Position numbers and translations under genes: made by a program
Assembly: GCF_021654575.1 (NCBI RefSeq)
Contig: NZ_AP024488.1
Span: forward strand, 3,371,501 to 3,435,500
DNA: 64,000 nt
Reading direction: 5' to 3'
From: Desulfoluna limicola
GTDB taxonomy: Bacteria > Desulfobacterota > Desulfobacteria > Desulfobacterales > Desulfolunaceae
Notes under the pieces: model-generated
What the model was told of the DNA's origin: nothing
The model's database searches: none
Seen by the model: the letters and a program-made list of their open reading frames with translations, nothing else
In this document: positions 1 to 64,000 of the stretch, one piece after another
How the letters are laid out: the number at the start of each line of letters is the position of its first letter
Position numbering within the stretch: the first letter of the stretch is position 1

Positions 1-155
1 AACAGGCCGTCGAAGCTTGTCAAGGTTGCATCCACAGGCCATTTAAGCATTTGAAACTGATCGCGGTAATTGAGGACCAGCCAGTCCACAAAGGCCTGAA
101 TCCAATCGTCCAAAGGAATGAGTCGGTCTTCGAATTGAAAAAAATCAAGGGACAT
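1..155 (-). CDS. proW: Glycine betaine/proline ABC transporter permease, N-terminus (partial)
   Basis: Only the first 51 codons are in the window; the gene runs off the left edge. The visible peptide begins MSLDFFQFEDRLIPLDDWIQ and has the amphipathic N-terminal region (LDDWIQAFVDWLV) that precedes the membrane segments of ProW/OpuAB permeases. The start is set by GGGAGG seven bases upstream of the ATG. It begins four bases after the proV stop on the same strand, so the two are one operon. The family forms the membrane channel of the ProU/OpuA osmoprotectant importer. The assignment rests mainly on the neighbour, because little of the protein is visible. Confidence 0.8.
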   Translation of the reverse strand, partial: MSLDFFQFEDRLIPLDDWIQAFVDWLVLNYRDQFQMLKWPVDATLTSFDGL

Positions 156-159
156 GTGG

Positions 160-1404
160 CTACCTCCCGTCGGTTGTATCAGAGGGTGAAATATCAGGGC
201 GCTGGAGCGACTTCAGAAACATGTTGCGGGAGACAACCCCCAGGTAACGATCCTCGTCGTCGGTCACCGGTACCGGCCAGGGATTGGCCGTGATCATCGG
301 CAGGATTTCCTGCATGGATTCATTGACGTTGACGGATTCAGCCCCTTCAAGAAAGGCGTCGGTGATATCCCGCTCACCCTTGGGAAGGTCTATCACCTCC
401 TTCAAGGAGTCCGTGGAGACAACGCCCACAAACCGCTTCCGGGCATCCAGCACATACCCGTAATCCCGGTCCTGATTGGAAAGCCGGGACATGGCAGCAC
501 GCGGGCCGTGGCCAGGATGACGGATCAGGGTGACCTGAGTGTTTCGCACAATATCGCCCGCCGTAAGGATCTGGGTGGGATCCACACCACGAAAAAAGGC
601 CCTTACGTACTCATTTTCCGGATTCTGGAGAATCTCTTCGGGGGTGCCGACCTGAATCACACGCCCCCCTTCCATGATGGCGATCCGGTCGCCGATGCGC
701 ATCGCCTCGTCAAGGTCATGGGAAATAAAGACAACGGTGCGCTTGTGCTCTTCCTGAAGCCGCAGAAGTTCGTCCTGCATCTCTGTACGGATCAACGGAT
801 CAAGGGCAGAGAAGGCCTCGTCCATCAAGAGCACATCCGGATTTACAGCCAGACTGCGGGCAAGCCCCACACGCTGCTGCATCCCCCCGGAAAGGTCCGC
901 CGGGAAGCTCTCTGCCCAGGCAGAAAGCCCCACCTGCTCCAACGCCTCCATGGACCGGCTGAGCCGATCTTCCTTTGCAACCCCCTCAAACTCCAAGCCC
1001 AAGGCCACGTTCTCCACCACCGTCAGGTGGGGCATCAGGGCAAAGCTCTGAAACACCATGCTCATCTTATTGCGACGAAGCCGGCGTAACGCTTCATCAT
1101 CCATGGTGGTGACATCCTCGCCATCCAGAAGCACCTTACCTGACGTCGGGTCCATAAGCCGATTGAGCATACGCACGAGGGTGGACTTTCCGGAGCCAGA
1201 AAGGCCCATCACGACGAAAATCTCCCCTTCCTTCACGGAAAAGCTCGCCCCTTGAACCCCGACCGTCATGCCGGTTTTTTCAAAGATGGCATCTTTGTTT
1301 TCACCCTTAGCCAGAAGAGCCAGTGCCTTCTTTGGCTGACTTCCAAAAATTTTATACAAATCCTGAACCACTATTTTATCAAGCGGTTCCGCATGATCAC
1401 TCAT
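160..1404 (-). CDS. proV: Glycine betaine/proline ABC transporter ATP-binding protein
   Basis: This 414-residue ATPase powers uptake of glycine betaine or proline betaine for osmoprotection. Walker A (GLSGSGKST) is at about 67-75, the ABC signature (LSGGMQQR) at 171-178 and Walker B (VLLMDEA) at 191-197. The C-terminal 120 residues form a tandem CBS pair, which in OpuA-type ATPases senses ionic strength. Upstream in-frame starts exist (to 1560), but the ATG at 1404 has AGGAGG at a good distance and gives the usual ProV length and N-terminus (QDLYKIFG). It is followed at once by proW. No substrate-binding gene is visible; it may lie beyond proW. Confidence 0.95.
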   Translation of the reverse strand: MSDHAEPLDKIVVQDLYKIFGSQPKKALALLAKGENKDAIFEKTGMTVGVQGASFSVKEGEIFVVMGLSGSGKSTLVRMLNRLMDPTSGKVLLDGEDVTTMDDEALRRLRRNKMSMVFQSFALMPHLTVVENVALGLEFEGVAKEDRLSRSMEALEQVGLSAWAESFPADLSGGMQQRVGLARSLAVNPDVLLMDEAFSALDPLIRTEMQDELLRLQEEHKRTVVFISHDLDEAMRIGDRIAIMEGGRVIQVGTPEEILQNPENEYVRAFFRGVDPTQILTAGDIVRNTQVTLIRHPGHGPRAAMSRLSNQDRDYGYVLDARKRFVGVVSTDSLKEVIDLPKGERDITDAFLEGAESVNVNESMQEILPMITANPWPVPVTDDEDRYLGVVSRNMFLKSLQRPDISPSDTTDGR

Positions 1405-2016
1405 AAAAAAAATTCCTCCTTCGTCCGAACTGACTCCGTTGAAAAAGATGCACAGAGAGCGTGCCCGGCACTGAAGCCGATGCGGCACACATGTATCATG
1501 CACTTCCAGGAAGCCGGCGCCCTTGAGACACCATACAACGCAATCGCTGAAATCATCCACGGCATGCTCTGTTCGCTATGGCGTGCTCAATTATATGCGA
1601 GCCCGAATGATAAATTCAGCGGGCAAACTCAATCGACTCATCGAACAACCGACGGAAGCAAAGGGGAAGGGGCAGGGGCGAGATCGCACCTGCAGGAGAA
1701 CCAAACACTGGGGAGTGACACCTGAAGCCCCGAAAGTGCCAAGACACCTCGGACAGAGCCTTTCCTGATGATAAAAGCGGCAAACGATGAAATCGAAAAC
1801 TGTGCACCCACAAGGTGCTATCTAAATAAAGTTACCAAAAAATTACTTTCAGTTCAATGCTTTTCTCTAAGAAGGCACCAACATAAAGGCAAGAAATAAA
1901 GAGAATATTCAAAAAAACCAACCCCTTTATTACATCGTCTTCAAAACATAAACAAGGTTCCCAAAGCCCGCATCCAAGGGGCTTCGGAATAAATCCACCG
2001 CGCCATCGAAACGATT
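1405..2016. other. Intergenic region upstream of proV and the ribose operon; no gene recognised
   Basis: About 600 bases separate the divergent proV and rbsD genes. Short open frames occur on both strands but have no ribosome-binding site or recognisable product. The part at 1640-1780 is GC-rich, with a CCTGCAGG palindrome and several possible stems, and could be a structured leader, but I could not match it to a known riboswitch. The part at 1800-1960 is AT-rich and probably holds promoters. Confidence 0.5.
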
Positions 2017-2032
2017 GCGCAAACGTTTCGGC
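2017..2032. promoter_or_regulatory. LacI-type operator upstream of the ribose operon
   Basis: The sequence GCGCAAACGTTTCGGC is a near-palindrome centred on AACGTT, 12 of 16 positions symmetric, matching the LacI/RbsR class of operators (E. coli RbsR core CGAAACGTTTCG). A further half site CGAAACG lies at 2007-2013. The site is about 335 bases upstream of rbsD, and the last gene of the operon encodes a LacI-family repressor. Autoregulated control of the rbs operon by that protein is inferred. Confidence 0.55.
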
Positions 2033-2067
2033 ATCTGATATATTGCAAAAATAGCATTGGAAATTTT

Positions 2068-2327
2068 GTAACTGTTCAGCCATGCCTCTGGCGGGTTGCT
2101 TTTTGAGAAAGGCCCCGCAACAGCTTTCCGGTTGCATGCTCTTGTGCCGCTTAGCACCAACGGGGCTAAGCGGCAAAAGGGGATGCGTGCTCGTTACGTC
2201 GAAGACAGCATGGCAAACCAACGCCTTCGAATAAAACGAAATCGACCTCAAAAACTGTTTGTCAAACGTTTCAAAAGATTGGCCCCCGTCAGGGCCGCCG
2301 GAGGCGACTTTAAACTGAACAGATACG
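2068..2327. repeat. Dispersed repeat family A, full copy with terminal inverted repeats
   Basis: The 260-bp unit begins GTAACTGTTCAGC and ends CTGAACAGATAC, an imperfect terminal inverted repeat. Just inside are the family feet GCCTCTGGCGG and GCCGCCGGAGGC. The right part contains the conserved stretch TTTGTCAAACGTTTCAAAAG followed by a GGCCC...GGGCC hairpin. It lies between the rbs operator and rbsD and resembles the copy at 12596-12860. Confidence 0.85.
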
Positions 2328-2365
2328 AATTTTTACTCAAAAAAATCAACACACCAGGAGCCCAC

Positions 2366-2785
2366 ATGAAAAAAGGCACCCTCATCAACTCTGAACTCAG
2401 CCATGCCGTGGCACGACTCGGCCACAATGACGGACTCTGCATCTGCGATGCTGGCCTTCCCATTCCCGACGAGACCCGACGCATCGATCTTGCCTTAAGC
2501 AAGGGCATCCCTTCCTTTCTCGATACGGTTAAAGCCGTTTTTTCAGAAATGACCCTGGAGTCCGTGGAAATGGCCGAAGAGTTCCCGGAAAACAGCCCGG
2601 AGATCCACGACGCCCTCATCGCCCTATTAAAAAAAGAGGAGGAAGCCCTCGGAAAAGAGATTCCCATTCTCTACCTTCGCCACGAGGCCTTTAAGTTGGC
2701 CACCAAACGCTGCCGGGCAACAGTGCGGACCGGTGAATTCACCCCCTACGCCAACGTGATCCTGAAGGCGGGGGTCAGGTTTTAG
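2366..2785 (+). CDS. rbsD: D-ribose pyranase
   Basis: RbsD interconverts beta-D-ribopyranose and the furanose form, making the sugar available to ribokinase. The 139-residue protein matches the family along its whole length: MKKGTLINSELSHAVARLGH at the start, CDAGLPIP near residue 28 and TGEFTPYANVILKAGVRF at the end. The conserved His of RLGHND is the proposed catalytic residue. The ATG at 2366, preceded by AGGAG, is chosen over longer in-frame starts because those lie inside the upstream repeat and the chosen length equals the E. coli protein. It is the first gene of the rbs operon. Confidence 0.97.
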   Translation: MKKGTLINSELSHAVARLGHNDGLCICDAGLPIPDETRRIDLALSKGIPSFLDTVKAVFSEMTLESVEMAEEFPENSPEIHDALIALLKKEEEALGKEIPILYLRHEAFKLATKRCRATVRTGEFTPYANVILKAGVRF

Positions 2786-2800
2786 GTGAAACCCAAAAGC

Positions 2801-3042
2801 ATGCCTCCGGCGGCAAGGGTGGCGAAAAACACCTTGAAAGTGGGTTGCGAATGCGCGATGGGTGGCACAACTCAAGCTACCTCTCGTCCGCATTCGCACA
2901 GACGTTGAGGGCATGCCATGAGCGTTACAATTCCATAAGCTGCCATAGCCCGTCAGCGACTGTGACGAGCCCGAGGAACGAGGGTTCGGAGCATTCGCAA
3001 ACCTGGGGTCAAGGGGATTATCCCCTTGCCGCCGGAGGCTGC
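2801..3042. repeat. Dispersed repeat family A copy between rbsD and rbsA
   Basis: The unit runs from ATGCCTCCGGCGG to CCGCCGGAGGCTGC, an inverted pair of feet. Each foot is followed inward by a hairpin: CAAGGGTGG...CACCTTG on the left and CAAGGGGATTATCCCCTTG on the right. Inside is the conserved loop CCGAGGAACGAGGG with flanking TTGCGAATGC and GCATTCGCAA. The copy fills almost the whole rbsD-rbsA gap. Confidence 0.85.
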
Positions 3043-3083
3043 TTTTTATCCTTTCCAATCGCTTAACTTCCGGAGCGTTTGCC

Positions 3084-4589
3084 ATGCCCCAACCCATCCT
3101 GCAACTTGAGGGTATTGAGAAGAGCTTTCCCGGCGTCAAGGCCCTGGACGGCGTGAACCTTTCCGTTACCCCGGGCCGGGTCATGGCCCTTGTGGGGGAA
3201 AACGGCGCCGGCAAATCCACCCTGATGAAGGTGCTCACCGGCATCTACACCCGGGACGCCGGACGCCTCGTCTATCAAGGCGAGGAGGTCAGCTTTCCCG
3301 GACCCCGGCACTCCCAGGAGGCAGGCATCGGCATCATCCATCAGGAACTCAACCTCCTGCCTGAGCTCACCATCGCGGAAAACATCTTCCTCGGCCGGGA
3401 AAAAACCTCTCGGTTCGGCCGCATCCTCTGGGGCGAGATGTACGCTGAGGCAGACCGCCTCCTTGCGAAACTCGGCGTCCGGCACAACTCGAAAACCCGG
3501 CTCGGCACCCTGGGGATCGGGGAGCAGCAAATGGTGGAGATCGCCAAGGCCCTCTCCTTCGAATCGAAAGTCATCATCATGGATGAGCCCACCGACGCCC
3601 TCACCGACACGGAAACCGAGGCCCTCTTTGCGGTGATCGATGAGCTCAAGGCCAGCGGGCACGGCATCGTCTACATTTCCCACCGGCTTAAGGAGATCTT
3701 TCAGATCTGTGATGAGGTCACGGTGCTGCGAGACGGCAAGTTCATCGGGGAGCGCCCCGTCTCAGAACTTGATGAAGAGACCCTTATCGAAATGATGGTG
3801 GGGCGAAGGCTTGACGAACAGTACCCGAGGGTCGACGTAGAGCCGACGACGACCAGCCTGAAGGTCAAAAACCTTCACGCCAGAGGGGTCCACGGCGCCA
3901 CCTTTTCGGTTCACCAGGGGGAGATCCTGGGGGTCGCAGGCCTCATGGGCTCCGGCCGCACCGAGCTGATGCGGGCCATCTTCGGGGCCGACCCCATGGA
4001 AAAAGGCGACGTCCGACTCTTTGGCGCCCCCCTTGACCTCAAAAGCCCCAAAGACGCCATCGACGCTGGCATTGCCTACATCAGCGAGGACCGCAAAGCC
4101 GACGGCTTGATTTTAGGGCTCTGCGTCAAGAAGAACATGACCCTTGCCGCCCTTTCGGCCTTCAGCACCCCCTCAGGTCGCCTCCGACACACCCCCGAAC
4201 GACAGGCCGTAGATGAGTTCATCGGCCACTTCAACATCAAAACCCCGAGCCGCAGTCAGACCATCGGCAACCTCTCCGGCGGCAACCAGCAGAAGGTCTC
4301 CATTGCCAAGGGCCTCATGACACGCCCCCGGGTGCTCATCCTCGACGAGCCCACCCGCGGCGTGGATGTGGGTGCAAAAAAAGAGATCTACCAGCTTATC
4401 AACACCTTCAAACAAGAGGGCATGAGCATCATCCTCGTCTCCTCCGAAATGCCGGAAGTCCTGGGCATGAGCGACCGCATCATCGTGATGCACGAAGGCC
4501 GCGTCACCGGTGAATTCATGGCTGAAGACGCCAACCAGGAAAAACTCATGGCCTGCGCCGTAGGCAAAACGGAAACTGAAGCCCTATGA
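3084..4589 (+). CDS. rbsA: Ribose ABC transporter ATP-binding protein
   Basis: This 501-residue protein has two fused ABC domains, as is standard for RbsA/MglA-type sugar importers. The first has Walker [10 protein letters not shown] (38-46), a degenerate signature LGIGEQQM and Walker B VIIMDEPT. The second has the usual degenerate P-loop GLMGSGRTE, signature LSGGNQQK and Walker B VLILDEPT. It hydrolyses ATP at the inner face of the membrane to drive import through RbsC. Its TGA stop overlaps the rbsC start in an ATGA junction, indicating translational coupling. Neighbouring rbsB and rbsD favour ribose as substrate. Confidence 0.96.
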
Positions 4590-5563
4590 CACCAAGCGAT
4601 AAAGTGATCCAGAGCGTACGCCGTGCCTCCTTAAAGGACCGGCTCATTGAGCAGAAATCCCTCATCGCCCTTCTGGTGATGATTGTGATCGTCTCTCTAT
4701 TGAACCCGCACTTCTTCACCCTGGCCAACATCCTCAACATCCTGCGCCAGACCGCGGTGAACGCCATCATCGCCGTGGGCATGACCCTGGTGATCCTCAC
4801 TGCAGGCATCGACCTCTCCGTGGGGTCCATCCTGGCCCTTGCCGGCGCCGTGGGGGCAAGCCTCATCGCCCGCGAGATCCCCCTGGCCATCTCCGTGCCC
4901 GCAGCCCTTGCCGTGGGCACCGCCTTGGGGGCCGCAAGCGGCATCATCATCGCCAAAGGCCGGGTCCAGGCCTTCATCGCCACCCTGGTGGCCATGACCA
5001 TGGTGCGGGGCCTCACCCTCGTCTACACCGACGGCCGCCCCATCTCCACCGGTTTCACTGACACAGCGGACGCCTTCGCCTTTATCGGCACCGGCTACCT
5101 CCTGGGCATCCCCTTTCCCGTCTGGCTCATGGCCCTCACCTTTGGTGCAGCCTGGTACCTGCTGAACCACACCCGCCTCGGCCGCTACATCTACGCCCTG
5201 GGCGGCAACGAAGAGGCCACGCGCCTCTCCGGGATCAACGTGGATCGGATCAAAATCACGGTCTACGCCATCTGCGGGTTCCTCTCAGCTGTGGCCGGCC
5301 TCATCATCACCTCGCGCCTCTCCTCTGCCCAGCCCACGGCGGGGGCAGGCTACGAGCTGGATGCCATCGCCGCCGTGGTCCTGGGCGGCACCAGCCTCAT
5401 GGGCGGCAAGGGAAGCATCATGGGCACCCTGGTCGGTGCCCTCATCATCGGTTTTCTCAACAACGCGCTCAACCTGCTCGATGTCTCCTCCTACTACCAG
5501 ATGATCGCCAAGGCCGTGGTGATCCTCCTGGCAGTGCTGGTGGATACGCGCAGCAAAACATAG
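4586..5563 (+). CDS. rbsC: Ribose ABC transporter permease
   Basis: A very hydrophobic 325-residue protein of the BPD_transp_2 family with about nine or ten membrane segments. The stretch [20 protein letters not shown] near residue 70 is the conserved family motif (GGIDLSVGS), and [11 protein letters not shown] near 270 is the second conserved loop that contacts the ATPase. It overlaps rbsA by four bases. It forms the channel for ribose delivered by RbsB. A family A repeat starts one base after its stop codon and separates it from rbsB. Confidence 0.96.
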
Positions 5564-5758
5564 GTGCCTCCGGCGGCCAGGGGATAATCCCCTGGACCCG
5601 GGATTGCGAATGCCCTCACCCCTCGTTCCTAGGCGTGAGGGCATTCGCAAAGGTTAACAACAATCGGCCATGACCTGTTTGTCAAACCTGTCTTTATAAA
5701 TCAGGCAAAAGCTTGGCCCCCGACAGGGCCGCCGGAGGCAAAGACAGGAATCGTTACA
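5564..5758. repeat. Dispersed repeat family A copy between rbsC and rbsB
   Basis: It starts GTGCCTCCGGCGG one base after the rbsC stop and ends near GAATCGTTACAG, a remnant of the terminal repeat. Hairpin 1 is CCAGGGGATAATCCCCTGG. Hairpin 2 has 16-bp perfect arms at 5604-5619 and 5635-5650 around a loop containing CCTCGTTCCT. The right part has TTTGTCAAACCTG and GGCCCCCGACAGGGCC before GCCGCCGGAGGC. Confidence 0.88.
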
Positions 5759-5819
5759 GCAAGCCTTCATAACCCACACGGCAAAAGCCATTATTTAAAC
5801 ATTATCAAGGAGTTCGAGG

Positions 5820-6698
5820 ATGAAAAAAACAGTTGGATTTATCATTACCCTCGTCATGATTCTCGGTATGTCCACCCAGGCCCTCGCCAAAGATACCCTG
5901 GCCCTGGTGGTCTCCACCCTGAACAACCCCTTTTTCGTCACCATGAAAGACGGCGCTGAGAAAAAAGCTGCCGAACTCGGGTATGAACTCATCGTCCTGG
6001 ATTCCCAGAACGACCCGAGCAAAGAGCTCGCCAACGTGGAAGACTTATCCGTCCGAGGCGTGAAAGCCATCTTGATCAACCCCACCGACTCCGATGCCGT
6101 CTCCAACGCCATTCGCATGATCAACCGGACAAAAATCCCCGTACTCACCCTGGATCGCGGCGCCACACGCGGGAAGGTGGCCAGCCACATCGCCTCCGAT
6201 AACGTGGCCGGCGGCAAAATGGCCGGAGACTACATCGCCGAAAACTTAGGGAAGGGCGCCACCGTGATCCAACTCGAGGGCCTCGCCGGCACTTCCGCCG
6301 CCCGCGACCGCGGTGAAGGATTCAACCAGGCCGTAAAGGCGAACAACTTCAAGGTCCTCGCCAGCCAACCCGCAGACTTCGATCGCACCAAGGGCCTTAA
6401 CGTCATGGAAAACCTCCTGGCCGCCCACGGTGATGTCAACGCCGTCTTCGCCCAGAACGACGAAATGGCCCTGGGTGCCGTCAGAGCCCTTGCCGCCGCC
6501 AATAAAAAAGCCTTCGTCGTCGGTTTCGACGGCACCGATGACGGCATTGCCGCCGTCAAACGCGGCGACATGGCCGGCACCATCGCCCAGCAACCCGCCC
6601 TCATCGGCGCCCTGGGCGTGGAGACCGCCGTGAAGGTCCTCAAGGGCGAAAAAGTGGATGCCTATATCCCCGTGCCCTTGAAGGTCGTGACAAAATAG
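5820..6698 (+). CDS. rbsB: Ribose ABC transporter periplasmic binding protein
   Basis: The 292-residue protein starts with a signal peptide ([23 protein letters not shown]), so the mature protein should be periplasmic. The rest is a type I sugar-binding protein (Peripla_BP_4): [19 protein letters not shown] at the first lobe, [26 protein letters not shown] and [15 protein letters not shown] follow the E. coli RbsB order. It captures ribose and presents it to RbsC. AAGGAG lies before the ATG. Repeats on both sides separate it from rbsC and rbsK, so the operon may be processed or read in segments. Confidence 0.95.
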
Positions 6699-6710
6699 AG
6701 TCGAAAAGCC

Positions 6711-6840
6711 TGCCTCCGGCGGGCAGGGGCTGAGCCCCTGCACCCCAGGTTTGCGAATGCTCCCGCCCCTCGTTCCTCGGGTCGATCACATTCGCTCACG
6801 GGCATAGCCCGTGACCGAAGCTGGAGGCTTCACTAACGTT
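6711..6840. repeat. Dispersed repeat family A copy after rbsB
   Basis: TGCCTCCGGCGG is followed by the hairpin GCAGGGGCTGAGCCCCTGC and then TTGCGAATGC, the conserved CCCTCGTTCCTCGGG loop, CACATTCGC, and a small CACGGGCATAGCCCGTG hairpin. The right foot is decayed (GCTGGAGGC). Confidence 0.85.
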
Positions 6841-7199
6841 ATTGAGAGCTTTGATCTGGATGGTTTCTTCCTTGGACCCATTGTGAATATTCCCGACAGA
6901 TTTCATTGGAATACCTCCACCGGGACGGGGGCATTCTTCCCAGCTCAGGACCAGAGTTTATATCTGTCTGGGAAAACGCCAGCCTGCCCACCGCACCTCC
7001 ACGTGGCTCGCATACAACAGCAAGCTGTTTGAACAGTGACATGTCAGCTGTTTTCTCACTCCCGGAGTGGGTGAATACCGTTCAGCTCCCCAGGCGCCAC
7101 AAATAAACGTCTGATCATCGACCCCGGTTGATACCGGCACCGACCAGATTGCATCACTGCCCCCAAAGCGTCACGGAACTCGTTGTTGAGCCTGTTCCA
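6841..7199. other. Intergenic stretch between rbsB and rbsK; nothing recognised
   Basis: About 360 bases between two repeat copies. Short open frames on both strands have no convincing ribosome-binding site, signal or family resemblance. The stretch may be a decayed insertion or an extended repeat interior. Confidence 0.4.
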
Positions 7200-7320
7200 C
7201 CCTCACCGCTGGAGGCAGGCGCAGCACGCGACCAACGCCATTGCGCGTTGCCCTGAGGAACGAAGGGCAACGCGCAATGACAATCAGCTTTCGAGGTGGC
7301 TCACCTCGCCGCCGGAGGCT
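7200..7320. repeat. Dispersed repeat family A copy before rbsK
   Basis: The central hairpin has 15-bp perfect arms (7240-7254 and 7264-7278) around the nine-base loop GAGGAACGA. The right hairpin is CGAGGTGGCTCACCTCG, and the foot CCGCCGGAGGC ends 28 bases before the rbsK start. The central stem sequence is unrelated to that of the 5604-5650 copy, while the loop is the complement of the same conserved loop. Confidence 0.88.
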
Positions 7321-7348
7321 GTTTTCAACCATACAAGGGAGATCTTTC

Positions 7349-8275
7349 ATGGCACGAAAGCCATTGGTTGTATTGGGCAGTGTCAATGCCGACCATATTT
7401 TGCAGGTGGACACCTTTCCCCGGCCCGGAGAGACGGTGACCGGCCGTGGGTATCGGGTGGTGCCCGGTGGAAAGGGAGCCAACCAGGCGGTGGCTGCTGC
7501 GCGGCTTGGGGCAAAGACCGCCTTTATCGCCTGCGTGGGTGACGATGATTTCGGCCGACGCATGCTGGAAGCCTTTGCTGCGGAGGGGATGGAGACCCTT
7601 GGAATCATGGCGGTTACCGGCATGCCCACGGGGGTTGCCATCATTTATGTATCGGCAAGCGGCGAGAACAGTATCGGCATCTCCGCCGAGGCCAACGCCT
7701 GCCTCACGCCGGAGAGGCTTCATCCCCACCTGGACCTCATCAGGGGTGGATCGGCGCTTCTCATGCAATTGGAAACCCCCATAGAGACGATAGAGATCGC
7801 AGCCGCAGTGGCAAAAAAGGCGGGGGTTCCCGTGGCCTTAAACCCGGCTCCGGCGCGACCATTGCCTGACAGCCTCCTGGCTGGCCTTGCGCTGATCACC
7901 CCCAACGAGACGGAAGCCGAGGTGCTCACCGGCACCCATGTGACAGGGGAAGAAAGCGCTGCTGAGGCCGCCGCCCTTCTCCACGCCAAGGGGGTGGAAA
8001 CGGTCCTTATCACCCTGGGTGCAAAAGGCGCGTATGTCAGCAGCAAAGGCAGGGGGGCCCTTGTTCCGGGTTACGCGGTGGACGCCGTAGACACCACCGC
8101 AGCCGGGGACACCTTCAATGGCGCCCTTATGGCAGCGCTCCAGGAAGAGAAGGACCTGCCCGAGGCCATTGCCTTTGCCCATGCTGCAGCGGCTCTGTCC
8201 GTCACGCGGCTCGGCGCCCAGACATCCATTCCCACACGCGCCGAAACAGACGAATTTTACCGAAAGCAGAGATAG
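7349..8275 (+). CDS. rbsK: Ribokinase
   Basis: This 308-residue PfkB-family kinase phosphorylates ribose to ribose 5-phosphate in the cytoplasm. It has the N-terminal LGSVNADHILQVDTFPRPGE, the glycine-rich GGKGANQAVAAARLG (PfkB signature 1) and DTTAAGDTFNGALMAAL (signature 2) with the catalytic Asp. Most of its 308 residues align with bacterial RbsK order. The ATG at 7349 follows GGGAG; earlier in-frame starts lie in the repeat. Only two bases separate its stop from the rbsR start. Confidence 0.96.
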   Translation: MARKPLVVLGSVNADHILQVDTFPRPGETVTGRGYRVVPGGKGANQAVAAARLGAKTAFIACVGDDDFGRRMLEAFAAEGMETLGIMAVTGMPTGVAIIYVSASGENSIGISAEANACLTPERLHPHLDLIRGGSALLMQLETPIETIEIAAAVAKKAGVPVALNPAPARPLPDSLLAGLALITPNETEAEVLTGTHVTGEESAAEAAALLHAKGVETVLITLGAKGAYVSSKGRGALVPGYAVDAVDTTAAGDTFNGALMAALQEEKDLPEAIAFAHAAAALSVTRLGAQTSIPTRAETDEFYRKQR

Positions 8276-8277
8276 AC

Positions 8278-9285
8278 ATGGCAACAATCAAGGATGTCGC
8301 AAAACGGGCAGGGGTCTCCACATCAACGGTTTCCCATGTCCTCAATGGAACCCGCTACGTCAGCAAAGAGATCACGGGAAAAGTCATGCAGGCCGTGGAA
8401 GCCCTCAATTACCGGCCTTCATCCATCGCTCGGAGCCTGAAAGTCAATAAAACAGGAACCATCGGCATGCTTGTCAACACCAGCACCAACCCCTTCTACG
8501 CAGAAGTGGTCCACGGGGTGGAAAAGCGCTGTTTTGAACGGGGGTACACCCTCTTTCTCTGCAACACCGAAGGGGACATCCATCGCATGGAGGCGCACCT
8601 TAGAGCCCTGGAAGAAAAGCGCGTGGATGGCCTCCTCCTCATGTGCAGCGAGACTGACAACGCGGTCTTCGATCTCTTTGCCACCTACCGACACACCCCC
8701 ATTGTGGTCACAGACTGGGGCCCTCCATCCGAAAACATGGACCGAATTCAGGACAACTCCCACCACGGCGGTGCCCTTGCAACAAACCACCTTATCGAAA
8801 ACGGTCACACCGCCATCGGCTGCGTCACCGGGCCCTTAAACAAGCAGATATCCCTGGAGCGCCTGGACGGCTTCACACAAGCCATGGATAGGGCCGGGCT
8901 TCCCGTCAACAAAGAGTGGATCATCGCAGGAGACTTCGGTTGCGAAGGCGGCGTTTTCGCCATGAACAAACTCCTCGCCCTCCCCACACGCCCCACGGCC
9001 CTTTTCGTCTGCAACGACATGATGGCCCTGGGCGTCATCAACGTAGCCTCCAGGGCCGGACTCTCCATACCAGGTGATCTCTCCATCGTGGGCTACGATG
9101 ACATCTTCATCTCCCGATACATGGCCCCGCCCCTGACAACCATCCACCAACCCAAAGCCAAGCTCGGCGCCATGGCCGTGGACACCCTCCTGGATCGCAT
9201 CTCCCGACAGCACGAAGGGGGTACCCTCATACGCATCGAACCCCACCTGGTGGAAAGAGACTCGGTGCGAAACTGCAAAGACTGA
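8278..9285 (+). CDS. rbsR: LacI-family transcriptional repressor of the ribose operon
   Basis: A 335-residue regulator with an N-terminal helix-turn-helix (MATIKDVAKRAGVSTSTVSH, residues 1-20) and the LacI hinge helix (RPSSIARSLK), followed by a periplasmic-binding-protein-like sugar sensor (GMLVNTSTNPFYAEVVHGVE onwards, DDIFISRYMAPPLTTIHQPK near the end). Its place two bases after rbsK, as in E. coli rbsDACBKR, and the operator at 2017-2032 point to ribose-responsive repression of this operon. The exact effector is inferred from position. Confidence 0.92.
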   Translation: MATIKDVAKRAGVSTSTVSHVLNGTRYVSKEITGKVMQAVEALNYRPSSIARSLKVNKTGTIGMLVNTSTNPFYAEVVHGVEKRCFERGYTLFLCNTEGDIHRMEAHLRALEEKRVDGLLLMCSETDNAVFDLFATYRHTPIVVTDWGPPSENMDRIQDNSHHGGALATNHLIENGHTAIGCVTGPLNKQISLERLDGFTQAMDRAGLPVNKEWIIAGDFGCEGGVFAMNKLLALPTRPTALFVCNDMMALGVINVASRAGLSIPGDLSIVGYDDIFISRYMAPPLTTIHQPKAKLGAMAVDTLLDRISRQHEGGTLIRIEPHLVERDSVRNCKD

Positions 9286-9301
9286 CAAAGAGTGACAAAG
9301 A

Positions 9302-9355
9302 GTGCCTCCGGCGACCCTGCCGGAGGCAAGCCTTTGAAACGTTTGACAAACAGGT
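9302..9355. repeat. Short family A repeat piece after rbsR
   Basis: GTGCCTCCGGCGACCCTGCCGGAGGC is a compact inverted pair of feet with almost no interior, followed by the reverse complement of the right-arm stretch (TTTGAAACGTTTGACAAACAG). It may act as a transcription-ending hairpin for the rbs operon, but there is no clear T-run. Confidence 0.8.
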
Positions 9356-9882
9356 TTTCAAACACCACTCACCTTTGCTACCGATGCTGCCAACCATATG
9401 GTTCCGGATTAAAAAATCGGCCACCGTCTTTCCCTGAACATCGTAGGGCACCCCCCTTTGGACACCCGACCCTAACACAAGAAAACCAGAGCACAGACCG
9501 TTACCTTCCATGAACACGCCCCTCCCCCACTCCCCGAAAACGTTCCTTTTATTACAGGTGCAACACACAAGCATTGACCACTTTACTCGCCAAAAGAACT
9601 TGCCTCGCACCACACACCATGCTAACAATTTCCAACATTTGTATTATCTACACCCTTTTTATAAAGTTAGCCTTTAAATCAAAAGAAATACTCAGATAGA
9701 GTGTGAGTCACACATAATTCAGCCAGAGGCCCATGAGCACAAGGGAGCCTATAAGGGCTTCTGGATTCTTATTACTGAGATTACTTCACCTCACACGGCA
9801 ACGTTTATTCTATTTTAAGATTTCTCATTTTTGCCTTAAGACAGGTCAATCGGCATGAGCCACTCTTTACTGCGAGGTCTCC
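9356..9882. other. Intergenic stretch after the ribose operon; no gene recognised
   Basis: About 530 bases. A minus-strand open frame here gives a cysteine-rich, low-complexity peptide without a ribosome-binding site and is rejected. The AT-rich part at 9640-9840 probably carries the promoter of the following gene. Confidence 0.45.
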
Positions 9883-11220
9883 ATGAGCCACACCTTCTCC
9901 ATCCGATCCGACAAACCCATCAGCCTTGGTACCACCCTGGATAACCTGCCCATCAGCGGCATCAAAATCGCCGAATCCGATGAGGTCGACAATTCCACTG
10001 AGCCCTGGCCTGCCGGGTACCTCCACCTCTATATAGACGGGGTTACCTGTCGAAGCATCGAACTCCTGAAGGAGGGCGACCGCTACGACGTTCGCATTAT
10101 GGCGGCTTCTTCAGTTGAGGATGCCCTTCTTGCCATCGCCCTCTCCTCTACCCTGGCCAAAGAGCTCGGTGCCCCCATACTACCGGAAGACGGAGAGGAG
10201 CTTCCCTTGGACTCCTTCGAGGCAACCTATGACCGGGCCTGGGCTGGGACATTTACCCGCAACTCCCTGGAGATGGTCCTCAGCCTCTGTGAATCCGATC
10301 AGGGCCCGGTCACACTCCAGGGGGTCCACACCCCCTTTGAAATAGGGCCCCGGCTGCTGGCGTCCCTGCCTGAAGCGCCCCAGAGCCGGCAGGATGCATT
10401 CTTTGCCCTCTTCAGAAAACACCAGCATATCGCCCTCGAGGATGTGTTCCCCGCATCAAAAATCATCGTGACCAATGAAGGAAGAACCCGCAAATGCGCT
10501 GTCGTGGTCCTGGGTGAGGGAGTCCTCACCCTCCTTCCCACCGATGCCCATGTTGTGGCCTTAAGCAGCGATGACGGCTCAAAGCTGCAGATCTCCATGG
10601 ATGCCTTTCTCCCGCTGGTGGAACCCCAGGGACAGTGGCTCAGCGAAACGGCTCTCCTCATTGAACCCATCATGGGAAAAGCCTGGCAAGATCTTTCGTA
10701 CAAGGCCCGCCCCCACCACTTAAAAGACCTCTTTGCCGCTGGCGACGAGATGCCTGACGATGAGCCCCCCCACGATAATCCACGGTCAGGCTACAGGGAG
10801 ATTTTCTCCGACAGTCAATGGACCAACCTCGCCTATGCCCCCTTCATCGTTTTTCTCATCGTCTCGGCAGCCGACGGCACCATCGACAAAAAAGAGATCA
10901 AAGCTTTTGGCAAGGTCCTGGGCAACCAATCCCACCCCCTGACCCTGGAACTCCTCGCCTCCATGCCGGACGCCCCCCACGCCATCATCCAGGAACTCCT
11001 TAAAAACCCTCTTGCCATGGCTGAACGCCTGGAATCCATCGTCACCGACATCGACGACAAGCTTCCCCGGACTGATGCCCTCCTGTTCAAGGTGGCCCTC
11101 TTCAATATCGGGCAAGAGGTCGCCGAAGCATCGGGTGGATTCTTTGGGTTCGGGAAGAAAATCAGCAAAAAGGAAAAAGCGGCCCTGACCACCGTCGCCC
11201 TGATGCTCAATGTCACCTGA
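9883..11220 (+). CDS. Hypothetical protein with C-terminal TerB-like domain
   Basis: A 445-residue soluble protein of unknown function with no signal peptide. The C-terminal part (about 315-445) resembles the TerB/DjlA-type all-helical domain: IVSAADGTIDKKEIKAFGKV is the typical acidic metal-binding start (ADGxID..E), with a second acidic stretch VTDIDDKLPRTDALLFK and the end GFGKKISKKEKAAL. The N-terminal 300 residues, with SIELLKEGDRYDVRIMA, show no motif I recognise. GAGG precedes the ATG. It is followed by a small secreted protein in the same direction, 65 bases away, so they may be co-transcribed. Confidence 0.75.
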   Translation: MSHTFSIRSDKPISLGTTLDNLPISGIKIAESDEVDNSTEPWPAGYLHLYIDGVTCRSIELLKEGDRYDVRIMAASSVEDALLAIALSSTLAKELGAPILPEDGEELPLDSFEATYDRAWAGTFTRNSLEMVLSLCESDQGPVTLQGVHTPFEIGPRLLASLPEAPQSRQDAFFALFRKHQHIALEDVFPASKIIVTNEGRTRKCAVVVLGEGVLTLLPTDAHVVALSSDDGSKLQISMDAFLPLVEPQGQWLSETALLIEPIMGKAWQDLSYKARPHHLKDLFAAGDEMPDDEPPHDNPRSGYREIFSDSQWTNLAYAPFIVFLIVSAADGTIDKKEIKAFGKVLGNQSHPLTLELLASMPDAPHAIIQELLKNPLAMAERLESIVTDIDDKLPRTDALLFKVALFNIGQEVAEASGGFFGFGKKISKKEKAALTTVALMLNVT

Positions 11221-11285
11221 ACCCTGTGCACCCGGCTGAACAGACCGGGTGCCACCCCTCAAGAACCCTTGTCAGTGGAGGAGCA

Positions 11286-11675
11286 ATGAACAGACCGATC
11301 CTTGCAATTGCCCTGAGCCTTACCATCTTGATGATTTGCCCATCCTTTTCCATGGCCTTTTACACCCGTGGCACCATCACCCGCGATATCTCCTACGACC
11401 GGCTCGCAATAAGCAAACCCCCTTCAAATGCAGAAACATACCATCCTGTTGCCTCTGGGGTGCTGATCAATAAAACCCGTCAGAAGATCGTCCTTTCCGC
11501 AGAACTCTCCTTCTGCAATGTCTTCGGCGAACCTCTTGGGACCACAACGGTCTACTGCACGATCCCACCCATGAAAAAAACATCGTTTAAAGAGTACCTC
11601 TCGAGAAACACCCCCGCCGGCATTAAAGATGCCCACCACGTGGAGTGGACCGTCATCAGCCTTCGAAAAAAATGA
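11286..11675 (+). CDS. Small secreted hypothetical protein
   Basis: A 129-residue protein with a clear signal peptide (MNRPILAIALSLTILMICPSFSMA) and a mature part of about 105 residues rich in beta-type sequence (SGVLINKTRQKIVLSAELSFCNVFGEPLG). The spacing of hydrophobic residues recalls small immunoglobulin-like periplasmic domains, but I recognise no family. The ATG at 11286 has GGAGG just upstream and is preferred over the earlier in-frame start. Export to the periplasm or beyond is inferred. Confidence 0.75.
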   Translation: MNRPILAIALSLTILMICPSFSMAFYTRGTITRDISYDRLAISKPPSNAETYHPVASGVLINKTRQKIVLSAELSFCNVFGEPLGTTTVYCTIPPMKKTSFKEYLSRNTPAGIKDAHHVEWTVISLRKK

Positions 11676-11710
11676 GATCATGTGAGCCACTTGGACAACT
11701 GATACGAAGA

Positions 11711-11777
11711 GAAACTATTCCGGCCACAAAGAGCTGCCCCCGCCAGGGCCACCGGAAGCGGAAGCTGAATAGTTACG
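11711..11777. repeat. Short family A repeat with terminal inverted repeats
   Basis: A compact copy from GAAACTATTCCGG to GCTGAATAGTTACG. The interior keeps only the right-arm hairpin (GCCCCCGCCAGGGCC) and a decayed foot (ACCGGAAGC). It is the smallest version retaining both ends. Confidence 0.7.
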
Positions 11778-11846
11778 ACGACGAGACTCAACACACATCC
11801 GGCATGGTGCCGTGTTTGAGCTTCCGATGGCAATGATGCCGCCCTT

Positions 11847-11877
11847 AAAATGAACAAAAATTTACTTTGTTCATTTT
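11847..11877. promoter_or_regulatory. Perfect 12-bp inverted repeat, probable operator
   Basis: AAAATGAACAAA (11847-11858) and TTTGTTCATTTT (11866-11877) are perfect inverted arms around a seven-base spacer. TTGACA follows at about 11882 and could be a -35 box, although I see no well-spaced -10. The site is about 90 bases upstream of the membrane-protein gene at 11965. A TetR- or MarR-like regulator binding here is inferred; an AT-rich terminator is the alternative. Confidence 0.5.
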
Positions 11878-11964
11878 TTCATTGACACCCTGCCATGCGA
11901 TCGGTAAGCCTTTAACATAACAACCCATCCCACATTCAACCCTCAGCAAAGGAGGTAAAAGCCT

Positions 11965-12594
11965 ATGACACCGGCCGCACAGCAGGGACTTGCCGCACTA
12001 AGGGATGCATCAAATTTTCAATGGACCATGATTCCGATTCTGGTCCTGGTCATCTATGTCTACTCTGTGGAAATGGGCAAGGAAAACTGGAAAGTGGTTC
12101 TGGCGGGACTCGCCTTTATCGGCATGGATTTCTTCAATGAAATCTGGAACGGGCTTGTCTTTCACTTCACCGGCCATGCGCCGGTCTGGGGAGCTCCTGC
12201 AAACTCCAGCTTCATCATCCTCATCGGCTGGAACATCGAGATCCTCCTCATGTTCATGGTCATGGGCGTTGCTGCTGTTAAAAGCCTTCCCGAAGACAAG
12301 AGCAAAAAAATACTGGGGGTCCCCAACCGTTCTTTCTATATCATCTTATTCACAACCGCCTGCGTTGCCGTGGAATGTGTTTTGAACGCCATCGGCGCCC
12401 TCACCTGGGACTGGCCCTGGTGGAGCATCAAATTCCCCGTGCTTATCTTTCTCTTCGGCTACCTCCCCTTCTTCGTCGTCTCCTTCTGGGTCTACGACAT
12501 GAAGACCGACAGGCAACGCGTGAAAGTCGTCTCCTCCATCCTCGCCTTCGACTTTGCCTGCGTGGCGATCTTCGGCGGATTGGGGTGGATTTAG
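11965..12594 (+). CDS. Hypothetical six-helix inner-membrane protein
   Basis: A 209-residue protein with about six membrane-spanning segments (roughly 20-36, 43-63, 80-100, 118-140, 148-172 and 185-205). It is rich in Trp and has acidic residues close to the helices (FIGMDFFNEIWNGLVFHFTGHAP; WNIEILLMFMVMG). I recognise no named family. A strong AAAGGAGG lies before the ATG, and an inverted-repeat operator-like site is upstream, so it is probably regulated. It is a single gene with repeats on both sides. Confidence 0.8.
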   Translation: MTPAAQQGLAALRDASNFQWTMIPILVLVIYVYSVEMGKENWKVVLAGLAFIGMDFFNEIWNGLVFHFTGHAPVWGAPANSSFIILIGWNIEILLMFMVMGVAAVKSLPEDKSKKILGVPNRSFYIILFTTACVAVECVLNAIGALTWDWPWWSIKFPVLIFLFGYLPFFVVSFWVYDMKTDRQRVKVVSSILAFDFACVAIFGGLGWI

Positions 12595-12595
12595 T

Positions 12596-12860
12596 GTCAC
12601 TATTCAGCCATGCCTCCGGCGGGTCGCTTTTTGAAAAAAGCTCCGCAAAAACTTTCCGGTTGCCGCCTCTTTTCTCTCACCCCTGCGGGCTGATAGAAAA
12701 GAGGCAGCACACTCGTTAAACCAGAACCCTTTAGCTTGCCAACATCGCTGAAGCTGACGAACAGCTTTTTAAGAGGTGTTTGTCCAATGTGTCAAAAGCT
12801 TGCTACCCCGCCACACACACACCAGGGATACCGGAGACAATGTTGAGCTGAATAGTTACG
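12596..12860. repeat. Dispersed repeat family A, full copy with terminal inverted repeats
   Basis: A 265-bp unit starting GTCACTATTCAGC two bases after a stop codon and ending GCTGAATAGTTACG. Interior features: TGCCTCCGGCGGGTCGC, then TTTGAAAAAAGC, an internal hairpin around 12672-12706 (CTCTTTTCTCTC...GATAGAAAAGAG), and TGTTTGTCCAATGTGTCAAAAGC. It is the best preserved partner of the 2068-2327 copy. The whole resembles a non-autonomous MITE. Confidence 0.85.
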
Positions 12861-12940
12861 ATGTCTGAAGTATCGATATTAACGGGCTCCAAGGGCTAAG
12901 CCATTGGAACCCAGTATCTCAAAGACCCTCAGCCCTCCTG

Positions 12941-13807
12941 TCATTCCATTGATGGCAATTGAGAGGGTTTAAAAGCATAAGCTTGCAAAAGCCATGGCCA
13001 TAGCTCTTCCCACCCGCGTTGATGCGAAACACCATCAACCAGAATCGGAGGCACAACGTGCATCGGCAGCACATGGGCGGCAAATGAGGCGTAGATTTCC
13101 ACAGGAATGATCGCATCCTTTTTACCGATAAAATGGCGCTGGGGAATGGCCTGTAACCTTTGAGCAACATCAGCCGGGTTAAGGGAGGGTTAAAGCGGCA
13201 TCAATCCGTGAAGCCGACAGACCGCATCGGTATCGAGATTGCCCGCCACCGTCATCAAGCCAATGACATCGTCACGCCGGGCACTCACCAGCGCAGCCAC
13301 GCCCCCGCCTCCGGAAAAACCCACCAGCTCCATATGGGTGTACCCTTCCCGCTCTTTCAAGAGATCCAGTGCTCGGCTCATCTCGGCAATCACCTCTTCG
13401 CTAAACAGATGCGTGGACCAGTATTTGGGGTGGCAGGCTTCTGTCTGAAGGTATTGACAGGGACGGGCCAGGTAGGCTTTGTCAGGGGTCGGGTCCAGAA
13501 GCATCAGATTCAACGCGGTGGGAACCACCGGCGATGGGTGGGGTGAAAGCCGATGGCGCGTACGCCAGGCCAGCCCGTCCCCTTCGATGTACACCCGCAA
13601 CACCTTTGAACGTGACTGCGGCGGAGCCAACGCGACCAGGGTAAAGAGTTCTCCGGAAAGCCTCTGCATCTCCAGACCGGCCGGAATGCCACGCTGATGC
13701 AGATCGGCAAGGGTAAGCTGACGCGGTGCCGACGCACACCCGCCCACCAGCAGGACAACCAACCCTGCCCATAACACCCACAGCCCTCCACGTCTCTTTG
13801 CACCCAT
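12941..13807 (-). pseudogene. Alpha/beta hydrolase lipoprotein with in-frame TAA
   Basis: From the ATG at 13807 (GGGAGG upstream) the frame encodes a lipoprotein signal with lipobox LVGGC and an alpha/beta hydrolase core with nucleophile elbow GFSGGGG. It stops at TAA (13190-13192) after HGLMPL. The same frame then continues for 82 codons to TGA at 12941 and supplies the missing catalytic parts: QRHFIGKKDAIIP, with the acidic residue, and VDGVSHQRGWEELWPWLLQA, with the catalytic His. Related hydrolases read straight through this point. I take it as a nonsense mutation that removes two of three catalytic residues; sequencing error is the alternative. Confidence 0.85.
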
Positions 13808-13840
13808 CCTCACCTCCCGCCCCCTTGCCTTTTCCCCACC

Positions 13841-13880
13841 AAACAGCCATGCCCCGACATAAACGGGGCATGGCTGTTTT
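13841..13880. terminator. Strong hairpin, probable transcription terminator
   Basis: Perfect 15-bp arms (13841-13855 and 13865-13879) around a nine-base loop end in TTTT, followed shortly by a run of six T on the plus strand. It sits between the hydrolase pseudogene and the repeat next to the MFS gene. It would end minus-strand transcription leaving the MFS gene, though the T-run is better on the plus strand. Confidence 0.6.
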
Positions 13881-13903
13881 ACCAGATTTTTTAATAGATA
13901 AAC

Positions 13904-14094
13904 GTGCCTCCGGCGACGAGGTGAGCCACCTCGAAAGCGGGTTGCGGATGCTCTTTGCCCCTCGTTTCTCGGGGCAAATCACATCCGCCTTTGAATCGAG
14001 AGTTTCCTGGGGTCATTTTTAAAGATCTGTTTATCAAACTTTTCAAAAGTTTGGCCCCGGCAGGGCCGCCGGAGGCACAAGCTGAATTGTTACG
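13904..14094. repeat. Dispersed repeat family A copy abutting the MFS gene
   Basis: It runs from GTGCCTCCGGCG with hairpin CGAGGTGAGCCACCTCG, through GCGGATGC...CCCTCGTTTCTCGGGG...CATCCGC, to TTTATCAAACTTTTCAAAAG, GGCCCCGGCAGGGCC, GCCGCCGGAGGCA and the terminal GCTGAATTGTTACG. The last base touches the MFS stop codon. It links the hairpin module and the terminal-repeat module in one unit. Confidence 0.88.
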
Positions 14095-15459
14095 TCAATC
14101 CTGACTCTTCGTTTCACCCTGAGCCCCCTTCCCTTTGCCCACGGCATAAAGCAGAAAAAGCCCCATGAGAATCACGAAGGTGATGGGAAAGGCACAAAAG
14201 GTGTCCATGAAGAGATGGTCTTCGAGCCCCTGTCCCGAAAGGGAGGGGGTTTCCGATAACACGGGACTTCGCCGGATGGAGACAAGCACAGCATAGAGTA
14301 CGCCGAGAAGGCCGTAGGAGATGTTGTACGCCAGGCCTTTGAAACTCAGCACCGTGGCCCGGACCTCGGATGCAGCAAGGCTGTTGAGGTAGTGACTGAC
14401 GAAAAAAGAGACCATACTCATGGCCCCGAAGAGCATGAGGGCAGGGACAACCCCCAGGTAAGGCGTAAAAAGGGTCATCCAGAAGAGGCTGACAAGGGTA
14501 ACGGCAAAGAGCACCATCAGGTTAAATAGAGGGGGTTGGGTCTCGGTCAGGTGACGGGCGATCTTCGGTACCACGATTCCCATGGCGGCCACCAGGGCGC
14601 CGATGAGGCCGAAACTCGCTTCCGGGATTCCAATGACCCGGTAATACTGGCTCGCCAGGGTAATCACCATGCGCATCACGCCGTCAAATATCAGCCCCGC
14701 CAGAATCACGTTCAGGGCAAAGGAGGTGGAAAGAATCCAGCGCCCCGCGTCAACGGTCTTTCGAAGCGCGTCGGCGGTGGAAAGGTGTCCCTCCTGTTCA
14801 GAGGCCCCCGGCTCATCCATGGCCAGGGCGGATGCAAGGGTTAGCAAGCCAAACCCCAGGGTCATGACCAGGGGAATACGAAGGGTTGTGTCCTGGGTCA
14901 CGGTGAGCCCCAGCCCCAAAAAGTCTGCCAGCTTTCCCACCACCGCCGGATCGTAGACAAGGCCTCCGGTGATCATGGCCACGATGAAGGCCACCGACTG
15001 CACCCGCATCTGCACTTCCAGTACCCGGCCCCACTGGCCTTCCATGCCCTCCTGCTTCAGGGCGTCGTAAGCCAGGGCTTCATCGGCACCACTGGCCGAC
15101 GCCTCGGCAAGCCCGCTCAGGACGCGATTCACCAGGAATACAGAAAAAAGAAGTGTTCCTCCACGAATGGGGGCCACGCAGAGCAGAAAAAGCTCCACCA
15201 CCATCATGGCCCCGGTGGCCACCAGCAATCGCTTTCGCCCGATGGTGTCTGCAAGGGCCCCGGAAGGAACCTCCGCCACAACGATCACCGCCGCCCAAAT
15301 GGCGTTTAGCAGTGCAAACTGAGAGACGGTAAGCCCGAAATCCAGAAAAAGAATCGAAAAGACGGGATAGTAAAACCGGGCGGTAAAAAAGAGACGAAAG
15401 GCGATAAACAGCCTGACGTTTTTAACGGCAAAAGGGGATCGGGGCGAAGAAGCCTGCAT
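14095..15459 (-). CDS. Major facilitator superfamily transporter
   Basis: A 454-residue inner-membrane protein with about twelve membrane segments. The loop between helices 2 and 3 carries the MFS signature (EVPSGALADTIGRKRLLV, close to GxLaDrxGrkR). The central loop around 195-215 is charged (MDEPGASEQEGH), as in 6+6 transporters. The substrate cannot be told; similar sequences are annotated as drug or metabolite exporters. The ATG at 15459 (GGGAG upstream) gives MQASSPRSPFAVKN; a longer start is possible. It is divergent from the aldehyde oxidoreductase gene across a 390-base gap. Confidence 0.88.
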   Translation of the reverse strand: MQASSPRSPFAVKNVRLFIAFRLFFTARFYYPVFSILFLDFGLTVSQFALLNAIWAAVIVVAEVPSGALADTIGRKRLLVATGAMMVVELFLLCVAPIRGGTLLFSVFLVNRVLSGLAEASASGADEALAYDALKQEGMEGQWGRVLEVQMRVQSVAFIVAMITGGLVYDPAVVGKLADFLGLGLTVTQDTTLRIPLVMTLGFGLLTLASALAMDEPGASEQEGHLSTADALRKTVDAGRWILSTSFALNVILAGLIFDGVMRMVITLASQYYRVIGIPEASFGLIGALVAAMGIVVPKIARHLTETQPPLFNLMVLFAVTLVSLFWMTLFTPYLGVVPALMLFGAMSMVSFFVSHYLNSLAASEVRATVLSFKGLAYNISYGLLGVLYAVLVSIRRSPVLSETPSLSGQGLEDHLFMDTFCAFPITFVILMGLFLLYAVGKGKGAQGETKSQD

Positions 15460-15849
15460 GGTGAGTCTCCCGGGCGTGCACCTGAACAACGGCGCCTGTT
15501 AGGCACAATACATCACGAGCATTCCGCATCTTACCCCAAGAGGCCCAAAAGGCCAAAATGTATCTGTACCGAAGGCCCTTCCAAGAGAATGGTTGCGCCC
15601 TACACCAGACAACCTTTGATTTCATCCCACATTTTTAGTGCAATAAAATATTAGCAAAACAAAAACTCACACAGATTCACCGACCTCAATCCCCCCCCCT
15701 CTTTCCCGTTATGACACAAAAGTCACATCCGTTTTAAAAACAATAACATTCCTTTTATTCAGTTCACCTTCAGCCCCGGCTGTGATATTTATTATAATTG
15801 ATTTATGAATCATTATTACACCTGATTTTACTAAAGAGAGGAACGCATC
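15460..15849. other. Divergent promoter region between the MFS and aldehyde oxidoreductase genes
   Basis: About 390 bases, increasingly AT-rich toward the plus-strand gene. Around 15799-15816 TTGATTTATGAATCATTA is partly palindromic and could bind a regulator. No gene or repeat copy is seen. Confidence 0.4.
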
Positions 15850-17580
15850 ATGGATAAGATTCTCAGAATCGACACAAAACAGAAAGGATTTTCCTATTCT
15901 GAACCGGACGAAAGCCTTGCCATCATGGGTGGACGAGCCCTCACGTCCAAACTGGTTATGGACGAAGTTCCTCCGACGTGTCACCCCTTGAGCGCCGATA
16001 ACAAACTCGTTATCGCCCCCGGCCTGCTTTCCGGCACCACCGCCGCAAACTCCGGCAGGCTTTCCGTGGGCGCCAAGTCCCCCCTCACCGGAGGCATCAA
16101 GGAGAGCAACGCCGGTGGTCTTGTGTCCATTAAACTTGCCCGCATGGGCATCAAAGCCATCGTGATTGAAGACAAGCCCGAAGGCGAGGACTACAACCTG
16201 CTCCACATCACCAAAGACGGCGTCAAATTTCTTCCCGCCGATGACCTGGTCGGAATGACCAACTCCGAGGTGATCACCACCCTCTGGGAACGATTTGGCG
16301 AGAAAGTGGGCGTTGCCTGCATCGGCCCCGCAGGCGAACAGCGCCTCACCGGCTCCTCCATCCAGTTTGCCGACCCCAAGGGCAACCCCGGACGAGCCGC
16401 CGGACGTGGCGGGCTGGGAGCCGTCATGGGCTCCAAGAAAATCAAGGCCATGGTCATCGACGATGCCGGCTGCGACAGGGTCGTGCCTGAAGACAAGGCA
16501 ACCTTCTCCGACGTGGCCAAGAAGTGGGCCAAGCTCCTCACCAGCCACCCCGTCTCCGGCGAAGGCCTCCCCGCCTTCGGCACCGCGGTCCTGGTAAATG
16601 TCATCAACGAAGCGGGCGCCCTGCCCACCAAAAACTTCCGCACCGGCCGTTTCGACAAAGCCGAGAACATCAGCGGCGAGATGATGGCCGAGCTCATCGA
16701 AAAGCGCGGCGGTATTATCAAAGAGGGTTGCCACCCCGGCTGCGTCATCAAATGCTCCCAGGCCTACCACGACAAAAACGGCGACTACCTCACCTCCGGG
16801 TTTGAGTATGAAACCATCTGGGCCTTCGGCGCCCACTGCCTCATCGACGACCTCGACGCCATTGCCGAAATGGATCGCCTCTGTGACGACATCGGCATCG
16901 ACACCATCGATGCAGGCGTAGCCATCGGCATTGCCATGGAAGGCGGGCTCATCGAATGGGGCGACAAAGCTGGGGCCATCGACCTTCTCAACAAGGTCAG
17001 AACAGGCGACCCCGTGGGCAAAATCATCGGCAACGGCGCCGCCTTCACCGGCCAGGCCCTTGGCGTGGACCGCGTTCCCGTGGTCAAAAAGCAGGCCCTG
17101 CCCGCCTACGATCCCCGTGCGGTCAAAAGCGTGGGCGTCACCTACGCCACCACCCCCATGGGTGCCGACCATACCGCAGGATACGGCGTCTGCCAGAACA
17201 TCCTCAAGGTAGGGGGCGACGTGGATGCCCTGAAGAAGGAAGGCAACGTGGATGTCTCCAAAAACCTTCAGGTGGCCACCGCCGTTCTGGACGCCGCAGG
17301 CCTCTGCATTTTCGTAGCCTTCCCCGTCCTTGACAGCGAAGAGGGCTTCGGCATGATCGTAGACTTGATCAATGCCCGCTACGGCACCAGCCTTAGCGCA
17401 GATGACGTCCTGGCCATCGGCATCAACACCCTGGAGACCGAAAAGGCCTTCAACAAAGCCGCCGGCTTCACCAAAAAGGACGACCGCCTGCCCGCCATGT
17501 TCAACGCCACACTCCCCCCCCACAACGTGACGTGGGACTTTACGGACGAGGAGCTCGACAGCACCCTGGATTTCGGGTAG
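15850..17580 (+). CDS. aor: Aldehyde ferredoxin oxidoreductase family protein
   Basis: A 576-residue cytoplasmic tungsto- or molybdopterin enzyme that oxidises aldehydes to acids with ferredoxin as acceptor. The N-terminal domain (to about 205) has the pterin-binding GGRALTSKL, the SGTTAANSGRLSV stretch and PAGEQRLTGSS. Cluster ligands are probably C294, C298 and C302 (CHPGCVIKC) plus C486 (DAAGLCIF). The first spacing is C-x3-C rather than the C-x2-C of Pyrococcus AOR. A MoaD-like carrier follows in the same direction, fitting cofactor supply. A terminator follows at once. Physiological substrate unknown. Confidence 0.93.
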   Translation: MDKILRIDTKQKGFSYSEPDESLAIMGGRALTSKLVMDEVPPTCHPLSADNKLVIAPGLLSGTTAANSGRLSVGAKSPLTGGIKESNAGGLVSIKLARMGIKAIVIEDKPEGEDYNLLHITKDGVKFLPADDLVGMTNSEVITTLWERFGEKVGVACIGPAGEQRLTGSSIQFADPKGNPGRAAGRGGLGAVMGSKKIKAMVIDDAGCDRVVPEDKATFSDVAKKWAKLLTSHPVSGEGLPAFGTAVLVNVINEAGALPTKNFRTGRFDKAENISGEMMAELIEKRGGIIKEGCHPGCVIKCSQAYHDKNGDYLTSGFEYETIWAFGAHCLIDDLDAIAEMDRLCDDIGIDTIDAGVAIGIAMEGGLIEWGDKAGAIDLLNKVRTGDPVGKIIGNGAAFTGQALGVDRVPVVKKQALPAYDPRAVKSVGVTYATTPMGADHTAGYGVCQNILKVGGDVDALKKEGNVDVSKNLQVATAVLDAAGLCIFVAFPVLDSEEGFGMIVDLINARYGTSLSADDVLAIGINTLETEKAFNKAAGFTKKDDRLPAMFNATLPPHNVTWDFTDEELDSTLDFG

Positions 17581-17611
17581 TTGCCGATCCTGACAGCGCT
17601 GTAGTATAAAG

Positions 17612-17645
17612 AAAGAGCCGTGCACGTGAATGCACGGCTCTTTTT
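17612..17645 (+). terminator. Rho-independent terminator after the aldehyde oxidoreductase gene
   Basis: AAAGAGCCGTGCA and TGCACGGCTCTTT form a perfect 13-bp stem around a six-base loop, ending in a run of five T. It begins 31 bases after the stop codon. Confidence 0.92.
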
Positions 17646-17660
17646 GCGTGGGTAAAAAAC

Positions 17661-17783
17661 CTGCCTCCGTCGGCCAGTTTTTTTTGCTGCAGTGGCTTCG
17701 CCACCCTCTGAGCCTCGGGCTGCGAAGGTTTCGAGCCTTCGTTCCTCTGGTTCTTCACCTTCGCTGACGGGCTTCGCCCATAC
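17661..17783. repeat. Dispersed repeat family A copy, diverged
   Basis: CTGCCTCCGTCGGCC marks the foot, and GCAGTGGCTTCGCCACCCTC is the first hairpin (GGCTTCGCC). GCGAAGG...CCTTCGTTCCTCTGG...CACCTTCGC keeps the second hairpin with a drifted loop, then GACGGGCTTCGCCC. The stem sequence is again changed on both sides. Confidence 0.75.
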
Positions 17784-17907
17784 ATAACGATTCAGGTAAC
17801 GCCGCCGGTAAAGGGGCTATTGGCTATCATGCATGGTCCACTCCGGAACGCCGCACTCCTGTGCGGCAGGCATTATGGGCCACCCGCCCGGCAGCGAAAG
17901 GATACAT

Positions 17908-18141
17908 ATGAAACTCGAAATCAAACTATTTGCGACCCTCAGGCCCTACATGGAAGGCATCTGCGAGGATGGAAGCCTGGAAGTGGCTGAGGAGACAACA
18001 GTGGCCCATATTGTTGAAATTCTGAAGCTTCCGGATGAGCAAGTGCGGCTGGTATTTGTCAACGGCAGACATGTTGGCCGGGATCATGTTCTGGAGAGCG
18101 GTGACCGCATCGGGATCTTCCCCCCCGTAGGCGGCGGCTAA
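17908..18141 (+). CDS. MoaD/ThiS-family sulfur carrier protein
   Basis: A 77-residue ubiquitin-like protein ending in Gly-Gly (GIFPPVGGG), the tail that is thiocarboxylated so it can donate sulfur. The fold signature is clear: KLEIKLFATLRPYME at the start, VAHIVEILKLP helix and VFVNGRHVGRDHVLESGDRI. In the molybdopterin pathway MoaD supplies the dithiolene sulfur. Small MoaD-like proteins next to AOR genes are thought to serve the tungsten pterin. The ATG at 17908 follows AAAGGA. It lies 327 bases after aor beyond a terminator, so it is probably transcribed separately. Confidence 0.9.
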   Translation: MKLEIKLFATLRPYMEGICEDGSLEVAEETTVAHIVEILKLPDEQVRLVFVNGRHVGRDHVLESGDRIGIFPPVGGG

Positions 18142-18251
18142 GGATCTCACGAGGATTTCATGATAAACAGATCCAAAGGTTAAGAGAACGCTCAAAACGG
18201 ATATCCCCCAGATCGCCACCGCCCATACCCATCACTGAAAGGGATCACCCC

Positions 18252-18974
18252 ATGTCACGAGTCACCTCCCTGGCCCTGGGCCTGGGCCTGCTTCTTATCG
18301 CAACATCATGCATTCACAAGACCCCATCGCCCACAGCCGTGCAATGGGAACGCTACAACAGCGCCGTCAAGGATGCAGAGGTCGCCACCCCTTCCGAGAT
18401 CTCCCGGAACCTTGTGGCGATCACCCCCTGGGCTCCGGACCTTATCCGAAATAATGAAGGAGCAATCCGCATGGTCACCTGGACCGACTGGAACGGCTAC
18501 GATCACAAGGAAGGGCAAAGCCTTACCCTGTCTCGGGATGTCTGGGTTACCGTGGTTCCCCACGTGCAATCTTTTTGCCGCGAATGCGGCCAGACGGGAG
18601 TGTCCCTTGCCCTCCGACTCCGCCAGAGACTCGGCCTGCCACCGGAGGATACCAAGACCCGGTTTGTAGAGTTCTGGGTATCTCCCGATGACCTCTTCCG
18701 CCCAGCCCCCGACCCGGAAGTCACAGACCATGAGGCCGAACTCTCCTTTCCCCGATCATCACGTTTCGTCACCGTTTCCGAAGACCACCGACAATGGATT
18801 GAATCACTCCGAAAAGAGTCCTATGGAAAAAAAGGGTACCCTTGGACGCGGTTGGGCTACACCTATGACTGGGGAGGAAAAACAGAGGTGGGGGAATCAG
18901 AGTTTGTGATTTCGAAGGGGGCTGAGGTAATAGTTCACAGTGTCACGCGCACGGAAGAGTACTGCAGTGAGTAG
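18252..18974 (+). CDS. Hypothetical lipoprotein
   Basis: A 240-residue protein with a lipoprotein signal peptide (lipobox IATSC, Cys at about 20), so it is probably anchored in a membrane facing the periplasm. The mature part has SFCRECGQTGVSLALRLRQRLGLPPED, a Cys pair that could bind metal or form a disulfide, and a long polar region. I recognise no family. Its stop lies in a short tandem repeat (GTGAGTA four times). Confidence 0.75.
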   Translation: MSRVTSLALGLGLLLIATSCIHKTPSPTAVQWERYNSAVKDAEVATPSEISRNLVAITPWAPDLIRNNEGAIRMVTWTDWNGYDHKEGQSLTLSRDVWVTVVPHVQSFCRECGQTGVSLALRLRQRLGLPPEDTKTRFVEFWVSPDDLFRPAPDPEVTDHEAELSFPRSSRFVTVSEDHRQWIESLRKESYGKKGYPWTRLGYTYDWGGKTEVGESEFVISKGAEVIVHSVTRTEEYCSE

Positions 18975-18994
18975 TGAGTAGTGAGTAGTGAGTA
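18967..18994. repeat. 7-bp tandem repeat, four units
   Basis: GTGAGTA is repeated four times exactly. It starts within the last codons of the lipoprotein gene and includes its TAG stop. Such a short repeat can change length by slippage, but here only the 3' end would be touched. Confidence 0.9.
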
Positions 18995-19032
18995 GGATTA
19001 GCACGTTCCTTAGAAATACAACGTAAAAGAAA

Positions 19033-19123
19033 GCCTTCGCGAGACATCTCACCCCGAGGAACGAGGAGAGAGATGTCTCGCAACCTGGGGTCCAGGGGGT
19101 CACCCCCTGGCTGCCGGAGGCAC
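19033..19123. repeat. Dispersed repeat family A copy, reverse orientation
   Basis: Central hairpin arms GCGAGACATCTC and GAGATGTCTCGC (19039-19050, 19070-19081) flank a loop with CCGAGGAACGAGG. Then comes CCAGGGGGTCACCCCCTGG and the foot CTGCCGGAGGC. It directly precedes the 3' end of the convergent cmoM gene. Confidence 0.88.
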
Positions 19124-19126
19124 GCT

Positions 19127-19921
19127 TTATTCGCCCTTCCTGCAGAGCAGGTGCACATAGCGCCCCATGGAGGCAAAAGGCTCCTTACGGCAGTGAGCGC
19201 GCTCCACTTCAAGGGTGTCCTCATAGTTCCGGGATTTCAGGAGATCCTTCTTCATGTACTCGGTAAAGACCCGGATCCCGGTTTTCTGGATCACGGAAAG
19301 GCCCATGTCCGCCACCCACGACTCGACCTCCAGGGGGTCCAAGGGGTTGATGGGGGTAAAACTGCGCGAGTAACCGCCATACTCCCCGGACATCACCTTT
19401 CGAAAATTGCCCAGGATGGCGTTTCTGTGAATGATGCAGTTGACGTTGTAGAACATAAGGGAGAGTGTTCCCCCCGGAGCGAGGGCCGAGACAAGGGTTT
19501 CAAGGGAAGCCTTCGGCTCCACCAGCCACTCCAGAACCGCATGAAAAAGGATCAGGTCATAGGCCCCTCCCTTTTCTTCAACAAACGTTTGAAACCGGCC
19601 GTGGTGAAAGGCACATTGCCCGGACACCTGCGCCGCTTCGGCCACCCCTTCCGCCAACTCCAGCATCCGCATGGAAATATCGCAGAAATGAATACGATGA
19701 CCCCGCCCCGCCAGGTCGCACCCCATCTGCGCCATGCCGCACCCGGCATCCAATATACTCAGGCTTCGTTCCCCGGCGTAGAGTTCGGGAATGTGAGACA
19801 CAAGGTCTTCGCCAAGAAGGGCAAGTCGTATTCGACCTTTTTTGGTGCCGTAGATATTCTTTGCAAACCGCTCGGCGAGATCGTCGAAGTTCCTGTCTTC
19901 TATTGGGTGGCTGTCGTTCAT
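19127..19921 (-). CDS. cmoM: tRNA 5-carboxymethoxyuridine methyltransferase
   Basis: A 264-residue SAM-dependent methyltransferase that makes the methyl ester of 5-carboxymethoxyuridine in the tRNA wobble position. It follows E. coli CmoM (formerly SmtA) closely: EDRNFDDLAERFAKNIYGTKKG at the start, SAM site LDAGCGMAQMG, LILFHAVLEWL, GGTLSLMFYNVN and the end ASMGRYVHLLCRK. The ATG at 19921 gives a length near that of the E. coli protein; starts further upstream lengthen it without family support. It stands alone between repeats and is convergent with the lipoprotein gene. Confidence 0.92.
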   Translation of the reverse strand: MNDSHPIEDRNFDDLAERFAKNIYGTKKGRIRLALLGEDLVSHIPELYAGERSLSILDAGCGMAQMGCDLAGRGHRIHFCDISMRMLELAEGVAEAAQVSGQCAFHHGRFQTFVEEKGGAYDLILFHAVLEWLVEPKASLETLVSALAPGGTLSLMFYNVNCIIHRNAILGNFRKVMSGEYGGYSRSFTPINPLDPLEVESWVADMGLSVIQKTGIRVFTEYMKKDLLKSRNYEDTLEVERAHCRKEPFASMGRYVHLLCRKGE

Positions 19922-20053
19922 GGGGGTCCTGTTCTGTGGGGTTGAATCGGGCGTATGGAAAGCCATGATTCCTGATACACCGGTTGGCCGATAAAGTCGA
20001 GATTTCCCATGCCGCGCAAAGAAAAAGCCTTCTCTGGTTACATTTCGGAAAAA

Positions 20054-20112
20054 CATGCCTCCGGCGGCAAGGTGTGCCACCTTGAAAGCAGGTTACGAAT
20101 GCGCTTAATGGC
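20054..20112. repeat. Family A repeat, left half only
   Basis: ATGCCTCCGGCGG, hairpin CAAGGTGTGCCACCTTG, then AAAGCAGGTTACGAATGCGC. The second hairpin is lost. Confidence 0.82.
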
Positions 20113-20198
20113 CCTGAACCAACACGCCTTTGCCTTGCACGGGAGCTGTTGAGCTGATAGGGTACATTCCTTTTTACCCCAAGCTCAAGGTATACACG

Positions 20199-20597
20199 AT
20201 GCTCACCGTCACTGCAGCCCTCATCCGAAAGGAGGGGAGAATTCTTGTCGCAAGGCGCCGCCCCGGTATCAGCCACGCTGGTCGCTGGGAGTTTCCCGGG
20301 GGAAAACCCGAACAGGGAGAGAGCCCGGAAGAGGCGATTGTTCGGGAGATAGAAGAAGAGATGGGCATCATGACCACGGTGGATGCCTACTTTGGTGAGA
20401 GCATCGCCCACAACGGCAACACCAATATCCGGCTGCTGGTCTTTGAGCTGACCTGGGAAAGAGGTGAACTGACTCCGGTGGATCACGACCGTATCGACTG
20501 GGTTCGCCCGGAGGAACTGCTCGGCTATGACCTCCTGGAGCCCGACGTCCCCATTGCCCGTGAATTCATTGAGCGTGAGGAAGCCCATCGCACGTGA
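20199..20597 (+). CDS. mutT: MutT-like Nudix hydrolase (8-oxo-dGTP diphosphatase type)
   Basis: A 132-residue Nudix enzyme. The Nudix box is complete (GGKPEQGESPEEAIVREIEE followed by EMGI), with the metal-binding REIEEEMG. The start MLTVTAALIRKEGRILVARR and WEFPGGK are typical of MutT, which removes oxidised guanine nucleotides. LLGYDLLEPDVPIAREF near the end also fits. Substrate specificity is inferred from similarity only. The ATG at 20199 follows AAGG weakly; earlier starts are less likely. Its last codons overlap the next gene by four bases, so the two are translationally coupled. Confidence 0.88.
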   Translation: MLTVTAALIRKEGRILVARRRPGISHAGRWEFPGGKPEQGESPEEAIVREIEEEMGIMTTVDAYFGESIAHNGNTNIRLLVFELTWERGELTPVDHDRIDWVRPEELLGYDLLEPDVPIAREFIEREEAHRT

Positions 20598-21202
20598 AAT
20601 CTTATCGACGTATCCCGTATCGCCTTTTTTGTGCAACCCGGAAGACCCCGCTGTGTGATGTGGTTCTCTCCTTTTCGGCGCCGTCCTGCAGCCATGGTCG
20701 CGTGACCATCACCACCACCTACCCGGACCCTTTGTCACCGGGCACAGTGAGGCGTCATGCCCAGTCCCAGAGCTGGTTTAAAAACAACCAGGGGGAACTG
20801 CTCATGTGCGTCGGCCGATTTTCTCTTCCCGATGCCCTGAAAAGACGGGGCATAGGCTCCTGGATCTGGTCCATGATCCACCGGCACCTCCCCGAACCTG
20901 TGCGAAACCGGTTGATCCTCAAAGGCTCTCTCTCTTCCACCGATGCCTTTGTCCCCAAGACGGACTCAGAAGGCAGGCCCGTCTTGGGTTCTGAGGGCCC
21001 GGAGCTGATGAACCAGGTGGCCCTTAGAAACCGATTCTGGAACCGCATGCTAGCCCCCGTAACCATGGGCAAACCAGCCCTCTGGTGCGATGACAAGGGA
21101 AACGGTGCCTTTTGCGGGCTTTTCAGAAACCCTGCCCCAACCCCGTCTCCCCGTCACATCCTGGTCGAGTGCATGGAATGTCCGCTTCAAACGTCTGCAT
21201 AA
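20594..21202 (+). CDS. Hypothetical protein, possible GNAT-type acetyltransferase fold
   Basis: A 202-residue protein starting at a GTG that overlaps the mutT stop (GTGA). No clear family. ALKRRGIGSWIWSMIHRHLPE resembles the acetyl-CoA-binding motif A of GNAT proteins (R-x-x-G-x-G/A) but the rest of the fold cannot be confirmed by eye. The C-terminal part has paired Cys (VECMECPL). Tight coupling suggests it is expressed with the Nudix gene. Confidence 0.65.
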   Translation: MKSYRRIPYRLFCATRKTPLCDVVLSFSAPSCSHGRVTITTTYPDPLSPGTVRRHAQSQSWFKNNQGELLMCVGRFSLPDALKRRGIGSWIWSMIHRHLPEPVRNRLILKGSLSSTDAFVPKTDSEGRPVLGSEGPELMNQVALRNRFWNRMLAPVTMGKPALWCDDKGNGAFCGLFRNPAPTPSPRHILVECMECPLQTSA

Positions 21203-21231
21203 AAAAAGGTGCATGGGGTTCATGCACCTTG
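21201..21231 (-). terminator. Rho-independent terminator for the minus-strand gene at 21317
   Basis: On the minus strand AAGGTGCATGAACCCCATGCACCTT forms a stem followed by a run of seven T. It lies between convergent genes, 86 bases after the stop of the secreted protein gene. Confidence 0.85.
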
Positions 21232-21316
21232 ATCTCTGCTCCGGGCGCTGCCCGATAAGATTGTTCTCGGTCCGAGTGGCCAAATTCACAGTGTTTGCCA
21301 ACCAGGGACCTCTGCA

Positions 21317-21793
21317 TCAATCGATTTGGTCCTTCCTGTTGAACTCTGTTTCCACCATCACACCGAACTTGTAAGCCTTAACGCCCTCATTGTGCGGCAG
21401 GACGGCATACCCGCCAACCCAGGGATTTTCCCCGGCCAGCTCTGCCAGGCGGCCATAGGTGCGCTCAGCCTCATCGGTTTTATCGCGTGTGTTGGCGACA
21501 TAGTTTTCTGGAATGTGGACTTTACGAACAGACACACGCAGATCTCCGTTGGCCATCTCCTTGGCCCGTACTTCCACCACACGTCCCTCGCCGTTGGTAA
21601 AATAGCTGATACCGCCAAGGCCCTGCTGTATGGCCTCGGTCCCCAGGGCATGTAGGTCTGTACCCGGAGATGCCACCCTCCCCTGGGTGAAATCAAAGAC
21701 CCCTGCCACGCCCGTTCCTGCGGTCATGACAAGTGCTACCATCATGACGACCACGGACAAAAAGTGAATGTAACATCGTTTCAAGGTATTCAT
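21317..21793 (-). CDS. Small secreted hypothetical protein
   Basis: A 158-residue protein with a long N-terminal signal (MNTLKRCYIHFLSVVVMMVA... TGVAG), predicted to be exported. The mature part (FDFTQGRVASPGTDLHALGT) is mostly polar with no recognised domain. The ATG at 21793 is preceded by GGAGG, the best start; the open frame extends upstream by 51 codons with no ribosome site. A terminator follows. Function unknown. Confidence 0.75.
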   Translation of the reverse strand: MNTLKRCYIHFLSVVVMMVALVMTAGTGVAGVFDFTQGRVASPGTDLHALGTEAIQQGLGGISYFTNGEGRVVEVRAKEMANGDLRVSVRKVHIPENYVANTRDKTDEAERTYGRLAELAGENPWVGGYAVLPHNEGVKAYKFGVMVETEFNRKDQID

Positions 21794-22417
21794 AGCGATT
21801 GCCTCCGTTTGACTGACATCAGCCGACCTGTGCCGGCTCGATGCTTTCGAATCCATGCAGACGCATGGACGATGGTATTTACAGCCTCGCAGAAAGTTTG
21901 AGAAGGGCATCTCAATCTCAACTTTCGCGAATGCAAGATGTGTCATGGGAAGATCAAGGGGAGTGCGAAGGGGATGGCGTGACCATAAGGTACAACAATT
22001 GCGGTTACCCGGGGGAAAAGAGGTTCCAACAAAGTATCATCACAAACAATTCTTCTCATTTACTTTAAATAATTTACCACAGCCATTACCTGGGATCAAG
22101 CAGGGATGGCAATACCTGATTTTTTTCGCCACACCAAAATCACACATAAATCCACCACTGCCTCCTGTGCCTTCATCGGCCCGTTTTCAGGACCTTTCAG
22201 CCGTTACCCAAACACAGCGACTCACTATTTATCCTTCGGGTATGTCTCATCGGTCGCAGACGGGCCATGCATCCGTGCCACGCCCCTTGGGCGGCCTCTT
22301 TTCCCAGCGTCACCACTATTCATTTGACGAAAGGGCAGCAATCCCATTAGCATTCCTGCAATAACTCACCGGGAAAACAGCAAGTAGCCTATTCATCACA
22401 CTGATACGGAGACCGCC
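21794..22417. other. Intergenic stretch; no gene recognised
   Basis: About 620 bases between a minus-strand secreted protein and the plus-strand hydratase. Short open frames are present on the plus strand without convincing starts. No repeat copy, terminator or motif stands out. Confidence 0.4.
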
Positions 22418-23167
22418 ATGAAACGACTTACGTTTACCTGCGAAGGACGCATCGGCCGACTCACCCTCAACCGCCCCGACAAGTACAACGCCTTTGACGA
22501 TCAGATGGTCCAGGAACTGGAGGCTCTCTTTGCAAGCCTCATGTACAACGAAAAAGTTGGGGTCCTCATCATCGACGGTGGAACGGCCAAAGGCTTCTGC
22601 GCAGGCCTGGACATGCAAGGCTACGGGCCGTCCATTTTTGCCATGCGTCCCGTTGATGCCTACAATGCCCAGGCCCGCATGAGCCGACTCATGCTCGCCA
22701 TGCGCCGCATCCCCCAGCCCGTGATCTGCTGCGTCCACGGAGCCGCCGCCGGCATTGGGTTCTCCATGGTCATGGCCTCCGACATTCGAATCCTGGCCGA
22801 AAACGCACGCTTTTCCGCCGCCTACATCAACATCGGCTTAGGCGGAGCCGACATGGCCTCCAGCTACTTCCTTCCCCGTCTCATCGGATCGGGCAGGGCC
22901 AACGAATACCTTCTCACCGGCAACTGGATGAGCGCCGAAGAGGCCATGAACCTGGGCTTTGCCAGCCGCCTTGTCACCAAAGAGGAGATGATACCCGCAG
23001 CAACCGAGCTTGCCACCACCATGCTCTCCAAAAATCCCTTGGGGATCCGCATGACCAAAGAAGCCATCAACGCCAACATCGACGCTGGCGGCCTTGAAAC
23101 CTGCCTCCAGATGGAAGACCGAAACCAGATGCTCATGGCCTTTGCCATGCACAACCCAAACCAATAA
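22418..23167 (+). CDS. Enoyl-CoA hydratase/isomerase family protein (catalytic Glu absent)
   Basis: A 249-residue crotonase-fold protein. RLTLNRPDKYNAFDDQM, GFCAGLDMQGYG and the oxyanion-hole stretch CCVHGAAAGIGFSMVMASD are in family order. Compared with rat mitochondrial enoyl-CoA hydratase, both catalytic glutamates appear replaced: Ser in GFSMVMASD for E144 and Tyr in SAAYINIGLG for E164. It may be an isomerase, a different crotonase reaction, or an inactive paralog. GGAG precedes the ATG. A second crotonase gene lies 334 bases downstream. Confidence 0.88.
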   Translation: MKRLTFTCEGRIGRLTLNRPDKYNAFDDQMVQELEALFASLMYNEKVGVLIIDGGTAKGFCAGLDMQGYGPSIFAMRPVDAYNAQARMSRLMLAMRRIPQPVICCVHGAAAGIGFSMVMASDIRILAENARFSAAYINIGLGGADMASSYFLPRLIGSGRANEYLLTGNWMSAEEAMNLGFASRLVTKEEMIPAATELATTMLSKNPLGIRMTKEAINANIDAGGLETCLQMEDRNQMLMAFAMHNPNQ

Positions 23168-23175
23168 AAGAGCCT

Positions 23176-23464
23176 TGCCTCCGGCGGGCAGGGGATGATC
23201 CCCCGCCCCCCATATGGCACCCGGTTCGCTTCGCGCTCAACAGGTGATGGGTTACCTTATGACGCGCTACGTCCAATCGAGTTGAGAGCCAATCCGGCTT
23301 TGCTTCACGGCCTCCTCGGCAGGATGCATATCGCAACTGTGATAGCATCACCCTGACCATTCACCCGGCGTAACCTTAGGTGAACGTGATCTGGCCCTCG
23401 TGCCTCGGGCCAGATCACATTCACAACCCGTTTTCGAGGTGGCTCACCTCACCGCCGGAGGCTG
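23176..23464. repeat. Dispersed repeat family A copy between the two crotonase genes
   Basis: Left foot TTGCCTCCGGCGG with hairpin GCAGGGGATGATCCCCCGC. Right end has arms GTGATCTGGCCC and GGGCCAGATCAC (23386-23397, 23407-23418) around TCGTGCCTC, then GAGGTGGCTCACCTC and ACCGCCGGAGGC. The middle 150 bases (23215-23370) look inserted or unique. The copy fills the intergenic gap. Confidence 0.85.
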
Positions 23465-23501
23465 TATTTTTTTTATGAGATACCAACTGGAGGGTTAAAA
23501 A

Positions 23502-24221
23502 ATGACATCGGTTGTGTTGTATGAAAAAAGGGGGGCCATCGGCCTTATTACCCTCAACCGTCCCGATCGGAAAAATGCCATCACCCAACGGTTGCTGACC
23601 GAGCTTTTCGATAGTGTGGAGGCGGCCGACGCAGACCCCGAGGTGGGAGCCCTGGTCCTTTCGGGAAGCGGCAACAGCTTCTGCTCAGGGATTGACCTGG
23701 ACTGCCTGGCCACGGACAATCTTGTGAACCCGAGGGGCGACGGCAAGGACATGGTGGGTGTGTTTCAGGGGTGCGAGACCCCGATCATCGGGGCGGTGAG
23801 CGGTTACGCAATCACCGGAGGTTTTGAGCTGGCCCTCAACTGCGATTTTCTCATCGCCGATGAAACGGCCTGCTTTATGGACACCCATGCCAAAATAGGT
23901 ATCCACCCGGGCTGGGGCATGACCCAGCTTCTCCAGCAAGCCGTGGGCCGGAAGCGCGCCCTTCAAATCTCCCTCACCTGCGAGAAAATTTCCGCGGAAA
24001 AGGCCCTGGGATGGGGCCTCATCAACGAGATAGTGACGGAAGAATCCCTCCTCCCACGTGCCATTGAGCTTGCAAAAGGCATTGCATCCGTAAACCGGGG
24101 GATGATGCAGACCGTCAAAGGCTTCATTGAAAAGCAGAGTGCCATTCACGCAGACGAAGGGCTCAGGCTGGAGAAGGAGGCGTTTAAGGCCTTTGCATCC
24201 CTTGCTCTGGCGCATTCATAA
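23502..24221 (+). CDS. Enoyl-CoA hydratase family protein
   Basis: A 239-residue crotonase-fold protein with GLITLNRPDRKNAITQRL, the oxyanion hole stretch GAVSGYAITGGFELALNCD and THAKIGIHPGWGMTQLLQQAVG. The first catalytic glutamate is kept (GGFELALNCD); the second position is His (DTHAKIG), a change also common in other bacterial paralogs of this family. Probable step: hydration of trans-2-enoyl-CoA in fatty- or aromatic-acid degradation. A strong GGAGGG precedes the ATG. It is adjacent to another crotonase but separated by a repeat. Confidence 0.9.
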   Translation: MTSVVLYEKRGAIGLITLNRPDRKNAITQRLLTELFDSVEAADADPEVGALVLSGSGNSFCSGIDLDCLATDNLVNPRGDGKDMVGVFQGCETPIIGAVSGYAITGGFELALNCDFLIADETACFMDTHAKIGIHPGWGMTQLLQQAVGRKRALQISLTCEKISAEKALGWGLINEIVTEESLLPRAIELAKGIASVNRGMMQTVKGFIEKQSAIHADEGLRLEKEAFKAFASLALAHS

Positions 24222-24271
24222 AGAAGGCAACACCCTTGCCGGTACAGAGCCATCCTCAGCCGGTCTGTGCC

Positions 24272-24311
24272 CCAAAACAACAATGCCCGTGAACCTGGGA
24301 TTCACGGGCAT
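24272..24311 (-). terminator. Probable terminator for the minus-strand gene at 24377
   Basis: Perfect 11-bp arms ATGCCCGTGAA and TTCACGGGCAT (24283-24293, 24301-24311). Reading the minus strand the stem is followed by the T-rich TTGTTGTTTT. It lies between convergent genes. Confidence 0.7.
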
Positions 24312-24376
24312 CAAGCATTTGGAAAAATGCTGTATAAGCAATCGTCAAAAAGATCATACGAAAAACCGGATCGCTA

Positions 24377-24676
24377 TCAGGGGCGATAGGATTCAACCCT
24401 CTCCAGTTTCCCTGCTTTAAAGTAGAGAATGTACATGTACCCACTGACGGGGCCGTAAACCCATCGTTCAATATTTAATTCCATCTTTCCTGTTGTCTTG
24501 CCGACAACCTCTTTGGACTGAGGCTCACCGCAGTTCTTCAACACTTCAAAGTCGAGCATGCCCTTTTTGACAATGTTAGACCCACATCTGAAAGAGGTCT
24601 CCGCAAAAGACGTGGCTGCCGTCACCAGCAGAAAGATGGTGATAATGGCAAGGGACAATCCTTTGACTCGTTTCAT
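24377..24676 (-). CDS. DUF2845-type small secreted protein
   Basis: A 99-residue protein with a signal peptide (MKRVKGLSLAIITIFLLVTA ending near SFA). The mature part FRCGSNIVKKGMLDFEVLKNCGEPQSKE matches the DUF2845 pattern: two conserved Cys, CG..hVKxG and CGEP, common in secreted proteins of Desulfobacterota and gamma-proteobacteria. Function unknown. AGGAG precedes the ATG at 24676. Confidence 0.8.
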   Translation of the reverse strand: MKRVKGLSLAIITIFLLVTAATSFAETSFRCGSNIVKKGMLDFEVLKNCGEPQSKEVVGKTTGKMELNIERWVYGPVSGYMYILYFKAGKLERVESYRP

Positions 24677-25152
24677 ATTCGCTCCTTTAACTGATTTATG
24701 GGGTAGCATTTTTATAACCACCCTGAAATTATTCAAGGAATAACTGTTATCTGGGTACGGATCGAAAAAGGCTATACGTTCCTTTTAAACAAAGAAAGTC
24801 AAAGGATCAACATTAAATCAATCGGTAAATCGGTGGAATAGCCTGAAGAAAGAAACCCTTCGCCAGAAGATGACTCAGAGGAGGGTGACGAATCACCCGA
24901 TTACTTCGCCATAATACCAGCACCTCGAAAGCACTGTCAACAATTCCATGGCAGAAAAGAACAAACCCATAAGGGCTTGATTCAAATAAGTTTCCAAGAC
25001 AATTCTCAAAAAACCACCCTCGGCCCTCCCTTGATACCCTTGCTCCTCCTTTATCTCTCGTAATAATCCTTGCCACCGCCACGCCGAATTCGTAACGTGG
25101 GGAGGCCCATTGAACCAACGTTGACGTTCCTGTTGTGGAGACGAACCCCATC
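24677..25152. other. Intergenic stretch; no gene recognised
   Basis: About 475 bases between divergent genes. A minus-strand open frame (24813-25154) has no ribosome-binding site and an implausible composition, and it overlaps the start of the HAD gene, so it is rejected. No family A repeat is present. Confidence 0.4.
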
Positions 25153-25812
25153 ATGACTCAATTAAAAGCGGTCTTCTTCGACGTGGACGGGGTCCTGCTG
25201 GACTCCCTGCCACCGCACCTTGCCATCTGCCGGGACCTCAACATCCGATACGGACTGGGACTTCAGATCCCCGATGCCGAGGCATTCAAGCAAATGGCAC
25301 GAAGCGGTGTTCCCATCAGCCCCATGGAGGCCTTTTTCAAAGCTGTGGGCTTTTCCGAAGAGATGTCAAAAAAGGGCGACACGGAATACCGAACCCATTT
25401 TACCACGCGATATGAGATACCTCTGTTTCAAGGGGTGGACAGGTTGCTTAAGCAACTCAGCGAGGCGGGCCTTCACCTCGGCATCGTCACGGCAAACACA
25501 TTCGCCAATATCCAAAAGCCACTGGGATCCACCCTTTCCCTGTTTCACCCGAACTGCATCTTTACCCACGACGCCCCAGGGAATAGCCCAAAAGCTCAAG
25601 CAATCCTTCTAGGATCGGCCACCCTTGGCATAGCGCCCTCCGAGCTTCTCTTCGTTGGAGACCAGCCGTCCGATCACCGGGCCGCAGTGGAGGCCAATGC
25701 CCCCTTCCTGGGGGTCACCTACGGGTGGGGCATCTCCAAGGAAAGCACAAACCACCCAACGGCCGAATCGCCGGATGAAATCATTAAATGGGTTTCCCAT
25801 CTTATGGAATGA
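25153..25812 (+). CDS. HAD-superfamily hydrolase (phosphoglycolate phosphatase-like)
   Basis: A 219-residue HAD phosphatase. Motif I is FFDVDGVLLDSL (nucleophile and acid Asp), motif II GIVTANT, the motif III region Lys is probably in NSPKAQ, and motif IV is FVGDQPSDHRAAVEA. A helical cap between about 15 and 85 places it in the Gph/beta-phosphoglucomutase subgroup. The substrate is unknown. The ATG at 25153 is favoured because MTQLKAVFFDVDG is the usual N-terminus; a GTG six codons earlier is possible. Confidence 0.88.
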   Translation: MTQLKAVFFDVDGVLLDSLPPHLAICRDLNIRYGLGLQIPDAEAFKQMARSGVPISPMEAFFKAVGFSEEMSKKGDTEYRTHFTTRYEIPLFQGVDRLLKQLSEAGLHLGIVTANTFANIQKPLGSTLSLFHPNCIFTHDAPGNSPKAQAILLGSATLGIAPSELLFVGDQPSDHRAAVEANAPFLGVTYGWGISKESTNHPTAESPDEIIKWVSHLME

Positions 25813-26000
25813 TAAGGCACGCAGCCCCGCATCACACCAAAGCCCCTTCATCGGGCCTCATATATTTCTCTGCATCACGACCCGTTGCATGATATAAAGG
25901 GGAAAATCCTGAACCGACAGTCCGGTTGATTCAGTCACCTGATCACCCCAGTCGCAGGCAACAGATTAAAAAACATTACCTCATCAAAAAGGAACCCCCC

Positions 26001-26282
26001 ATGGCCAGTGCAAAAGCCCGTCACATCCTTGTGGCAACTGAAAAAGAGTGCAAAGACCTGAAGAAAAAAATCGAAAATGGCGGTGATTTTGCCAAACTCG
26101 CCAAGAAATTTTCCAAGTGCCCCTCCGGAGAGCAGGGAGGTTTCCTCGGTGAATTCAAACCGGGCGAAATGGTCCCCGAATTCGACAAGGTGGTCTTCTC
26201 CGCTGCGCCCGGTGTGATCAGCGACCCTGTAAAAACCGACTTTGGCTACCACCTCGTTGAGGTTATCAGCCGAAAAGCTTAA
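26001..26282 (+). CDS. ppiC: Parvulin-type peptidyl-prolyl isomerase
   Basis: A 93-residue single-domain parvulin, the same size as E. coli PpiC. Motifs: KARHILVATEKECKDLK, FAKLAKKFSKCPSGEQGGFLG, FKPGEMVPEFDKVVFSA and KTDFGYHLVEVISR, which place the active-site His, Cys and Phe of the family. It catalyses cis-trans isomerisation of prolyl bonds in folding proteins and has no signal, so it is cytoplasmic. AAGGAA precedes the ATG at 26001. A hairpin follows the stop. Confidence 0.94.
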   Translation: MASAKARHILVATEKECKDLKKKIENGGDFAKLAKKFSKCPSGEQGGFLGEFKPGEMVPEFDKVVFSAAPGVISDPVKTDFGYHLVEVISRKA

Positions 26283-26291
26283 TTCCCCCCC

Positions 26292-26329
26292 AAAAAAAAG
26301 CACCCTCTGACTAATGTCTGGGGGTGCTT
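26292..26329. terminator. Bidirectional terminator between convergent ppiC and PEP-CTERM genes
   Basis: AAGCACCC...GGGTGCTT stem. On the minus strand it is followed by a run of eight T, making a good terminator for the PEP-CTERM gene ending at 26417. On the plus strand the T-run is weak. Confidence 0.8.
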
Positions 26330-26416
26330 AATCTGTCCTTACCACGTTTTTTCAAAAAACTGCAAAATTGCCGTCACTACGACTTAAATGGAAAGAACAC
26401 ACTCACAATAAGCACG

Positions 26417-27091
26417 CTATGCCTTACTCATCTTTTTCCGTCTAACTGCAGCACCAGCTAAACCAAAGCCCAAAAGTGCCAACGTCGCAGGCTCGGGAAC
26501 CGGGTCAACAGAGGGAGGTGGCACGTCAATATAGAAGTTATCCATACCGAAACAATCCACTATGTTCCCGACAGTAAAGGAGTACCAAAGGATATCATCA
26601 AAGTCGTCCCCAAGAAAAATTTGAGGGTCTGCTCCGGTCCTGCCCCAATCATCGGAGGGAAGAAGCTGTGAATATCCGTTGGAACTGTTTATGTAGGTTT
26701 CTTCAAAACCGCTGTCAGGCCCCCCGCCGGTATCCGTATTTGATGTAAGAATAAAATAGTTAAGGTCAAAAGCGGCACCATCTAACCTGCTTACACGGAT
26801 TTCGGTCAGGGTCCCATAATCGCCGGAAAGCCAATGCCCATGTACAACATCATTGCCTCCGCCATAATAGTTGCCGATAACCCCGGTCCCCCCTATGAAA
26901 TCCAGTATAAACCCATCCTCTTCATAATAATCAACCATCCCGTTGGAAGTTGTCCCATCAGTAAAAACTGTCCCACCGCCTTGGAGATAGGCGGTTCCTC
27001 CGGTAAAATCAATCTGAATGGCAATGGCTGGTACGGTAAAACTGAACAATAAAAACATGGCACTGAAAAGTTTAAGTAAAATTTTTTGCAT
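26417..27091 (-). CDS. PEP-CTERM sorting-domain protein
   Basis: A 224-residue exported protein. It has a signal peptide (MQKILLKLFSAMFLLFSFTV) and ends with the PEP-CTERM signal: VPEPATLALLGFGLAGAAVR then RRKKMSKA, i.e. the VPEP motif, a membrane helix and a basic tail, which are recognised and cut by an exosortase. The mature part is acidic and beta-rich with GDDFDDILWYSFTV and no named domain. The ATG at 27091 follows AGGAGG. No exosortase gene is in the window. Upstream lie a sigma-54-like promoter and AATTACACA motifs shared with the second PEP-CTERM gene. Confidence 0.92.
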   Translation of the reverse strand: MQKILLKLFSAMFLLFSFTVPAIAIQIDFTGGTAYLQGGGTVFTDGTTSNGMVDYYEEDGFILDFIGGTGVIGNYYGGGNDVVHGHWLSGDYGTLTEIRVSRLDGAAFDLNYFILTSNTDTGGGPDSGFEETYINSSNGYSQLLPSDDWGRTGADPQIFLGDDFDDILWYSFTVGNIVDCFGMDNFYIDVPPPSVDPVPEPATLALLGFGLAGAAVRRKKMSKA

Positions 27092-27213
27092 CTGGCCTCC
27101 TTCATTGTGAATGATGATTTGTGGCATTATGCCTTCACTTCATGTAACGAACCGCCCTGCCAATAACAGACCGCTCCACTAACAAAGCCCCGACACATAA
27201 ACACTTTACACAA

Positions 27214-27232
27214 GTGCAAATATCATTCCGAG
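27214..27232 (-). promoter_or_regulatory. Possible sigma-54 promoter of the PEP-CTERM gene
   Basis: On the minus strand CTCGGAATGATATTTGCAC has GG and GC ten bases apart, as in -24/-12 promoters. The -12 half (TTTGCA) fits well; the -24 half deviates from TGGCA. The inferred start is about 110 bases before the gene. The spacing is the main support. Confidence 0.4.
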
Positions 27233-27334
27233 TATCAAGACCGCATCAAAAACCATTGAAAGGTGCATGGTGACGAACATAAGAAAAAAAATAAGAATCA
27301 ATCCATTCTATGCTGGAGGGGAATTTATTACATT

Positions 27335-27365
27335 AACTACACAAAACTATGTAATCAATTACACA
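27335..27365. promoter_or_regulatory. Direct motif pair AACTACACA/AATTACACA, possible activator site
   Basis: AACTACACA (27335-27343) and AATTACACA (27357-27365) are 22 bases apart, two helical turns, and overlap the near-palindrome TGTAATCAATTACA (27350-27363). The site lies about 120 bases upstream of the sigma-54-like promoter. The same AATTACACA motif pair occurs before the other PEP-CTERM gene. Confidence 0.45.
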
Positions 27366-27499
27366 CCCCCAGCCCTGAAAAAGCATAATTTTTCATTCCC
27401 CCAAAGGCATCTGAGTATGCTATGACTTGATGATGTTTCAGATGAGATATATCTCACAACATTAATGTACCCTCACCACAAAGCCACAGGGAGCGCCAT

Positions 27500-28126
27500 A
27501 TGAAATCTATTGGCCATCACTTAGGCCATTTTTATTACGGATTATGGATCGCCCTTCCGGGCTGGGTGGTTTTTTTCAGCCTCTTCTGGCTGGTCAGTGT
27601 TTTTTCGGTTTGCACGAATGCTGCCCCAGCCCTCTTTATCGGGGTGGGAACCGCCCTGATTCTTGTGGGTACCAACGTCTTTTTTTCCTGGGCGTCCTCA
27701 TCCCCCTGTTTTCAGAGGGATGCCCACAGCTCCCTTCGCTACCTTCTTCCGGCTCTTCGGGGCATGCTCTACCTGCTCTGCGCCTCCATGATCGTCCCCT
27801 TCTTTGAACTCCTCTTTCGCCTCCTTGCCCCTGACGTGTACCAAGGGGTCCAACAACTCTCCCCCTACATCCCCATCGGGTGTCTCATCCTCAGCCAGTT
27901 CGGGGGCTTTCCCCACCACCACTCCGTCCGGGACTCTGCCATGGATGGGGCCTTCACAGGCGCAGGGTTCACCCTTTTTCTCCTCTTTGTCGGCATCGCC
28001 ACCCAGCACCTGGCCCTCTCCGGCAAAAACCCCTTCTACGGAGCCGTGCTGGGAGGCATCGTTCTGGGCATGATCGCCTATGCCGGGCGAGAATGGAAAA
28101 AAGCCAGGCATCCGGCGGCGAGGTGA
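27500..28126 (+). CDS. Hypothetical inner-membrane protein
   Basis: A 208-residue protein with about six membrane segments and no recognised family. It starts MKSIGHHLGHFYYGLWIALPG with GGGAG upstream. Segments lie roughly at 14-36, 43-63, 82-104, 120-138, 150-172 and 182-200. FGGFPHHHSVRDSAMDGAFTG carries a His cluster and an amphipathic loop. The last residues (RHPAAR) are encoded by a family A repeat, whose foot begins 18 bases before the stop, so the C-terminus has been created by the repeat. Confidence 0.72.
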   Translation: MKSIGHHLGHFYYGLWIALPGWVVFFSLFWLVSVFSVCTNAAPALFIGVGTALILVGTNVFFSWASSSPCFQRDAHSSLRYLLPALRGMLYLLCASMIVPFFELLFRLLAPDVYQGVQQLSPYIPIGCLILSQFGGFPHHHSVRDSAMDGAFTGAGFTLFLLFVGIATQHLALSGKNPFYGAVLGGIVLGMIAYAGREWKKARHPAAR

Positions 28127-28212
28127 GCCACCACGAAAGCGGGTTGCGAGTGCTCCCGACCTTCGTTCCTCAGGCCGGTCACATTCGCGGATGGCCTTGC
28201 CCATGGACGGCC
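28106..28212. repeat. Family A repeat copy overlapping a coding 3' end
   Basis: GGCATCCGGCGG with hairpin CGAGGTGAGCCACCACG, AAAGCGGGTTGCGAGTGCTC, loop CCTTCGTTCCTCAGG, CACATTCGC, and GGCCTTGCCCATGGACGGCC. It overlaps the last codons and the stop of the membrane-protein gene. Confidence 0.8.
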
Positions 28213-28452
28213 TTACCTTGAAGATTATCGTAAACTCTTTGAAAAGGGATTTTGATTTTCACCGGAATGATTGTAAGCATGCAGAGGGTCGCTCCCTGAA
28301 CACCTGGGCGCCAAAGCGAGGCGAGTCCCTGACCTGTACTCTATGATATATTGACGTTAGGCGTCTACCGATCACCTCTGGCCATTCACCTGCCCTGGTG
28401 CCTTTACCCTAATGTACACGGTCTGCCCTGTCTTTGTGCCTATCGCCTCTCG
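28213..28452. other. Intergenic stretch; nothing recognised
   Basis: About 240 bases between a repeat and the 3' end of the amino-acid-binding protein gene (minus strand). The short frames have no support. Confidence 0.4.
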
Positions 28453-29673
28453 TTACTTGCACCACCAAGGCACCTGAAACATAAATTCTTTGTAAGGCAG
28501 GGTCGGGGGATCGGTAAAGATGGTTACCAGCTCACCTTCCTGGACCTGGTAATGACCAAAGGGCACACTGCCGCCGGCTCTCATGACGTGGGACTCATCC
28601 CATTTCCAGGGGCCGGTTTCGCCAATGTACCCATCTTTTTCAAGAACCCTCACAATAGCGTCGTGGTCTTTTTCATTTCCCACCTTCACCACTGCTGCTG
28701 CCCAGGCTTTCACCCCACTGTAAGCGGCCCAGGAACCAGCCTGGGGAGGGTGCCCCCACTTGGTGGTAAAGCGCATCACCCACCGCTGGGCCTCAAGAGT
28801 CGGGGCGATGGGGGTGGGCATGGCCGTGGGCACCTCCCCGATGATGCCGTCTGCCTCCTTGCCCATGGTCTCCACGACCTCACGGGGAACAATGGAATAA
28901 CCGTAGCTCAAAATTGATTTCGTGGGCCCCTTTATGAACTGACGAAAGAAGGTGATCACTTCGTCGGCGCTGATGATCTCCACATGAATAATGGCGGGCT
29001 TTATGCGCCGTATGCGCCGCAAGAGATGATCCCACTTTTGAGTCCCGTAGGGAACGGTTTCCCTTAAGGCCACCTTCCAGCCGTCATCTTTAAATTTTTG
29101 TTCAAGGGTATCCCCCACGCCCATGCCCCAAGAGTCATCGGCGTTGATGATCACCACTTTCTTGTTGGGATATTCGTAAGGGAGAGCCATGAGCACATTG
29201 TACATGCTTGCAGCCTGGTTGATCTCCGTATCGGTGATTTGAAAAATGTTTCTGTACTTTTCAGGACTCTGATTGAAGACGTCAACGGCGGACTGAGAGC
29301 CGTCATCGGCGAAGAAAGGGGCGGTGTACTTTCCGTAAGCGCGAACGTCCTGCCCCCAGCCGGCCCAACCGGCATGAACCGAGTCCACCTTCTCTTTGCC
29401 GACAAGGTAATCGGCACCCTGCATGACGCGGTCAGGGGCGAAGTCCTGGGTATCAAAGCGAATCGGTTTCAGCTGCTTGCCCACGAGGCCGCCATCGGCG
29501 TTGATTTCGTCGATGGCCATCTTGACGCCCTTCCAGTAGTTCTCCCCGGTGGCGGCATACGGGCCGGTCATGGCCAGGGGTACCCCTACTTTAATCGTTC
29601 CCGATGCCTCGGCAATGGAAGCGATCAGGAGCAGCACTGCAAGGATAGCTATCAAGGCAACCGGCTTTTTCAC
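28453..29673 (-). CDS. Branched-chain amino-acid-type ABC transporter substrate-binding protein
   Basis: A 406-residue periplasmic protein with a signal peptide (VKKPVALIAILAVLLLIASIAEA). SGTIKVGVPLAMTGPYAATGENYWKG is the usual start of the Leu/Ile/Val- or amide-binding Peripla_BP_6 family. Start: GTG at 29673, seven bases after AGGAGGG; the longer ATG frame overlaps that site. No permease or ATPase genes are adjacent, so it is an orphan that may use a transporter encoded elsewhere. The ligand cannot be read from the sequence. Confidence 0.9.
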   Translation of the reverse strand: MKKPVALIAILAVLLLIASIAEASGTIKVGVPLAMTGPYAATGENYWKGVKMAIDEINADGGLVGKQLKPIRFDTQDFAPDRVMQGADYLVGKEKVDSVHAGWAGWGQDVRAYGKYTAPFFADDGSQSAVDVFNQSPEKYRNIFQITDTEINQAASMYNVLMALPYEYPNKKVVIINADDSWGMGVGDTLEQKFKDDGWKVALRETVPYGTQKWDHLLRRIRRIKPAIIHVEIISADEVITFFRQFIKGPTKSILSYGYSIVPREVVETMGKEADGIIGEVPTAMPTPIAPTLEAQRWVMRFTTKWGHPPQAGSWAAYSGVKAWAAAVVKVGNEKDHDAIVRVLEKDGYIGETGPWKWDESHVMRAGGSVPFGHYQVQEGELVTIFTDPPTLPYKEFMFQVPWWCK

Positions 29674-30049
29674 ATCAGACCCTCCTATGTGACTCACCGT
29701 GGGAAAAAACGAATCCGAATTTTTTCTCGGGTGCAGTTACGCCATTTTTTGTGCTTTCGCATATTATGACGTCTGATGGCCTTCGGAACAGCCCTGGTTT
29801 TAAATCGTTAAAAACCTGTATTCCAGACCATTAAATTCAAATCATCATTTCAAATCATCATTCGTATGTCAACAATACCAAGCCATCCGGCGATCCAGTC
29901 CCTCACCGTCAAACGCAGGGCATAAGGCCCCTCGGGCTCTGCCTGTACTTACCATGACAGGCACCATTCTCACCAACACCGTTGGTACTGTCGCGGCTTC
30001 GCAGGGTGGGCACAGCGCGAAACGTGCCTATTGAAGCGTCCCCTCCGAC
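29674..30049. other. Intergenic stretch; no gene recognised
   Basis: About 375 bases between two minus-strand genes. AT-rich at 29790-29870, which includes the short repeat AAATCATCATT twice. No family A repeat. Confidence 0.4.
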
Positions 30050-30934
30050 TTACACTGCATACCACACCCCATCGCCGGAGACCTCTGCCAGCCCGGCCTT
30101 CTCTAACCGAACAAGGTGCTTTTCAAGCATGCATTTTTCCCAGAACACCACAAAATGACTGGGATGCATGGCATAGATCAGTCGCATATCAGCCAGGGTA
30201 TGAATATCCGACGGCCTCTTTTTTATGGCCGAAAGAACCCGGTCCTCACGTTTGAGAACCCGGTCCCGAAACTCTGTCAGCACGATTTCTGAATCCCCGT
30301 TGGTGACCTTTTTGCTGTGAGAGGAGACCAGGACCCTGGGCTTTATGGCGATAAGCCTGTCAATGGACCCCATGAGTTCATCGATATCCGCGTCGGGATC
30401 GGCGTAGCACGGGCCGGCCGCTGTCAGGCAGATGTCCCCGGCAAAGAGGACCTCCTCCTCCGGAAGAAAGACCGAGCAGTGCCCTGCCGTGTGGCCGGGG
30501 GTGTGAAGCACCTCAATGCGGGTCCGGCCGCAATCGATCACCTCGCCGTCAGACAGGGTGTCGTCCACCGGCCTGTGCGTATAAAGGTCTGTGGGTGCCA
30601 CGGGGAATTCTTTCATGTAATCCTGAAACCCGCCCTCCATAAGCCGGGCCCAACCTCCGCTGGCAGCCACGAGATCCACGTCAGACATGGCCGGTCTTTC
30701 CCGGGCATGAACACAGACCTTTGCACGGGAAAAGAGCCCGTTCCCCTTGATGTGATCAATATGGCGGTGGGTGTTGATGATCAAATCCACACTGTCCGGT
30801 TCAATCTCGGCAAGGGCCTTTCCCCCGCCCGTCTCCACAAGAACCCCACGATCCCCTTCGATAAACAGACAGTTTGACGAACCAAACCCTGCATTCAACA
30901 TCAGGGAGACCCCGTCTCCCAATGAAACAACCAT
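30050..30934 (-). CDS. Metallo-beta-lactamase-fold hydrolase
   Basis: A 294-residue protein with the MBL zinc site: THRHIDH (H56, H58, D60, H61), HTPGHTAGH (H148), FAGDICL (D167) and SSHSKK. The C-terminal ~65 residues (ALADMRLIYAMHPSHFVVFWEK...) form a winged-helix-like tail seen in the LACTB2/hydrolase subgroup. It could be a thioesterase, nuclease or general hydrolase. The start ATG at 30934 is close to GGAG. It stands alone between repeats. Confidence 0.9.
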   Translation of the reverse strand: MVVSLGDGVSLMLNAGFGSSNCLFIEGDRGVLVETGGGKALAEIEPDSVDLIINTHRHIDHIKGNGLFSRAKVCVHARERPAMSDVDLVAASGGWARLMEGGFQDYMKEFPVAPTDLYTHRPVDDTLSDGEVIDCGRTRIEVLHTPGHTAGHCSVFLPEEEVLFAGDICLTAAGPCYADPDADIDELMGSIDRLIAIKPRVLVSSHSKKVTNGDSEIVLTEFRDRVLKREDRVLSAIKKRPSDIHTLADMRLIYAMHPSHFVVFWEKCMLEKHLVRLEKAGLAEVSGDGVWYAV

Positions 30935-30992
30935 CTTTAAACTATACTCCAGCCGCCTTTCGGCGGTTCTCGTAAAAAATCAAAATCAAAGC

Positions 30993-31093
30993 ATGCTCCG
31001 GCGGACAGGGGGTGAGCCCCAGGGCCCAATGTTCGCGACTGTTCCCGCCCCCCGTTCCTCGGATCGACCACATTCACCGACGGGATGCGGCCT
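30993..31093. repeat. Family A repeat copy
   Basis: GCATGCTCCGGCGG, hairpin ACAGGGGGTGAGCCCCAGG, then CCCCGTTCCTCGGATCGACCACATTCACC, and GACGGGATGCGGCC. Stem changes on both sides again; loop conserved. Confidence 0.78.
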
Positions 31094-31454
31094 TAAAATA
31101 TTAACCCGGCGGTTGAATGCATAAATGTCGAGGGGCAGTATCACCCCGATAATTTGTGACATCTCTTTAAGCTTTGGCGTGTATCGTTGACCACCGTTTT
31201 CTCATGAAATATCCGGGTTGGCCTTCATTCATGCCCTTGTATGAAGGCTGGATCGCAGCGACGCCTTACCAACACACAACGAACCAGCCCCTCAATATAG
31301 GACCGACCGATCATTAAAAAGCGCACTCTACCCCACCCGGAAACGGGAATCCATCTCTTTGCCCAGGCCCTTCAAAAATCCCCTGTTGCCAAACACGCTG
31401 CTCGTATTATAGGTTGAGCCCCACCATTCACTCCGGAATATGCACGAGGTTCGT
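31094..31454. other. Intergenic stretch with one end of the second repeat family
   Basis: CATGAAATATCCGGG at 31205-31219 matches the terminal repeat of the 244-bp element (35301 and 51126 copies); a degenerate opposite end (CCCCGATAATTTG) lies at about 31144. The rest is without features. Confidence 0.4.
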
Positions 31455-31802
31455 ATGAGTCATCCAGCATCCAGGGCAGCCGCTGTTGCCATTCACTTCA
31501 TCGCTTACCTTCCCCTTGCCGGGGTCACCCTCTCTGTTTTTATGACCCTTAAAACCTTGGTTCTTCAGGTGATGCTCGTCGTTGACAAGGGGGGCTGGGC
31601 CTGGGTGAAATGCCACCAGGCCATGAACCTCGGTTTTCTACAGGTTCTCCTGGATGACCGGCTCTCCCCGTTCCGCCGGCAGCTGCTCCTCGGTGCTGCC
31701 AAACTCGCCAACACCCCTGCTCTTTTTGTCTTTATCGGGCTGGCCCTGGTCTGCCTTGGCATCGGCAAAGGCCTACAGGCCATGGCCAGGGGAATGGAGT
31801 AA
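31455..31802 (+). CDS. Small hypothetical membrane protein
   Basis: A 115-residue protein with two probable membrane segments (about 13-45 and 85-108) joined by a charged loop (VDKGGWAWVKCHQAMNLGFLQVL). No family recognised. The ATG at 31455 has GAGG upstream; a start five codons earlier is also possible. It stands alone. Confidence 0.6.
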   Translation: MSHPASRAAAVAIHFIAYLPLAGVTLSVFMTLKTLVLQVMLVVDKGGWAWVKCHQAMNLGFLQVLLDDRLSPFRRQLLLGAAKLANTPALFVFIGLALVCLGIGKGLQAMARGME

Positions 31803-31918
31803 AAAAAGGGCGCCCGGCAAAGCCTGTCGCTCTAGCTCCCAGGCCGAAACATTCGATTTAAAATAAAATGCCGATCAAAACCCCTGGACGCCCCCCCCGC
31901 TTTATTATAAATTGGGGA

Positions 31919-32090
31919 GAACTATTCAATCATGCCTCCGACGGGTCTTTTTTTGACAAAAGCTTCGCAAGAACGCTCCCTGTTGCAAGGGTGGCAGGTC
32001 GCCAGCACATGCTAACATCCCAATTGAGCTAAAATCTCATTTCCAACGTTTCAAAAACGTGCTCCCCGTAAGGGCCGTCTGGGTCAATGG
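31919..32090. repeat. Family A repeat copy, long version, decayed right end
   Basis: GAACTATTCAATCATGCCTCCGACGGG at the left (terminal repeat and foot), TTTTTTTGACAAAAGCTTCGC, and on the right CCAACGTTTCAAAAACG with CCCCGTAAGGGCCGTCTGGG. It resembles the 2068 and 12596 copies with drift. Confidence 0.7.
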
Positions 32091-32204
32091 TACCTTGAAT
32101 CAATGCACAAAAAAGACCGCACACCGCTCTCGCCCCCCCATGAGCATCGGGTCCATTGCATGTGTTCCACCACGTAAGATACTCGCACAGGGAGGCAACC
32201 ACCC

Positions 32205-33077
32205 ATGATCATCGACAGCCACTTCCACCTCGCACCGGAGACCCTGTCCACCGACGACATCATCACCCTGATGGACAGATACGGCATAGAGAAAACCGCC
32301 CTCATCGCAAAGCTCTGCGGCCCCATTGAGGAGCCCGGAGAGGGGCTCCTCCAGGTGATGCGGACCCTCATGGGCCGGAATCTCACACGATGTCTCGTAA
32401 AACCCTTTGTCTCTCGATTTTCCGATGAGGGAGAGGTGATCCTTCCCAACGGTGCCGTCCCCATTGACCCCGACCCTGACAACGAGGCCGTTTTTGAAGC
32501 CGTGGACAGATACCCGGACCGCCTTTACGGCTGGGCCTTCGTCAACCCCCATGGCTTCCGGCACCCCGTGGAAGAGCTCAAGAGATGGGAAAACCACTCC
32601 GGTTTCATCGGGGGCAAAGCTCACCCCTTCTGGCACCGATACCCGCCCAAGGCCCTTGCCCCGGTGGCCGAGCGCCTTGACCAAAACTCAAAACCCCTTC
32701 TCATCCACCTGGGCTTCGGTGAACATGGCAGCATCCTTCCCCTGGCCCGTGCCTTCCCTCGCCTCAAGATCATCCTGGCCCACGCCGGCGTCCCCTACTA
32801 CCAGAGCCTCTGGAAAGAGATCGCAAACCTCCCCAATATCTACCTCGACCTCTCCGCAAGCGCCTTTGTCAACGAATCCATCATGAAACAAGCCGTGGCG
32901 ACCTTAGGCCCCGACCGATGCCTCTTCGGGACCGACGGGCCCTTCGGCCCCAGGGACTGCACCGGTCATTTCGACTACGGCCACATGCAGTCCCGCATCC
33001 GATGCACTTTTCCCGACCCCGGCACCCAGAAGCGTCTCTTTGAAGACACCTTCCGGGAAATCACCGGCATGGTCTGA
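32205..33077 (+). CDS. Amidohydrolase family protein (TIM-barrel metal hydrolase)
   Basis: A 290-residue protein of the Amidohydro_2 family (COG2159). The N-terminal MIIDSHFHL gives the metal-binding H-x-H; further on come PLLIHLGFGEHG, KIILAHAGVPYYQ and LFGTDGPFG with the catalytic Asp. The family covers decarboxylases and hydrolases; the substrate is unknown. GGGAGG precedes the ATG. A family A repeat follows the stop. Confidence 0.9.
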   Translation: MIIDSHFHLAPETLSTDDIITLMDRYGIEKTALIAKLCGPIEEPGEGLLQVMRTLMGRNLTRCLVKPFVSRFSDEGEVILPNGAVPIDPDPDNEAVFEAVDRYPDRLYGWAFVNPHGFRHPVEELKRWENHSGFIGGKAHPFWHRYPPKALAPVAERLDQNSKPLLIHLGFGEHGSILPLARAFPRLKIILAHAGVPYYQSLWKEIANLPNIYLDLSASAFVNESIMKQAVATLGPDRCLFGTDGPFGPRDCTGHFDYGHMQSRIRCTFPDPGTQKRLFEDTFREITGMV

Positions 33078-33091
33078 AAAGCCGGCTCTTT

Positions 33092-33140
33092 ATGCCTCCG
33101 GCGGCAAGGGAAGATATCCCCTTGACCCATGGCTCGCAAA
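33092..33140. repeat. Family A repeat, left half only
   Basis: TATGCCTCCGGCGG and hairpin CAAGGGAAGATATCCCCTTG, then ACCCATGGCTCGCAA. The rest of the unit is lost. Confidence 0.82.
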
Positions 33141-33433
33141 CAGGGCTGACGTAACCAAACGTTCTTCGTGGTTTTACCCAAAAATCCATTCACAAAAGAG
33201 CTTGAGGCCTTACTCGGACCCCTCCCCGCGATAGAATAAACCAACAGCCCGCACCAGAAATGCCAGGACAAAAGCAGCTCATTCCCCAGAGCCAGATACG
33301 CCCTTTCGGTAAAAAACACCTTGGGGCTGAGGGGAGCCACCTCGATGGGCGTGGTCCAGATGAAACAACGTTTGGTTGATAATGGCGAGAGAAAAGCGAT
33401 TCTCACAGCAGCATGAGCAAACTCAGTTGGCAT
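33141..33433 (-). CDS. Possible small membrane protein truncated by a repeat
   Basis: From the ATG at 33433 (AGGAC upstream) the frame runs about 97 codons before it enters the family A repeat at 33140. The peptide includes a plausible hydrophobic stretch (RAYLALGNELLLSWHFWCGLLVYSI) and a basic segment. Further on, the frame runs through the repeat into the amidohydrolase gene on the opposite strand. It may be the remnant of a gene cut by repeat insertion, or chance. No family recognised. Confidence 0.25.
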
Positions 33434-33474
33434 GATGACGTCCTCACACCCTCACAATTTTTCACAATTCAATT

Positions 33475-33685
33475 CGTAACTATTCAGCGTGTGCATCCGG
33501 CGGTCCTGCCGGGGGGATAGGCTTTTGCCTGATATGAAAGGGTGGGTTTAACAACCACGTCTTAAAAAGTTGTCCCTGAATGAGATCCGCTTTAAAGGCG
33601 GATGTGAATTCCCCCTCGTTCCTCGGGTCAATTCACATCCGCTACCTGCTTTCGAGGTGGCTCACCTCGCCGCCGGAGGCTGCTG
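33475..33685. repeat. Family A repeat copy with terminal repeat and perfect central hairpin
   Basis: It begins CGTAACTATTCAGC. Central arms GCGGATGTGAATT and AATTCACATCCGC (33598-33610, 33630-33642) enclose CCCTCGTTCCTCGGG; then CGAGGTGGCTCACCTCG and CCGCCGGAGGCTGCTG reach the glpD 3' end. Confidence 0.88.
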
Positions 33686-35248
33686 TTATCCTTCCAGAAT
33701 GTACCCTTTTGCCAGATCGGTGAAGTCCTTTACCTGGGCATCGATCCACGCCTGGTCTTTGCCGAGCTCTGCGGCCATGAGCCTTGCCACTTCCGGGGCG
33801 GCGTCCATGGCGGCCCGGGCGTCGAGGATCAGGGCGCGGGTGCGTCTTGCCAGGACATCTTCGACGGTGCGGGCCATTTCGTGTCGAGCGGCCCAGACCA
33901 CTTCGGCCAGACGGTAGGGAAGACTTTCGTGGATAGGGCTTGCCAGTTCAGGAGTCTCTTTTTCGATGCGCTTGATCAGGCGGGCATCGCTGCCATAGAG
34001 GGTGTAGGGGGCATTCCCGGCTTCGTCTGCGGACCAGCCGTGGAGGTTGAGGTACTCTGTTCGGGAGGGCCGTTCCGGAAGCCCTGCAACCATCTTTGCC
34101 TGGTCCACGACATCCTGCCCCATCTTGCGATAGGTGGTCCATTTGCCACCGGCGATGGTGATCAGCCCCGAGGTGGAGACCTCCAGGTGGTGGTCCCGAG
34201 AGAGGGTTGCGGTCTTTTTGGCTCCGGTGGATCCGATAAGGGGGCGCACCCCGGCAAAAATACTGAGGACATCCTTTCGCTCCGGATTCTTCGTAAGGTA
34301 CCGTGCGGCGTGGGTAAGCAGGAACGCGATCTCCTCCTCCTGGGGCACGGGCTCCATGACGGGTTTTTCGATGGGGGTATCGGTGGTGCCCACGATGACC
34401 CGATCATGCCATGGCACGGCAAAAAGAACGCGTCCGTCGTCGGTCTGGGGCACCATGATGGCACTGTCTCCGGGAAGGAAGGATTTATCCAGCACGATAT
34501 GTACCCCCTGGCTCGGGGCGATCATGGGTTCACGGGCGGCATCGTCCATTTTGCAAAGATCGTCCACGAACATGCCTGTGGCGTTGATAACGCAGCGCCC
34601 CATAATCTCACCTTCCTCGCCGCTCTCCGCATCCACGGCGCGAACCCCTGCCACAAGCCCCTTGTTCTTGATGAGACCAGCCACTCGCATGCCGTTGACC
34701 AGACAGGCACCGTGGTCCTCTGCGGAGAGGGCCAGGGTTACGGCCAGGCGGGCGTCATCAAACTGGCCATCGTAGTACATCACCCCGCCTTTGAGATCCT
34801 CGGGCTCTAAGGTGGGGATCAGTTCCAGGGTCCGCTCCCGGCTTAAGTGCTTGGAGGGCTTGATGCCCAGCTTTCCGGCCAGCATGTCATAAAACTTCAT
34901 ACCGATGCCATAAAAAGGGCCTTCCCACCAGCTGTAGTTGGGGACGATAAACGACTGGTGACGTACCAGGTGAGGGGCGTTGTGGAAAAGAAGGCCCCGC
35001 TCATGGAGGGCCTCCAGAACCAAGGTGATGTTGCCCTGCTGAAGGTACCTGACCCCGCCGTGGATGAGTTTGGTGCTTCGACTGGAGGTGCCTTGAGAAA
35101 AATCGGCCTGTTCCAGGAGCAGTGTGGAAAACCCACGTGAGGAGGCCTCCACGGCAACCCCGAGTCCCGTTGCTCCGCCGCCCACCACAATTACGTCCCA
35201 TACACGTCCGCGCTCTGTTGCCTGAGAAAGCATTTCGGTTCTGTTCAT
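33686..35248 (-). CDS. glpD: FAD-dependent glycerol-3-phosphate dehydrogenase
   Basis: A 520-residue membrane-associated flavoenzyme that oxidises sn-glycerol 3-phosphate to dihydroxyacetone phosphate and passes electrons to quinone. The N-terminal FAD-binding fold is clear (VVGGGATGLGVAVEASSRG), then SSRSTKLIHGGVRYLQQGN, a strong GlpD motif, VNATGMFVDDL, and TIAGGKWTTYRKM near 360. The C-terminal domain (from about 390) is the all-helical GlpD tail. AGGAGG precedes the ATG. It is a single gene; no glpK or glpF is adjacent. Confidence 0.96.
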   Translation of the reverse strand: MNRTEMLSQATERGRVWDVIVVGGGATGLGVAVEASSRGFSTLLLEQADFSQGTSSRSTKLIHGGVRYLQQGNITLVLEALHERGLLFHNAPHLVRHQSFIVPNYSWWEGPFYGIGMKFYDMLAGKLGIKPSKHLSRERTLELIPTLEPEDLKGGVMYYDGQFDDARLAVTLALSAEDHGACLVNGMRVAGLIKNKGLVAGVRAVDAESGEEGEIMGRCVINATGMFVDDLCKMDDAAREPMIAPSQGVHIVLDKSFLPGDSAIMVPQTDDGRVLFAVPWHDRVIVGTTDTPIEKPVMEPVPQEEEIAFLLTHAARYLTKNPERKDVLSIFAGVRPLIGSTGAKKTATLSRDHHLEVSTSGLITIAGGKWTTYRKMGQDVVDQAKMVAGLPERPSRTEYLNLHGWSADEAGNAPYTLYGSDARLIKRIEKETPELASPIHESLPYRLAEVVWAARHEMARTVEDVLARRTRALILDARAAMDAAPEVARLMAAELGKDQAWIDAQVKDFTDLAKGYILEG

Positions 35249-35300
35249 GGTACCTCCTGACTTGTTGCTGATAGCTTGCGAAATATTGAGAGGTTCTTAG
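35249..35300. other. Upstream region of glpD
   Basis: Short gap between the glpD start and the 244-bp inverted-repeat element, so the glpD promoter must lie here or inside the element. Confidence 0.4.
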
Positions 35301-35544
35301 CCCGGATATTTCACGAGTTGAGTGCATCCATATTCAAGGCATCAGAGCTGCAGGTGCCGTGGTTTACCTCAATGCTCTGATAACACAAAAATGGGTGCAC
35401 TCGCCTCGCCCGAAGGGGGAGAAAACCGAGCAGGAAACCGTGACCTACATTTTGTGTTTTTGACATGCCTTAATTTTTCGCAGTAACGATCAGAAGTAAC
35501 ATGTTGTTGCTCTGATCTGACTGTTTTATCATGAAGTATACGGG
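35301..35544. mobile_element. 244-bp terminal-inverted-repeat element, copy 1 (MITE-like)
   Basis: It starts CCCGGATATTTCACGAG and ends CATGAAGTATACGGG, imperfect inverted repeats, with TTAG directly on both sides, a possible 4-bp target duplication. Inside are AAGGCATCAGAGCTG and CAATGCTCTGATAAC (a stem), GGGTGCACTCG and CATTTTGTGTTTTTGACAT. The copy at 51126-51369 has exactly the same length and the same order of blocks. There is no transposase in it, so it is non-autonomous. Confidence 0.8.
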
Positions 35545-36018
35545 TTAGACCCTTGTTCTTCATTCGTCACGAGTCAACCCATGTTTGCACAAAAGGTATC
35601 CAGCAGCCCTGCTGAGGCAAAACCTCCAAAAATTTATAAAAGCGGGCTTTGTGCGTTTGAACCATTCATTTTCGTGAATGAGATCGGCCCGAAACAGAAA
35701 AGGGTGGCCGTTGACATCCGGGGCGGCCCCCTGGCGCGAAATTGCCTGTCTTCGAAAAATGGATTGTGCTATAGTATGGAGACGTTATATCATAACTCCA
35801 TCAGCGCGCCCCGCACCCTTTCCGAGACCATTCATTCCGCCCCCTTTCAGTGACAGATCAGTGATACGAAACGTGCTTGAACCGACGCGTTGCGATACCC
35901 CGGGTTCGTAAGGAACAATTCTCAATCATAGCGATTCCCGTCTCGTGTCCGGGCCCTACCGCATTATAGTGCGAATTATCGGACTTTCAACCATGGATCA
36001 TTCAATAAAGGGAAGACC
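35545..36018. other. Intergenic stretch; no gene recognised
   Basis: About 470 bases. Short open frames (from 35581 and 35678) overlap each other and carry no motif. The promoter of the gene at 36019 should lie here. Confidence 0.4.
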
Positions 36019-36927
36019 ATGAACCAGAAAAACCAATTCGATACACTCACCCAAAAACTTATCGACGAACTTCGCAAGGGGATTACCCCTGAAGAAGAGA
36101 TGTGCCACTTTCTGGAGTCAACCTTTTCCATCACCACGCCGGAAGAGCTGCAGCTCTTTTTAAAAGACGCGGAAAATCCCGACCGGGAAATGCTTTTTGA
36201 GCTTCTCTTCTTTCCAGACCGCAAGACCAAGCTGAGCCTTGAGCCCCTCTTCACGGAATGCCGCTGCAACGCGGACGACGAAAAGGCCGTCATCGATGCT
36301 GTCTGCAAAGAAGCGATCTCCGCCGACATCACCTTTGACGAAACCTCCGAGCCCGTCAACGTGACCCTGCCAAGGGAATGCATGGAACTCTTCGTCAAGC
36401 GCCTCAATATAGCGGGAAACCCGCCTGAAAGCGTGGTCAATGCCGCACGGGCCCACCTGAAAGATGGCAGGGACAACCTCTTCCTGGTGTTGCTCCGGGG
36501 TGAGAAAATGCGCTGGACCGATGAAACCACCGGCTTTCTCAATCGACTGCTCCAAGGCCTTTCATCCCGGGGAGCGGACCTTGAGACCCACCTGGTGACG
36601 GCCATCATCACCATGAGCTCCTTTGTCGGTGACCACACACTCCAGGACCATTTCCTAGCCATTCGCCAGAACATGGAAGCCGCCGCCGAGAAGGCACATC
36701 AGTTTGAAGAGGGATTAAAGACCCTCACCATGGAAACCATGATGATGCAGGGAATGATCGGCCCCTCCCACTCCGAGGAGGAGCTCCGCCACAAAATCCG
36801 CGTCATGGACACCTTGATCTACGAAGGTTTCGGTGTCGATCCCACGCTCCTGGAGCCGGTGAAGGTCGACCTGGGGGATTTCTCAGGGAGCGACGGCGTG
36901 ACGGGGATGTTCAAGGCCCTGACCTGA
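36019..36927 (+). CDS. Hypothetical soluble protein
   Basis: A 302-residue acidic, mostly helical protein without signal or membrane segments. GGGAAG precedes the ATG. It contains ITPEEEMCHFLESTFSITTP, FPDRKTKLSLEPLFTECRC and TLTMETMMMQGMIG; I recognise no family. A terminator follows at 36989, and the flanking genes read in the opposite direction, so it is a one-gene unit. Confidence 0.75.
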   Translation: MNQKNQFDTLTQKLIDELRKGITPEEEMCHFLESTFSITTPEELQLFLKDAENPDREMLFELLFFPDRKTKLSLEPLFTECRCNADDEKAVIDAVCKEAISADITFDETSEPVNVTLPRECMELFVKRLNIAGNPPESVVNAARAHLKDGRDNLFLVLLRGEKMRWTDETTGFLNRLLQGLSSRGADLETHLVTAIITMSSFVGDHTLQDHFLAIRQNMEAAAEKAHQFEEGLKTLTMETMMMQGMIGPSHSEEELRHKIRVMDTLIYEGFGVDPTLLEPVKVDLGDFSGSDGVTGMFKALT

Positions 36928-36988
36928 AAAAGCGAAAACCGTTCCCGGCTCGTCGCTTGATGTATTCGCTGCGCTCATGCTTTTTTAT

Positions 36989-37013
36989 AAAAAGCTGGGC
37001 GCAGCTTTTTTTC
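36989..37013 (+). terminator. Rho-independent terminator after the gene at 36019
   Basis: AAAAAGCTG and CAGCTTTTT form a nine-bp stem with a four-base loop, followed by further T. It lies 60 bases after the stop codon and 85 bases before the convergent pqiC gene. Confidence 0.85.
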
Positions 37014-37096
37014 CCAAAACAGGCTCATAAAAACAACCCCACAACGTCATGGAAAAACGCAGCGGCAACCAGCATTCAAGCTGACCCACCGTGATG

Positions 37097-37702
37097 TTAC
37101 TCCTGCGCCTTCAGTGTCTCGGCCACCTCCCGGCTGAACTCGGCAAGCAACAGGCTCAGGGCTTTGGTCCGAGCCGGTTGGCCCGCCCCTTCCACCCCCC
37201 CGCTCAGCGTTGTGTGGCCCGTCGTAACGGATTGACTCTTTCCGTTCCTCACTCCCCACCGAACATCCAGAGTAACCTTTCCGTCATCATCGGCATCAAA
37301 CCGCACCACATCCATAACAACCCGCATGGACGGGCTCCCCTGTGGTGCATCAAAGGGGTAAATGGCTACCTTCTCCGCCCCGGTAAGTCGAGACAGGTTT
37401 TCCGCCACTGCCCGGGAAATGCCCTTTCGCAAAGGCTCCGCCCATCTCTGAAACTCGCTGAAGGACAAGGTGTGATCGCTGTGCCGAAGCACCATCTGCG
37501 GCTTGTCCAGATAGGCAGGCAGTTCCACCGGCCCCACCACAACATACACCTCAGGGTCCCAGCCCCCGGCTTCCGCCGAAGGGCTCACCGCGGGGTGGAG
37601 CACATGGTGCGTAAACTTCGCCGCAGGGGTGGCACATCCCGCCACCAGCAGAAACAATCCGATAACAATCAAGTGATGAGTCTTCAACGTGTTGTTCTCC
37701 AT
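37097..37702 (-). CDS. PqiC/YmbA-type lipoprotein of a lipid transport system
   Basis: A 201-residue outer-membrane-type lipoprotein (signal VIGLFLLVAGC, Cys near 23). The mature part VYVVVGPVELPAYLDKPQMVLR and FQRWAEPLRKGISRAVAENLS is typical of the PqiC/DUF330 family, which partners MCE proteins in lipid traffic between membranes. It is the last gene of mlaE-mlaF-mlaD-pqiC. Its ribosome-binding site GGAGG is the foot of a family A repeat. The ATG at 37702 is preferred to a start further upstream. Confidence 0.88.
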   Translation of the reverse strand: MENNTLKTHHLIVIGLFLLVAGCATPAAKFTHHVLHPAVSPSAEAGGWDPEVYVVVGPVELPAYLDKPQMVLRHSDHTLSFSEFQRWAEPLRKGISRAVAENLSRLTGAEKVAIYPFDAPQGSPSMRVVMDVVRFDADDDGKVTLDVRWGVRNGKSQSVTTGHTTLSGGVEGAGQPARTKALSLLLAEFSREVAETLKAQE

Positions 37703-37710
37703 TATTTTTT

Positions 37711-37745
37711 CCTCCGATGGCAAGGTGAACCACCTTAAACGCTGG
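37711..37745. repeat. Family A repeat foot supplying the pqiC ribosome-binding site
   Basis: CCTCCGATGG, then CAAGGTGAACCACCTTAAACGCTGG. On the minus strand the foot reads CCATCGGAGG, and GGAGG stands eight bases before the pqiC ATG, with no other such site nearby. Confidence 0.8.
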
Positions 37746-37928
37746 TTGCCGGTTTTAAACTCATTTGTCTCAGCCTGTTTAAGGATCTACAACACTTGGA
37801 ATAAACGATGCGCACGTTCCAACCCGGACGAATGAGAACACGGGTGACGTGTATCGTTGAGGATCGTGTGTCGCAAGTGCACAGGCTTCTGATGCTTTCC
37901 AGCCCACCGGGTTCTCCGCAACGTTTGC

Positions 37929-38036
37929 CACGGGCTTAACCCGTCAGCAAATGCCGTTGTGATTTGCCCCGAGGGACGAAGGGTAAAACGCAATGGCTAA
38001 CTGCTTTCGAGATGGCTCACCTTGCCTCCAGAGGCA
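37929..38036. repeat. Family A repeat copy, decayed, at the mlaD 3' end
   Basis: ACGGGCTTAACCCGT, GATTTGCCCCGAGGGACGAAGGGTAAAACGC (loop with one change), then CGAGATGGCTCACCTTG and CCTCCAGAGGCAACG. It occupies the mlaD-pqiC gap with the previous entry. Confidence 0.72.
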
Positions 38037-38049
38037 ACGCTTTTCGGCA

Positions 38050-39054
38050 TTAGTCCCCTTTGTCTTTGCCCTTGCCGAACACAAGGGCCTCAGGGTGGCG
38101 TTCGAGATATTCGGCCAGTGTACGCATGGCACGGGCTGCCTCGGAGATCTCACTGACCATGCGATTGATCCGGTAGGAGACGGCTGAGCCTTCGCCAAGG
38201 GTCGACTCCAGGCGTTCAAGGGTCTTTTCAGCCTTGCTCATCATGGCCTGGGTGGAGGCCCCCACCTCCTCCAGGGTGTCGAAGGTTCTCTGCATGCCGG
38301 CATCTGAGTTCACCACCAGTTGTCGGGTCTCCTTTGCCGTCTCTTCGATGGAGGCCGTGATGGGGTTAATGGCTTTCCGGGCGTCTTTCACCAGGATCTT
38401 GAACTCCTTGACAGCATCGCTGATGTCATTGAGAGTGTTGGTCTCTTCGAGGGAGGTAATCAGGTGATCGATGGACTCCACGGTGGAGAGAACCCCTTCC
38501 ACGATGGCTTCCACGGGAAGGTTTTCCATGGTTCTCGTAAGCTCCGAGATGCCCGAGAGCATGGTGGGAAGTTCCTGTACATCCTTGGAGTTGCCTGTCA
38601 ATGAGTACTCCTTATCCGGATGAAGGCCGATATCCACGTACAGCTTTCCAGTCAACAGGCTGTCTACTTTGAGCTGAGCCCGAAGCCCCCGCTCAATCAG
38701 TTCGCTCCTGAATTTGTCCTCATTGATGGATCCCAGGATCCGGTCATTTTCAATGCCATAATCCCTCAGGGTGATCCGATCCGTATCCACCTCAATGAAA
38801 ACCGGGGTACGAAAGGAGAGGCTTTTGCTGTCAAAGACAAGCTCGATCCCTGTGACGCTTCCGACCTTCACGCCCAAAAAGCGCACCGGTGCCCCCACAT
38901 CAAGCCCTTTAAGGGAGTCTTCAAAGTAAAGAACATACTCATCCTTGACCTTAAAGAATTCGCCCGCCCCGAAGGTGACCACCATGGCCGAGGCCAAGAC
39001 ACTGGCTCCAATCACAAAGGCACCTATCATGCTGAGTTTTGCTTTCTGCTTCAT
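38050..39054 (-). CDS. mlaD: MCE-domain lipid-transport protein (MlaD family)
   Basis: A 334-residue inner-membrane-anchored protein. One N-terminal membrane helix (MIGAFVIGASVLASAMVVTF) is followed by an MCE domain (about 36-115: YVLYFEDSLKGLDVGAPVRFLGVKVGSVTGIEL). The remaining part is long and helical with many heptad-like stretches, suggesting a coiled coil or pore extension. In the Mla system MlaD hexamers handle phospholipids between inner membrane and partner lipoproteins. GGAG precedes the ATG. It lies between mlaF and pqiC. Confidence 0.93.
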   Translation of the reverse strand: MKQKAKLSMIGAFVIGASVLASAMVVTFGAGEFFKVKDEYVLYFEDSLKGLDVGAPVRFLGVKVGSVTGIELVFDSKSLSFRTPVFIEVDTDRITLRDYGIENDRILGSINEDKFRSELIERGLRAQLKVDSLLTGKLYVDIGLHPDKEYSLTGNSKDVQELPTMLSGISELTRTMENLPVEAIVEGVLSTVESIDHLITSLEETNTLNDISDAVKEFKILVKDARKAINPITASIEETAKETRQLVVNSDAGMQRTFDTLEEVGASTQAMMSKAEKTLERLESTLGEGSAVSYRINRMVSEISEAARAMRTLAEYLERHPEALVFGKGKDKGD

Positions 39055-39384
39055 AGTCACTCCAAATCGTATTGGCAATCAAGATGGCTTTGCTACCAGA
39101 AATATCCGGGCACTTCAGACTCCCATTGAGGCCCTTCTCACAACGTCAAAAGAGGGGATTGTAACGAGCTGTTGGCTCGGCGCAACCTTGCGGGATTTTT
39201 CTCATCGGCTCTGGGACTCTCAACAAAAAGCCCTGTGGTCACGTAGGGCATGAAAGCGGCTCGGCCACGAAAAGCGTTTTCCTTGTCCAGTTTATCTTCT
39301 TGTCCTTCATGATCTTCACGAAGCAGGTTAATTGTCCTGTACCGCTCTCCACGGGAGCAGTCGCAAACCAGCGTTCAAGGTGGC
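39055..39384. other. Intergenic stretch between mlaF and mlaD
   Basis: About 330 bases including the family A repeat piece at the mlaF stop. AAATATCCGGG at 39102-39112 resembles the end of the 244-bp element; no opposite end is seen. No other gene. Confidence 0.45.
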
Positions 39385-39396
39385 TCACCTTGACTG
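39361..39396. repeat. Family A repeat piece containing the mlaF stop codon
   Basis: TCGCAAACCAGCGTTCAAGGTGGCTCACCTTG, i.e. hairpin CAAGGTGGCTCACCTTG (39377-39393) in which the mlaF TGA stop is embedded. The repeat thus ends the reading frame. Confidence 0.8.
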
Positions 39397-40149
39397 GCCC
39401 CGTGTCAGGAACCGGATCACCCGTGAATCCTTTGAGTGATCAAGGAGGTCCTTGGGGTTTCCCGAGGCGATCATGGTCTTGGTCTCCGCATCCAGAAAGA
39501 TCGAATCGGTGCCGATGGCAAAGATACTGGCCAGTTCGTGGGTCACCACCACGATGGTGGCGCCAAGGGAGGCCTTAAGTTCCAGAATCAAATCATCGAG
39601 CCGGCGGGCGCTGATGGGGTCAAGGCCTGCCGAAGGTTCATCAAAAAAGAGGACCTCAGGGTCCAGGGCAATGGCCCGGGCCAGCCCCACACGCTTCTTC
39701 ATGCCTCCGCTGATCTCAGCGGGAAGATGGTTCTCAAACCCGTCGAGGCCCACCAGGGACAGCTTGAACATTACCAGCTCCCGAATCTCTGATGGAGAGT
39801 AGTCGGTGTACTGCTGAAGGGGCAACGCCACATTTTCAAACAGGGTCATGGAACTGAACAGGGCCCCGCTCTGGTAGAGAATCCCGATGCGCTGCATCAA
39901 GTTCTTCTGCTCTTTCTGGGACACGTCATACAGGGAGGCCTGCCCGTGGAAAACCTGTCCACGAGCCGGTTCCTTCAGCCCCACCAGGTGGCGCAGCAGC
40001 GTGCTCTTTCCGCAACCGCTGCCCCCCATGATGATGAAAATCTCGCCCTGTCCCACCTCAAATGTCAGGTTTTTCTGAATCACCCGCTCGCCGTAGGCCA
40101 TGGTGAGATTCGCTGCCGAAAGGTGGGCTGTGCTGTTGGTTTGTTCCAT
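39385..40149 (-). CDS. mlaF: Mla-type ABC transporter ATP-binding protein
   Basis: A 254-residue ATPase: Walker A GGSGCGKST (42-50), signature ISGGMKKR in the middle, Walker B VLFFDEPS, and SAGLDPISARRLDDLI. MTLFENVALPLQQY fits the MlaF/YrbF group. It powers phospholipid movement by MlaE. The final residues (GQSR) and stop codon lie inside a family A repeat. Upstream the mlaE gene is on the same strand, about 400 bases away. Confidence 0.93.
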   Translation of the reverse strand: MEQTNSTAHLSAANLTMAYGERVIQKNLTFEVGQGEIFIIMGGSGCGKSTLLRHLVGLKEPARGQVFHGQASLYDVSQKEQKNLMQRIGILYQSGALFSSMTLFENVALPLQQYTDYSPSEIRELVMFKLSLVGLDGFENHLPAEISGGMKKRVGLARAIALDPEVLFFDEPSAGLDPISARRLDDLILELKASLGATIVVVTHELASIFAIGTDSIFLDAETKTMIASGNPKDLLDHSKDSRVIRFLTRGQSR

Positions 40150-40546
40150 GTCGGTTTAGGCCTTGAAAAAAAATCATACCAACGTGAACTCAACGTCGCC
40201 TCCGGCGGCAAGGTGAGCCACCTTGAAAGTGGATTAATGGCGTCGCTCATGGTGTTAAAGAACGACCTCATCTCTATCGTCTTCCCCGGCTGCGGGCTTA
40301 GCCATTCCTGTTAAACGGTTTCCACAGGGTGAGACTCGATGTATCTGGAATATCGAGTCACCGGGGATCCATCTCACCGGTTGATGATGACGTCACTGGA
40401 AAAGCGCCCCAAACACGTCCCGGCGACAGCCACGCTTAAGCACCGGAAATGTGCCAGACCTGAGGAACAAAGGTCAGAAGTATTTGAAAACCTGGAGTCC
40501 AGGGACTCATCCCACGGCCACCGGTGGCATTGCCAGTAGAGATGCC
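40150..40546. other. Intergenic stretch between mlaE and mlaF with two repeat pieces
   Basis: About 400 bases. 40197-40236 has GCCTCCGGCGGCAAGGTGAG and the matching CACCTTG; 40484-40532 has ACCTGGAGTCCAGG and GGCCACCGGTGGCA, drifted repeat pieces. No gene. Confidence 0.6.
40197..40236. repeat. Family A repeat, left half only
   Basis: CGCCTCCGGCGG, hairpin CAAGGTGAGCCACCTTG and GAAAGTGGATTA. Foot and first hairpin intact, rest lost. Confidence 0.82.
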
Positions 40547-41668
40547 TTAAATTCCCAGAATACTGGTCACCACTGCGATGAGCCCATCGGCGATGATAAT
40601 GCCCACAATGGCGGAGACCACGGCTTTGGTGGCGGCCTCCCCCACATCCGAGGCGCTGCGCCCGCATCGCATGCCGTGGTAGCATCCGGCCAGGGCGATG
40701 ATAATGCCGTAGAGGCCGCTTTTGAGGATCCCGTGCATGAACTGGGTGATGTTAAGGGCTTCCTGTGTCTGATACCAGTACTGGGCCCATGAGATGTCAA
40801 GCATCCCCACCCCGATGGCCATGCCGCCGCCGATGCCCAGAAAAATTGCGTAAAGGCAGAGCAGGGGCATCATCAGAACCAGGGCGATCACCCGGGGAAC
40901 CACCAGGAACTCCGCCGGATTCAACCCCATGGTGATGAGGGCATCCACCTCCTCGTTCACCTGCATGGTCCCAAGCTGGGCCGCAAAGGCGGCCCCTGTG
41001 CGACCGGCCATGATAATCCCCGCCATCATGGCCCCCATCTCCCGGGCCATGCCTATGCCCACGATGTCGGCCACATAGATTTGCGCCCCGAACATCTGCA
41101 GCTGAACCGACCCCACAAACGCAAAAATCACCCCGATAACAAGGCTGATCAGGGACACAATGGGAAGAGCCGAGGGCCCGCATGCCTGGAGAAGCAGAAA
41201 AAAATCATCCAACCGGAAACGCCCCTTCCCCACAAGAACCCGGCCAAGGCCGATGACCACCTCCCCGATAAAGGCGAGAAAATCAACAAACACGCCCCAC
41301 ATGGAGACCGCAGACAGCCCCACACGAACCAGAAAAGGTGTATGGGGAGACACCTTGAGGTCGCCCTCGGAGCTACGCCCCCGGGCCGCCAGCGCCATCA
41401 ACCGAAGCATCCCCTGGGGAAGCCCCCCATTGTCCACCGCCACGCCCCGGCTCTCCAGAGCCTCCACGAGGGAGTTCACAAATACTGCCAGCCTGGAATC
41501 CCAGCTGCCCAGCCCCGAGGTCTCAAAACGCACCCGGCGAACCTCCCTGAGCTCGGTTACGGCATCGTCCACCCGAAGCCTCGACCCCGCCTCGCGCCAC
41601 AGGCCGTGGAGTGACACCACCCCTTCCTCCTGTTCCGCTGCGATGGTGATCCCGCCTTGCTGATGCAT
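40547..41668 (-). CDS. mlaE: Mla-type ABC permease with N-terminal STAS-like region
   Basis: A 373-residue protein. The N-terminal ~115 residues are soluble and resemble the STAS fold found fused to some MlaE permeases (LRVDDAVTELREVRRVRFETSGLGSWDS). Then comes the MlaE domain with five or six membrane segments and MGAMMAGIIMAGRTGAAFAA, the key family motif, followed by MQVNEEVDALITMG. In E. coli a separate MlaB provides the STAS part. The start at 41668 follows a weak AGGAAC. First gene of the operon. Confidence 0.93.
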   Translation of the reverse strand: MHQQGGITIAAEQEEGVVSLHGLWREAGSRLRVDDAVTELREVRRVRFETSGLGSWDSRLAVFVNSLVEALESRGVAVDNGGLPQGMLRLMALAARGRSSEGDLKVSPHTPFLVRVGLSAVSMWGVFVDFLAFIGEVVIGLGRVLVGKGRFRLDDFFLLLQACGPSALPIVSLISLVIGVIFAFVGSVQLQMFGAQIYVADIVGIGMAREMGAMMAGIIMAGRTGAAFAAQLGTMQVNEEVDALITMGLNPAEFLVVPRVIALVLMMPLLCLYAIFLGIGGGMAIGVGMLDISWAQYWYQTQEALNITQFMHGILKSGLYGIIIALAGCYHGMRCGRSASDVGEAATKAVVSAIVGIIIADGLIAVVTSILGI

Positions 41669-42504
41669 GTTGTTTGGTTCCTGAAATATATTAACTGCGT
41701 TCTTGGTTCGTAGCACCTGGTTCTTCGTTCAATGGAGTCGTTGCGCTCATGCCCTTTGAAAAAACAGACAAGCGGCCTCAAGCGGACAGGGGATGCCCCC
41801 TGCGCCCCATGATTGAGCATGCTCCATGCCCTCGTTCCTCGGGCTCGTCACATGCGCTTACGGGCTTGCCCGTTGGAAACAACACGATCTTATTTATGTG
41901 GTCTTCCCCGGCTTATCAACAAACCACCTTCTGTTAATCACGTGCTGCAGGGTGAAGGTGGACCCTTTTGAAATGGAGAGTATCCGGAGCCCCATGCGTG
42001 CCTGGTGCCACCGCTTAGGAGGGGGACGGCATCACGTTGAAATCGGCCAACCTAGGCCCACCCCATACCCGCCTCTTCCCATTCACCAGTTGTTCACGAC
42101 AAAACAACTATCTCACATTATGTACAGGTTTTCATTGAAGGATGCAAAACAGATCTGCGAGGACTCACCATCAGGAAAGAGGCCGGGAAGCGAGGGGCAA
42201 CGCCCATCCAAAAAACAAATGACCAAATATTATTATCCATTGAAAACAAGAGGACATTAAATTAAGATTGGATGATTAAACCACCGCATCTCAGATACTG
42301 TATAAATTCGGGAACACACACTCGGACACAACACCAACAACATGCCGTACAGACCTGCCGGTCTCCCCCTGATCAGACTAAGACTCTTCTCCCCCCTTGC
42401 ACTCTCACACCGGCGAATGATCCTTTTGCTTCACGGCCCGATTCTACAAGGTGGCACCAGCGGCTATCAACCCATAAATCCATATCCATACGCAAGGGTT
42501 TTCC
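41669..42504. other. Intergenic stretch upstream of the exopolysaccharide locus
   Basis: About 835 bases between divergent genes. It includes the last family A repeat copy (41781-41876). 42060-42500 has no clear gene. The promoters for mlaE and for the CpsD-like gene should lie here. Confidence 0.45.
41781..41876. repeat. Family A repeat, last copy before the exopolysaccharide locus
   Basis: AGCGGACAGGGGATGCCCCCTGC, loop CCCTCGTTCCTCGGG, CACATGCGC and ACGGGCTTGCCCGT. Beyond this point to 64000 no further copy is seen. Confidence 0.78.
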
Positions 42505-43161
42505 ATGAGCAAAAAAAACACCAACACACCAGCAACACTTAAAAGCAATGCCGAAACACGACGTATCTACTCTGTGGTATTTGACCAGAAAGAGGCGTCC
42601 CCCCAGACCATTCTAATCACGAGTGGCTGGCGAGGAGAGGGAAAAACCACCCTTGCTTGCAATCTGGCGGCATTGGCCGCACAGGAAAAAGGGAAAAAAG
42701 TACTGATTATCGATTACAACTGGTTTGCCCCTAAAGTGCATACGCAATTTAACCTCCCCGAGGTCTCTCCCTCCCCGCCTTCCAACGACACCGGACATCC
42801 CCTCGACAAGGCCGTGCAGGTGTCAGGAATGAATAATCTCTCAGTCCTGACGGCAGCGGCCTTCTCCCATGCGGACAGTTGGAAGGATGCCTGCTCGTCC
42901 ACCCACCTGTCCGGCCTTTTAAATGAGGCCAAAGAGAGGTACGACCACATCTTCCTCGACGCTTCGGCCGTCTTTCCAACCAACCGAAACATGAACGACC
43001 CGATGCTGCTCGGCAAAGCGGCTGACGGGGTCATTCTCATTGCCCTGACCAACGTCACGCCCAAGTCAAAAACAAAGCGCGCCTGCTGCAGACTTCAGGC
43101 CAGCGGGGCACTTGTCATCGGCGTTGTCGCCAACCAATGGCGAAACCCTCTGAGCTTATAA
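42505..43161 (+). CDS. CpsD/CapB-type ATPase of exopolysaccharide synthesis
   Basis: A 218-residue cytoplasmic ATPase of the bacterial tyrosine kinase or ParA-like group. Walker A GWRGEGKTT (41-49), Walker A' VLIIDYNW (66-73) and a Walker B-like IFLDAS near 150. In CpsD/Wzc kinases a C-terminal tyrosine cluster is autophosphorylated; this one ends NQWRNPLSL with none, so kinase activity by that mode is doubtful. Next to a Wzz-like protein it probably controls chain length or export. First gene of the plus-strand cluster. Confidence 0.82.
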   Translation: MSKKNTNTPATLKSNAETRRIYSVVFDQKEASPQTILITSGWRGEGKTTLACNLAALAAQEKGKKVLIIDYNWFAPKVHTQFNLPEVSPSPPSNDTGHPLDKAVQVSGMNNLSVLTAAAFSHADSWKDACSSTHLSGLLNEAKERYDHIFLDASAVFPTNRNMNDPMLLGKAADGVILIALTNVTPKSKTKRACCRLQASGALVIGVVANQWRNPLSL

Positions 43162-43239
43162 CGTGTCGCCCGGCATGGATCGCATGCCGACGAACGGGCT
43201 TCGCACGTGTCCCCTAACCCTGCTATTGAGAGGTTGATC

Positions 43240-44001
43240 ATGAATTTTTTCCTCAAGAGACTGAGTTATCGACTGGCGTCGCACCTGGCCCTTTTCTGGC
43301 TACTGCTTCTCCCCCCCCTGGTGTATGTCGGCATCATGGCCCTGACCCCCACCCTTCACACCCTTTCATCGACCTTTACTGTCCCAGAAGGTGCCCCCCT
43401 GGCCGAAACGGGAAGCCCCACCGGTGTGACTCCACTCGCCACCCTTTTATCAACCCCCTCCAAATGGGAGTCCTTCGTGAAGGCAAACTTCAACCCTCAA
43501 CAGATTCTGGGGTACCCCCGAGGGTATGTGGTCAACCTTCCTCCCGATGAAATCAACGCCATATATAACGAGGCATTGACCAACCTGTCGATCAGGGAAG
43601 CCAACAAGACGGTAGAGACCACCTACACCGGGCCCCACAAAACCCTTGGGCACCGCCTGGTTTTCTATTACAGCACAACCCTGCACCAGAGAATTCAAGA
43701 AGGCTACACGAGACAAGGGTCGAAATTCACATCCCCCCTGGGGGATGCCCCCCAAATGACACCTCTGATCGGAGCCACTCGTCTCCTGTGGAGTCCTGAC
43801 AGAGCCCGACCGACCCTCTTGTGGTTTGCAGCCGGATTGATTCTGCTTCTTTTTATTCAGGCGGTTCTTGAGCTCATGGACACCTCATACAAATCCGAAA
43901 AGCAAATAGCCGAGCATACCTTGCTCCCCATCCTGGGCTGCCTCCCCAACTTGAACTCGGTCCCCATGTCAGTCGATGCGCCACAGCACCAAGAGGCATG
44001 A
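43240..44001 (+). CDS. Wzz-like chain-length determinant protein
   Basis: A 253-residue inner-membrane protein with an N-terminal helix (LALFWLLLLPPLVYVGIMAL), a large periplasmic domain and a C-terminal helix (PTLLWFAAGLILLLFIQAVLEL). That layout is the Wzz/polysaccharide co-polymerase pattern; the C-terminal tail KSEKQIAEHTLLPILGCLP is the usual cytoplasmic link to the kinase partner. The ATG at 43240 follows GAGG. Sequence similarity to named Wzz proteins is weak, and the role is inferred from layout and its kinase-like neighbour. Confidence 0.72.
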   Translation: MNFFLKRLSYRLASHLALFWLLLLPPLVYVGIMALTPTLHTLSSTFTVPEGAPLAETGSPTGVTPLATLLSTPSKWESFVKANFNPQQILGYPRGYVVNLPPDEINAIYNEALTNLSIREANKTVETTYTGPHKTLGHRLVFYYSTTLHQRIQEGYTRQGSKFTSPLGDAPQMTPLIGATRLLWSPDRARPTLLWFAAGLILLLFIQAVLELMDTSYKSEKQIAEHTLLPILGCLPNLNSVPMSVDAPQHQEA

Positions 44002-44011
44002 GCAGAACATC

Positions 44012-47000
44012 ATGAGCCCCAAGCCCTCAAAAAAAAACAGCACAGGTGTTCTATGTTCAGAATTCGCACTGTTCCTGTGGTGTCTTGTGTTTTTTGGGGG
44101 CAGCCTGCTGCCTGCCTATGGCGGAGACGTGACCCTTGATTGGACCCCTTGCACCATCGCAGATCACTATGTCGTCTACTGGGGAACAACGCCGGGAACG
44201 TACACGCAATTCAGCCAGGACATCCTCCAGCCATCCACCCTGCCTGACCGTATGCCCCATACCGTGACAGATCTCACGGATGGGGTGACCTATCACTTTG
44301 CCGTAAAGGCCTTTAACGCATCAGGTCAATCGACAAATTATTCGAACGAAATTACAGCTACGGTGGGATCAGACGGTCCTGTAGTCAGTAATTCCCCTCC
44401 CACCGCCAATGCCGGTCCAGACCAATCAGTCCCGGAAACCACCAACGATGTCCCGTCCCTCATCACTCTGGACGGCTCGGCATCCACCGATGCCGACGGG
44501 ACCATCACCGCATATCACTGGGCTCGGGTCGACCCTTACACCGACATCACGACCGTGCTCTCAAGCGCCACAGCAGCGCAGCCGTCCTTCAACGCGCCGG
44601 CTGTGGCATCGAGTACACCACTGATTTTTAGGCTCACCGTTACCGACAACGATGGGGCCACGGCAACCGATCTGGTGCAGGTCACCATCACCAACGTGAA
44701 CAAGCCCCCTACAGCAAACGCGGGCCCTGACCAGACGCAGCCCGAAACCACAAGCGGCACCCCGACGCCCATCACACTGAACGGCGCAGCCTCCACCGAC
44801 AGTGACGGCACCATCTCGTCCTACCGGTGGACACGAAGCGATCCTTACACCGACATCCCCATCACTCTCTCAAGTGCCACGATAGCGCAGCCATCGTTTA
44901 ACGCTCCCAGCGTCACGTCAGCCACCCCCTTCGAGTTTACCCTCACTGTCGCCGATAACGAAGGCGCCACCGCAACCGATCAGGTTCGGATCACCATCAC
45001 CAACGTCAACCAGCCTCCCACCGCAAGCGCGGGCCCTGACCAGACACAGCCCGAGACCACGGGTGGCCATGCGACATTGGTCACACTGGATGGGACGAGT
45101 TCCTCCGACAATGATGGAACCATCAGCGCCTACCAGTGGGTCCGTGTAGATTCCTACACAGGCACCCCCACCACACTCTCCAGCACAACCGCCGCTCAGC
45201 CGACATTTACCGCCCCCAGCGTTACAACGGACACCCCCCTTGAGTTCCGACTTACCGTTACAGACAACGATGGCGCCAAGGCAACCGATCAGGTTCAGAT
45301 CACCATCACCAACGTCAACATCCCACCCACGGCCAATGCCGGCCCCAACCAGACACGGCCAGAAACAACCAATGGGAACCCCACGACCGTCACTCTCAAT
45401 GGCAGTGCCTCCGAAGATCCCGACGGCGTGATCACCCAATACAGCTGGAGACGATCCGATGGCCTGTCTGACCTCACAACAACCCTCCAAAATCCCTACA
45501 CGGCGACGCCTTTCTTTGTGTCACCCGACATTCAAGCCGACACACCCCTTGAATTCGAACTCACCGTAACGGATACCATCGGGGCAACGGCATATGACAC
45601 AGTCCTAATAACCCTGACCCGTGTCAACCAGATCCCCTTTGCGGATCCAGGCCCCAACCAGACGGTCAATGAACAAACCACCGTCCGTTTGTCCGGAGCA
45701 AACTCAAGCGATGCGGATGGAACCCTGGTCTCCTGGCGATGGGAGCAGGTGACCGATGCCGGAGGGCCTGTGGTCTCCCTTTCTGGGGCAACAACCGAGA
45801 CGGCAACCTTTACGGCTCCTGATGTCGGTACCGAAGGAGAGTCACTCACATTCCGCCTGACCGTCACAGACAATGACGGCGCCACGCATTCCGCCACAAC
45901 CCTTGTCAATATAACCTTCGATAATCAGCCCCCCGTGGCCCAGGCAGGAACAGACCAGACCGTTATCGAAGGGGTCACCGTCACCCTCTCCGCCGAGAGC
46001 TCAACGGACCCGGACAATGACCCTATTTCATCTTATCTCTGGGAACAGACAAGCGGCCCTGCAACGCCTCTTACCAGTCCCCTCACAGCGGTGACCCGCT
46101 TCACCGCCCCCGATGTAGGCCCGTCAGGCGACACCCTCACCTTTAAGCTGCTTGTAACCGACAGCGGTGGCTTGTCGGATACCGACGAAGTCATCATCAA
46201 CATCACCTTTGCCAACCAGCCACCGGTGGCCGATGCCGGACCGGACCAGGGTGCGTATGAAGGCAATACGCTGACTCTTACCGCCGCGAACTCAAGCGAT
46301 CCCGATGACGGCATCTCGACTTACAGGTGGTCCCAGACCGATGGTCCGCCTGTCACCCTTTCAGACGCAACAGCTGTGAGCCCTTCGTTTGTGGCCCCTG
46401 CTCCCGGATCATCCGGAACACCCCTCACCTTCCAGCTGACCGTCACAGACAACGGGGGCCTCTCCGACACCGATGAAACCACGGTGACGGTTAACTTCGT
46501 CAACCAGCCCCCCGTTGCTTCAGCAGGCCCCGACCAACGTGTCAGTGAAGGGGCATTGGTTACCCTCTCCGCAGAAGCGAGCCATGACCCGGACAACAAC
46601 CTGACCGGGTACCTCTGGGAACAACTCAGCGGGCCCTCTGTTCTCCTTTCCGATACGAGTACAGCCGTCGCCTCATTTACAGCCCCGACCCTGGAAGGCC
46701 AGGAAACAACCCTCCTGTTTCGTGTCACCGTCACGGACAGTTACGGGCTGACCGCCACAGATACCTGTGCTGTACATGCCCTCACCATAAATCAGGCGCC
46801 CACGGCCAATGCAGGCGCAGATCAGGCCGTCCAGGAAGGCAAAACCGTTACCTTAGACGGCAGCGCCTCCCTGGATCCCGATGGTGACATTACCTCCTGG
46901 ACATGGACACAGACCACGGGCCCCTCTGTTACCCTGACGGCTCCCACGGCCCCCGTCACCCATTTTGTCGCACCCAAGTCCCTTCCGGGAGGTATTTCGC

Positions 47001-48280
47001 TTGGTTTCACACTCACTGTTATGGACAACGACGGATTGTCTCACAGTGATTCCTGCACAGTTCAAGACACCTTCGTGCAAACAGACCCGACATCCGACAC
47101 GTCAATGGTATCCATTGAAATCATGGACGATCAAATGAAGCACCTGGACTGGCTCAGCATCGGGTGGGACTCTTACGTGGCCACTCGCAACGAGGCCCGC
47201 GTGGCCTCCGGCGACCTGGACGGGGATGGGACGCAGGAGCTGGTCGTAGGGCTTGGGCCCGTGCAAAATGACTCTGCTATCCCGGGTGGTTTTTTCCAAA
47301 TCATCTCCCATGATTACAAGCATCTTGCCTGGGGGCAGATCCCCTGGGCAGAGTACAACGATTTCAACGGCGAAACATGGCCCACCTGCGGCGATCTGGA
47401 CGGGGACGGAGTGGATGAAATTGTGATGGGCCTCGGCAAGGGCGGCCAGGGAAAACTGGCTGTCTTCACATACAGCCTGGGCCATGTGGCTCACCGGCAA
47501 TGGGCATCCGTGCCCTGGGAGGCATACAACGGAGCCATGGGAGAGACTCGCCCCGCATGTGGTGATATCGATGGTGACAACTGCATGGAAGTCATCGTGG
47601 GCTTGAACTCAGATGCGTCACAGGTAGTGACGGTGAACGGCCGATTTGCCGTATTGGGAAGACCTTGTACCGGTGATCTGAGCACCCCGTTTGAACTCAA
47701 GGCTTGGGGCCAGGTGGATTGGGCGGACTACAACGCCTCAAACGGAGAGACCTGGCCATCCAGTGGCGATATCGACGGCGATGGTCAAGATGAGATCATT
47801 CTTGGGTTGGGTGCTGGCGGGGAAGGCAAAACAGAAATCGTGCATTACGAAAACAACACGCTGATCCACAGGGACTGGTTGGCCGTTGACTGGAATGAAT
47901 ACAACACCCAAAACGGTGAAACCCGCCCCACATGCTCCGACATCAACGGCAATGGAACTGCTGACATCGTCTTAGGGCTCGGCCCTGTTGCTGAAAATGA
48001 GCAACTGCCCAAAGGACGTTTCCCGGCAATTGCTGCAGACCAATCGAGTTCTCAATGGGGGCAGGTGGCCCTCGACCCCTACAACACATCCAACGGGGAA
48101 ACCAGGCCGGTCGCCTTAAAATCCAACGGTGAGAGCCTTATTGCCATTGGCCTGGGACCCTATATGGACGACTCGGAAAGCCTTCCCCCAGCAAAGGGCA
48201 ATGAGAACTTGGTTCCGTTGCCCCCCACCCAGGCAGATGGTGGTTCCTCGTCGGGATGCTTCATCAACACGAGCAGGTAA
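44012..48280 (+). CDS. Large secreted PKD-domain and FG-GAP-repeat surface protein
   Basis: A 1,422-residue exported protein with a signal (FALFLWCLVFFGGSLLPAYG). Order: a fibronectin type III-like domain (about 35-115), nine PKD/Ig-like domains of about 90-100 residues, each starting PPTANAGPDQ or a variant, then about five FG-GAP/VCBS-like repeats (GDLDGDGTQELVVGLG, GDIDGDGQDEIILGLG) with Asp/Asn-rich, probably calcium-binding loops. It ends SSSGCFINTSR, similar to the start of a CFI-box-like C-terminus. Adhesion or matrix role inferred. The start overlaps the end of the previous gene closely. Confidence 0.9.
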   Translation: MSPKPSKKNSTGVLCSEFALFLWCLVFFGGSLLPAYGGDVTLDWTPCTIADHYVVYWGTTPGTYTQFSQDILQPSTLPDRMPHTVTDLTDGVTYHFAVKAFNASGQSTNYSNEITATVGSDGPVVSNSPPTANAGPDQSVPETTNDVPSLITLDGSASTDADGTITAYHWARVDPYTDITTVLSSATAAQPSFNAPAVASSTPLIFRLTVTDNDGATATDLVQVTITNVNKPPTANAGPDQTQPETTSGTPTPITLNGAASTDSDGTISSYRWTRSDPYTDIPITLSSATIAQPSFNAPSVTSATPFEFTLTVADNEGATATDQVRITITNVNQPPTASAGPDQTQPETTGGHATLVTLDGTSSSDNDGTISAYQWVRVDSYTGTPTTLSSTTAAQPTFTAPSVTTDTPLEFRLTVTDNDGAKATDQVQITITNVNIPPTANAGPNQTRPETTNGNPTTVTLNGSASEDPDGVITQYSWRRSDGLSDLTTTLQNPYTATPFFVSPDIQADTPLEFELTVTDTIGATAYDTVLITLTRVNQIPFADPGPNQTVNEQTTVRLSGANSSDADGTLVSWRWEQVTDAGGPVVSLSGATTETATFTAPDVGTEGESLTFRLTVTDNDGATHSATTLVNITFDNQPPVAQAGTDQTVIEGVTVTLSAESSTDPDNDPISSYLWEQTSGPATPLTSPLTAVTRFTAPDVGPSGDTLTFKLLVTDSGGLSDTDEVIINITFANQPPVADAGPDQGAYEGNTLTLTAANSSDPDDGISTYRWSQTDGPPVTLSDATAVSPSFVAPAPGSSGTPLTFQLTVTDNGGLSDTDETTVTVNFVNQPPVASAGPDQRVSEGALVTLSAEASHDPDNNLTGYLWEQLSGPSVLLSDTSTAVASFTAPTLEGQETTLLFRVTVTDSYGLTATDTCAVHALTINQAPTANAGADQAVQEGKTVTLDGSASLDPDGDITSWTWTQTTGPSVTLTAPTAPVTHFVAPKSLPGGISLGFTLTVMDNDGLSHSDSCTVQDTFVQTDPTSDTSMVSIEIMDDQMKHLDWLSIGWDSYVATRNEARVASGDLDGDGTQELVVGLGPVQNDSAIPGGFFQIISHDYKHLAWGQIPWAEYNDFNGETWPTCGDLDGDGVDEIVMGLGKGGQGKLAVFTYSLGHVAHRQWASVPWEAYNGAMGETRPACGDIDGDNCMEVIVGLNSDASQVVTVNGRFAVLGRPCTGDLSTPFELKAWGQVDWADYNASNGETWPSSGDIDGDGQDEIILGLGAGGEGKTEIVHYENNTLIHRDWLAVDWNEYNTQNGETRPTCSDINGNGTADIVLGLGPVAENEQLPKGRFPAIAADQSSSQWGQVALDPYNTSNGETRPVALKSNGESLIAIGLGPYMDDSESLPPAKGNENLVPLPPTQADGGSSSGCFINTSR

Positions 48281-48407
48281 TGCCACGGAAAAATAGAAGT
48301 CAGGGCCAATCGCCTTACCAAGGCTTGCAACGCAAATCTTCCCGTGAACCGTCCCTGTATCTTAGGTAATACGTAACGGCGACTGTCGATGGGGCTACAC
48401 GGCCAAA
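48281..48407. other. Gap between convergent genes
   Basis: About 125 bases; no clear hairpin with a T-run is seen. Confidence 0.4.
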
Positions 48408-49826
48408 CTAATTCACGAGATCAACCTCAACCGTCACCCCGGTTTTGTCACCTTGGGGGCTTGGAACCGGGGCCCCATCCCTTGCCCCCCCCATCCCAAA
48501 CACACGAATCCTGTCCTTGGCAATTCCGGCTGCGGTCAACCGGCGTTTCACAAACTCTGCCTTGGCCAAAGACAATGCCATAGGGTCATTTCCCTTGGGC
48601 GTTCCATGGGCATACCCCTTAATCACCACAAGGGCATCCCTGTCCTGTTTCAAGGAAGAGGCCACGGCCTGGATCAAGGGGACAGAGCGAGGGTCCATCA
48701 TCCCGCTATCGTACAGAAAGAGCAGGGAAACCGGATATTCCAGCCCCCCCACCTGACCGTTACTCTCTAATCTGTGGGCAACGTCTGCACCCCAGCCCTT
48801 TACATAAGAGGAGATCGTGCCAACACCTCCCCGCTGAACCAGGGCCAATGCAACCGCAACAAATAGGGCACCACAGGTGCCGGCCATCAAGACAGACAGG
48901 CCGGAAGACCTCTTTGCCTGTTTTTTTTCCGAGTCCTCCGGCGTGGAACAAGTCACAAGCCTCTTTTGAGGGGCTGCCTGCCTTGGCCCATCCATAATTC
49001 CAGTCGATTTTTTCACCGGTCTCACAATACCCGGCAGTTTTCTCGCGCCATCCCTGATGGTTTGTTTCTCAAGGCGTTTCACCCCTTTGGAATACCCCAC
49101 CATCATGGCCATGTCACACAACGCATTTATCATTCTCGGTGCCCCACCTGAATACAAATGAATTTCTTCAATGGCTGCTTTTGTAAAAAAATTGGTTTGA
49201 GCCCCCGCCTTTTTCAGCCGGGCTGCAATGTACCTGTAGGTCTCATTCAATACAAGCGGTTCAATGGTATGGCTGGCCGCGATCCGCTGGCGCAGAGCCC
49301 GGGTCCTTTTATGTGACAATGTCTCGAGAAATTCTGTCTGCCCCACAAAAAAAACATTAATCAGTTTGATGCCATCGTTCTCAATGTTGGAGAGGAGGCG
49401 CACATCCTCCAAGAGCCCCTGATCCATCCTCTGGGCTTCATCAATAATCAGAAGAACCTTCTTTCCCTTTTTATAACTTTCTTGCAGAAATCCACGAAAC
49501 CCACTGAGAAACTCAACCTTGGTCAAAAAACGGGTGTCGAGCCCAAATCCTTGGGCCAAATACCCGTAAAAATCCATCACACTGACCCCGGGGTCTGATA
49601 TGATCATATGAATGACAGAATTCGACAACTCACCCACCAGTGCATTTATCAAGGTGGTCTTTCCCACACCGACATCCCCCGTAAGAAGGAGAGGCCCTTT
49701 GTTTTCAACCACCCCATACCGCAAGAGCGCATATGCCTCTCTGTGCTTCTCCCCAAACCAGACAAACTCCGGGCTGGTGGTGATTTCGAACGGTTTGACA
49801 GCAAGGCCATAATGCTTGAGGTACAT
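48408..49826 (-). CDS. ExeA-type AAA ATPase with C-terminal OmpA-like domain
   Basis: A 472-residue protein. The N-terminal MYLKHYGLAVKPFEITTSPE is the typical start of the ExeA/XrtA-associated ATPases; Walker A GDVGVGKTT (50-58) and Walker B VLLIIDEAQ (124-132) are intact. Then a linker, a membrane helix (VLMAGTCGALFVAVALALV) and an OmpA-like end (VVIKGYAHGTPKGNDPMALS... GIAKDRIRVFGMG). The OmpA motif is degenerate: key Asp and Arg of peptidoglycan-binding forms are not obvious. It fits the PEP-CTERM/exopolysaccharide context. Confidence 0.88.
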   Translation of the reverse strand: MYLKHYGLAVKPFEITTSPEFVWFGEKHREAYALLRYGVVENKGPLLLTGDVGVGKTTLINALVGELSNSVIHMIISDPGVSVMDFYGYLAQGFGLDTRFLTKVEFLSGFRGFLQESYKKGKKVLLIIDEAQRMDQGLLEDVRLLSNIENDGIKLINVFFVGQTEFLETLSHKRTRALRQRIAASHTIEPLVLNETYRYIAARLKKAGAQTNFFTKAAIEEIHLYSGGAPRMINALCDMAMMVGYSKGVKRLEKQTIRDGARKLPGIVRPVKKSTGIMDGPRQAAPQKRLVTCSTPEDSEKKQAKRSSGLSVLMAGTCGALFVAVALALVQRGGVGTISSYVKGWGADVAHRLESNGQVGGLEYPVSLLFLYDSGMMDPRSVPLIQAVASSLKQDRDALVVIKGYAHGTPKGNDPMALSLAKAEFVKRRLTAAGIAKDRIRVFGMGGARDGAPVPSPQGDKTGVTVEVDLVN

Positions 49827-49913
49827 TTCAAAACTCCCGCGACATGGAGACGTTAATCATAAATCAAACAGAGCGCCAAAGATGTTTCACACGGGACGAT
49901 GATCAGGGTCCGT

Positions 49914-51065
49914 TTAGGCGGGTTTCACTTCGCCACTGATGCGATGCAGAAATCCGAGTTCAGAGGCCTGTGAGTTTTTCGTACCGATGGCCACCACCTC
50001 CACCACCCCGCCCGAGTGCCGCGTAAAATAGATACGCCCTTTGTATGCGAACTCCGCCTCGAAAAATGTATCGATGCCCCTCCCCCCGAAAACCTTGCGT
50101 TTCACTGTCACGCAGTCAGGGTCGCCATTTAGCTGATGGATCACCTCTTCACACTTCAAGCGCATCCCCTCCTCCAGGTCAAGAAACCCCTTCAAGGCCC
50201 GGTCGTGAACACGCAGGTGTTTATAGAGAACCTTCAGACGCTTGGCCGTGCTCTCTTTTTCCCTGTTTTTGCGTTTTCCGGGTTTCTTGTCCATAATCGC
50301 CCGAGGTTCGCAGAGCATCTTTGTCAACATCTCAATTTCTGATTTTTGAATCACGAGCTTCTCTTCATTCTCCTCGAGCAATTCCTCAAGGCATTCGATC
50401 TCATCAAGAAGCTCACTTTGACTCTCGTTGGACTCAACCAAGCCTTTCCTGGCCTTTTCGAGGTTTTGAAGCAGGGTTTCCTGCCTGTGATTCAAGGCCT
50501 CAAGCTCCAAGCCGGCAAGTTTCTCCCCATCCGTTAACGAAGCAATCGTCAACTCCCGTTCTCTCCGTTCTGATGAGACGTGCGCAACCTGACGCCGATA
50601 CACTCGATTCAGCCCCCCCAATGCAAGGCCAGTAAACAAAAAAAGGGCCCCCACGGACAAAGGGGCATCGGGCTGGGTGTAGAGTGTCACCACAACAGCC
50701 AGCCCCGCCTCAAGGAGGCGATAATTTTCCGAGGCGATTTGCTGCTGAGACGCAAAGGTCAACGCAAGGGGGGATGGTACAGGGTAAACCAACTCTCCGG
50801 AGCTTGTGAATACCTTAATATTCACCGCGGAAAAGAGCCTTAAGGAGAAGTGATCCTCCAGGTATCGCGATATGTTTTCACGGATAAGATCTTTGACGCC
50901 TATGTCTCCGTCCAGAACAGAGTGTTCGCCCTGAAGGAGCTTGCTCTCCAGTTTATTTTGATGATACCGCGTAAAAGATGACACACAAAAAGGCACACCC
51001 CAGACGTACAAAAAAACAGGCAGAAGAATCGATACGACAAGGTGCGTGAATGGAAGATATTTCAT
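49914..51065 (-). CDS. Membrane protein with coiled coil, unknown function
   Basis: A 383-residue protein. One or two N-terminal membrane helices (THLVVSILLPVFLYVWGVPF and a second near 135-150, ALFLFTGLALGG). A long charged region (about 160-250) is a probable coiled coil (ESNESQSELLDEIECLEELL). The C-terminal part VFGGRGIDTFFEAEFAYKGR with IYFTRHSGGVVEVVAIGTK resembles a small beta-strand-rich domain that recalls RelE/ParE-type folds, though this is only by eye. Located between the ATPase and a TPR lipoprotein. Confidence 0.72.
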   Translation of the reverse strand: MKYLPFTHLVVSILLPVFLYVWGVPFCVSSFTRYHQNKLESKLLQGEHSVLDGDIGVKDLIRENISRYLEDHFSLRLFSAVNIKVFTSSGELVYPVPSPLALTFASQQQIASENYRLLEAGLAVVVTLYTQPDAPLSVGALFLFTGLALGGLNRVYRRQVAHVSSERRERELTIASLTDGEKLAGLELEALNHRQETLLQNLEKARKGLVESNESQSELLDEIECLEELLEENEEKLVIQKSEIEMLTKMLCEPRAIMDKKPGKRKNREKESTAKRLKVLYKHLRVHDRALKGFLDLEEGMRLKCEEVIHQLNGDPDCVTVKRKVFGGRGIDTFFEAEFAYKGRIYFTRHSGGVVEVVAIGTKNSQASELGFLHRISGEVKPA

Positions 51066-51125
51066 GGCAAAAAACCAGAATATGGGGGGGTGTTAGCCCG
51101 GAGGTTCATAAAATCGTCGTCCTGT

Positions 51126-51369
51126 CCCGGATATTTCGCGAGTGAGTGCATCCCTACCCAAGGCATCAGAGCTGCTGATGTGGTGGTTTACCTCAATGCT
51201 CTGATAACGAGGAAGATGGGTGCACTCGGCTCGCCCGAAGGGTGAAAAAAACGAGCAGGAATCCGTGACGTCCATTTTGTGTTTTTGACATATCGTAATT
51301 CTTCACAGTAACTTTCAGGAATAACGATCCATTGCTTTGCCTTGATTGTTTTCTCCTGAAATATCCAGG
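51126..51369. mobile_element. 244-bp terminal-inverted-repeat element, copy 2 (MITE-like)
   Basis: It starts CCCGGATATTTCGCGAG and ends CTCCTGAAATATCCAGG, better matched inverted repeats than copy 1. It has the same length and block order as the 35301-35544 copy: AAGGCATCAGAGCTG, CAATGCTCTGATAAC, GGGTGCACTCG and CATTTTGTGTTTTTGACAT. A minus-strand open frame in both copies gives similar peptides (YCEELRYVKNTKWTSRIPAR / YCEKLRHVKNTKCRSRFPAR). No transposase. Confidence 0.82.
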
Positions 51370-51478
51370 CTATGGCAACATCACCTGTAAAACCTTGGGC
51401 CAGGGATGCCTGGTCACCCCCATGCCCCCAACGGGCCAAACCGGCCTCCCCCCCCACAACCCCTTCTACTTTTCGGGG

Positions 51479-53752
51479 TTAATTCTGAGCAAGTATTCCC
51501 CGCGCTTCATCCGCGCCCTTGAAATCAGGGTTCAACTGGAGAGCCTTCACGAGGGACGCCCTGGCTTTTTCGATGTTTCCACTGGCATGGAGCGCCAGCC
51601 CCAGGTGGTAATTCACGACGGGGTTTTCAGGTAATTTTTCAAGGCTGTCCTTAAACTCCGAGATGGCGCTGTCGTACAGCCCCTTCCTGTAATAGACCAG
51701 GCCAAGGGTATCCATAATGCTTGGGTCATCAGAGGCGTTGCTTTTTGCCTCCCTTGCCAGTTCCAGGGCTTCATCGATTTCATGATTCTGCTCTGCCAGA
51801 ATATAGGCAAGGTTGTTGGCTGCTGCCACATTATCCTTTCGGATGGCAAGAGCGTTTCTGTAGCACACCTTGGATGACTCCACATCCCCCTTGGACTCAT
51901 TCATGATCCCCATGATCACATGGGGCAAGGGGTCATGTTTGTTCTTTTCAGCTGCCAGTTGAAACTGCGCCAGCACACGATCCATTTCCCCCCTTCGCTG
52001 ATAGACCTCGGCCAGCCCGTAATAGGGTCGGGTCACATCGGGGTTGGTCGCTATGGCTTCCCTGTAGGCCTCCTCTGCATTATCGAGGTCACCCGTCGTT
52101 ACATAGAGCCGACCCATCACGCCATAAACACGTGAAACATCGGCAGGGGTATCCACAGCCGCAAGCTGCTCGTCACACAGCGCAAGAGCTTTCCGGGGCT
52201 CATGTTGAAGCACATAACAACGCACCATGCCGGTAAAAGCATCCATCATGCGCGGGTTGAGTTTACGTGCTTTGGCCAGGTTCTCTTGCGCGGCATCGTA
52301 CTGCCCCTTTCTCAGGTAAATCATCCCGGAATGATAAAAAGCCAAGGGGTTCTCCGGCGCCTGCGTCATCAAAGCCCCGTAAGCCTCCAGTGCCTCATCA
52401 AGGTCGCCTGTGGCGGCATGAATATGCCCCATCAACAGAGAGACCTTATAAATATCGGTCCGTTTTTCGAGTATTTTATTCAACGTATCCTTCGCCAATG
52501 TGTACTCATGCGCCCTGTAATAAAAATCAGAAAGCGCAATCTGTGCCTGAAGGTGAGAAGGATCCAGCTCCAGAGCTCTCAACACATCCTTTCGCCCCAA
52601 ATCATCGGAGCCAAGAGCCATATACGCAATGCCGCGAAGGTAGTATGCCTTTGTATTTTTCGGGTCATCGGAGACCACCAACGTCAATGTCTTCACCGCG
52701 GAATCCAACTCATTGTCTTTTAACTCGAGGGCCCCCCTCAAGGTTAGCGCTGGAAGAAACCCCGGGTCTTTGTCCAGAACAACGGTGACCATCTCCCGAC
52801 TCTTTGCCAACTCATCGTGTTTTAAATAGAATTGAGCCAGAGCGACCTGAATGCCCTGGTCGTCGGGATTCATCTCCAATGCTTTGTTAAACATGCCCTT
52901 GGCATTATCCCTCTCCCCGGTTTTTTCATACAACTCCGCCAGCTTTAAAATAGGCGCCACCGAGGTCTTGTCGGCGTTCGACGCATCAAGGTATGCCTCT
53001 GTTGCCGCCGTGATCTTTTCGCGCGCCATTAGGAAATCACCCAGAACAAGAAGCAAGCCCAGGTTTTCCCTGTGTTTACCCACAAGAATTCGCAGCTCCT
53101 GTTCCGCCTGTTCATACTGTTGCGCACTATTGTAGAAATTCACAAGATCGAGACGAACCCGAACGGACTCCGGAACCACGAGGAGGCCCTCACGCAATGC
53201 AGCCTCTGCTCCTGAGTAATCACCTTGCTTCATACGAACCTGAGCGATGCCGCGAAAAGCCCGAACCTCGTCGGGTTGTATGTTCAAAACATGCCCATAC
53301 ACCTCCAGGGAATTATCTTCGGCCCCTGTCACCGCCAGAAGAGCGGCAGATACAAGCAGGTACTCTATATTATCCGGATCGTTCGCCAAGGCCGTTTGAA
53401 TGTGGTTTTTAGCTTCATCACTCTGTTTTGCAAGCAAATAGAGTTTGGAGAGGTTAAAATGGGCTTCATTATGATTCGGCTGCTTCTCCACAACATTCAT
53501 GTAGGCTCGAAACGCCTCTTTCGGGGCCCCCTGCTTCATGGAGATTTGACCAATTTCAAACCATGCCTGTGAATAATTCGGGTCAAGTTGGACGCAGTTC
53601 TTATACTCCAGAAGTGCTGCCTTGAGGTTTCCTTCGACAACATATGATGAACCCTTTTTAAAATGTGCATCACGTTTTTCCTCGTCTGAAGCACATGAAC
53701 TGAAAACAACAGCAATGGCGCACACGATTAAACCAAGGCGTTTAAATACCAT
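51479..53752 (-). CDS. PrsT-like TPR lipoprotein of the PEP-CTERM system
   Basis: A 757-residue lipoprotein (signal LIVCAIAVVFSSC, Cys at 20) followed by about 20 TPR repeats nearly to the end, e.g. AALLEYKNCVQLDPNYSQAW and DEALEAYGALMTQAPENPLA. PrsT proteins of PEP-CTERM/exosortase loci have this design. It probably lies in the periplasm or outer membrane and scaffolds polysaccharide export. GGGGG is upstream of the ATG. It is next to the ExeA-type ATPase and the coiled-coil protein on the same strand. Confidence 0.88.
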   Translation of the reverse strand: MVFKRLGLIVCAIAVVFSSCASDEEKRDAHFKKGSSYVVEGNLKAALLEYKNCVQLDPNYSQAWFEIGQISMKQGAPKEAFRAYMNVVEKQPNHNEAHFNLSKLYLLAKQSDEAKNHIQTALANDPDNIEYLLVSAALLAVTGAEDNSLEVYGHVLNIQPDEVRAFRGIAQVRMKQGDYSGAEAALREGLLVVPESVRVRLDLVNFYNSAQQYEQAEQELRILVGKHRENLGLLLVLGDFLMAREKITAATEAYLDASNADKTSVAPILKLAELYEKTGERDNAKGMFNKALEMNPDDQGIQVALAQFYLKHDELAKSREMVTVVLDKDPGFLPALTLRGALELKDNELDSAVKTLTLVVSDDPKNTKAYYLRGIAYMALGSDDLGRKDVLRALELDPSHLQAQIALSDFYYRAHEYTLAKDTLNKILEKRTDIYKVSLLMGHIHAATGDLDEALEAYGALMTQAPENPLAFYHSGMIYLRKGQYDAAQENLAKARKLNPRMMDAFTGMVRCYVLQHEPRKALALCDEQLAAVDTPADVSRVYGVMGRLYVTTGDLDNAEEAYREAIATNPDVTRPYYGLAEVYQRRGEMDRVLAQFQLAAEKNKHDPLPHVIMGIMNESKGDVESSKVCYRNALAIRKDNVAAANNLAYILAEQNHEIDEALELAREAKSNASDDPSIMDTLGLVYYRKGLYDSAISEFKDSLEKLPENPVVNYHLGLALHASGNIEKARASLVKALQLNPDFKGADEARGILAQN

Positions 53753-54396
53753 GACACCCCCAGGAAGCTTAATAGATTATAAAAACCGACCCCGCCCCAA
53801 AAAAAGCGCATCAATATTTTTGCACGACATCGGGACCACACCAAGGACTCGAACGCCACCATCTGTCCGAGGCATCTGAACAGTAATCTGCGACCTTACT
53901 ATTCAACCAAATCATCACAGTGGCCGTGATCTATGTATGTTATGATACGACAGACAAAAATGAGATATGTAAAAAGATATCTATCAAAAATCAGATCTCG
54001 ATAAATATATTGGCATCAGCACGATCACCTCACCAAATGAAAAATATTCAGCAAAGATGGTGGCGAGCTGAGATTGGCAACGCAGAGAGCCACATGTGTT
54101 GGGAACAACAAGTTATCATGGATCAAAAAGAGTGGACTTCATCTTGACTTGCTGGCTTCATTAAATCGCTCAGTATGCGATTCGTTATGTACTTAACTTA
54201 AATTGATATGATTCTGCTGCGATTGTGTCAATGCTTTTTATCAACAGAGATAAACTATGAAATTAATTACACAGTTCCACACCCACCTATAACCTAAATT
54301 ACACAATCCCACTTTTTGTAACGCCCCCAATCCTGTTCAAGTTCTCATGCCATGCGAAAACAAAGGCTCCGCACAAAATGATGTCGCAACCCACAA
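53753..54396. other. Intergenic stretch upstream of the riboswitch-controlled PEP-CTERM gene
   Basis: About 640 bases, AT-rich from 53930. Short frames (53920-54147) lack a ribosome-binding site. It holds the AATTACACA motif pair described separately. Confidence 0.4.
54265..54305. promoter_or_regulatory. AATTACACA motif pair, possible activator site
   Basis: AATTACACA occurs at 54265-54273 and 54297-54305, 32 bases apart (three helical turns), about 95-135 bases upstream of the sigma-54-like promoter. That is the usual location for an enhancer-binding protein. The same motif is upstream of the other PEP-CTERM gene (27335-27365). Confidence 0.5.
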
Positions 54397-54414
54397 TTGG
54401 CATTATTCATGCAC
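54397..54414 (+). promoter_or_regulatory. Sigma-54-type promoter of the PEP-CTERM gene
   Basis: TTGGCATTATTCATGCAC has GG-N10-GC spacing. The -24 half TTGGCA matches the consensus exactly; the -12 half ATGCAC fits partly. The expected start is near 54425, leaving an untranslated leader of about 340 bases that contains the riboswitch. Confidence 0.6.
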
Positions 54415-54661
54415 AATATCCATGTGGAATGCCGCAATAAGCTTTATCAACGGTTCAAGGCACCCACCTTGATTTTATACCCCACAAAATATCGACAACA
54501 CTCCTTGCATGAGTTTTCTGCCATGCCTTTACAAGACGCCGGATCAGATTGCCCTTGATCCGAAATATAAACACACTGACATACTGCCAAAGGAGGTGAA
54601 ATAAATTCATTCAGTCTAAAGCGTAAGGTTGCACCGTTCAAAGGATGACAATCAATAACCG

Positions 54662-54742
54662 CACCAAGACAATGCCAAACCCGTTGCGAAACGGGGACGG
54701 AAAGCCACGGGTCTCCTAAAGGAGAGATCGCCGGGCTACCTT
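54662..54742 (+). ncRNA. GEMM/cyclic-di-GMP-I riboswitch
   Basis: Core elements of the GEMM class: CAAAC before stem CCCGTT-GCGA-AACGGG, whose GCGA tetraloop docks into P3; the junction GGACGGAAAGCCACGGG; the P3 stem TCTCC-TAAA-GGAGA; and CGCCGGGCTACC at the end. The aptamer ends about seven bases before the Shine-Dalgarno AAGGGA of the PEP-CTERM gene, so control of translation start is possible. The usual ligand is cyclic di-GMP; a cGAMP-type variant cannot be excluded by eye. Confidence 0.9.
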
Positions 54743-54761
54743 GAAACTCAAGGGACTCTAC

Positions 54762-55451
54762 ATGATGAAAAAAATAGTAAAATTTCTTATCCCTCTCTTT
54801 TTATGCACCCTCTGTCTATCCGCAAGTGCTTCGGCCCTCACGGTCACATTTGAGGACAACATCAACTACTGGCCCGGGTATGAATCGTCCATCGATGCCC
54901 AGAATGATGTTGACGTCGTCGGCTCCAGTCCTCATGTGGGGACGACCACAATCGAAATGAATGAAAACAGATACCTGCAAAGCATTTCTATTGAAGTCGA
55001 AGATCGAGTCCACTTTGATTCCCTCTTTATTAACACACGAAATTACGATGACCAGACGATGAATATTGAGGGATGGGATTATTATGTTAACACAGGGTGG
55101 CTCAGTAGCAAAACAACTGCCGTCATGCTCAGTAAAGTAAATGAAAAATATGAATATGGATGGACAATTGACAGCCCATCTGTTAGAAATGACCATCCAA
55201 ACTCCATCATAAGCGGCCTGACTGATCTCCAGAACATTTGGGTCACCTACGAAAATGACGTCTTAACATACGACTTCTCCGGCCTGGAAGAGATGGCCAT
55301 TCTCCTTGGTGATAGTTTTGTCATCGGGTACACCCCCAGTTGTGCAAACGATGTGATCCTAAACCCCGTCCCAGAGCCCACAACCATGTTTCTTCTGGGG
55401 GGAGGCCTCATCAGTATAGCCGGCACCATGAGGCGACGTAAGAAGAGCTAA
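54762..55451 (+). CDS. PEP-CTERM sorting-domain protein under riboswitch control
   Basis: A 229-residue exported protein. Signal peptide MMKKIVKFLIPLFLCTLCLS up to ASASA; the mature part DNINYWPGYESSIDAQNDVD is acidic and beta-rich; the C-terminus NPVPEPTTMFLLGGGLISIA then GTMRRRKKS is a PEP-CTERM signal for exosortase. The ATG at 54762 follows AAGGGA; a TTG at 54741 overlaps the riboswitch end. It is read from a sigma-54-like promoter. Probably a cell-surface or matrix protein made when cyclic di-GMP or the regulator permits. Confidence 0.92.
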   Translation: MMKKIVKFLIPLFLCTLCLSASASALTVTFEDNINYWPGYESSIDAQNDVDVVGSSPHVGTTTIEMNENRYLQSISIEVEDRVHFDSLFINTRNYDDQTMNIEGWDYYVNTGWLSSKTTAVMLSKVNEKYEYGWTIDSPSVRNDHPNSIISGLTDLQNIWVTYENDVLTYDFSGLEEMAILLGDSFVIGYTPSCANDVILNPVPEPTTMFLLGGGLISIAGTMRRRKKS

Positions 55452-55472
55452 GGCTCAGTCATTCCGGACAAT

Positions 55473-55509
55473 AAAAAAGGCCGTGTACATAAAGTACACG
55501 GCCTTTTTT
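55473..55509. terminator. Bidirectional rho-independent terminator
   Basis: AAAAAAGGCCGTGTAC and GTACACGGCCTTTTTT are a perfect 16-bp stem with a five-base loop and T-runs in both directions. It separates the convergent PEP-CTERM and acetyltransferase genes. Confidence 0.95.
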
Positions 55510-55534
55510 GATCATGCAAAATCAACTGTTGACG

Positions 55535-56770
55535 TCAACGTTGCTCAACCTGCTTACATTTAGTCGTCTGACAGGCATGTCGAATTTTTCTCAAAAATGG
55601 GATCGCATGCGCTTCAAAATGAGACTCAACCAGTCCCTTCATGCAACACGAATTGAACCCTCGATAACGTGCCCTGACATCATTCAATGTGCCTTTGAAA
55701 TTTAACTTAAAAGACTCACTCCCTTTCTGAAAATCTAACGAAGAGACATGGTCGACGTCCAAAAGATACCTCAACACAAACCACATCAACAGGGAACCCA
55801 CTGAGTACTCGACAAATGCCTTATTGTATGCCGTTTTCAGATCATATGCTTTCCCTTTGTACACCACAACAAAACGAGCTGCCACGGGATTATAGCCTTC
55901 GGGAACCACACAACCCTGCTGAGAAAAAGAATTACATGCCAGATCGGAGGTTCCTGAATGTGGTTCGCCCTTTTTATAGTAGAGGAGAAACAAACGAAGA
56001 GCCCCTATCCTTGCAAGATAATGGGCAAGTTTCCTGTGAAAACAAGGATCTGCCTCCTCTCCTTTCCAACTGTCTCCATAAACTTTGTTGTACATCGACA
56101 TGCCATGATCGACATCACATGTTTCTAAGGAATAAACAGCCATATAAAAGCCTCCATCCCTAGTAAGTTTCTTCTCGCTCCTGACAAGAGAACGACGGAG
56201 ATTCCGGCTCAACGCTGAATAAAAGGATTGAGATGTATCAAAGCGACTCAAGTCAAGAACGATATTAGGGAACCGTGGCTCAGACATGCCAATGATGCCG
56301 AGGGCCCCTAACTCGTCTTTAAAGGCATCAAGCATGCGATCCTTCGAGGGAAGGTCATCAAAAAAGACCAGATCCCACTCCCGGGCCATCGGGCCTCGCA
56401 CGAATTGAGCCATGGCCGAACCGACCTTCTCTTCCCATCCGAACCGTGCAAGGCCGCCCCTTACCGGGGAATATAGTGACCCTATCAACTCAAGACTGCG
56501 GTAATCAAAAAAACGCAGCTTGCGTCGACCCATGCACATCGGAAGAATCCCGATGAGTTCATCACCATGATACGCGCAAAGAATCTTCAGATTCTCTAAG
56601 GGAACACTGCTGCAAACAAACAATGCCTGATACCAGTCAAAACTGGTATAGAAATGGCTCTGTCCGTTTTGGTTGGAAAGCGCCCGCCACCCAGACTCAA
56701 GGGTAAGAAACCCTTCATGTGTTGTGCAAACATCGATGTTAAGCAACAACGCCTGCCTTTCAACTCGCAA
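55535..56770 (-). CDS. CelD/BcsL-family acetyltransferase (GNAT-like)
   Basis: A 411-residue cytoplasmic protein. The first half has FYTSFDWYQALF and LKILCAYHGDELIGILPMCM, typical of the CelD/BcsL group, and the second half has FVVVYKGKAYDLKTAYNKAF with SVGSLLMWFVLRYLL, the GNAT-like acetyl-CoA-binding region. Family members lie in cellulose or exopolysaccharide loci and are thought to acylate sugars. Downstream neighbours fit that. GNAT catalytic residues cannot be confirmed by eye. Confidence 0.85.
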   Translation of the reverse strand: MRVERQALLLNIDVCTTHEGFLTLESGWRALSNQNGQSHFYTSFDWYQALFVCSSVPLENLKILCAYHGDELIGILPMCMGRRKLRFFDYRSLELIGSLYSPVRGGLARFGWEEKVGSAMAQFVRGPMAREWDLVFFDDLPSKDRMLDAFKDELGALGIIGMSEPRFPNIVLDLSRFDTSQSFYSALSRNLRRSLVRSEKKLTRDGGFYMAVYSLETCDVDHGMSMYNKVYGDSWKGEEADPCFHRKLAHYLARIGALRLFLLYYKKGEPHSGTSDLACNSFSQQGCVVPEGYNPVAARFVVVYKGKAYDLKTAYNKAFVEYSVGSLLMWFVLRYLLDVDHVSSLDFQKGSESFKLNFKGTLNDVRARYRGFNSCCMKGLVESHFEAHAIPFLRKIRHACQTTKCKQVEQR

Positions 56771-56927
56771 AATTAACAGATGAATAAAACGCCCTGAGGG
56801 ACAAACCGATGAGGAGAGCTAAAGACGATTTACTATTAAGCATTCGCTTTATCTCAAATCTTTAACCACAACAGGTTCAACCACTTGATATCTATACATA
56901 CAAGCTTTGAAAACAAAGAAAGCATTC

Positions 56928-58070
56928 TTATGGAACGGGTACCTGACGCCATACATAATAGTGAATTTGATCAACCACATTATCAGCATCCAGATCTATA
57001 CTTTTATATTCAGGGTACCCTGTGGAATAAAAGTGTGTTGCTTGGACTAAATCAATCGTGCCATCACCATCTCCGTCAAAACGCACTTCACTTGGAAAGC
57101 GGTAATGTTTCATCCTGTTATATTCATAAGCGTCTATGAGTGCGGGATTTAACATGTCCGTAAGAAAGTCTTCAGAATCCATAGAATATAAAAAAACCAT
57201 ATCAAAGGTTAAGTTATTATCCTGAGATTCATACTTGAATTCAGTTCGCTGGTCTACAGTAACGTCATCACCCTTATAAATTTCCTCCAATATTCGATCA
57301 TTATCGCTATTATACGCATATTTCCTATATTCGGGTGATGAATCACTCCATCCAGTTCTGTTCATCGCATGATCGTAATCCGAAAGTACAGTAAAACCGG
57401 CTTTCTCACCTTTAAGGATATATCCATTTGATGTGTATTCAAATTCAGTCAACAAGGTCTCAGACCGTAAGTGATCATAAACTTCAAATTCCAGTATTGT
57501 CCCATCATCATTATAACTATAAGTAATTGTTTGTAAATCAACATACGCATTGGATCCTGTCTTACTGGAACGGGTTTCAGTTTGAACCCGAGCACCGGCA
57601 TAAGTCAATTTTCTTTTATATGTCACTCCGCTTGAAGCAATTTGAGTTATTTTTGAATCAAGACTCCCCTCTAAATTATAGGTATAAAAAGATTGATAGA
57701 GCAATGAATCATCTTCATAGGAAGTTTCCGATATTTTGTGATGGTCATCGTCGTATTCATAATCGATAACCCAATTTACCCCCATTTTTTTTATACAATC
57801 CCCCTGATCGTCAAATTCATCCTCGAGTACTATCTCGTACTCTCCGTCGTTGTTCATATCCATTCTAAGACCCACAATTTTCCACTCGCCATCGGCCACA
57901 TCACCTGTGCCGGGAACAATCACAGTGTCTCCAGGAAGGGCTGATTCGTTTGCTGAGGGAACGACCTCACCATCACTCCCGCTACCGCCCCCACAACCCA
58001 TGAGTACCAACGCTGAGCATGTCACCAACATCATAAAAATCGCATGAACCATAGATACATAATATTTCAT
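56928..58070 (-). CDS. Lipoprotein with YD-repeat-like and EF-hand-like sequence
   Basis: A 380-residue lipoprotein (signal to LVLMGC, Cys about 25). The mature part has repeated Tyr-Asp-rich strands such as YEYDDDHHKISETSYEDDSL and FEYTSNGYILKGE, much like RHS/YD repeats. It also has two Asp/Asn-rich stretches (DMNNDGEYEIVLEDEFDD and GDGDGTIDL), possibly calcium-binding. An extracellular or cell-surface role is inferred. AGGAG precedes the ATG at 58070; the longer frame is ignored. No close family named. Confidence 0.8.
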   Translation of the reverse strand: MKYYVSMVHAIFMMLVTCSALVLMGCGGGSGSDGEVVPSANESALPGDTVIVPGTGDVADGEWKIVGLRMDMNNDGEYEIVLEDEFDDQGDCIKKMGVNWVIDYEYDDDHHKISETSYEDDSLLYQSFYTYNLEGSLDSKITQIASSGVTYKRKLTYAGARVQTETRSSKTGSNAYVDLQTITYSYNDDGTILEFEVYDHLRSETLLTEFEYTSNGYILKGEKAGFTVLSDYDHAMNRTGWSDSSPEYRKYAYNSDNDRILEEIYKGDDVTVDQRTEFKYESQDNNLTFDMVFLYSMDSEDFLTDMLNPALIDAYEYNRMKHYRFPSEVRFDGDGDGTIDLVQATHFYSTGYPEYKSIDLDADNVVDQIHYYVWRQVPVP

Positions 58071-58691
58071 GTCAGATCTCCTAATGATAATGAATAATGA
58101 ACAGTTCCGGAAAGATTCAACGTACGTTATAGCTAATGGTAGATGTAGCAAGAAGAGATTCGTTTAAAAACCAATCTGAAAATGCACACACAGGTGTTAC
58201 GAAAAGAACCCTGATAAAAAGACCTCACCTCTGGGCAACAAAGCTGCAATAGCCGCTTAATCCGGAGGCGACAACTTCATTGACAACCACCGGGAGTCAG
58301 GCGACTGAGAAAGATGGCAAACAAATATCAATTTTATGTAGCCTCATAAACCGCTGCAAACGTGCGTACTTTGCTTCTCATTTGGCCTTGCCTGGAAAGG
58401 CGATAGCCATTTCAGACATATTGACTGTCCTGAGTTACAAAAGCGCTATCATATAATCAACTAGGAAACCGACTCTTGACATCTGCCAGGCGAGGCTTTA
58501 TTTGAGGGTGTACTTCAAGTGGTTCAGATCTATCACTTGGTAATATCTTTTTAATTTCATAGAAATCATAAGCAATCTAAAAAGCCTATTATAACTCTTA
58601 AATATTAAACAGTTACAGCCATTTACACTGTACAGAGATCAATGCTGTATCATATGTCGAGATATTAACGCACTCTTTAATACTACATAAG
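58071..58691. other. Intergenic stretch; no gene recognised
   Basis: About 620 bases, AT-rich toward 58691. No family A repeat. Short frames give no support. Confidence 0.4.
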
Positions 58692-59066
58692 CTACTCAGT
58701 TCGTTTTAGATCAAACATACAATCATCAGGCGGCACCGGAATTGCCATGGAGTTTTCAGAGACTTCTCCTTTTGTACCATCTGGATAGGTATCTTGAACA
58801 GAGCAATGGCAATCGATACCGCCATCGATTTTGTCAAACTCAATCCTAATTGGAAGGGTGTCTGTTGGTGTTACGTTGTAGCTCGTTTCTCCTATTATTA
58901 TTTGTTTACCATCGGCATCGATACACAAGCATTTTACTTCAAATTTTGAAATATCTGAACTCTCGGGGTAAACGTCTAAGCTAAGTGTGGCCGTGAAACC
59001 AGATGTCAAAGAGAGTCCTAAAAAGAACAACACAACCACCACAACGGAATATTTGACGATTCTCAT
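58692..59066 (-). CDS. Small secreted hypothetical protein
   Basis: A 124-residue protein with a signal peptide (RIVKYSVVVVVLFFLGLSLT, cut near SGFTA). The mature part has four or five Cys (EVKCLCIDADGK, IDCHCSVQD, DDCMF) that could form disulfides. No family recognised. The start is ATG at 59066, just after a GTG. It lies in the AT-rich sugar-biosynthesis region. Confidence 0.7.
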   Translation of the reverse strand: MRIVKYSVVVVVLFFLGLSLTSGFTATLSLDVYPESSDISKFEVKCLCIDADGKQIIIGETSYNVTPTDTLPIRIEFDKIDGGIDCHCSVQDTYPDGTKGEVSENSMAIPVPPDDCMFDLKRTE

Positions 59067-59192
59067 CACACCGCCCCTTAAATCTACTTGTATTTCATCA
59101 TAGAATTTATGTAAATTTTAGCAAAATAACCTCAAGAATGTTTCATATTCGCAAAAACTTTAAGCTATAGATTTGTATTATTGTCAAAAAAA

Positions 59193-60530
59193 TTATTGCT
59201 TAAGCTCAGACACAAAATATCTCAACTTTCCTGATTTTTCAGCTTCAATATGATATACTGAGACAAAATTATAATCTATTAGACTGCTCAAGTTTGTCTT
59301 TAAATCAGCCACTAAAGTATCTATGATTTCTTCTTTAAATATATTTGTCTTTACAATATATATATTAATCTCACTCAACGTTTTTTGCACAGCTCTAAAT
59401 TTTTCAATATAAATAGAGTATCTACCTAATATATATGCAAACTTAGCATCATAAATAACTTTCCCATCAGGTGTTCTAATGAAATCATCTTGTCTTCCCT
59501 CATTTATACTTATTAAAGGGAAATGAATCCCACAGCTACATACCCGAGAATATTTTATCCCGATATCCCCTGTTCTATACCTAATAAACGGATAAGAGCG
59601 TGCAAATAGTTCGGTAACAACTATTTCACCAATCTCATCAATAACGACTTTTCCGTCTTTTATGACCTCAACAATGATATTGGATGACATTTCGTGTATA
59701 TTCCCATGAGGACATTCAAAACCTATAATACCGACCTCAGTATTACCATACTCTTGAATCACTGGAGTTTGGAAAACCTTTCGGATATATTTTAGCTGAT
59801 CAAGTACAGGCTTTTCCCCTGTGACAATAATGACTTTTGGGGTAAATGATTTAAATGAGAAATTGTTTTGATCAAAAAAACATGCAAAATGATAAAGAAC
59901 AGAAGGGTACCCGTAAAAGTACACAGGCTTAAAACGTTCAAGCCTTCTGTAATATTGCATCATATGATGAGCACTTAAATTAAAAGCTGATAACCGTATA
60001 CGATTCATTAAAAAATCTTTAATATGTGCCTCGACACGCTTGAAAAATGATACTGGCACGCCCCAAAACCGTGCCTGAGGTGAACCAATACCAATACCAT
60101 GCCAAGAGTACACATGATACATTACAGCATCCTGATACGCTGTTGCGAACCTATCTCTGACAAAAGTAAAAGGATCACCAGTTGACCCACTTGTATTCCT
60201 CTTAATATGATTGGAAACTTTATTATTCTTTAATCTATCTGAGTTAGTTTTAAAAATATGTTTATCCATTATCGGCAAATCACACAAGCACTCTTCGACC
60301 TCTAAATATTCATCAGATTTACTATTTATTTGAGAAGCATATTTACTATAATATTCTATATTACCAATATTGGTAAAACAACTTTTTAATTTTTCTAATT
60401 GATAGTGTTTAAGCTCTTGCGATGAATAGTTATCAATATCTCTAACTCGTGCAAGACATTTTAATATGTTCTCTCTTCGAATCAACCTTATAGGGTAAAA
60501 TAAAAGGTACTTAGAAAATGATTTATTCAT
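59193..60530 (-). CDS. PaaK/CapK-like acyl-adenylate-forming enzyme
   Basis: A 445-residue protein of the phenylacetate-CoA ligase group often found in capsule loci as CapK. It has the phosphate-binding loop NTSGSTGDPFTF, then EYGNTEVGIIGFECPHG, where the ligase has an acyl-binding loop, and the conserved RTGDIGIKYSRVC-CG, with paired Cys that may bind zinc. It may activate a carboxylic acid for sugar modification. Very AT-rich, suggesting transfer. The ATG at 60530 is chosen. Confidence 0.88.
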   Translation of the reverse strand: MNKSFSKYLLFYPIRLIRRENILKCLARVRDIDNYSSQELKHYQLEKLKSCFTNIGNIEYYSKYASQINSKSDEYLEVEECLCDLPIMDKHIFKTNSDRLKNNKVSNHIKRNTSGSTGDPFTFVRDRFATAYQDAVMYHVYSWHGIGIGSPQARFWGVPVSFFKRVEAHIKDFLMNRIRLSAFNLSAHHMMQYYRRLERFKPVYFYGYPSVLYHFACFFDQNNFSFKSFTPKVIIVTGEKPVLDQLKYIRKVFQTPVIQEYGNTEVGIIGFECPHGNIHEMSSNIIVEVIKDGKVVIDEIGEIVVTELFARSYPFIRYRTGDIGIKYSRVCSCGIHFPLISINEGRQDDFIRTPDGKVIYDAKFAYILGRYSIYIEKFRAVQKTLSEINIYIVKTNIFKEEIIDTLVADLKTNLSSLIDYNFVSVYHIEAEKSGKLRYFVSELKQ

Positions 60531-60566
60531 AATCAATCCCTTCTACAAAAACAATCAGATAAATCT

Positions 60567-61784
60567 CTATTCAGCTAAAGGAAAAATGACGGGAAACCCC
60601 TGAAGGCCTTCTTCGTTCTGATCTGAAATGTTTCCATCTTCATCAATAACAAAAAGATACTGTATTTGATTGTATGGCAACGCATTTTGATTAACTTTAA
60701 TTTTAATTATATCTCTAGATGCTGCTTGTAATCTTGGCCATTTCAGTGAATATTGAATTTCACGATGCGTACACTCATTATAAATTTTTGCATCACCAAT
60801 CTCCACTCTTGCCCATGACGAATCTATATAAATGTCATCATAATAAAATTTTACCCATGCATCTAATCCTTCATCTGCTTCGCATTTCATATAATTCATC
60901 AAATAAAAAGAATTAATTTTTTCACCAATGTTCCCCAATAAATTGTATTCTGCATTTGGCCATTGAGAATCTATTACAAGATAAGGTTTATTTGGTTGTG
61001 ACATCCACCCTATCCATCTACCATTTGCTTTCCCAACATCCCCAAGTTGAATTTGCAAAATCAAATTATACCATTCGCCATCCACTAAATTTTGGTCAAA
61101 ATAATGGGTTTCTCCAGTTCCATGATTATGGTAATATTGCCGAGTTATTGACCCGTCTTGATTCGGCCAGATAAAAAAAGCAAAATCAGGATAGGTCGTA
61201 GAAGCATTAGATTCAACATTGGCTGCAACTCTGAAAGTCTTGATTTGATAATCTGGATCGGTATTATCCCTAGCAAATTGGTATTTTAGCCACAAATTCA
61301 CATACACCTTTCCCATTTTCGCAAAGCCAATATCATTTCTCCATGCTTGAGCAGAACGTGCCCCAGTAATCATATGAGCTTCTATATTTACATTACTATG
61401 TCGATGCCGTTGATTGGTTGAGCTTGTAGAAATATAACTTTGATTCGATCGATCTACCCACCAAGAATCTGTCTCAGGCAATTTTGCCCCTACGTCTAAC
61501 GACTCAAAATCAGCACGCGGATATAAAGGATCTGCCTCATCCGGCTCCGAATCCGGGTCAGGATCCATCCTACGACCAAAACCATCTCCGATAATATAAT
61601 ATTCACTACCATGAATTAACGGTTGAGGGGACTGAGCCTGCTCCCTACTTTGCGTTATAATCGTATTTGTGCCTTGCTGTTCCTGTGAAACCAACATGAT
61701 GCTGTCAACTTCAAGAGAATAGGTTAAACGAGAAAAGGCAACAACTACGAAAAAAAACGTTGCATGAAAAATAACTTTATTCAT
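60567..61784 (-). CDS. Secreted hypothetical protein, possibly carbohydrate-binding
   Basis: A 405-residue exported protein (signal MNKVIFHATFFFVVVAFSRLTYS). The mature part is aromatic- and Asp-rich (LYPRADFESLDVGAKLPETD; PDFAFFIWPNQDGSITRQYY; VKFYYDDIYIDSSWARVEIG) and looks like a jelly-roll lyase or lectin-like fold, but no family is sure. It sits among sugar-synthesis genes and could act on the polymer outside the cell. Strongly AT-rich. Confidence 0.72.
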   Translation of the reverse strand: MNKVIFHATFFFVVVAFSRLTYSLEVDSIMLVSQEQQGTNTIITQSREQAQSPQPLIHGSEYYIIGDGFGRRMDPDPDSEPDEADPLYPRADFESLDVGAKLPETDSWWVDRSNQSYISTSSTNQRHRHSNVNIEAHMITGARSAQAWRNDIGFAKMGKVYVNLWLKYQFARDNTDPDYQIKTFRVAANVESNASTTYPDFAFFIWPNQDGSITRQYYHNHGTGETHYFDQNLVDGEWYNLILQIQLGDVGKANGRWIGWMSQPNKPYLVIDSQWPNAEYNLLGNIGEKINSFYLMNYMKCEADEGLDAWVKFYYDDIYIDSSWARVEIGDAKIYNECTHREIQYSLKWPRLQAASRDIIKIKVNQNALPYNQIQYLFVIDEDGNISDQNEEGLQGFPVIFPLAE

Positions 61785-61943
61785 AACTTACCCCTAAAAA
61801 TAAAATCGTAATTTTCCGCCTTATTTATCATTTCTTACGAGGATAGAAAATGAAAGTGACTTTTCATTAATCGTCATAAACAATCATTGAGTATAATTTA
61901 TTCTACACCTCTATAATTTCCCCACACTAAACCACTGAATTCA
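61785..61943. other. Short intergenic gap, AT-rich
   Basis: About 160 bases with no features. Confidence 0.4.
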
Positions 61944-62960
61944 TCACTTCAAGCCATCATTTATCAAACGAATTAAATTATTACTCTTCATTTCCCACTG
62001 ACTCTTCATTGAAATCTTCATCAACCTCATTCTTTCTTGAACAAGAGTATAGTTGGACAATACATAATTAATACTCATAGATATTGCATCAGGTGATAAC
62101 TCGGTGAAAATGACGCCCTTATCAAAGAAATTTTTTTGTGTTTCTGTATTCGATACAATTAATGGCTTCTCTAAAGCAACGGCTTCATACGACCCACATG
62201 TTAAAGTATACTCTTGTGTTGTGAGTGCCATAATTATTTTTGACTTTGAAAGTAAATTGATGTAATCTTGTTCGGCTAAATACCCGGTTAAGATGAAATT
62301 ATGAGATAATCGTTTAATCCTTCTGATCTGTTTGTTTTTATTATAATCTCCCGTCACTAATATATCACACACACCCCTAAGATAACTTGCGGCTACAGCA
62401 ACTTCTTCAATTGGTTCATCATCAGAGAATGAACATATACATACGACATCATCTAAAGCGCTTGGAGAATTTTTACTCATTACTGTTAGTGATGGTATTT
62501 TATCTTCTAAAACAAAACCTCGCCCACCCATTGATTCAATTAGGTCTTTTAAACATTTGTTCGTAACTACCGTTAAGTCAGCTTCCTTTATCGTCTGTGA
62601 ACTAAGATAATGAAACATTCTGTATTTAAGTTCTTTGGAATTCTTTTTTTCAATCTTAAAATTTGAGTGCCTATCAACCACAAGATAAAATTTAAGTATC
62701 TTTTTAGCTAAGCATACAATGAATGTTAAAACCACTGATGGATTTTGAACAACTATAAAATTTGGTTTCTTTAACATGATAAAAAAAAGAGTTTTAGTGA
62801 TCAAAACAGGGTACTTCGTAGCTCTAAATCTCTGAAAAATTTCGAATGTTTTAATATACTTATATTCAATACCATAATTTTTAGATAACTCTTTGGATCT
62901 TCGATGATCCTCCCACGTCAGCCACACGCCCATATTTTTCAGAATATTTCCGTTATTCAT
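61944..62960 (-). CDS. Glycosyltransferase (GT4-like)
   Basis: A 338-residue cytoplasmic or peripheral enzyme. VWLTWEDHRRSKELSKNYGI and PNFIVVQNPSVVLTFIVCLA suit an N-terminal Rossmann fold, DLTVVTNKCLKDL the linker, and ICSFSDDEPIEEVAVAASYL with YTLTCGSYEAVALEKPLIVS the C-terminal sugar-nucleotide-binding fold. Sugar and linkage are unknown. The ATG at 62960 follows AGGG; starts further upstream are weaker. Confidence 0.82.
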   Translation of the reverse strand: MNNGNILKNMGVWLTWEDHRRSKELSKNYGIEYKYIKTFEIFQRFRATKYPVLITKTLFFIMLKKPNFIVVQNPSVVLTFIVCLAKKILKFYLVVDRHSNFKIEKKNSKELKYRMFHYLSSQTIKEADLTVVTNKCLKDLIESMGGRGFVLEDKIPSLTVMSKNSPSALDDVVCICSFSDDEPIEEVAVAASYLRGVCDILVTGDYNKNKQIRRIKRLSHNFILTGYLAEQDYINLLSKSKIIMALTTQEYTLTCGSYEAVALEKPLIVSNTETQKNFFDKGVIFTELSPDAISMSINYVLSNYTLVQERMRLMKISMKSQWEMKSNNLIRLINDGLK

Positions 62961-63164
62961 AGATACCCTATCCTTAGCAGGATCATTATCCTGCAAACCA
63001 AATCATCCGAATTCAATTTAATTATCCTATGTTCTTTCATCAACTTGAATACGATGGAAATCATTCGAAACATGATTCATCTAAATTCCAAGAGATACAT
63101 CTTTACCTTCACCTTTTGCTGAAAACAGTTCATCTAACAGACATTTCTGATATAAAACGAGTCC
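62961..63164. other. Short intergenic gap, AT-rich
   Basis: About 200 bases between two glycosyltransferase genes; no features. Confidence 0.4.
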
Positions 63165-64000
63165 TCAAAATTTTAAAAGACTTAGAACTCGTTTTTCAAT
63201 TATTTTCGCTTGAGCCTTTACATCAAACAAACTTATGGCACGGTCAACATATTTCATCGCATTCTGTATAGAGGGGCTTTTCATTTCATCTAATATTGCA
63301 TCAGCAAGGGCCCTACTGTCTCGAGAAGGAATTTTCCTTGCGGATAACTTATTATCAGTCATGATTTCCCTTAGCCCCCTGCAGTCAGTCCCAATGACCG
63401 GAACCCCAGCAACCATGGCCTCCATGGGAATTAGTGGGCATGCTTCCCAAAGCGATGGTATAGCCAAAACATTGAGTCCTTTCAGTGACACCGCAACATT
63501 GGAGGTAAAAGGCAGAAAAATAAAATAGTTAGATAAACGCTTTCTACGTATCATATTTTGCTCTTCACGGATAAATCCTCCCCACCCAAAACAAATAACT
63601 TTAAACGGAAAGTCTACGTTCTCTTTTCTGTCTATAATTTCCACAGCATCAATAAGGTACCGAAATCCCTTGGGAGCCATAAAACGCCCCATGAAGCCGA
63701 CTAAAAACGTTTTGGGATCAAGCTTCAACTCCTCTTGAAAATTACGCCGTTCAGAGATATGAAACTGAGATATCATGATCCCATTTCGTGCTACAAAGCT
63801 TTTATCCTCAAATCGTTTCAGTAAAGGCAAGTGGTGATAAAAATTTTTTTTTGCTTCATGAGATACGTAATGAATTTTGTCAATTAGAATCAAACCAGCA
63901 ATCAGTGTAGCCTTTTTGATTACGCCAATAATACCACTAAACTGATTGTCATTAAACGAATCATGTGAAGTCATGAGATGGGGAATACTAAAAAGTTTGG
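63165..64000 (-). CDS. Glycosyltransferase family 4 protein (partial)
   Basis: The C-terminal 278 residues are visible; the frame stays open to the right edge (…KLFSIPHLMTSHDS), and the protein lacks most of the first domain expected for GT4 enzymes of about 370 residues. It has VGFMGRFMAPKGFRYLIDAV, a GT4 donor-domain start, and EACPLIPMEAMVAGVPVIGT, the E-x7-E catalytic motif. It probably transfers a sugar in exopolysaccharide synthesis. An internal Met exists at 63974 but the true start is outside the window. Confidence 0.88.
   Translation of the reverse strand, partial: KLFSIPHLMTSHDSFNDNQFSGIIGVIKKATLIAGLILIDKIHYVSHEAKKNFYHHLPLLKRFEDKSFVARNGIMISQFHISERRNFQEELKLDPKTFLVGFMGRFMAPKGFRYLIDAVEIIDRKENVDFPFKVICFGWGGFIREEQNMIRRKRLSNYFIFLPFTSNVAVSLKGLNVLAIPSLWEACPLIPMEAMVAGVPVIGTDCRGLREIMTDNKLSARKIPSRDSRALADAILDEMKSPSIQNAMKYVDRAISLFDVKAQAKIIEKRVLSLLKF

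Follow-up and report, generated by a model that had tools for sequence, protein, structure and literature searches.

Does the PEP-CTERM gene at 54762–55451 of this stretch of Desulfoluna limicola DNA answer to two regulators at once, one acting on its transcription and one on its translation? In many environmental bacteria, PEP-CTERM/exosortase systems build the extracellular matrix, and to our knowledge their triggers are largely unknown. The window that we analyzed is a stretch of 64,000 nucleotides within a single-contig genome of 6.26 Mb, and all genome-wide searches cover these 6.26 Mb. Relatives identified by protein comparison carry mostly Desulfobacterales or Deltaproteobacteria labels. 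As suggested by an initial annotation of the window, we find that two-layer control, with transcription depending on sigma-54 and an enhancer-binding protein and translation switched on by c-di-GMP, is the best reading of the locus (probability about 0.78), with comparative support from orthologues, motif enrichment and recurrence in the order.

Results and Discussion

The gene, which begins with an ATG at 54762 on the forward strand, encodes a protein of 229 residues that scores above the cut-offs of both TIGR02595 (27.3 bits, cut-off 16) and PF07589 (27.5 bits, cut-off 20.7), in agreement with its annotation as a PEP-CTERM protein. With a signal peptide and a C-terminal sorting signal (PEP, transmembrane helix, basic tail), this protein is probably secreted and matrix-associated. 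The gene reads as a single-gene unit that would end at an intrinsic terminator with a 16-bp stem and a T6 tract (55473–55509), an element that we read from the sequence and that is absent from a simple terminator scan. The unit is located within an exosortase/exopolysaccharide-type cluster (48408–53752 and 55535–63974) that comprises an XrtA-type ATPase and a PrsT-like TPR lipoprotein on one side, and a FemAB-like acetyltransferase, a CoA-ligase-like protein and a glycosyltransferase on the other. Orthologues of the 229-residue protein are present in other families; a search for relatives in viral contigs found none.

Upstream of this gene we located the sigma-54-type promoter TTGGCATTATTCATGCA (54397–54413), which has the proposed spacing of 10 nt between the −24 GG and the −12 GC. 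According to the −12 rule, transcription would start at about 54424 (G), so that the predicted 5′ leader (54424–54761) measures 338 nt, close to the 340 bases estimated initially. By itself this motif is weak evidence. Its −12 half (ATGCA) is imperfect, and the pattern TGGCAN7TGC occurs three times in the 64-kb window where 3.2 occurrences are expected, which is chance level. These observations leave room for the alternative that the sigma-54 motif is coincidental and that a genuine riboswitch is transcribed from a sigma-70-type promoter nearer the aptamer. A promoter scan did return a weak sigma-70-like site at 54645–54673, and the 240 nt between the sigma-54 promoter and the aptamer have no obvious role. 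However, sigma-70-like sites of this kind are no more common than in shuffled sequence, and the one at 54645–54673 overlaps the aptamer. The sigma-54 site, on the other hand, is credible because of its place, its conservation in orthologues, an enhancer-like box at fixed spacing and the enrichment of such sites across the order. We consider a sigma-70 start improbable and continue with the sigma-54 promoter.

Four orthologous loci from other families (L028, L029, L030 and L032) carry near-perfect sigma-54 sites (TTGGCATCTCACTTGCA, TTGGCACCCATATTGCT, CTGGCACTGATCTTGCT, TTGGCACATCATTTGCA) 70–190 nt upstream of the orthologues' open frames. The enhancer-like box consists of a 26-nt direct repeat (54255–54280 and 54287–54312, both on the forward strand) with copies 32 nt apart, 77% identical and 84–142 nt upstream of the −24 element; the first copy contains the near-palindrome TGAAATTAATTACA (54258–54271). 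The 650 kb that we fetched contain 16 distinct copies of the box AATTACAYA; five loci have it 101–170 nt upstream of a PEP-CTERM gene's strict sigma-54 site. The palindrome TGTAAT-N2-ATTACA occurs, with at most one mismatch, in only five places in the 6.26 Mb genome, and only two of these five are followed 133–140 nt downstream by a GG-N10-GC pair. One stands before the PEP-CTERM gene at 54762, the other before the window's second PEP-CTERM gene (26417–27127, reverse strand). The repeat at 54255–54312 is a putative upstream activator site whose box is shared with other PEP-CTERM genes.

The promoter region of the second gene (27220–27363) contains the TGTAATCAATTACA box in perfect form and, at a distance of 31 nt, a weaker second copy. 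It also has the GG-N10-GC site TCGGAATGATATTTGCAC, with the same spacing between box and promoter as at the 54762 gene. Since this second gene is without a riboswitch, it offers a natural control for the promoter layer alone.

Which protein might bind the repeated box? The initial annotation had pointed to PrsK/PrsR control of PEP-CTERM genes in other Proteobacteria. The regulator is not recovered by the strict model: in a profile search that covered PrsR (TIGR02915) of the two proteins, no protein of the genome exceeded the cut-off of 502.6 bits, the best candidate scoring 427.9 bits among dozens of sigma-54 activators. The genome may encode a divergent PrsR. The available parts of Haft et al. 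(2006) describe an activator motif ending in TTTACA, sometimes repeated, that lies about 63 nt upstream of a −24(GG)/−12(GC) motif, and this pair precedes 99 of 167 proteobacterial PEP-CTERM genes (PMC1569441). Our locus resembles these PrsR-box regions as a single-gene unit with a long upstream region and a repeated activator motif. It differs from what those parts describe by its box (TGTAAT-N2-ATTACA rather than a motif ending in TTTACA), by the lack of a strict PrsR match and by its riboswitch, which has no counterpart there (PMC1569441).

The leader holds two further features. A terminator-like hairpin followed by TTTTATA (54455–54472), about 30 nt downstream of the predicted start, could be an attenuator. 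At 54590–54600, the sequence AAAGGAGGTGA forms a perfect Shine–Dalgarno element 172 nt upstream of the ATG at 54762 with no start codon behind it; for want of a properly spaced start codon, we rejected the idea that a hidden gene begins there. It ends a 31-codon frame (54509–54604) which has no Shine–Dalgarno element of its own. The same sequence recurs in the leader of one orthologue (L030, position 1399, reverse strand) and otherwise only in L111 and L124 among the fetched loci.

A c-di-GMP-I riboswitch just before the ribosome-binding site had also been annotated, and covariance searches confirm it. The aptamer (54665–54744), directly upstream of the Shine–Dalgarno-like AAGGGA (54750–54755) and the ATG, exceeds the gathering scores of RF01051 (66.1 bits, cut-off 35) and of RF03167 (71.9 bits, cut-off 59; the best Rfam match) with an E-value of 4e-15, far beyond chance, and its fold has a z-score of −3.4. 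From the cmscan alignment we read the pocket residues as G20 (54674), A47 (54701) and C92 (54739). Conservation of these three residues predicts c-di-GMP as the ligand.

Might the aptamer instead sense cGAMP, or have an altered specificity as the Rfam label of RF03167 (c-di-GMP-I-GGC) implies? RF03167 is indeed the best match, the pair next to the pocket is C21–G46 (54675/54700) instead of G21–C46, and changes low in P2 can shift the c-di-GMP/cGAMP selectivity of GEMM-I RNAs (PMC9262584). However, the RF03167 consensus has G47, and the A at 54701 is a marked mismatch in the cmscan alignment; the label is therefore misleading, no altered ligand should be read from it, and we rejected this assignment on the basis of A47. 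Likewise, an A at position 20 is the mark of the cGAMP-type GEMM-Ib, which we rejected because of the G at 54674. Among 121 distinct aptamers from the order Desulfobacterales, A47 is present in every one, while C21–G46 occurs in 87 and G21–C46 with G20 in 30. The unusual pair is thus a habit of the lineage rather than a peculiarity of the 54762 gene. A ligand other than c-di-GMP seems to us unlikely.

The genome contains nine GEMM-I aptamers, mostly upstream of genes for secreted proteins. Tandem and triple aptamers are found in the same genome and genus (L007, 1501–1750; L052, 1501–1780) before genes of a secreted-protein family (MSDSELAGITGQAGFA...). With A20 in the third copy at L052, this array may combine sensors of c-di-GMP and of cGAMP. 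One weak match (L009, 1501–1588; genome 1101063–1101150, reverse strand; 37.5 bits) with A20 and G21–C46 is unlike the other eight in the genome, and we found no clear gene downstream of it. At L012, the region before a reverse-strand PEP-CTERM gene (genome position 553052) contains AAAGCCACGGATCTCATGGGGAGACTGCC, which resembles the 3′ half of an aptamer of the GEMM-I type; it matches no Rfam model and is possibly a decayed riboswitch.

How could this aptamer control translation? Its P1 helix comprises only four base pairs between CAAG (54665–54668) and CUUG (54740–54743). In the alternative pairing, 54739–54744, that is C92 and the 3′ strand of P1, pairs with the Shine–Dalgarno region at 54748–54753, forming the hairpin CCUUGA-AAC-UCAAGG (54739–54753). 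Because P1 and this masking hairpin share 54740–54743, they are mutually exclusive, and a translational ON switch is predicted. In the computed fold of the leader without ligand, the masking pairs have probabilities of 0.75–0.99 and P1 has 0.00; the energies are −34.6 kcal/mol for the masked leader and −30.3 kcal/mol with P1 forced, a cost of 4.3 kcal/mol. Even with P1 forced, the Shine–Dalgarno element pairs for the most part with downstream coding sequence, which makes the ON direction likely, not certain.

This residual pairing is also what speaks for an OFF switch, or for an action on mRNA stability or Rho access instead of translation initiation, and the Vc2 riboswitch is reported to be a translational OFF switch (PMC9262584). 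We regard these modes as unlikely, given that the free RNA is predicted to be masked with more than 98% pairing, that P1 excludes the masking hairpin, and that no terminator lies between the aptamer and the gene at 54762. Furthermore, a PEP-CTERM gene from another family (L083) has the same layout (CAAG ... CCUUG-GAAA-CAAGGAG). The ON switch remains the likely reading of our folding model.

A leader at another locus (L053, 1379–1620) combines a GEMM-I aptamer, an upstream enhancer box TATTACATGAATTACATAG and an intact masking hairpin. It now stands before a transposase-like frame; an insertion element may have captured the leader of a PEP-CTERM gene here.

Combined, these elements suggest the following mechanism. 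An enhancer-binding protein on the repeated box (54255–54312) would activate sigma-54 polymerase at 54397–54413. In the absence of c-di-GMP, C92 and the 3′ side of P1 would pair with the Shine–Dalgarno region and keep translation off. Once c-di-GMP binds at A47 and C92, P1 and C92 would be fixed in the aptamer, the Shine–Dalgarno region released and translation turned on. The net effect would be an AND gate for a secreted PEP-CTERM protein.

Comparison with orthologues indicates that the two layers have separate histories. No riboswitch was found with Rfam models in the leaders of the fetched orthologue loci, which suggests that the riboswitch belongs to the leader of the 54762 gene and not to the protein family. 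As these orthologues keep sigma-54 sites without it, promoter and riboswitch appear to evolve separately, and an older sigma-54 unit presumably either gained the riboswitch or lost it.

To see how widely this arrangement recurs in the Desulfobacterales, we examined 116 GEMM-I leaders, each preceded by 250 nt or more of sequence, a sample of best-scoring matches rather than a random draw, in which one genome (G171) supplies several leaders. A strict sigma-54 site lies within 400 nt upstream in 27 of these 116 best-scoring leaders, amounting to 26 distinct sites from 21 genomes and 13 families. Shuffled sequences gave a mean of 0.79 and a maximum of 4, reversed sequence gave 1 and the antisense strand 3. 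On both strands of the genome (12.5 Mb) the motif occurs 367 times, a density that predicts about 1.4 such leaders. A more demanding estimate places all of the roughly 220 sites by which this genome exceeds its reversed control before transcription units, assumed to number about 3000, which leads to an expectation of about 7% of leaders; the observed 23% is still threefold higher. A strict site also stands no more than 350 nt upstream of 24 out of 57 PEP-CTERM genes from the order, compared to none on reversed or antisense sequence. Sigma-54 site, GEMM-I aptamer and PEP-CTERM gene occur together in ten loci from eight genomes and five families (L003, which is the 54762 gene, and L049, L083, L098, L099, L131, L138, L142, L147 and L204), with L049 as the weakest. 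The arrangement is therefore not a one-off.

With about a quarter of the sampled leaders from 13 families carrying both elements, we propose translation control by c-di-GMP as a second key. On balance we lean toward the view that, in this order, the layering of GEMM-I riboswitches on sigma-54/enhancer promoters is systematic and adds a further requirement to genes already gated by an activator, with PEP-CTERM matrix proteins as a main output.

Conclusions

Both layers are of known kinds. The PEP-CTERM gene pepA of Aquincola tertiaricarbonis has a mapped transcription start, a −24/−12 motif and RpoN1-dependent transcription (PMC9850573). Our gene shares the PEP-CTERM product and the −24/−12 motif; a riboswitch or c-di-GMP layer is not mentioned for pepA, neither term occurring in that paper (PMC9850573). 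The RNA resembles the GEMM-I riboswitches of RF01051 (Vc2, Cd1) in fold, ligand residues and place before a surface-protein gene, and differs from Vc2 and Cd1 by C21–G46 in place of G21–C46 and by its predicted translational ON action under a sigma-54 promoter. GEMM-Ib riboswitches of Geobacter, which sense cGAMP, are similar in RNA architecture, control of surface genes and tandem copies (PMC6456294, PMC8835794). In contrast, our aptamer has G at position 20, and a link to RpoN is named in neither paper (PMC6456294, PMC8835794). In a literature search on PEP-CTERM genes with riboswitches and on RpoN with GEMM riboswitches, which lay outside most subscription journals, we found no account of the two layers combined, and their layering is apparently undescribed.

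The proposed reading predicts an AND gate in which a sigma-54 activator and c-di-GMP are both needed. If it is true, synthesis of a matrix protein would be coupled directly to the biofilm second messenger c-di-GMP.
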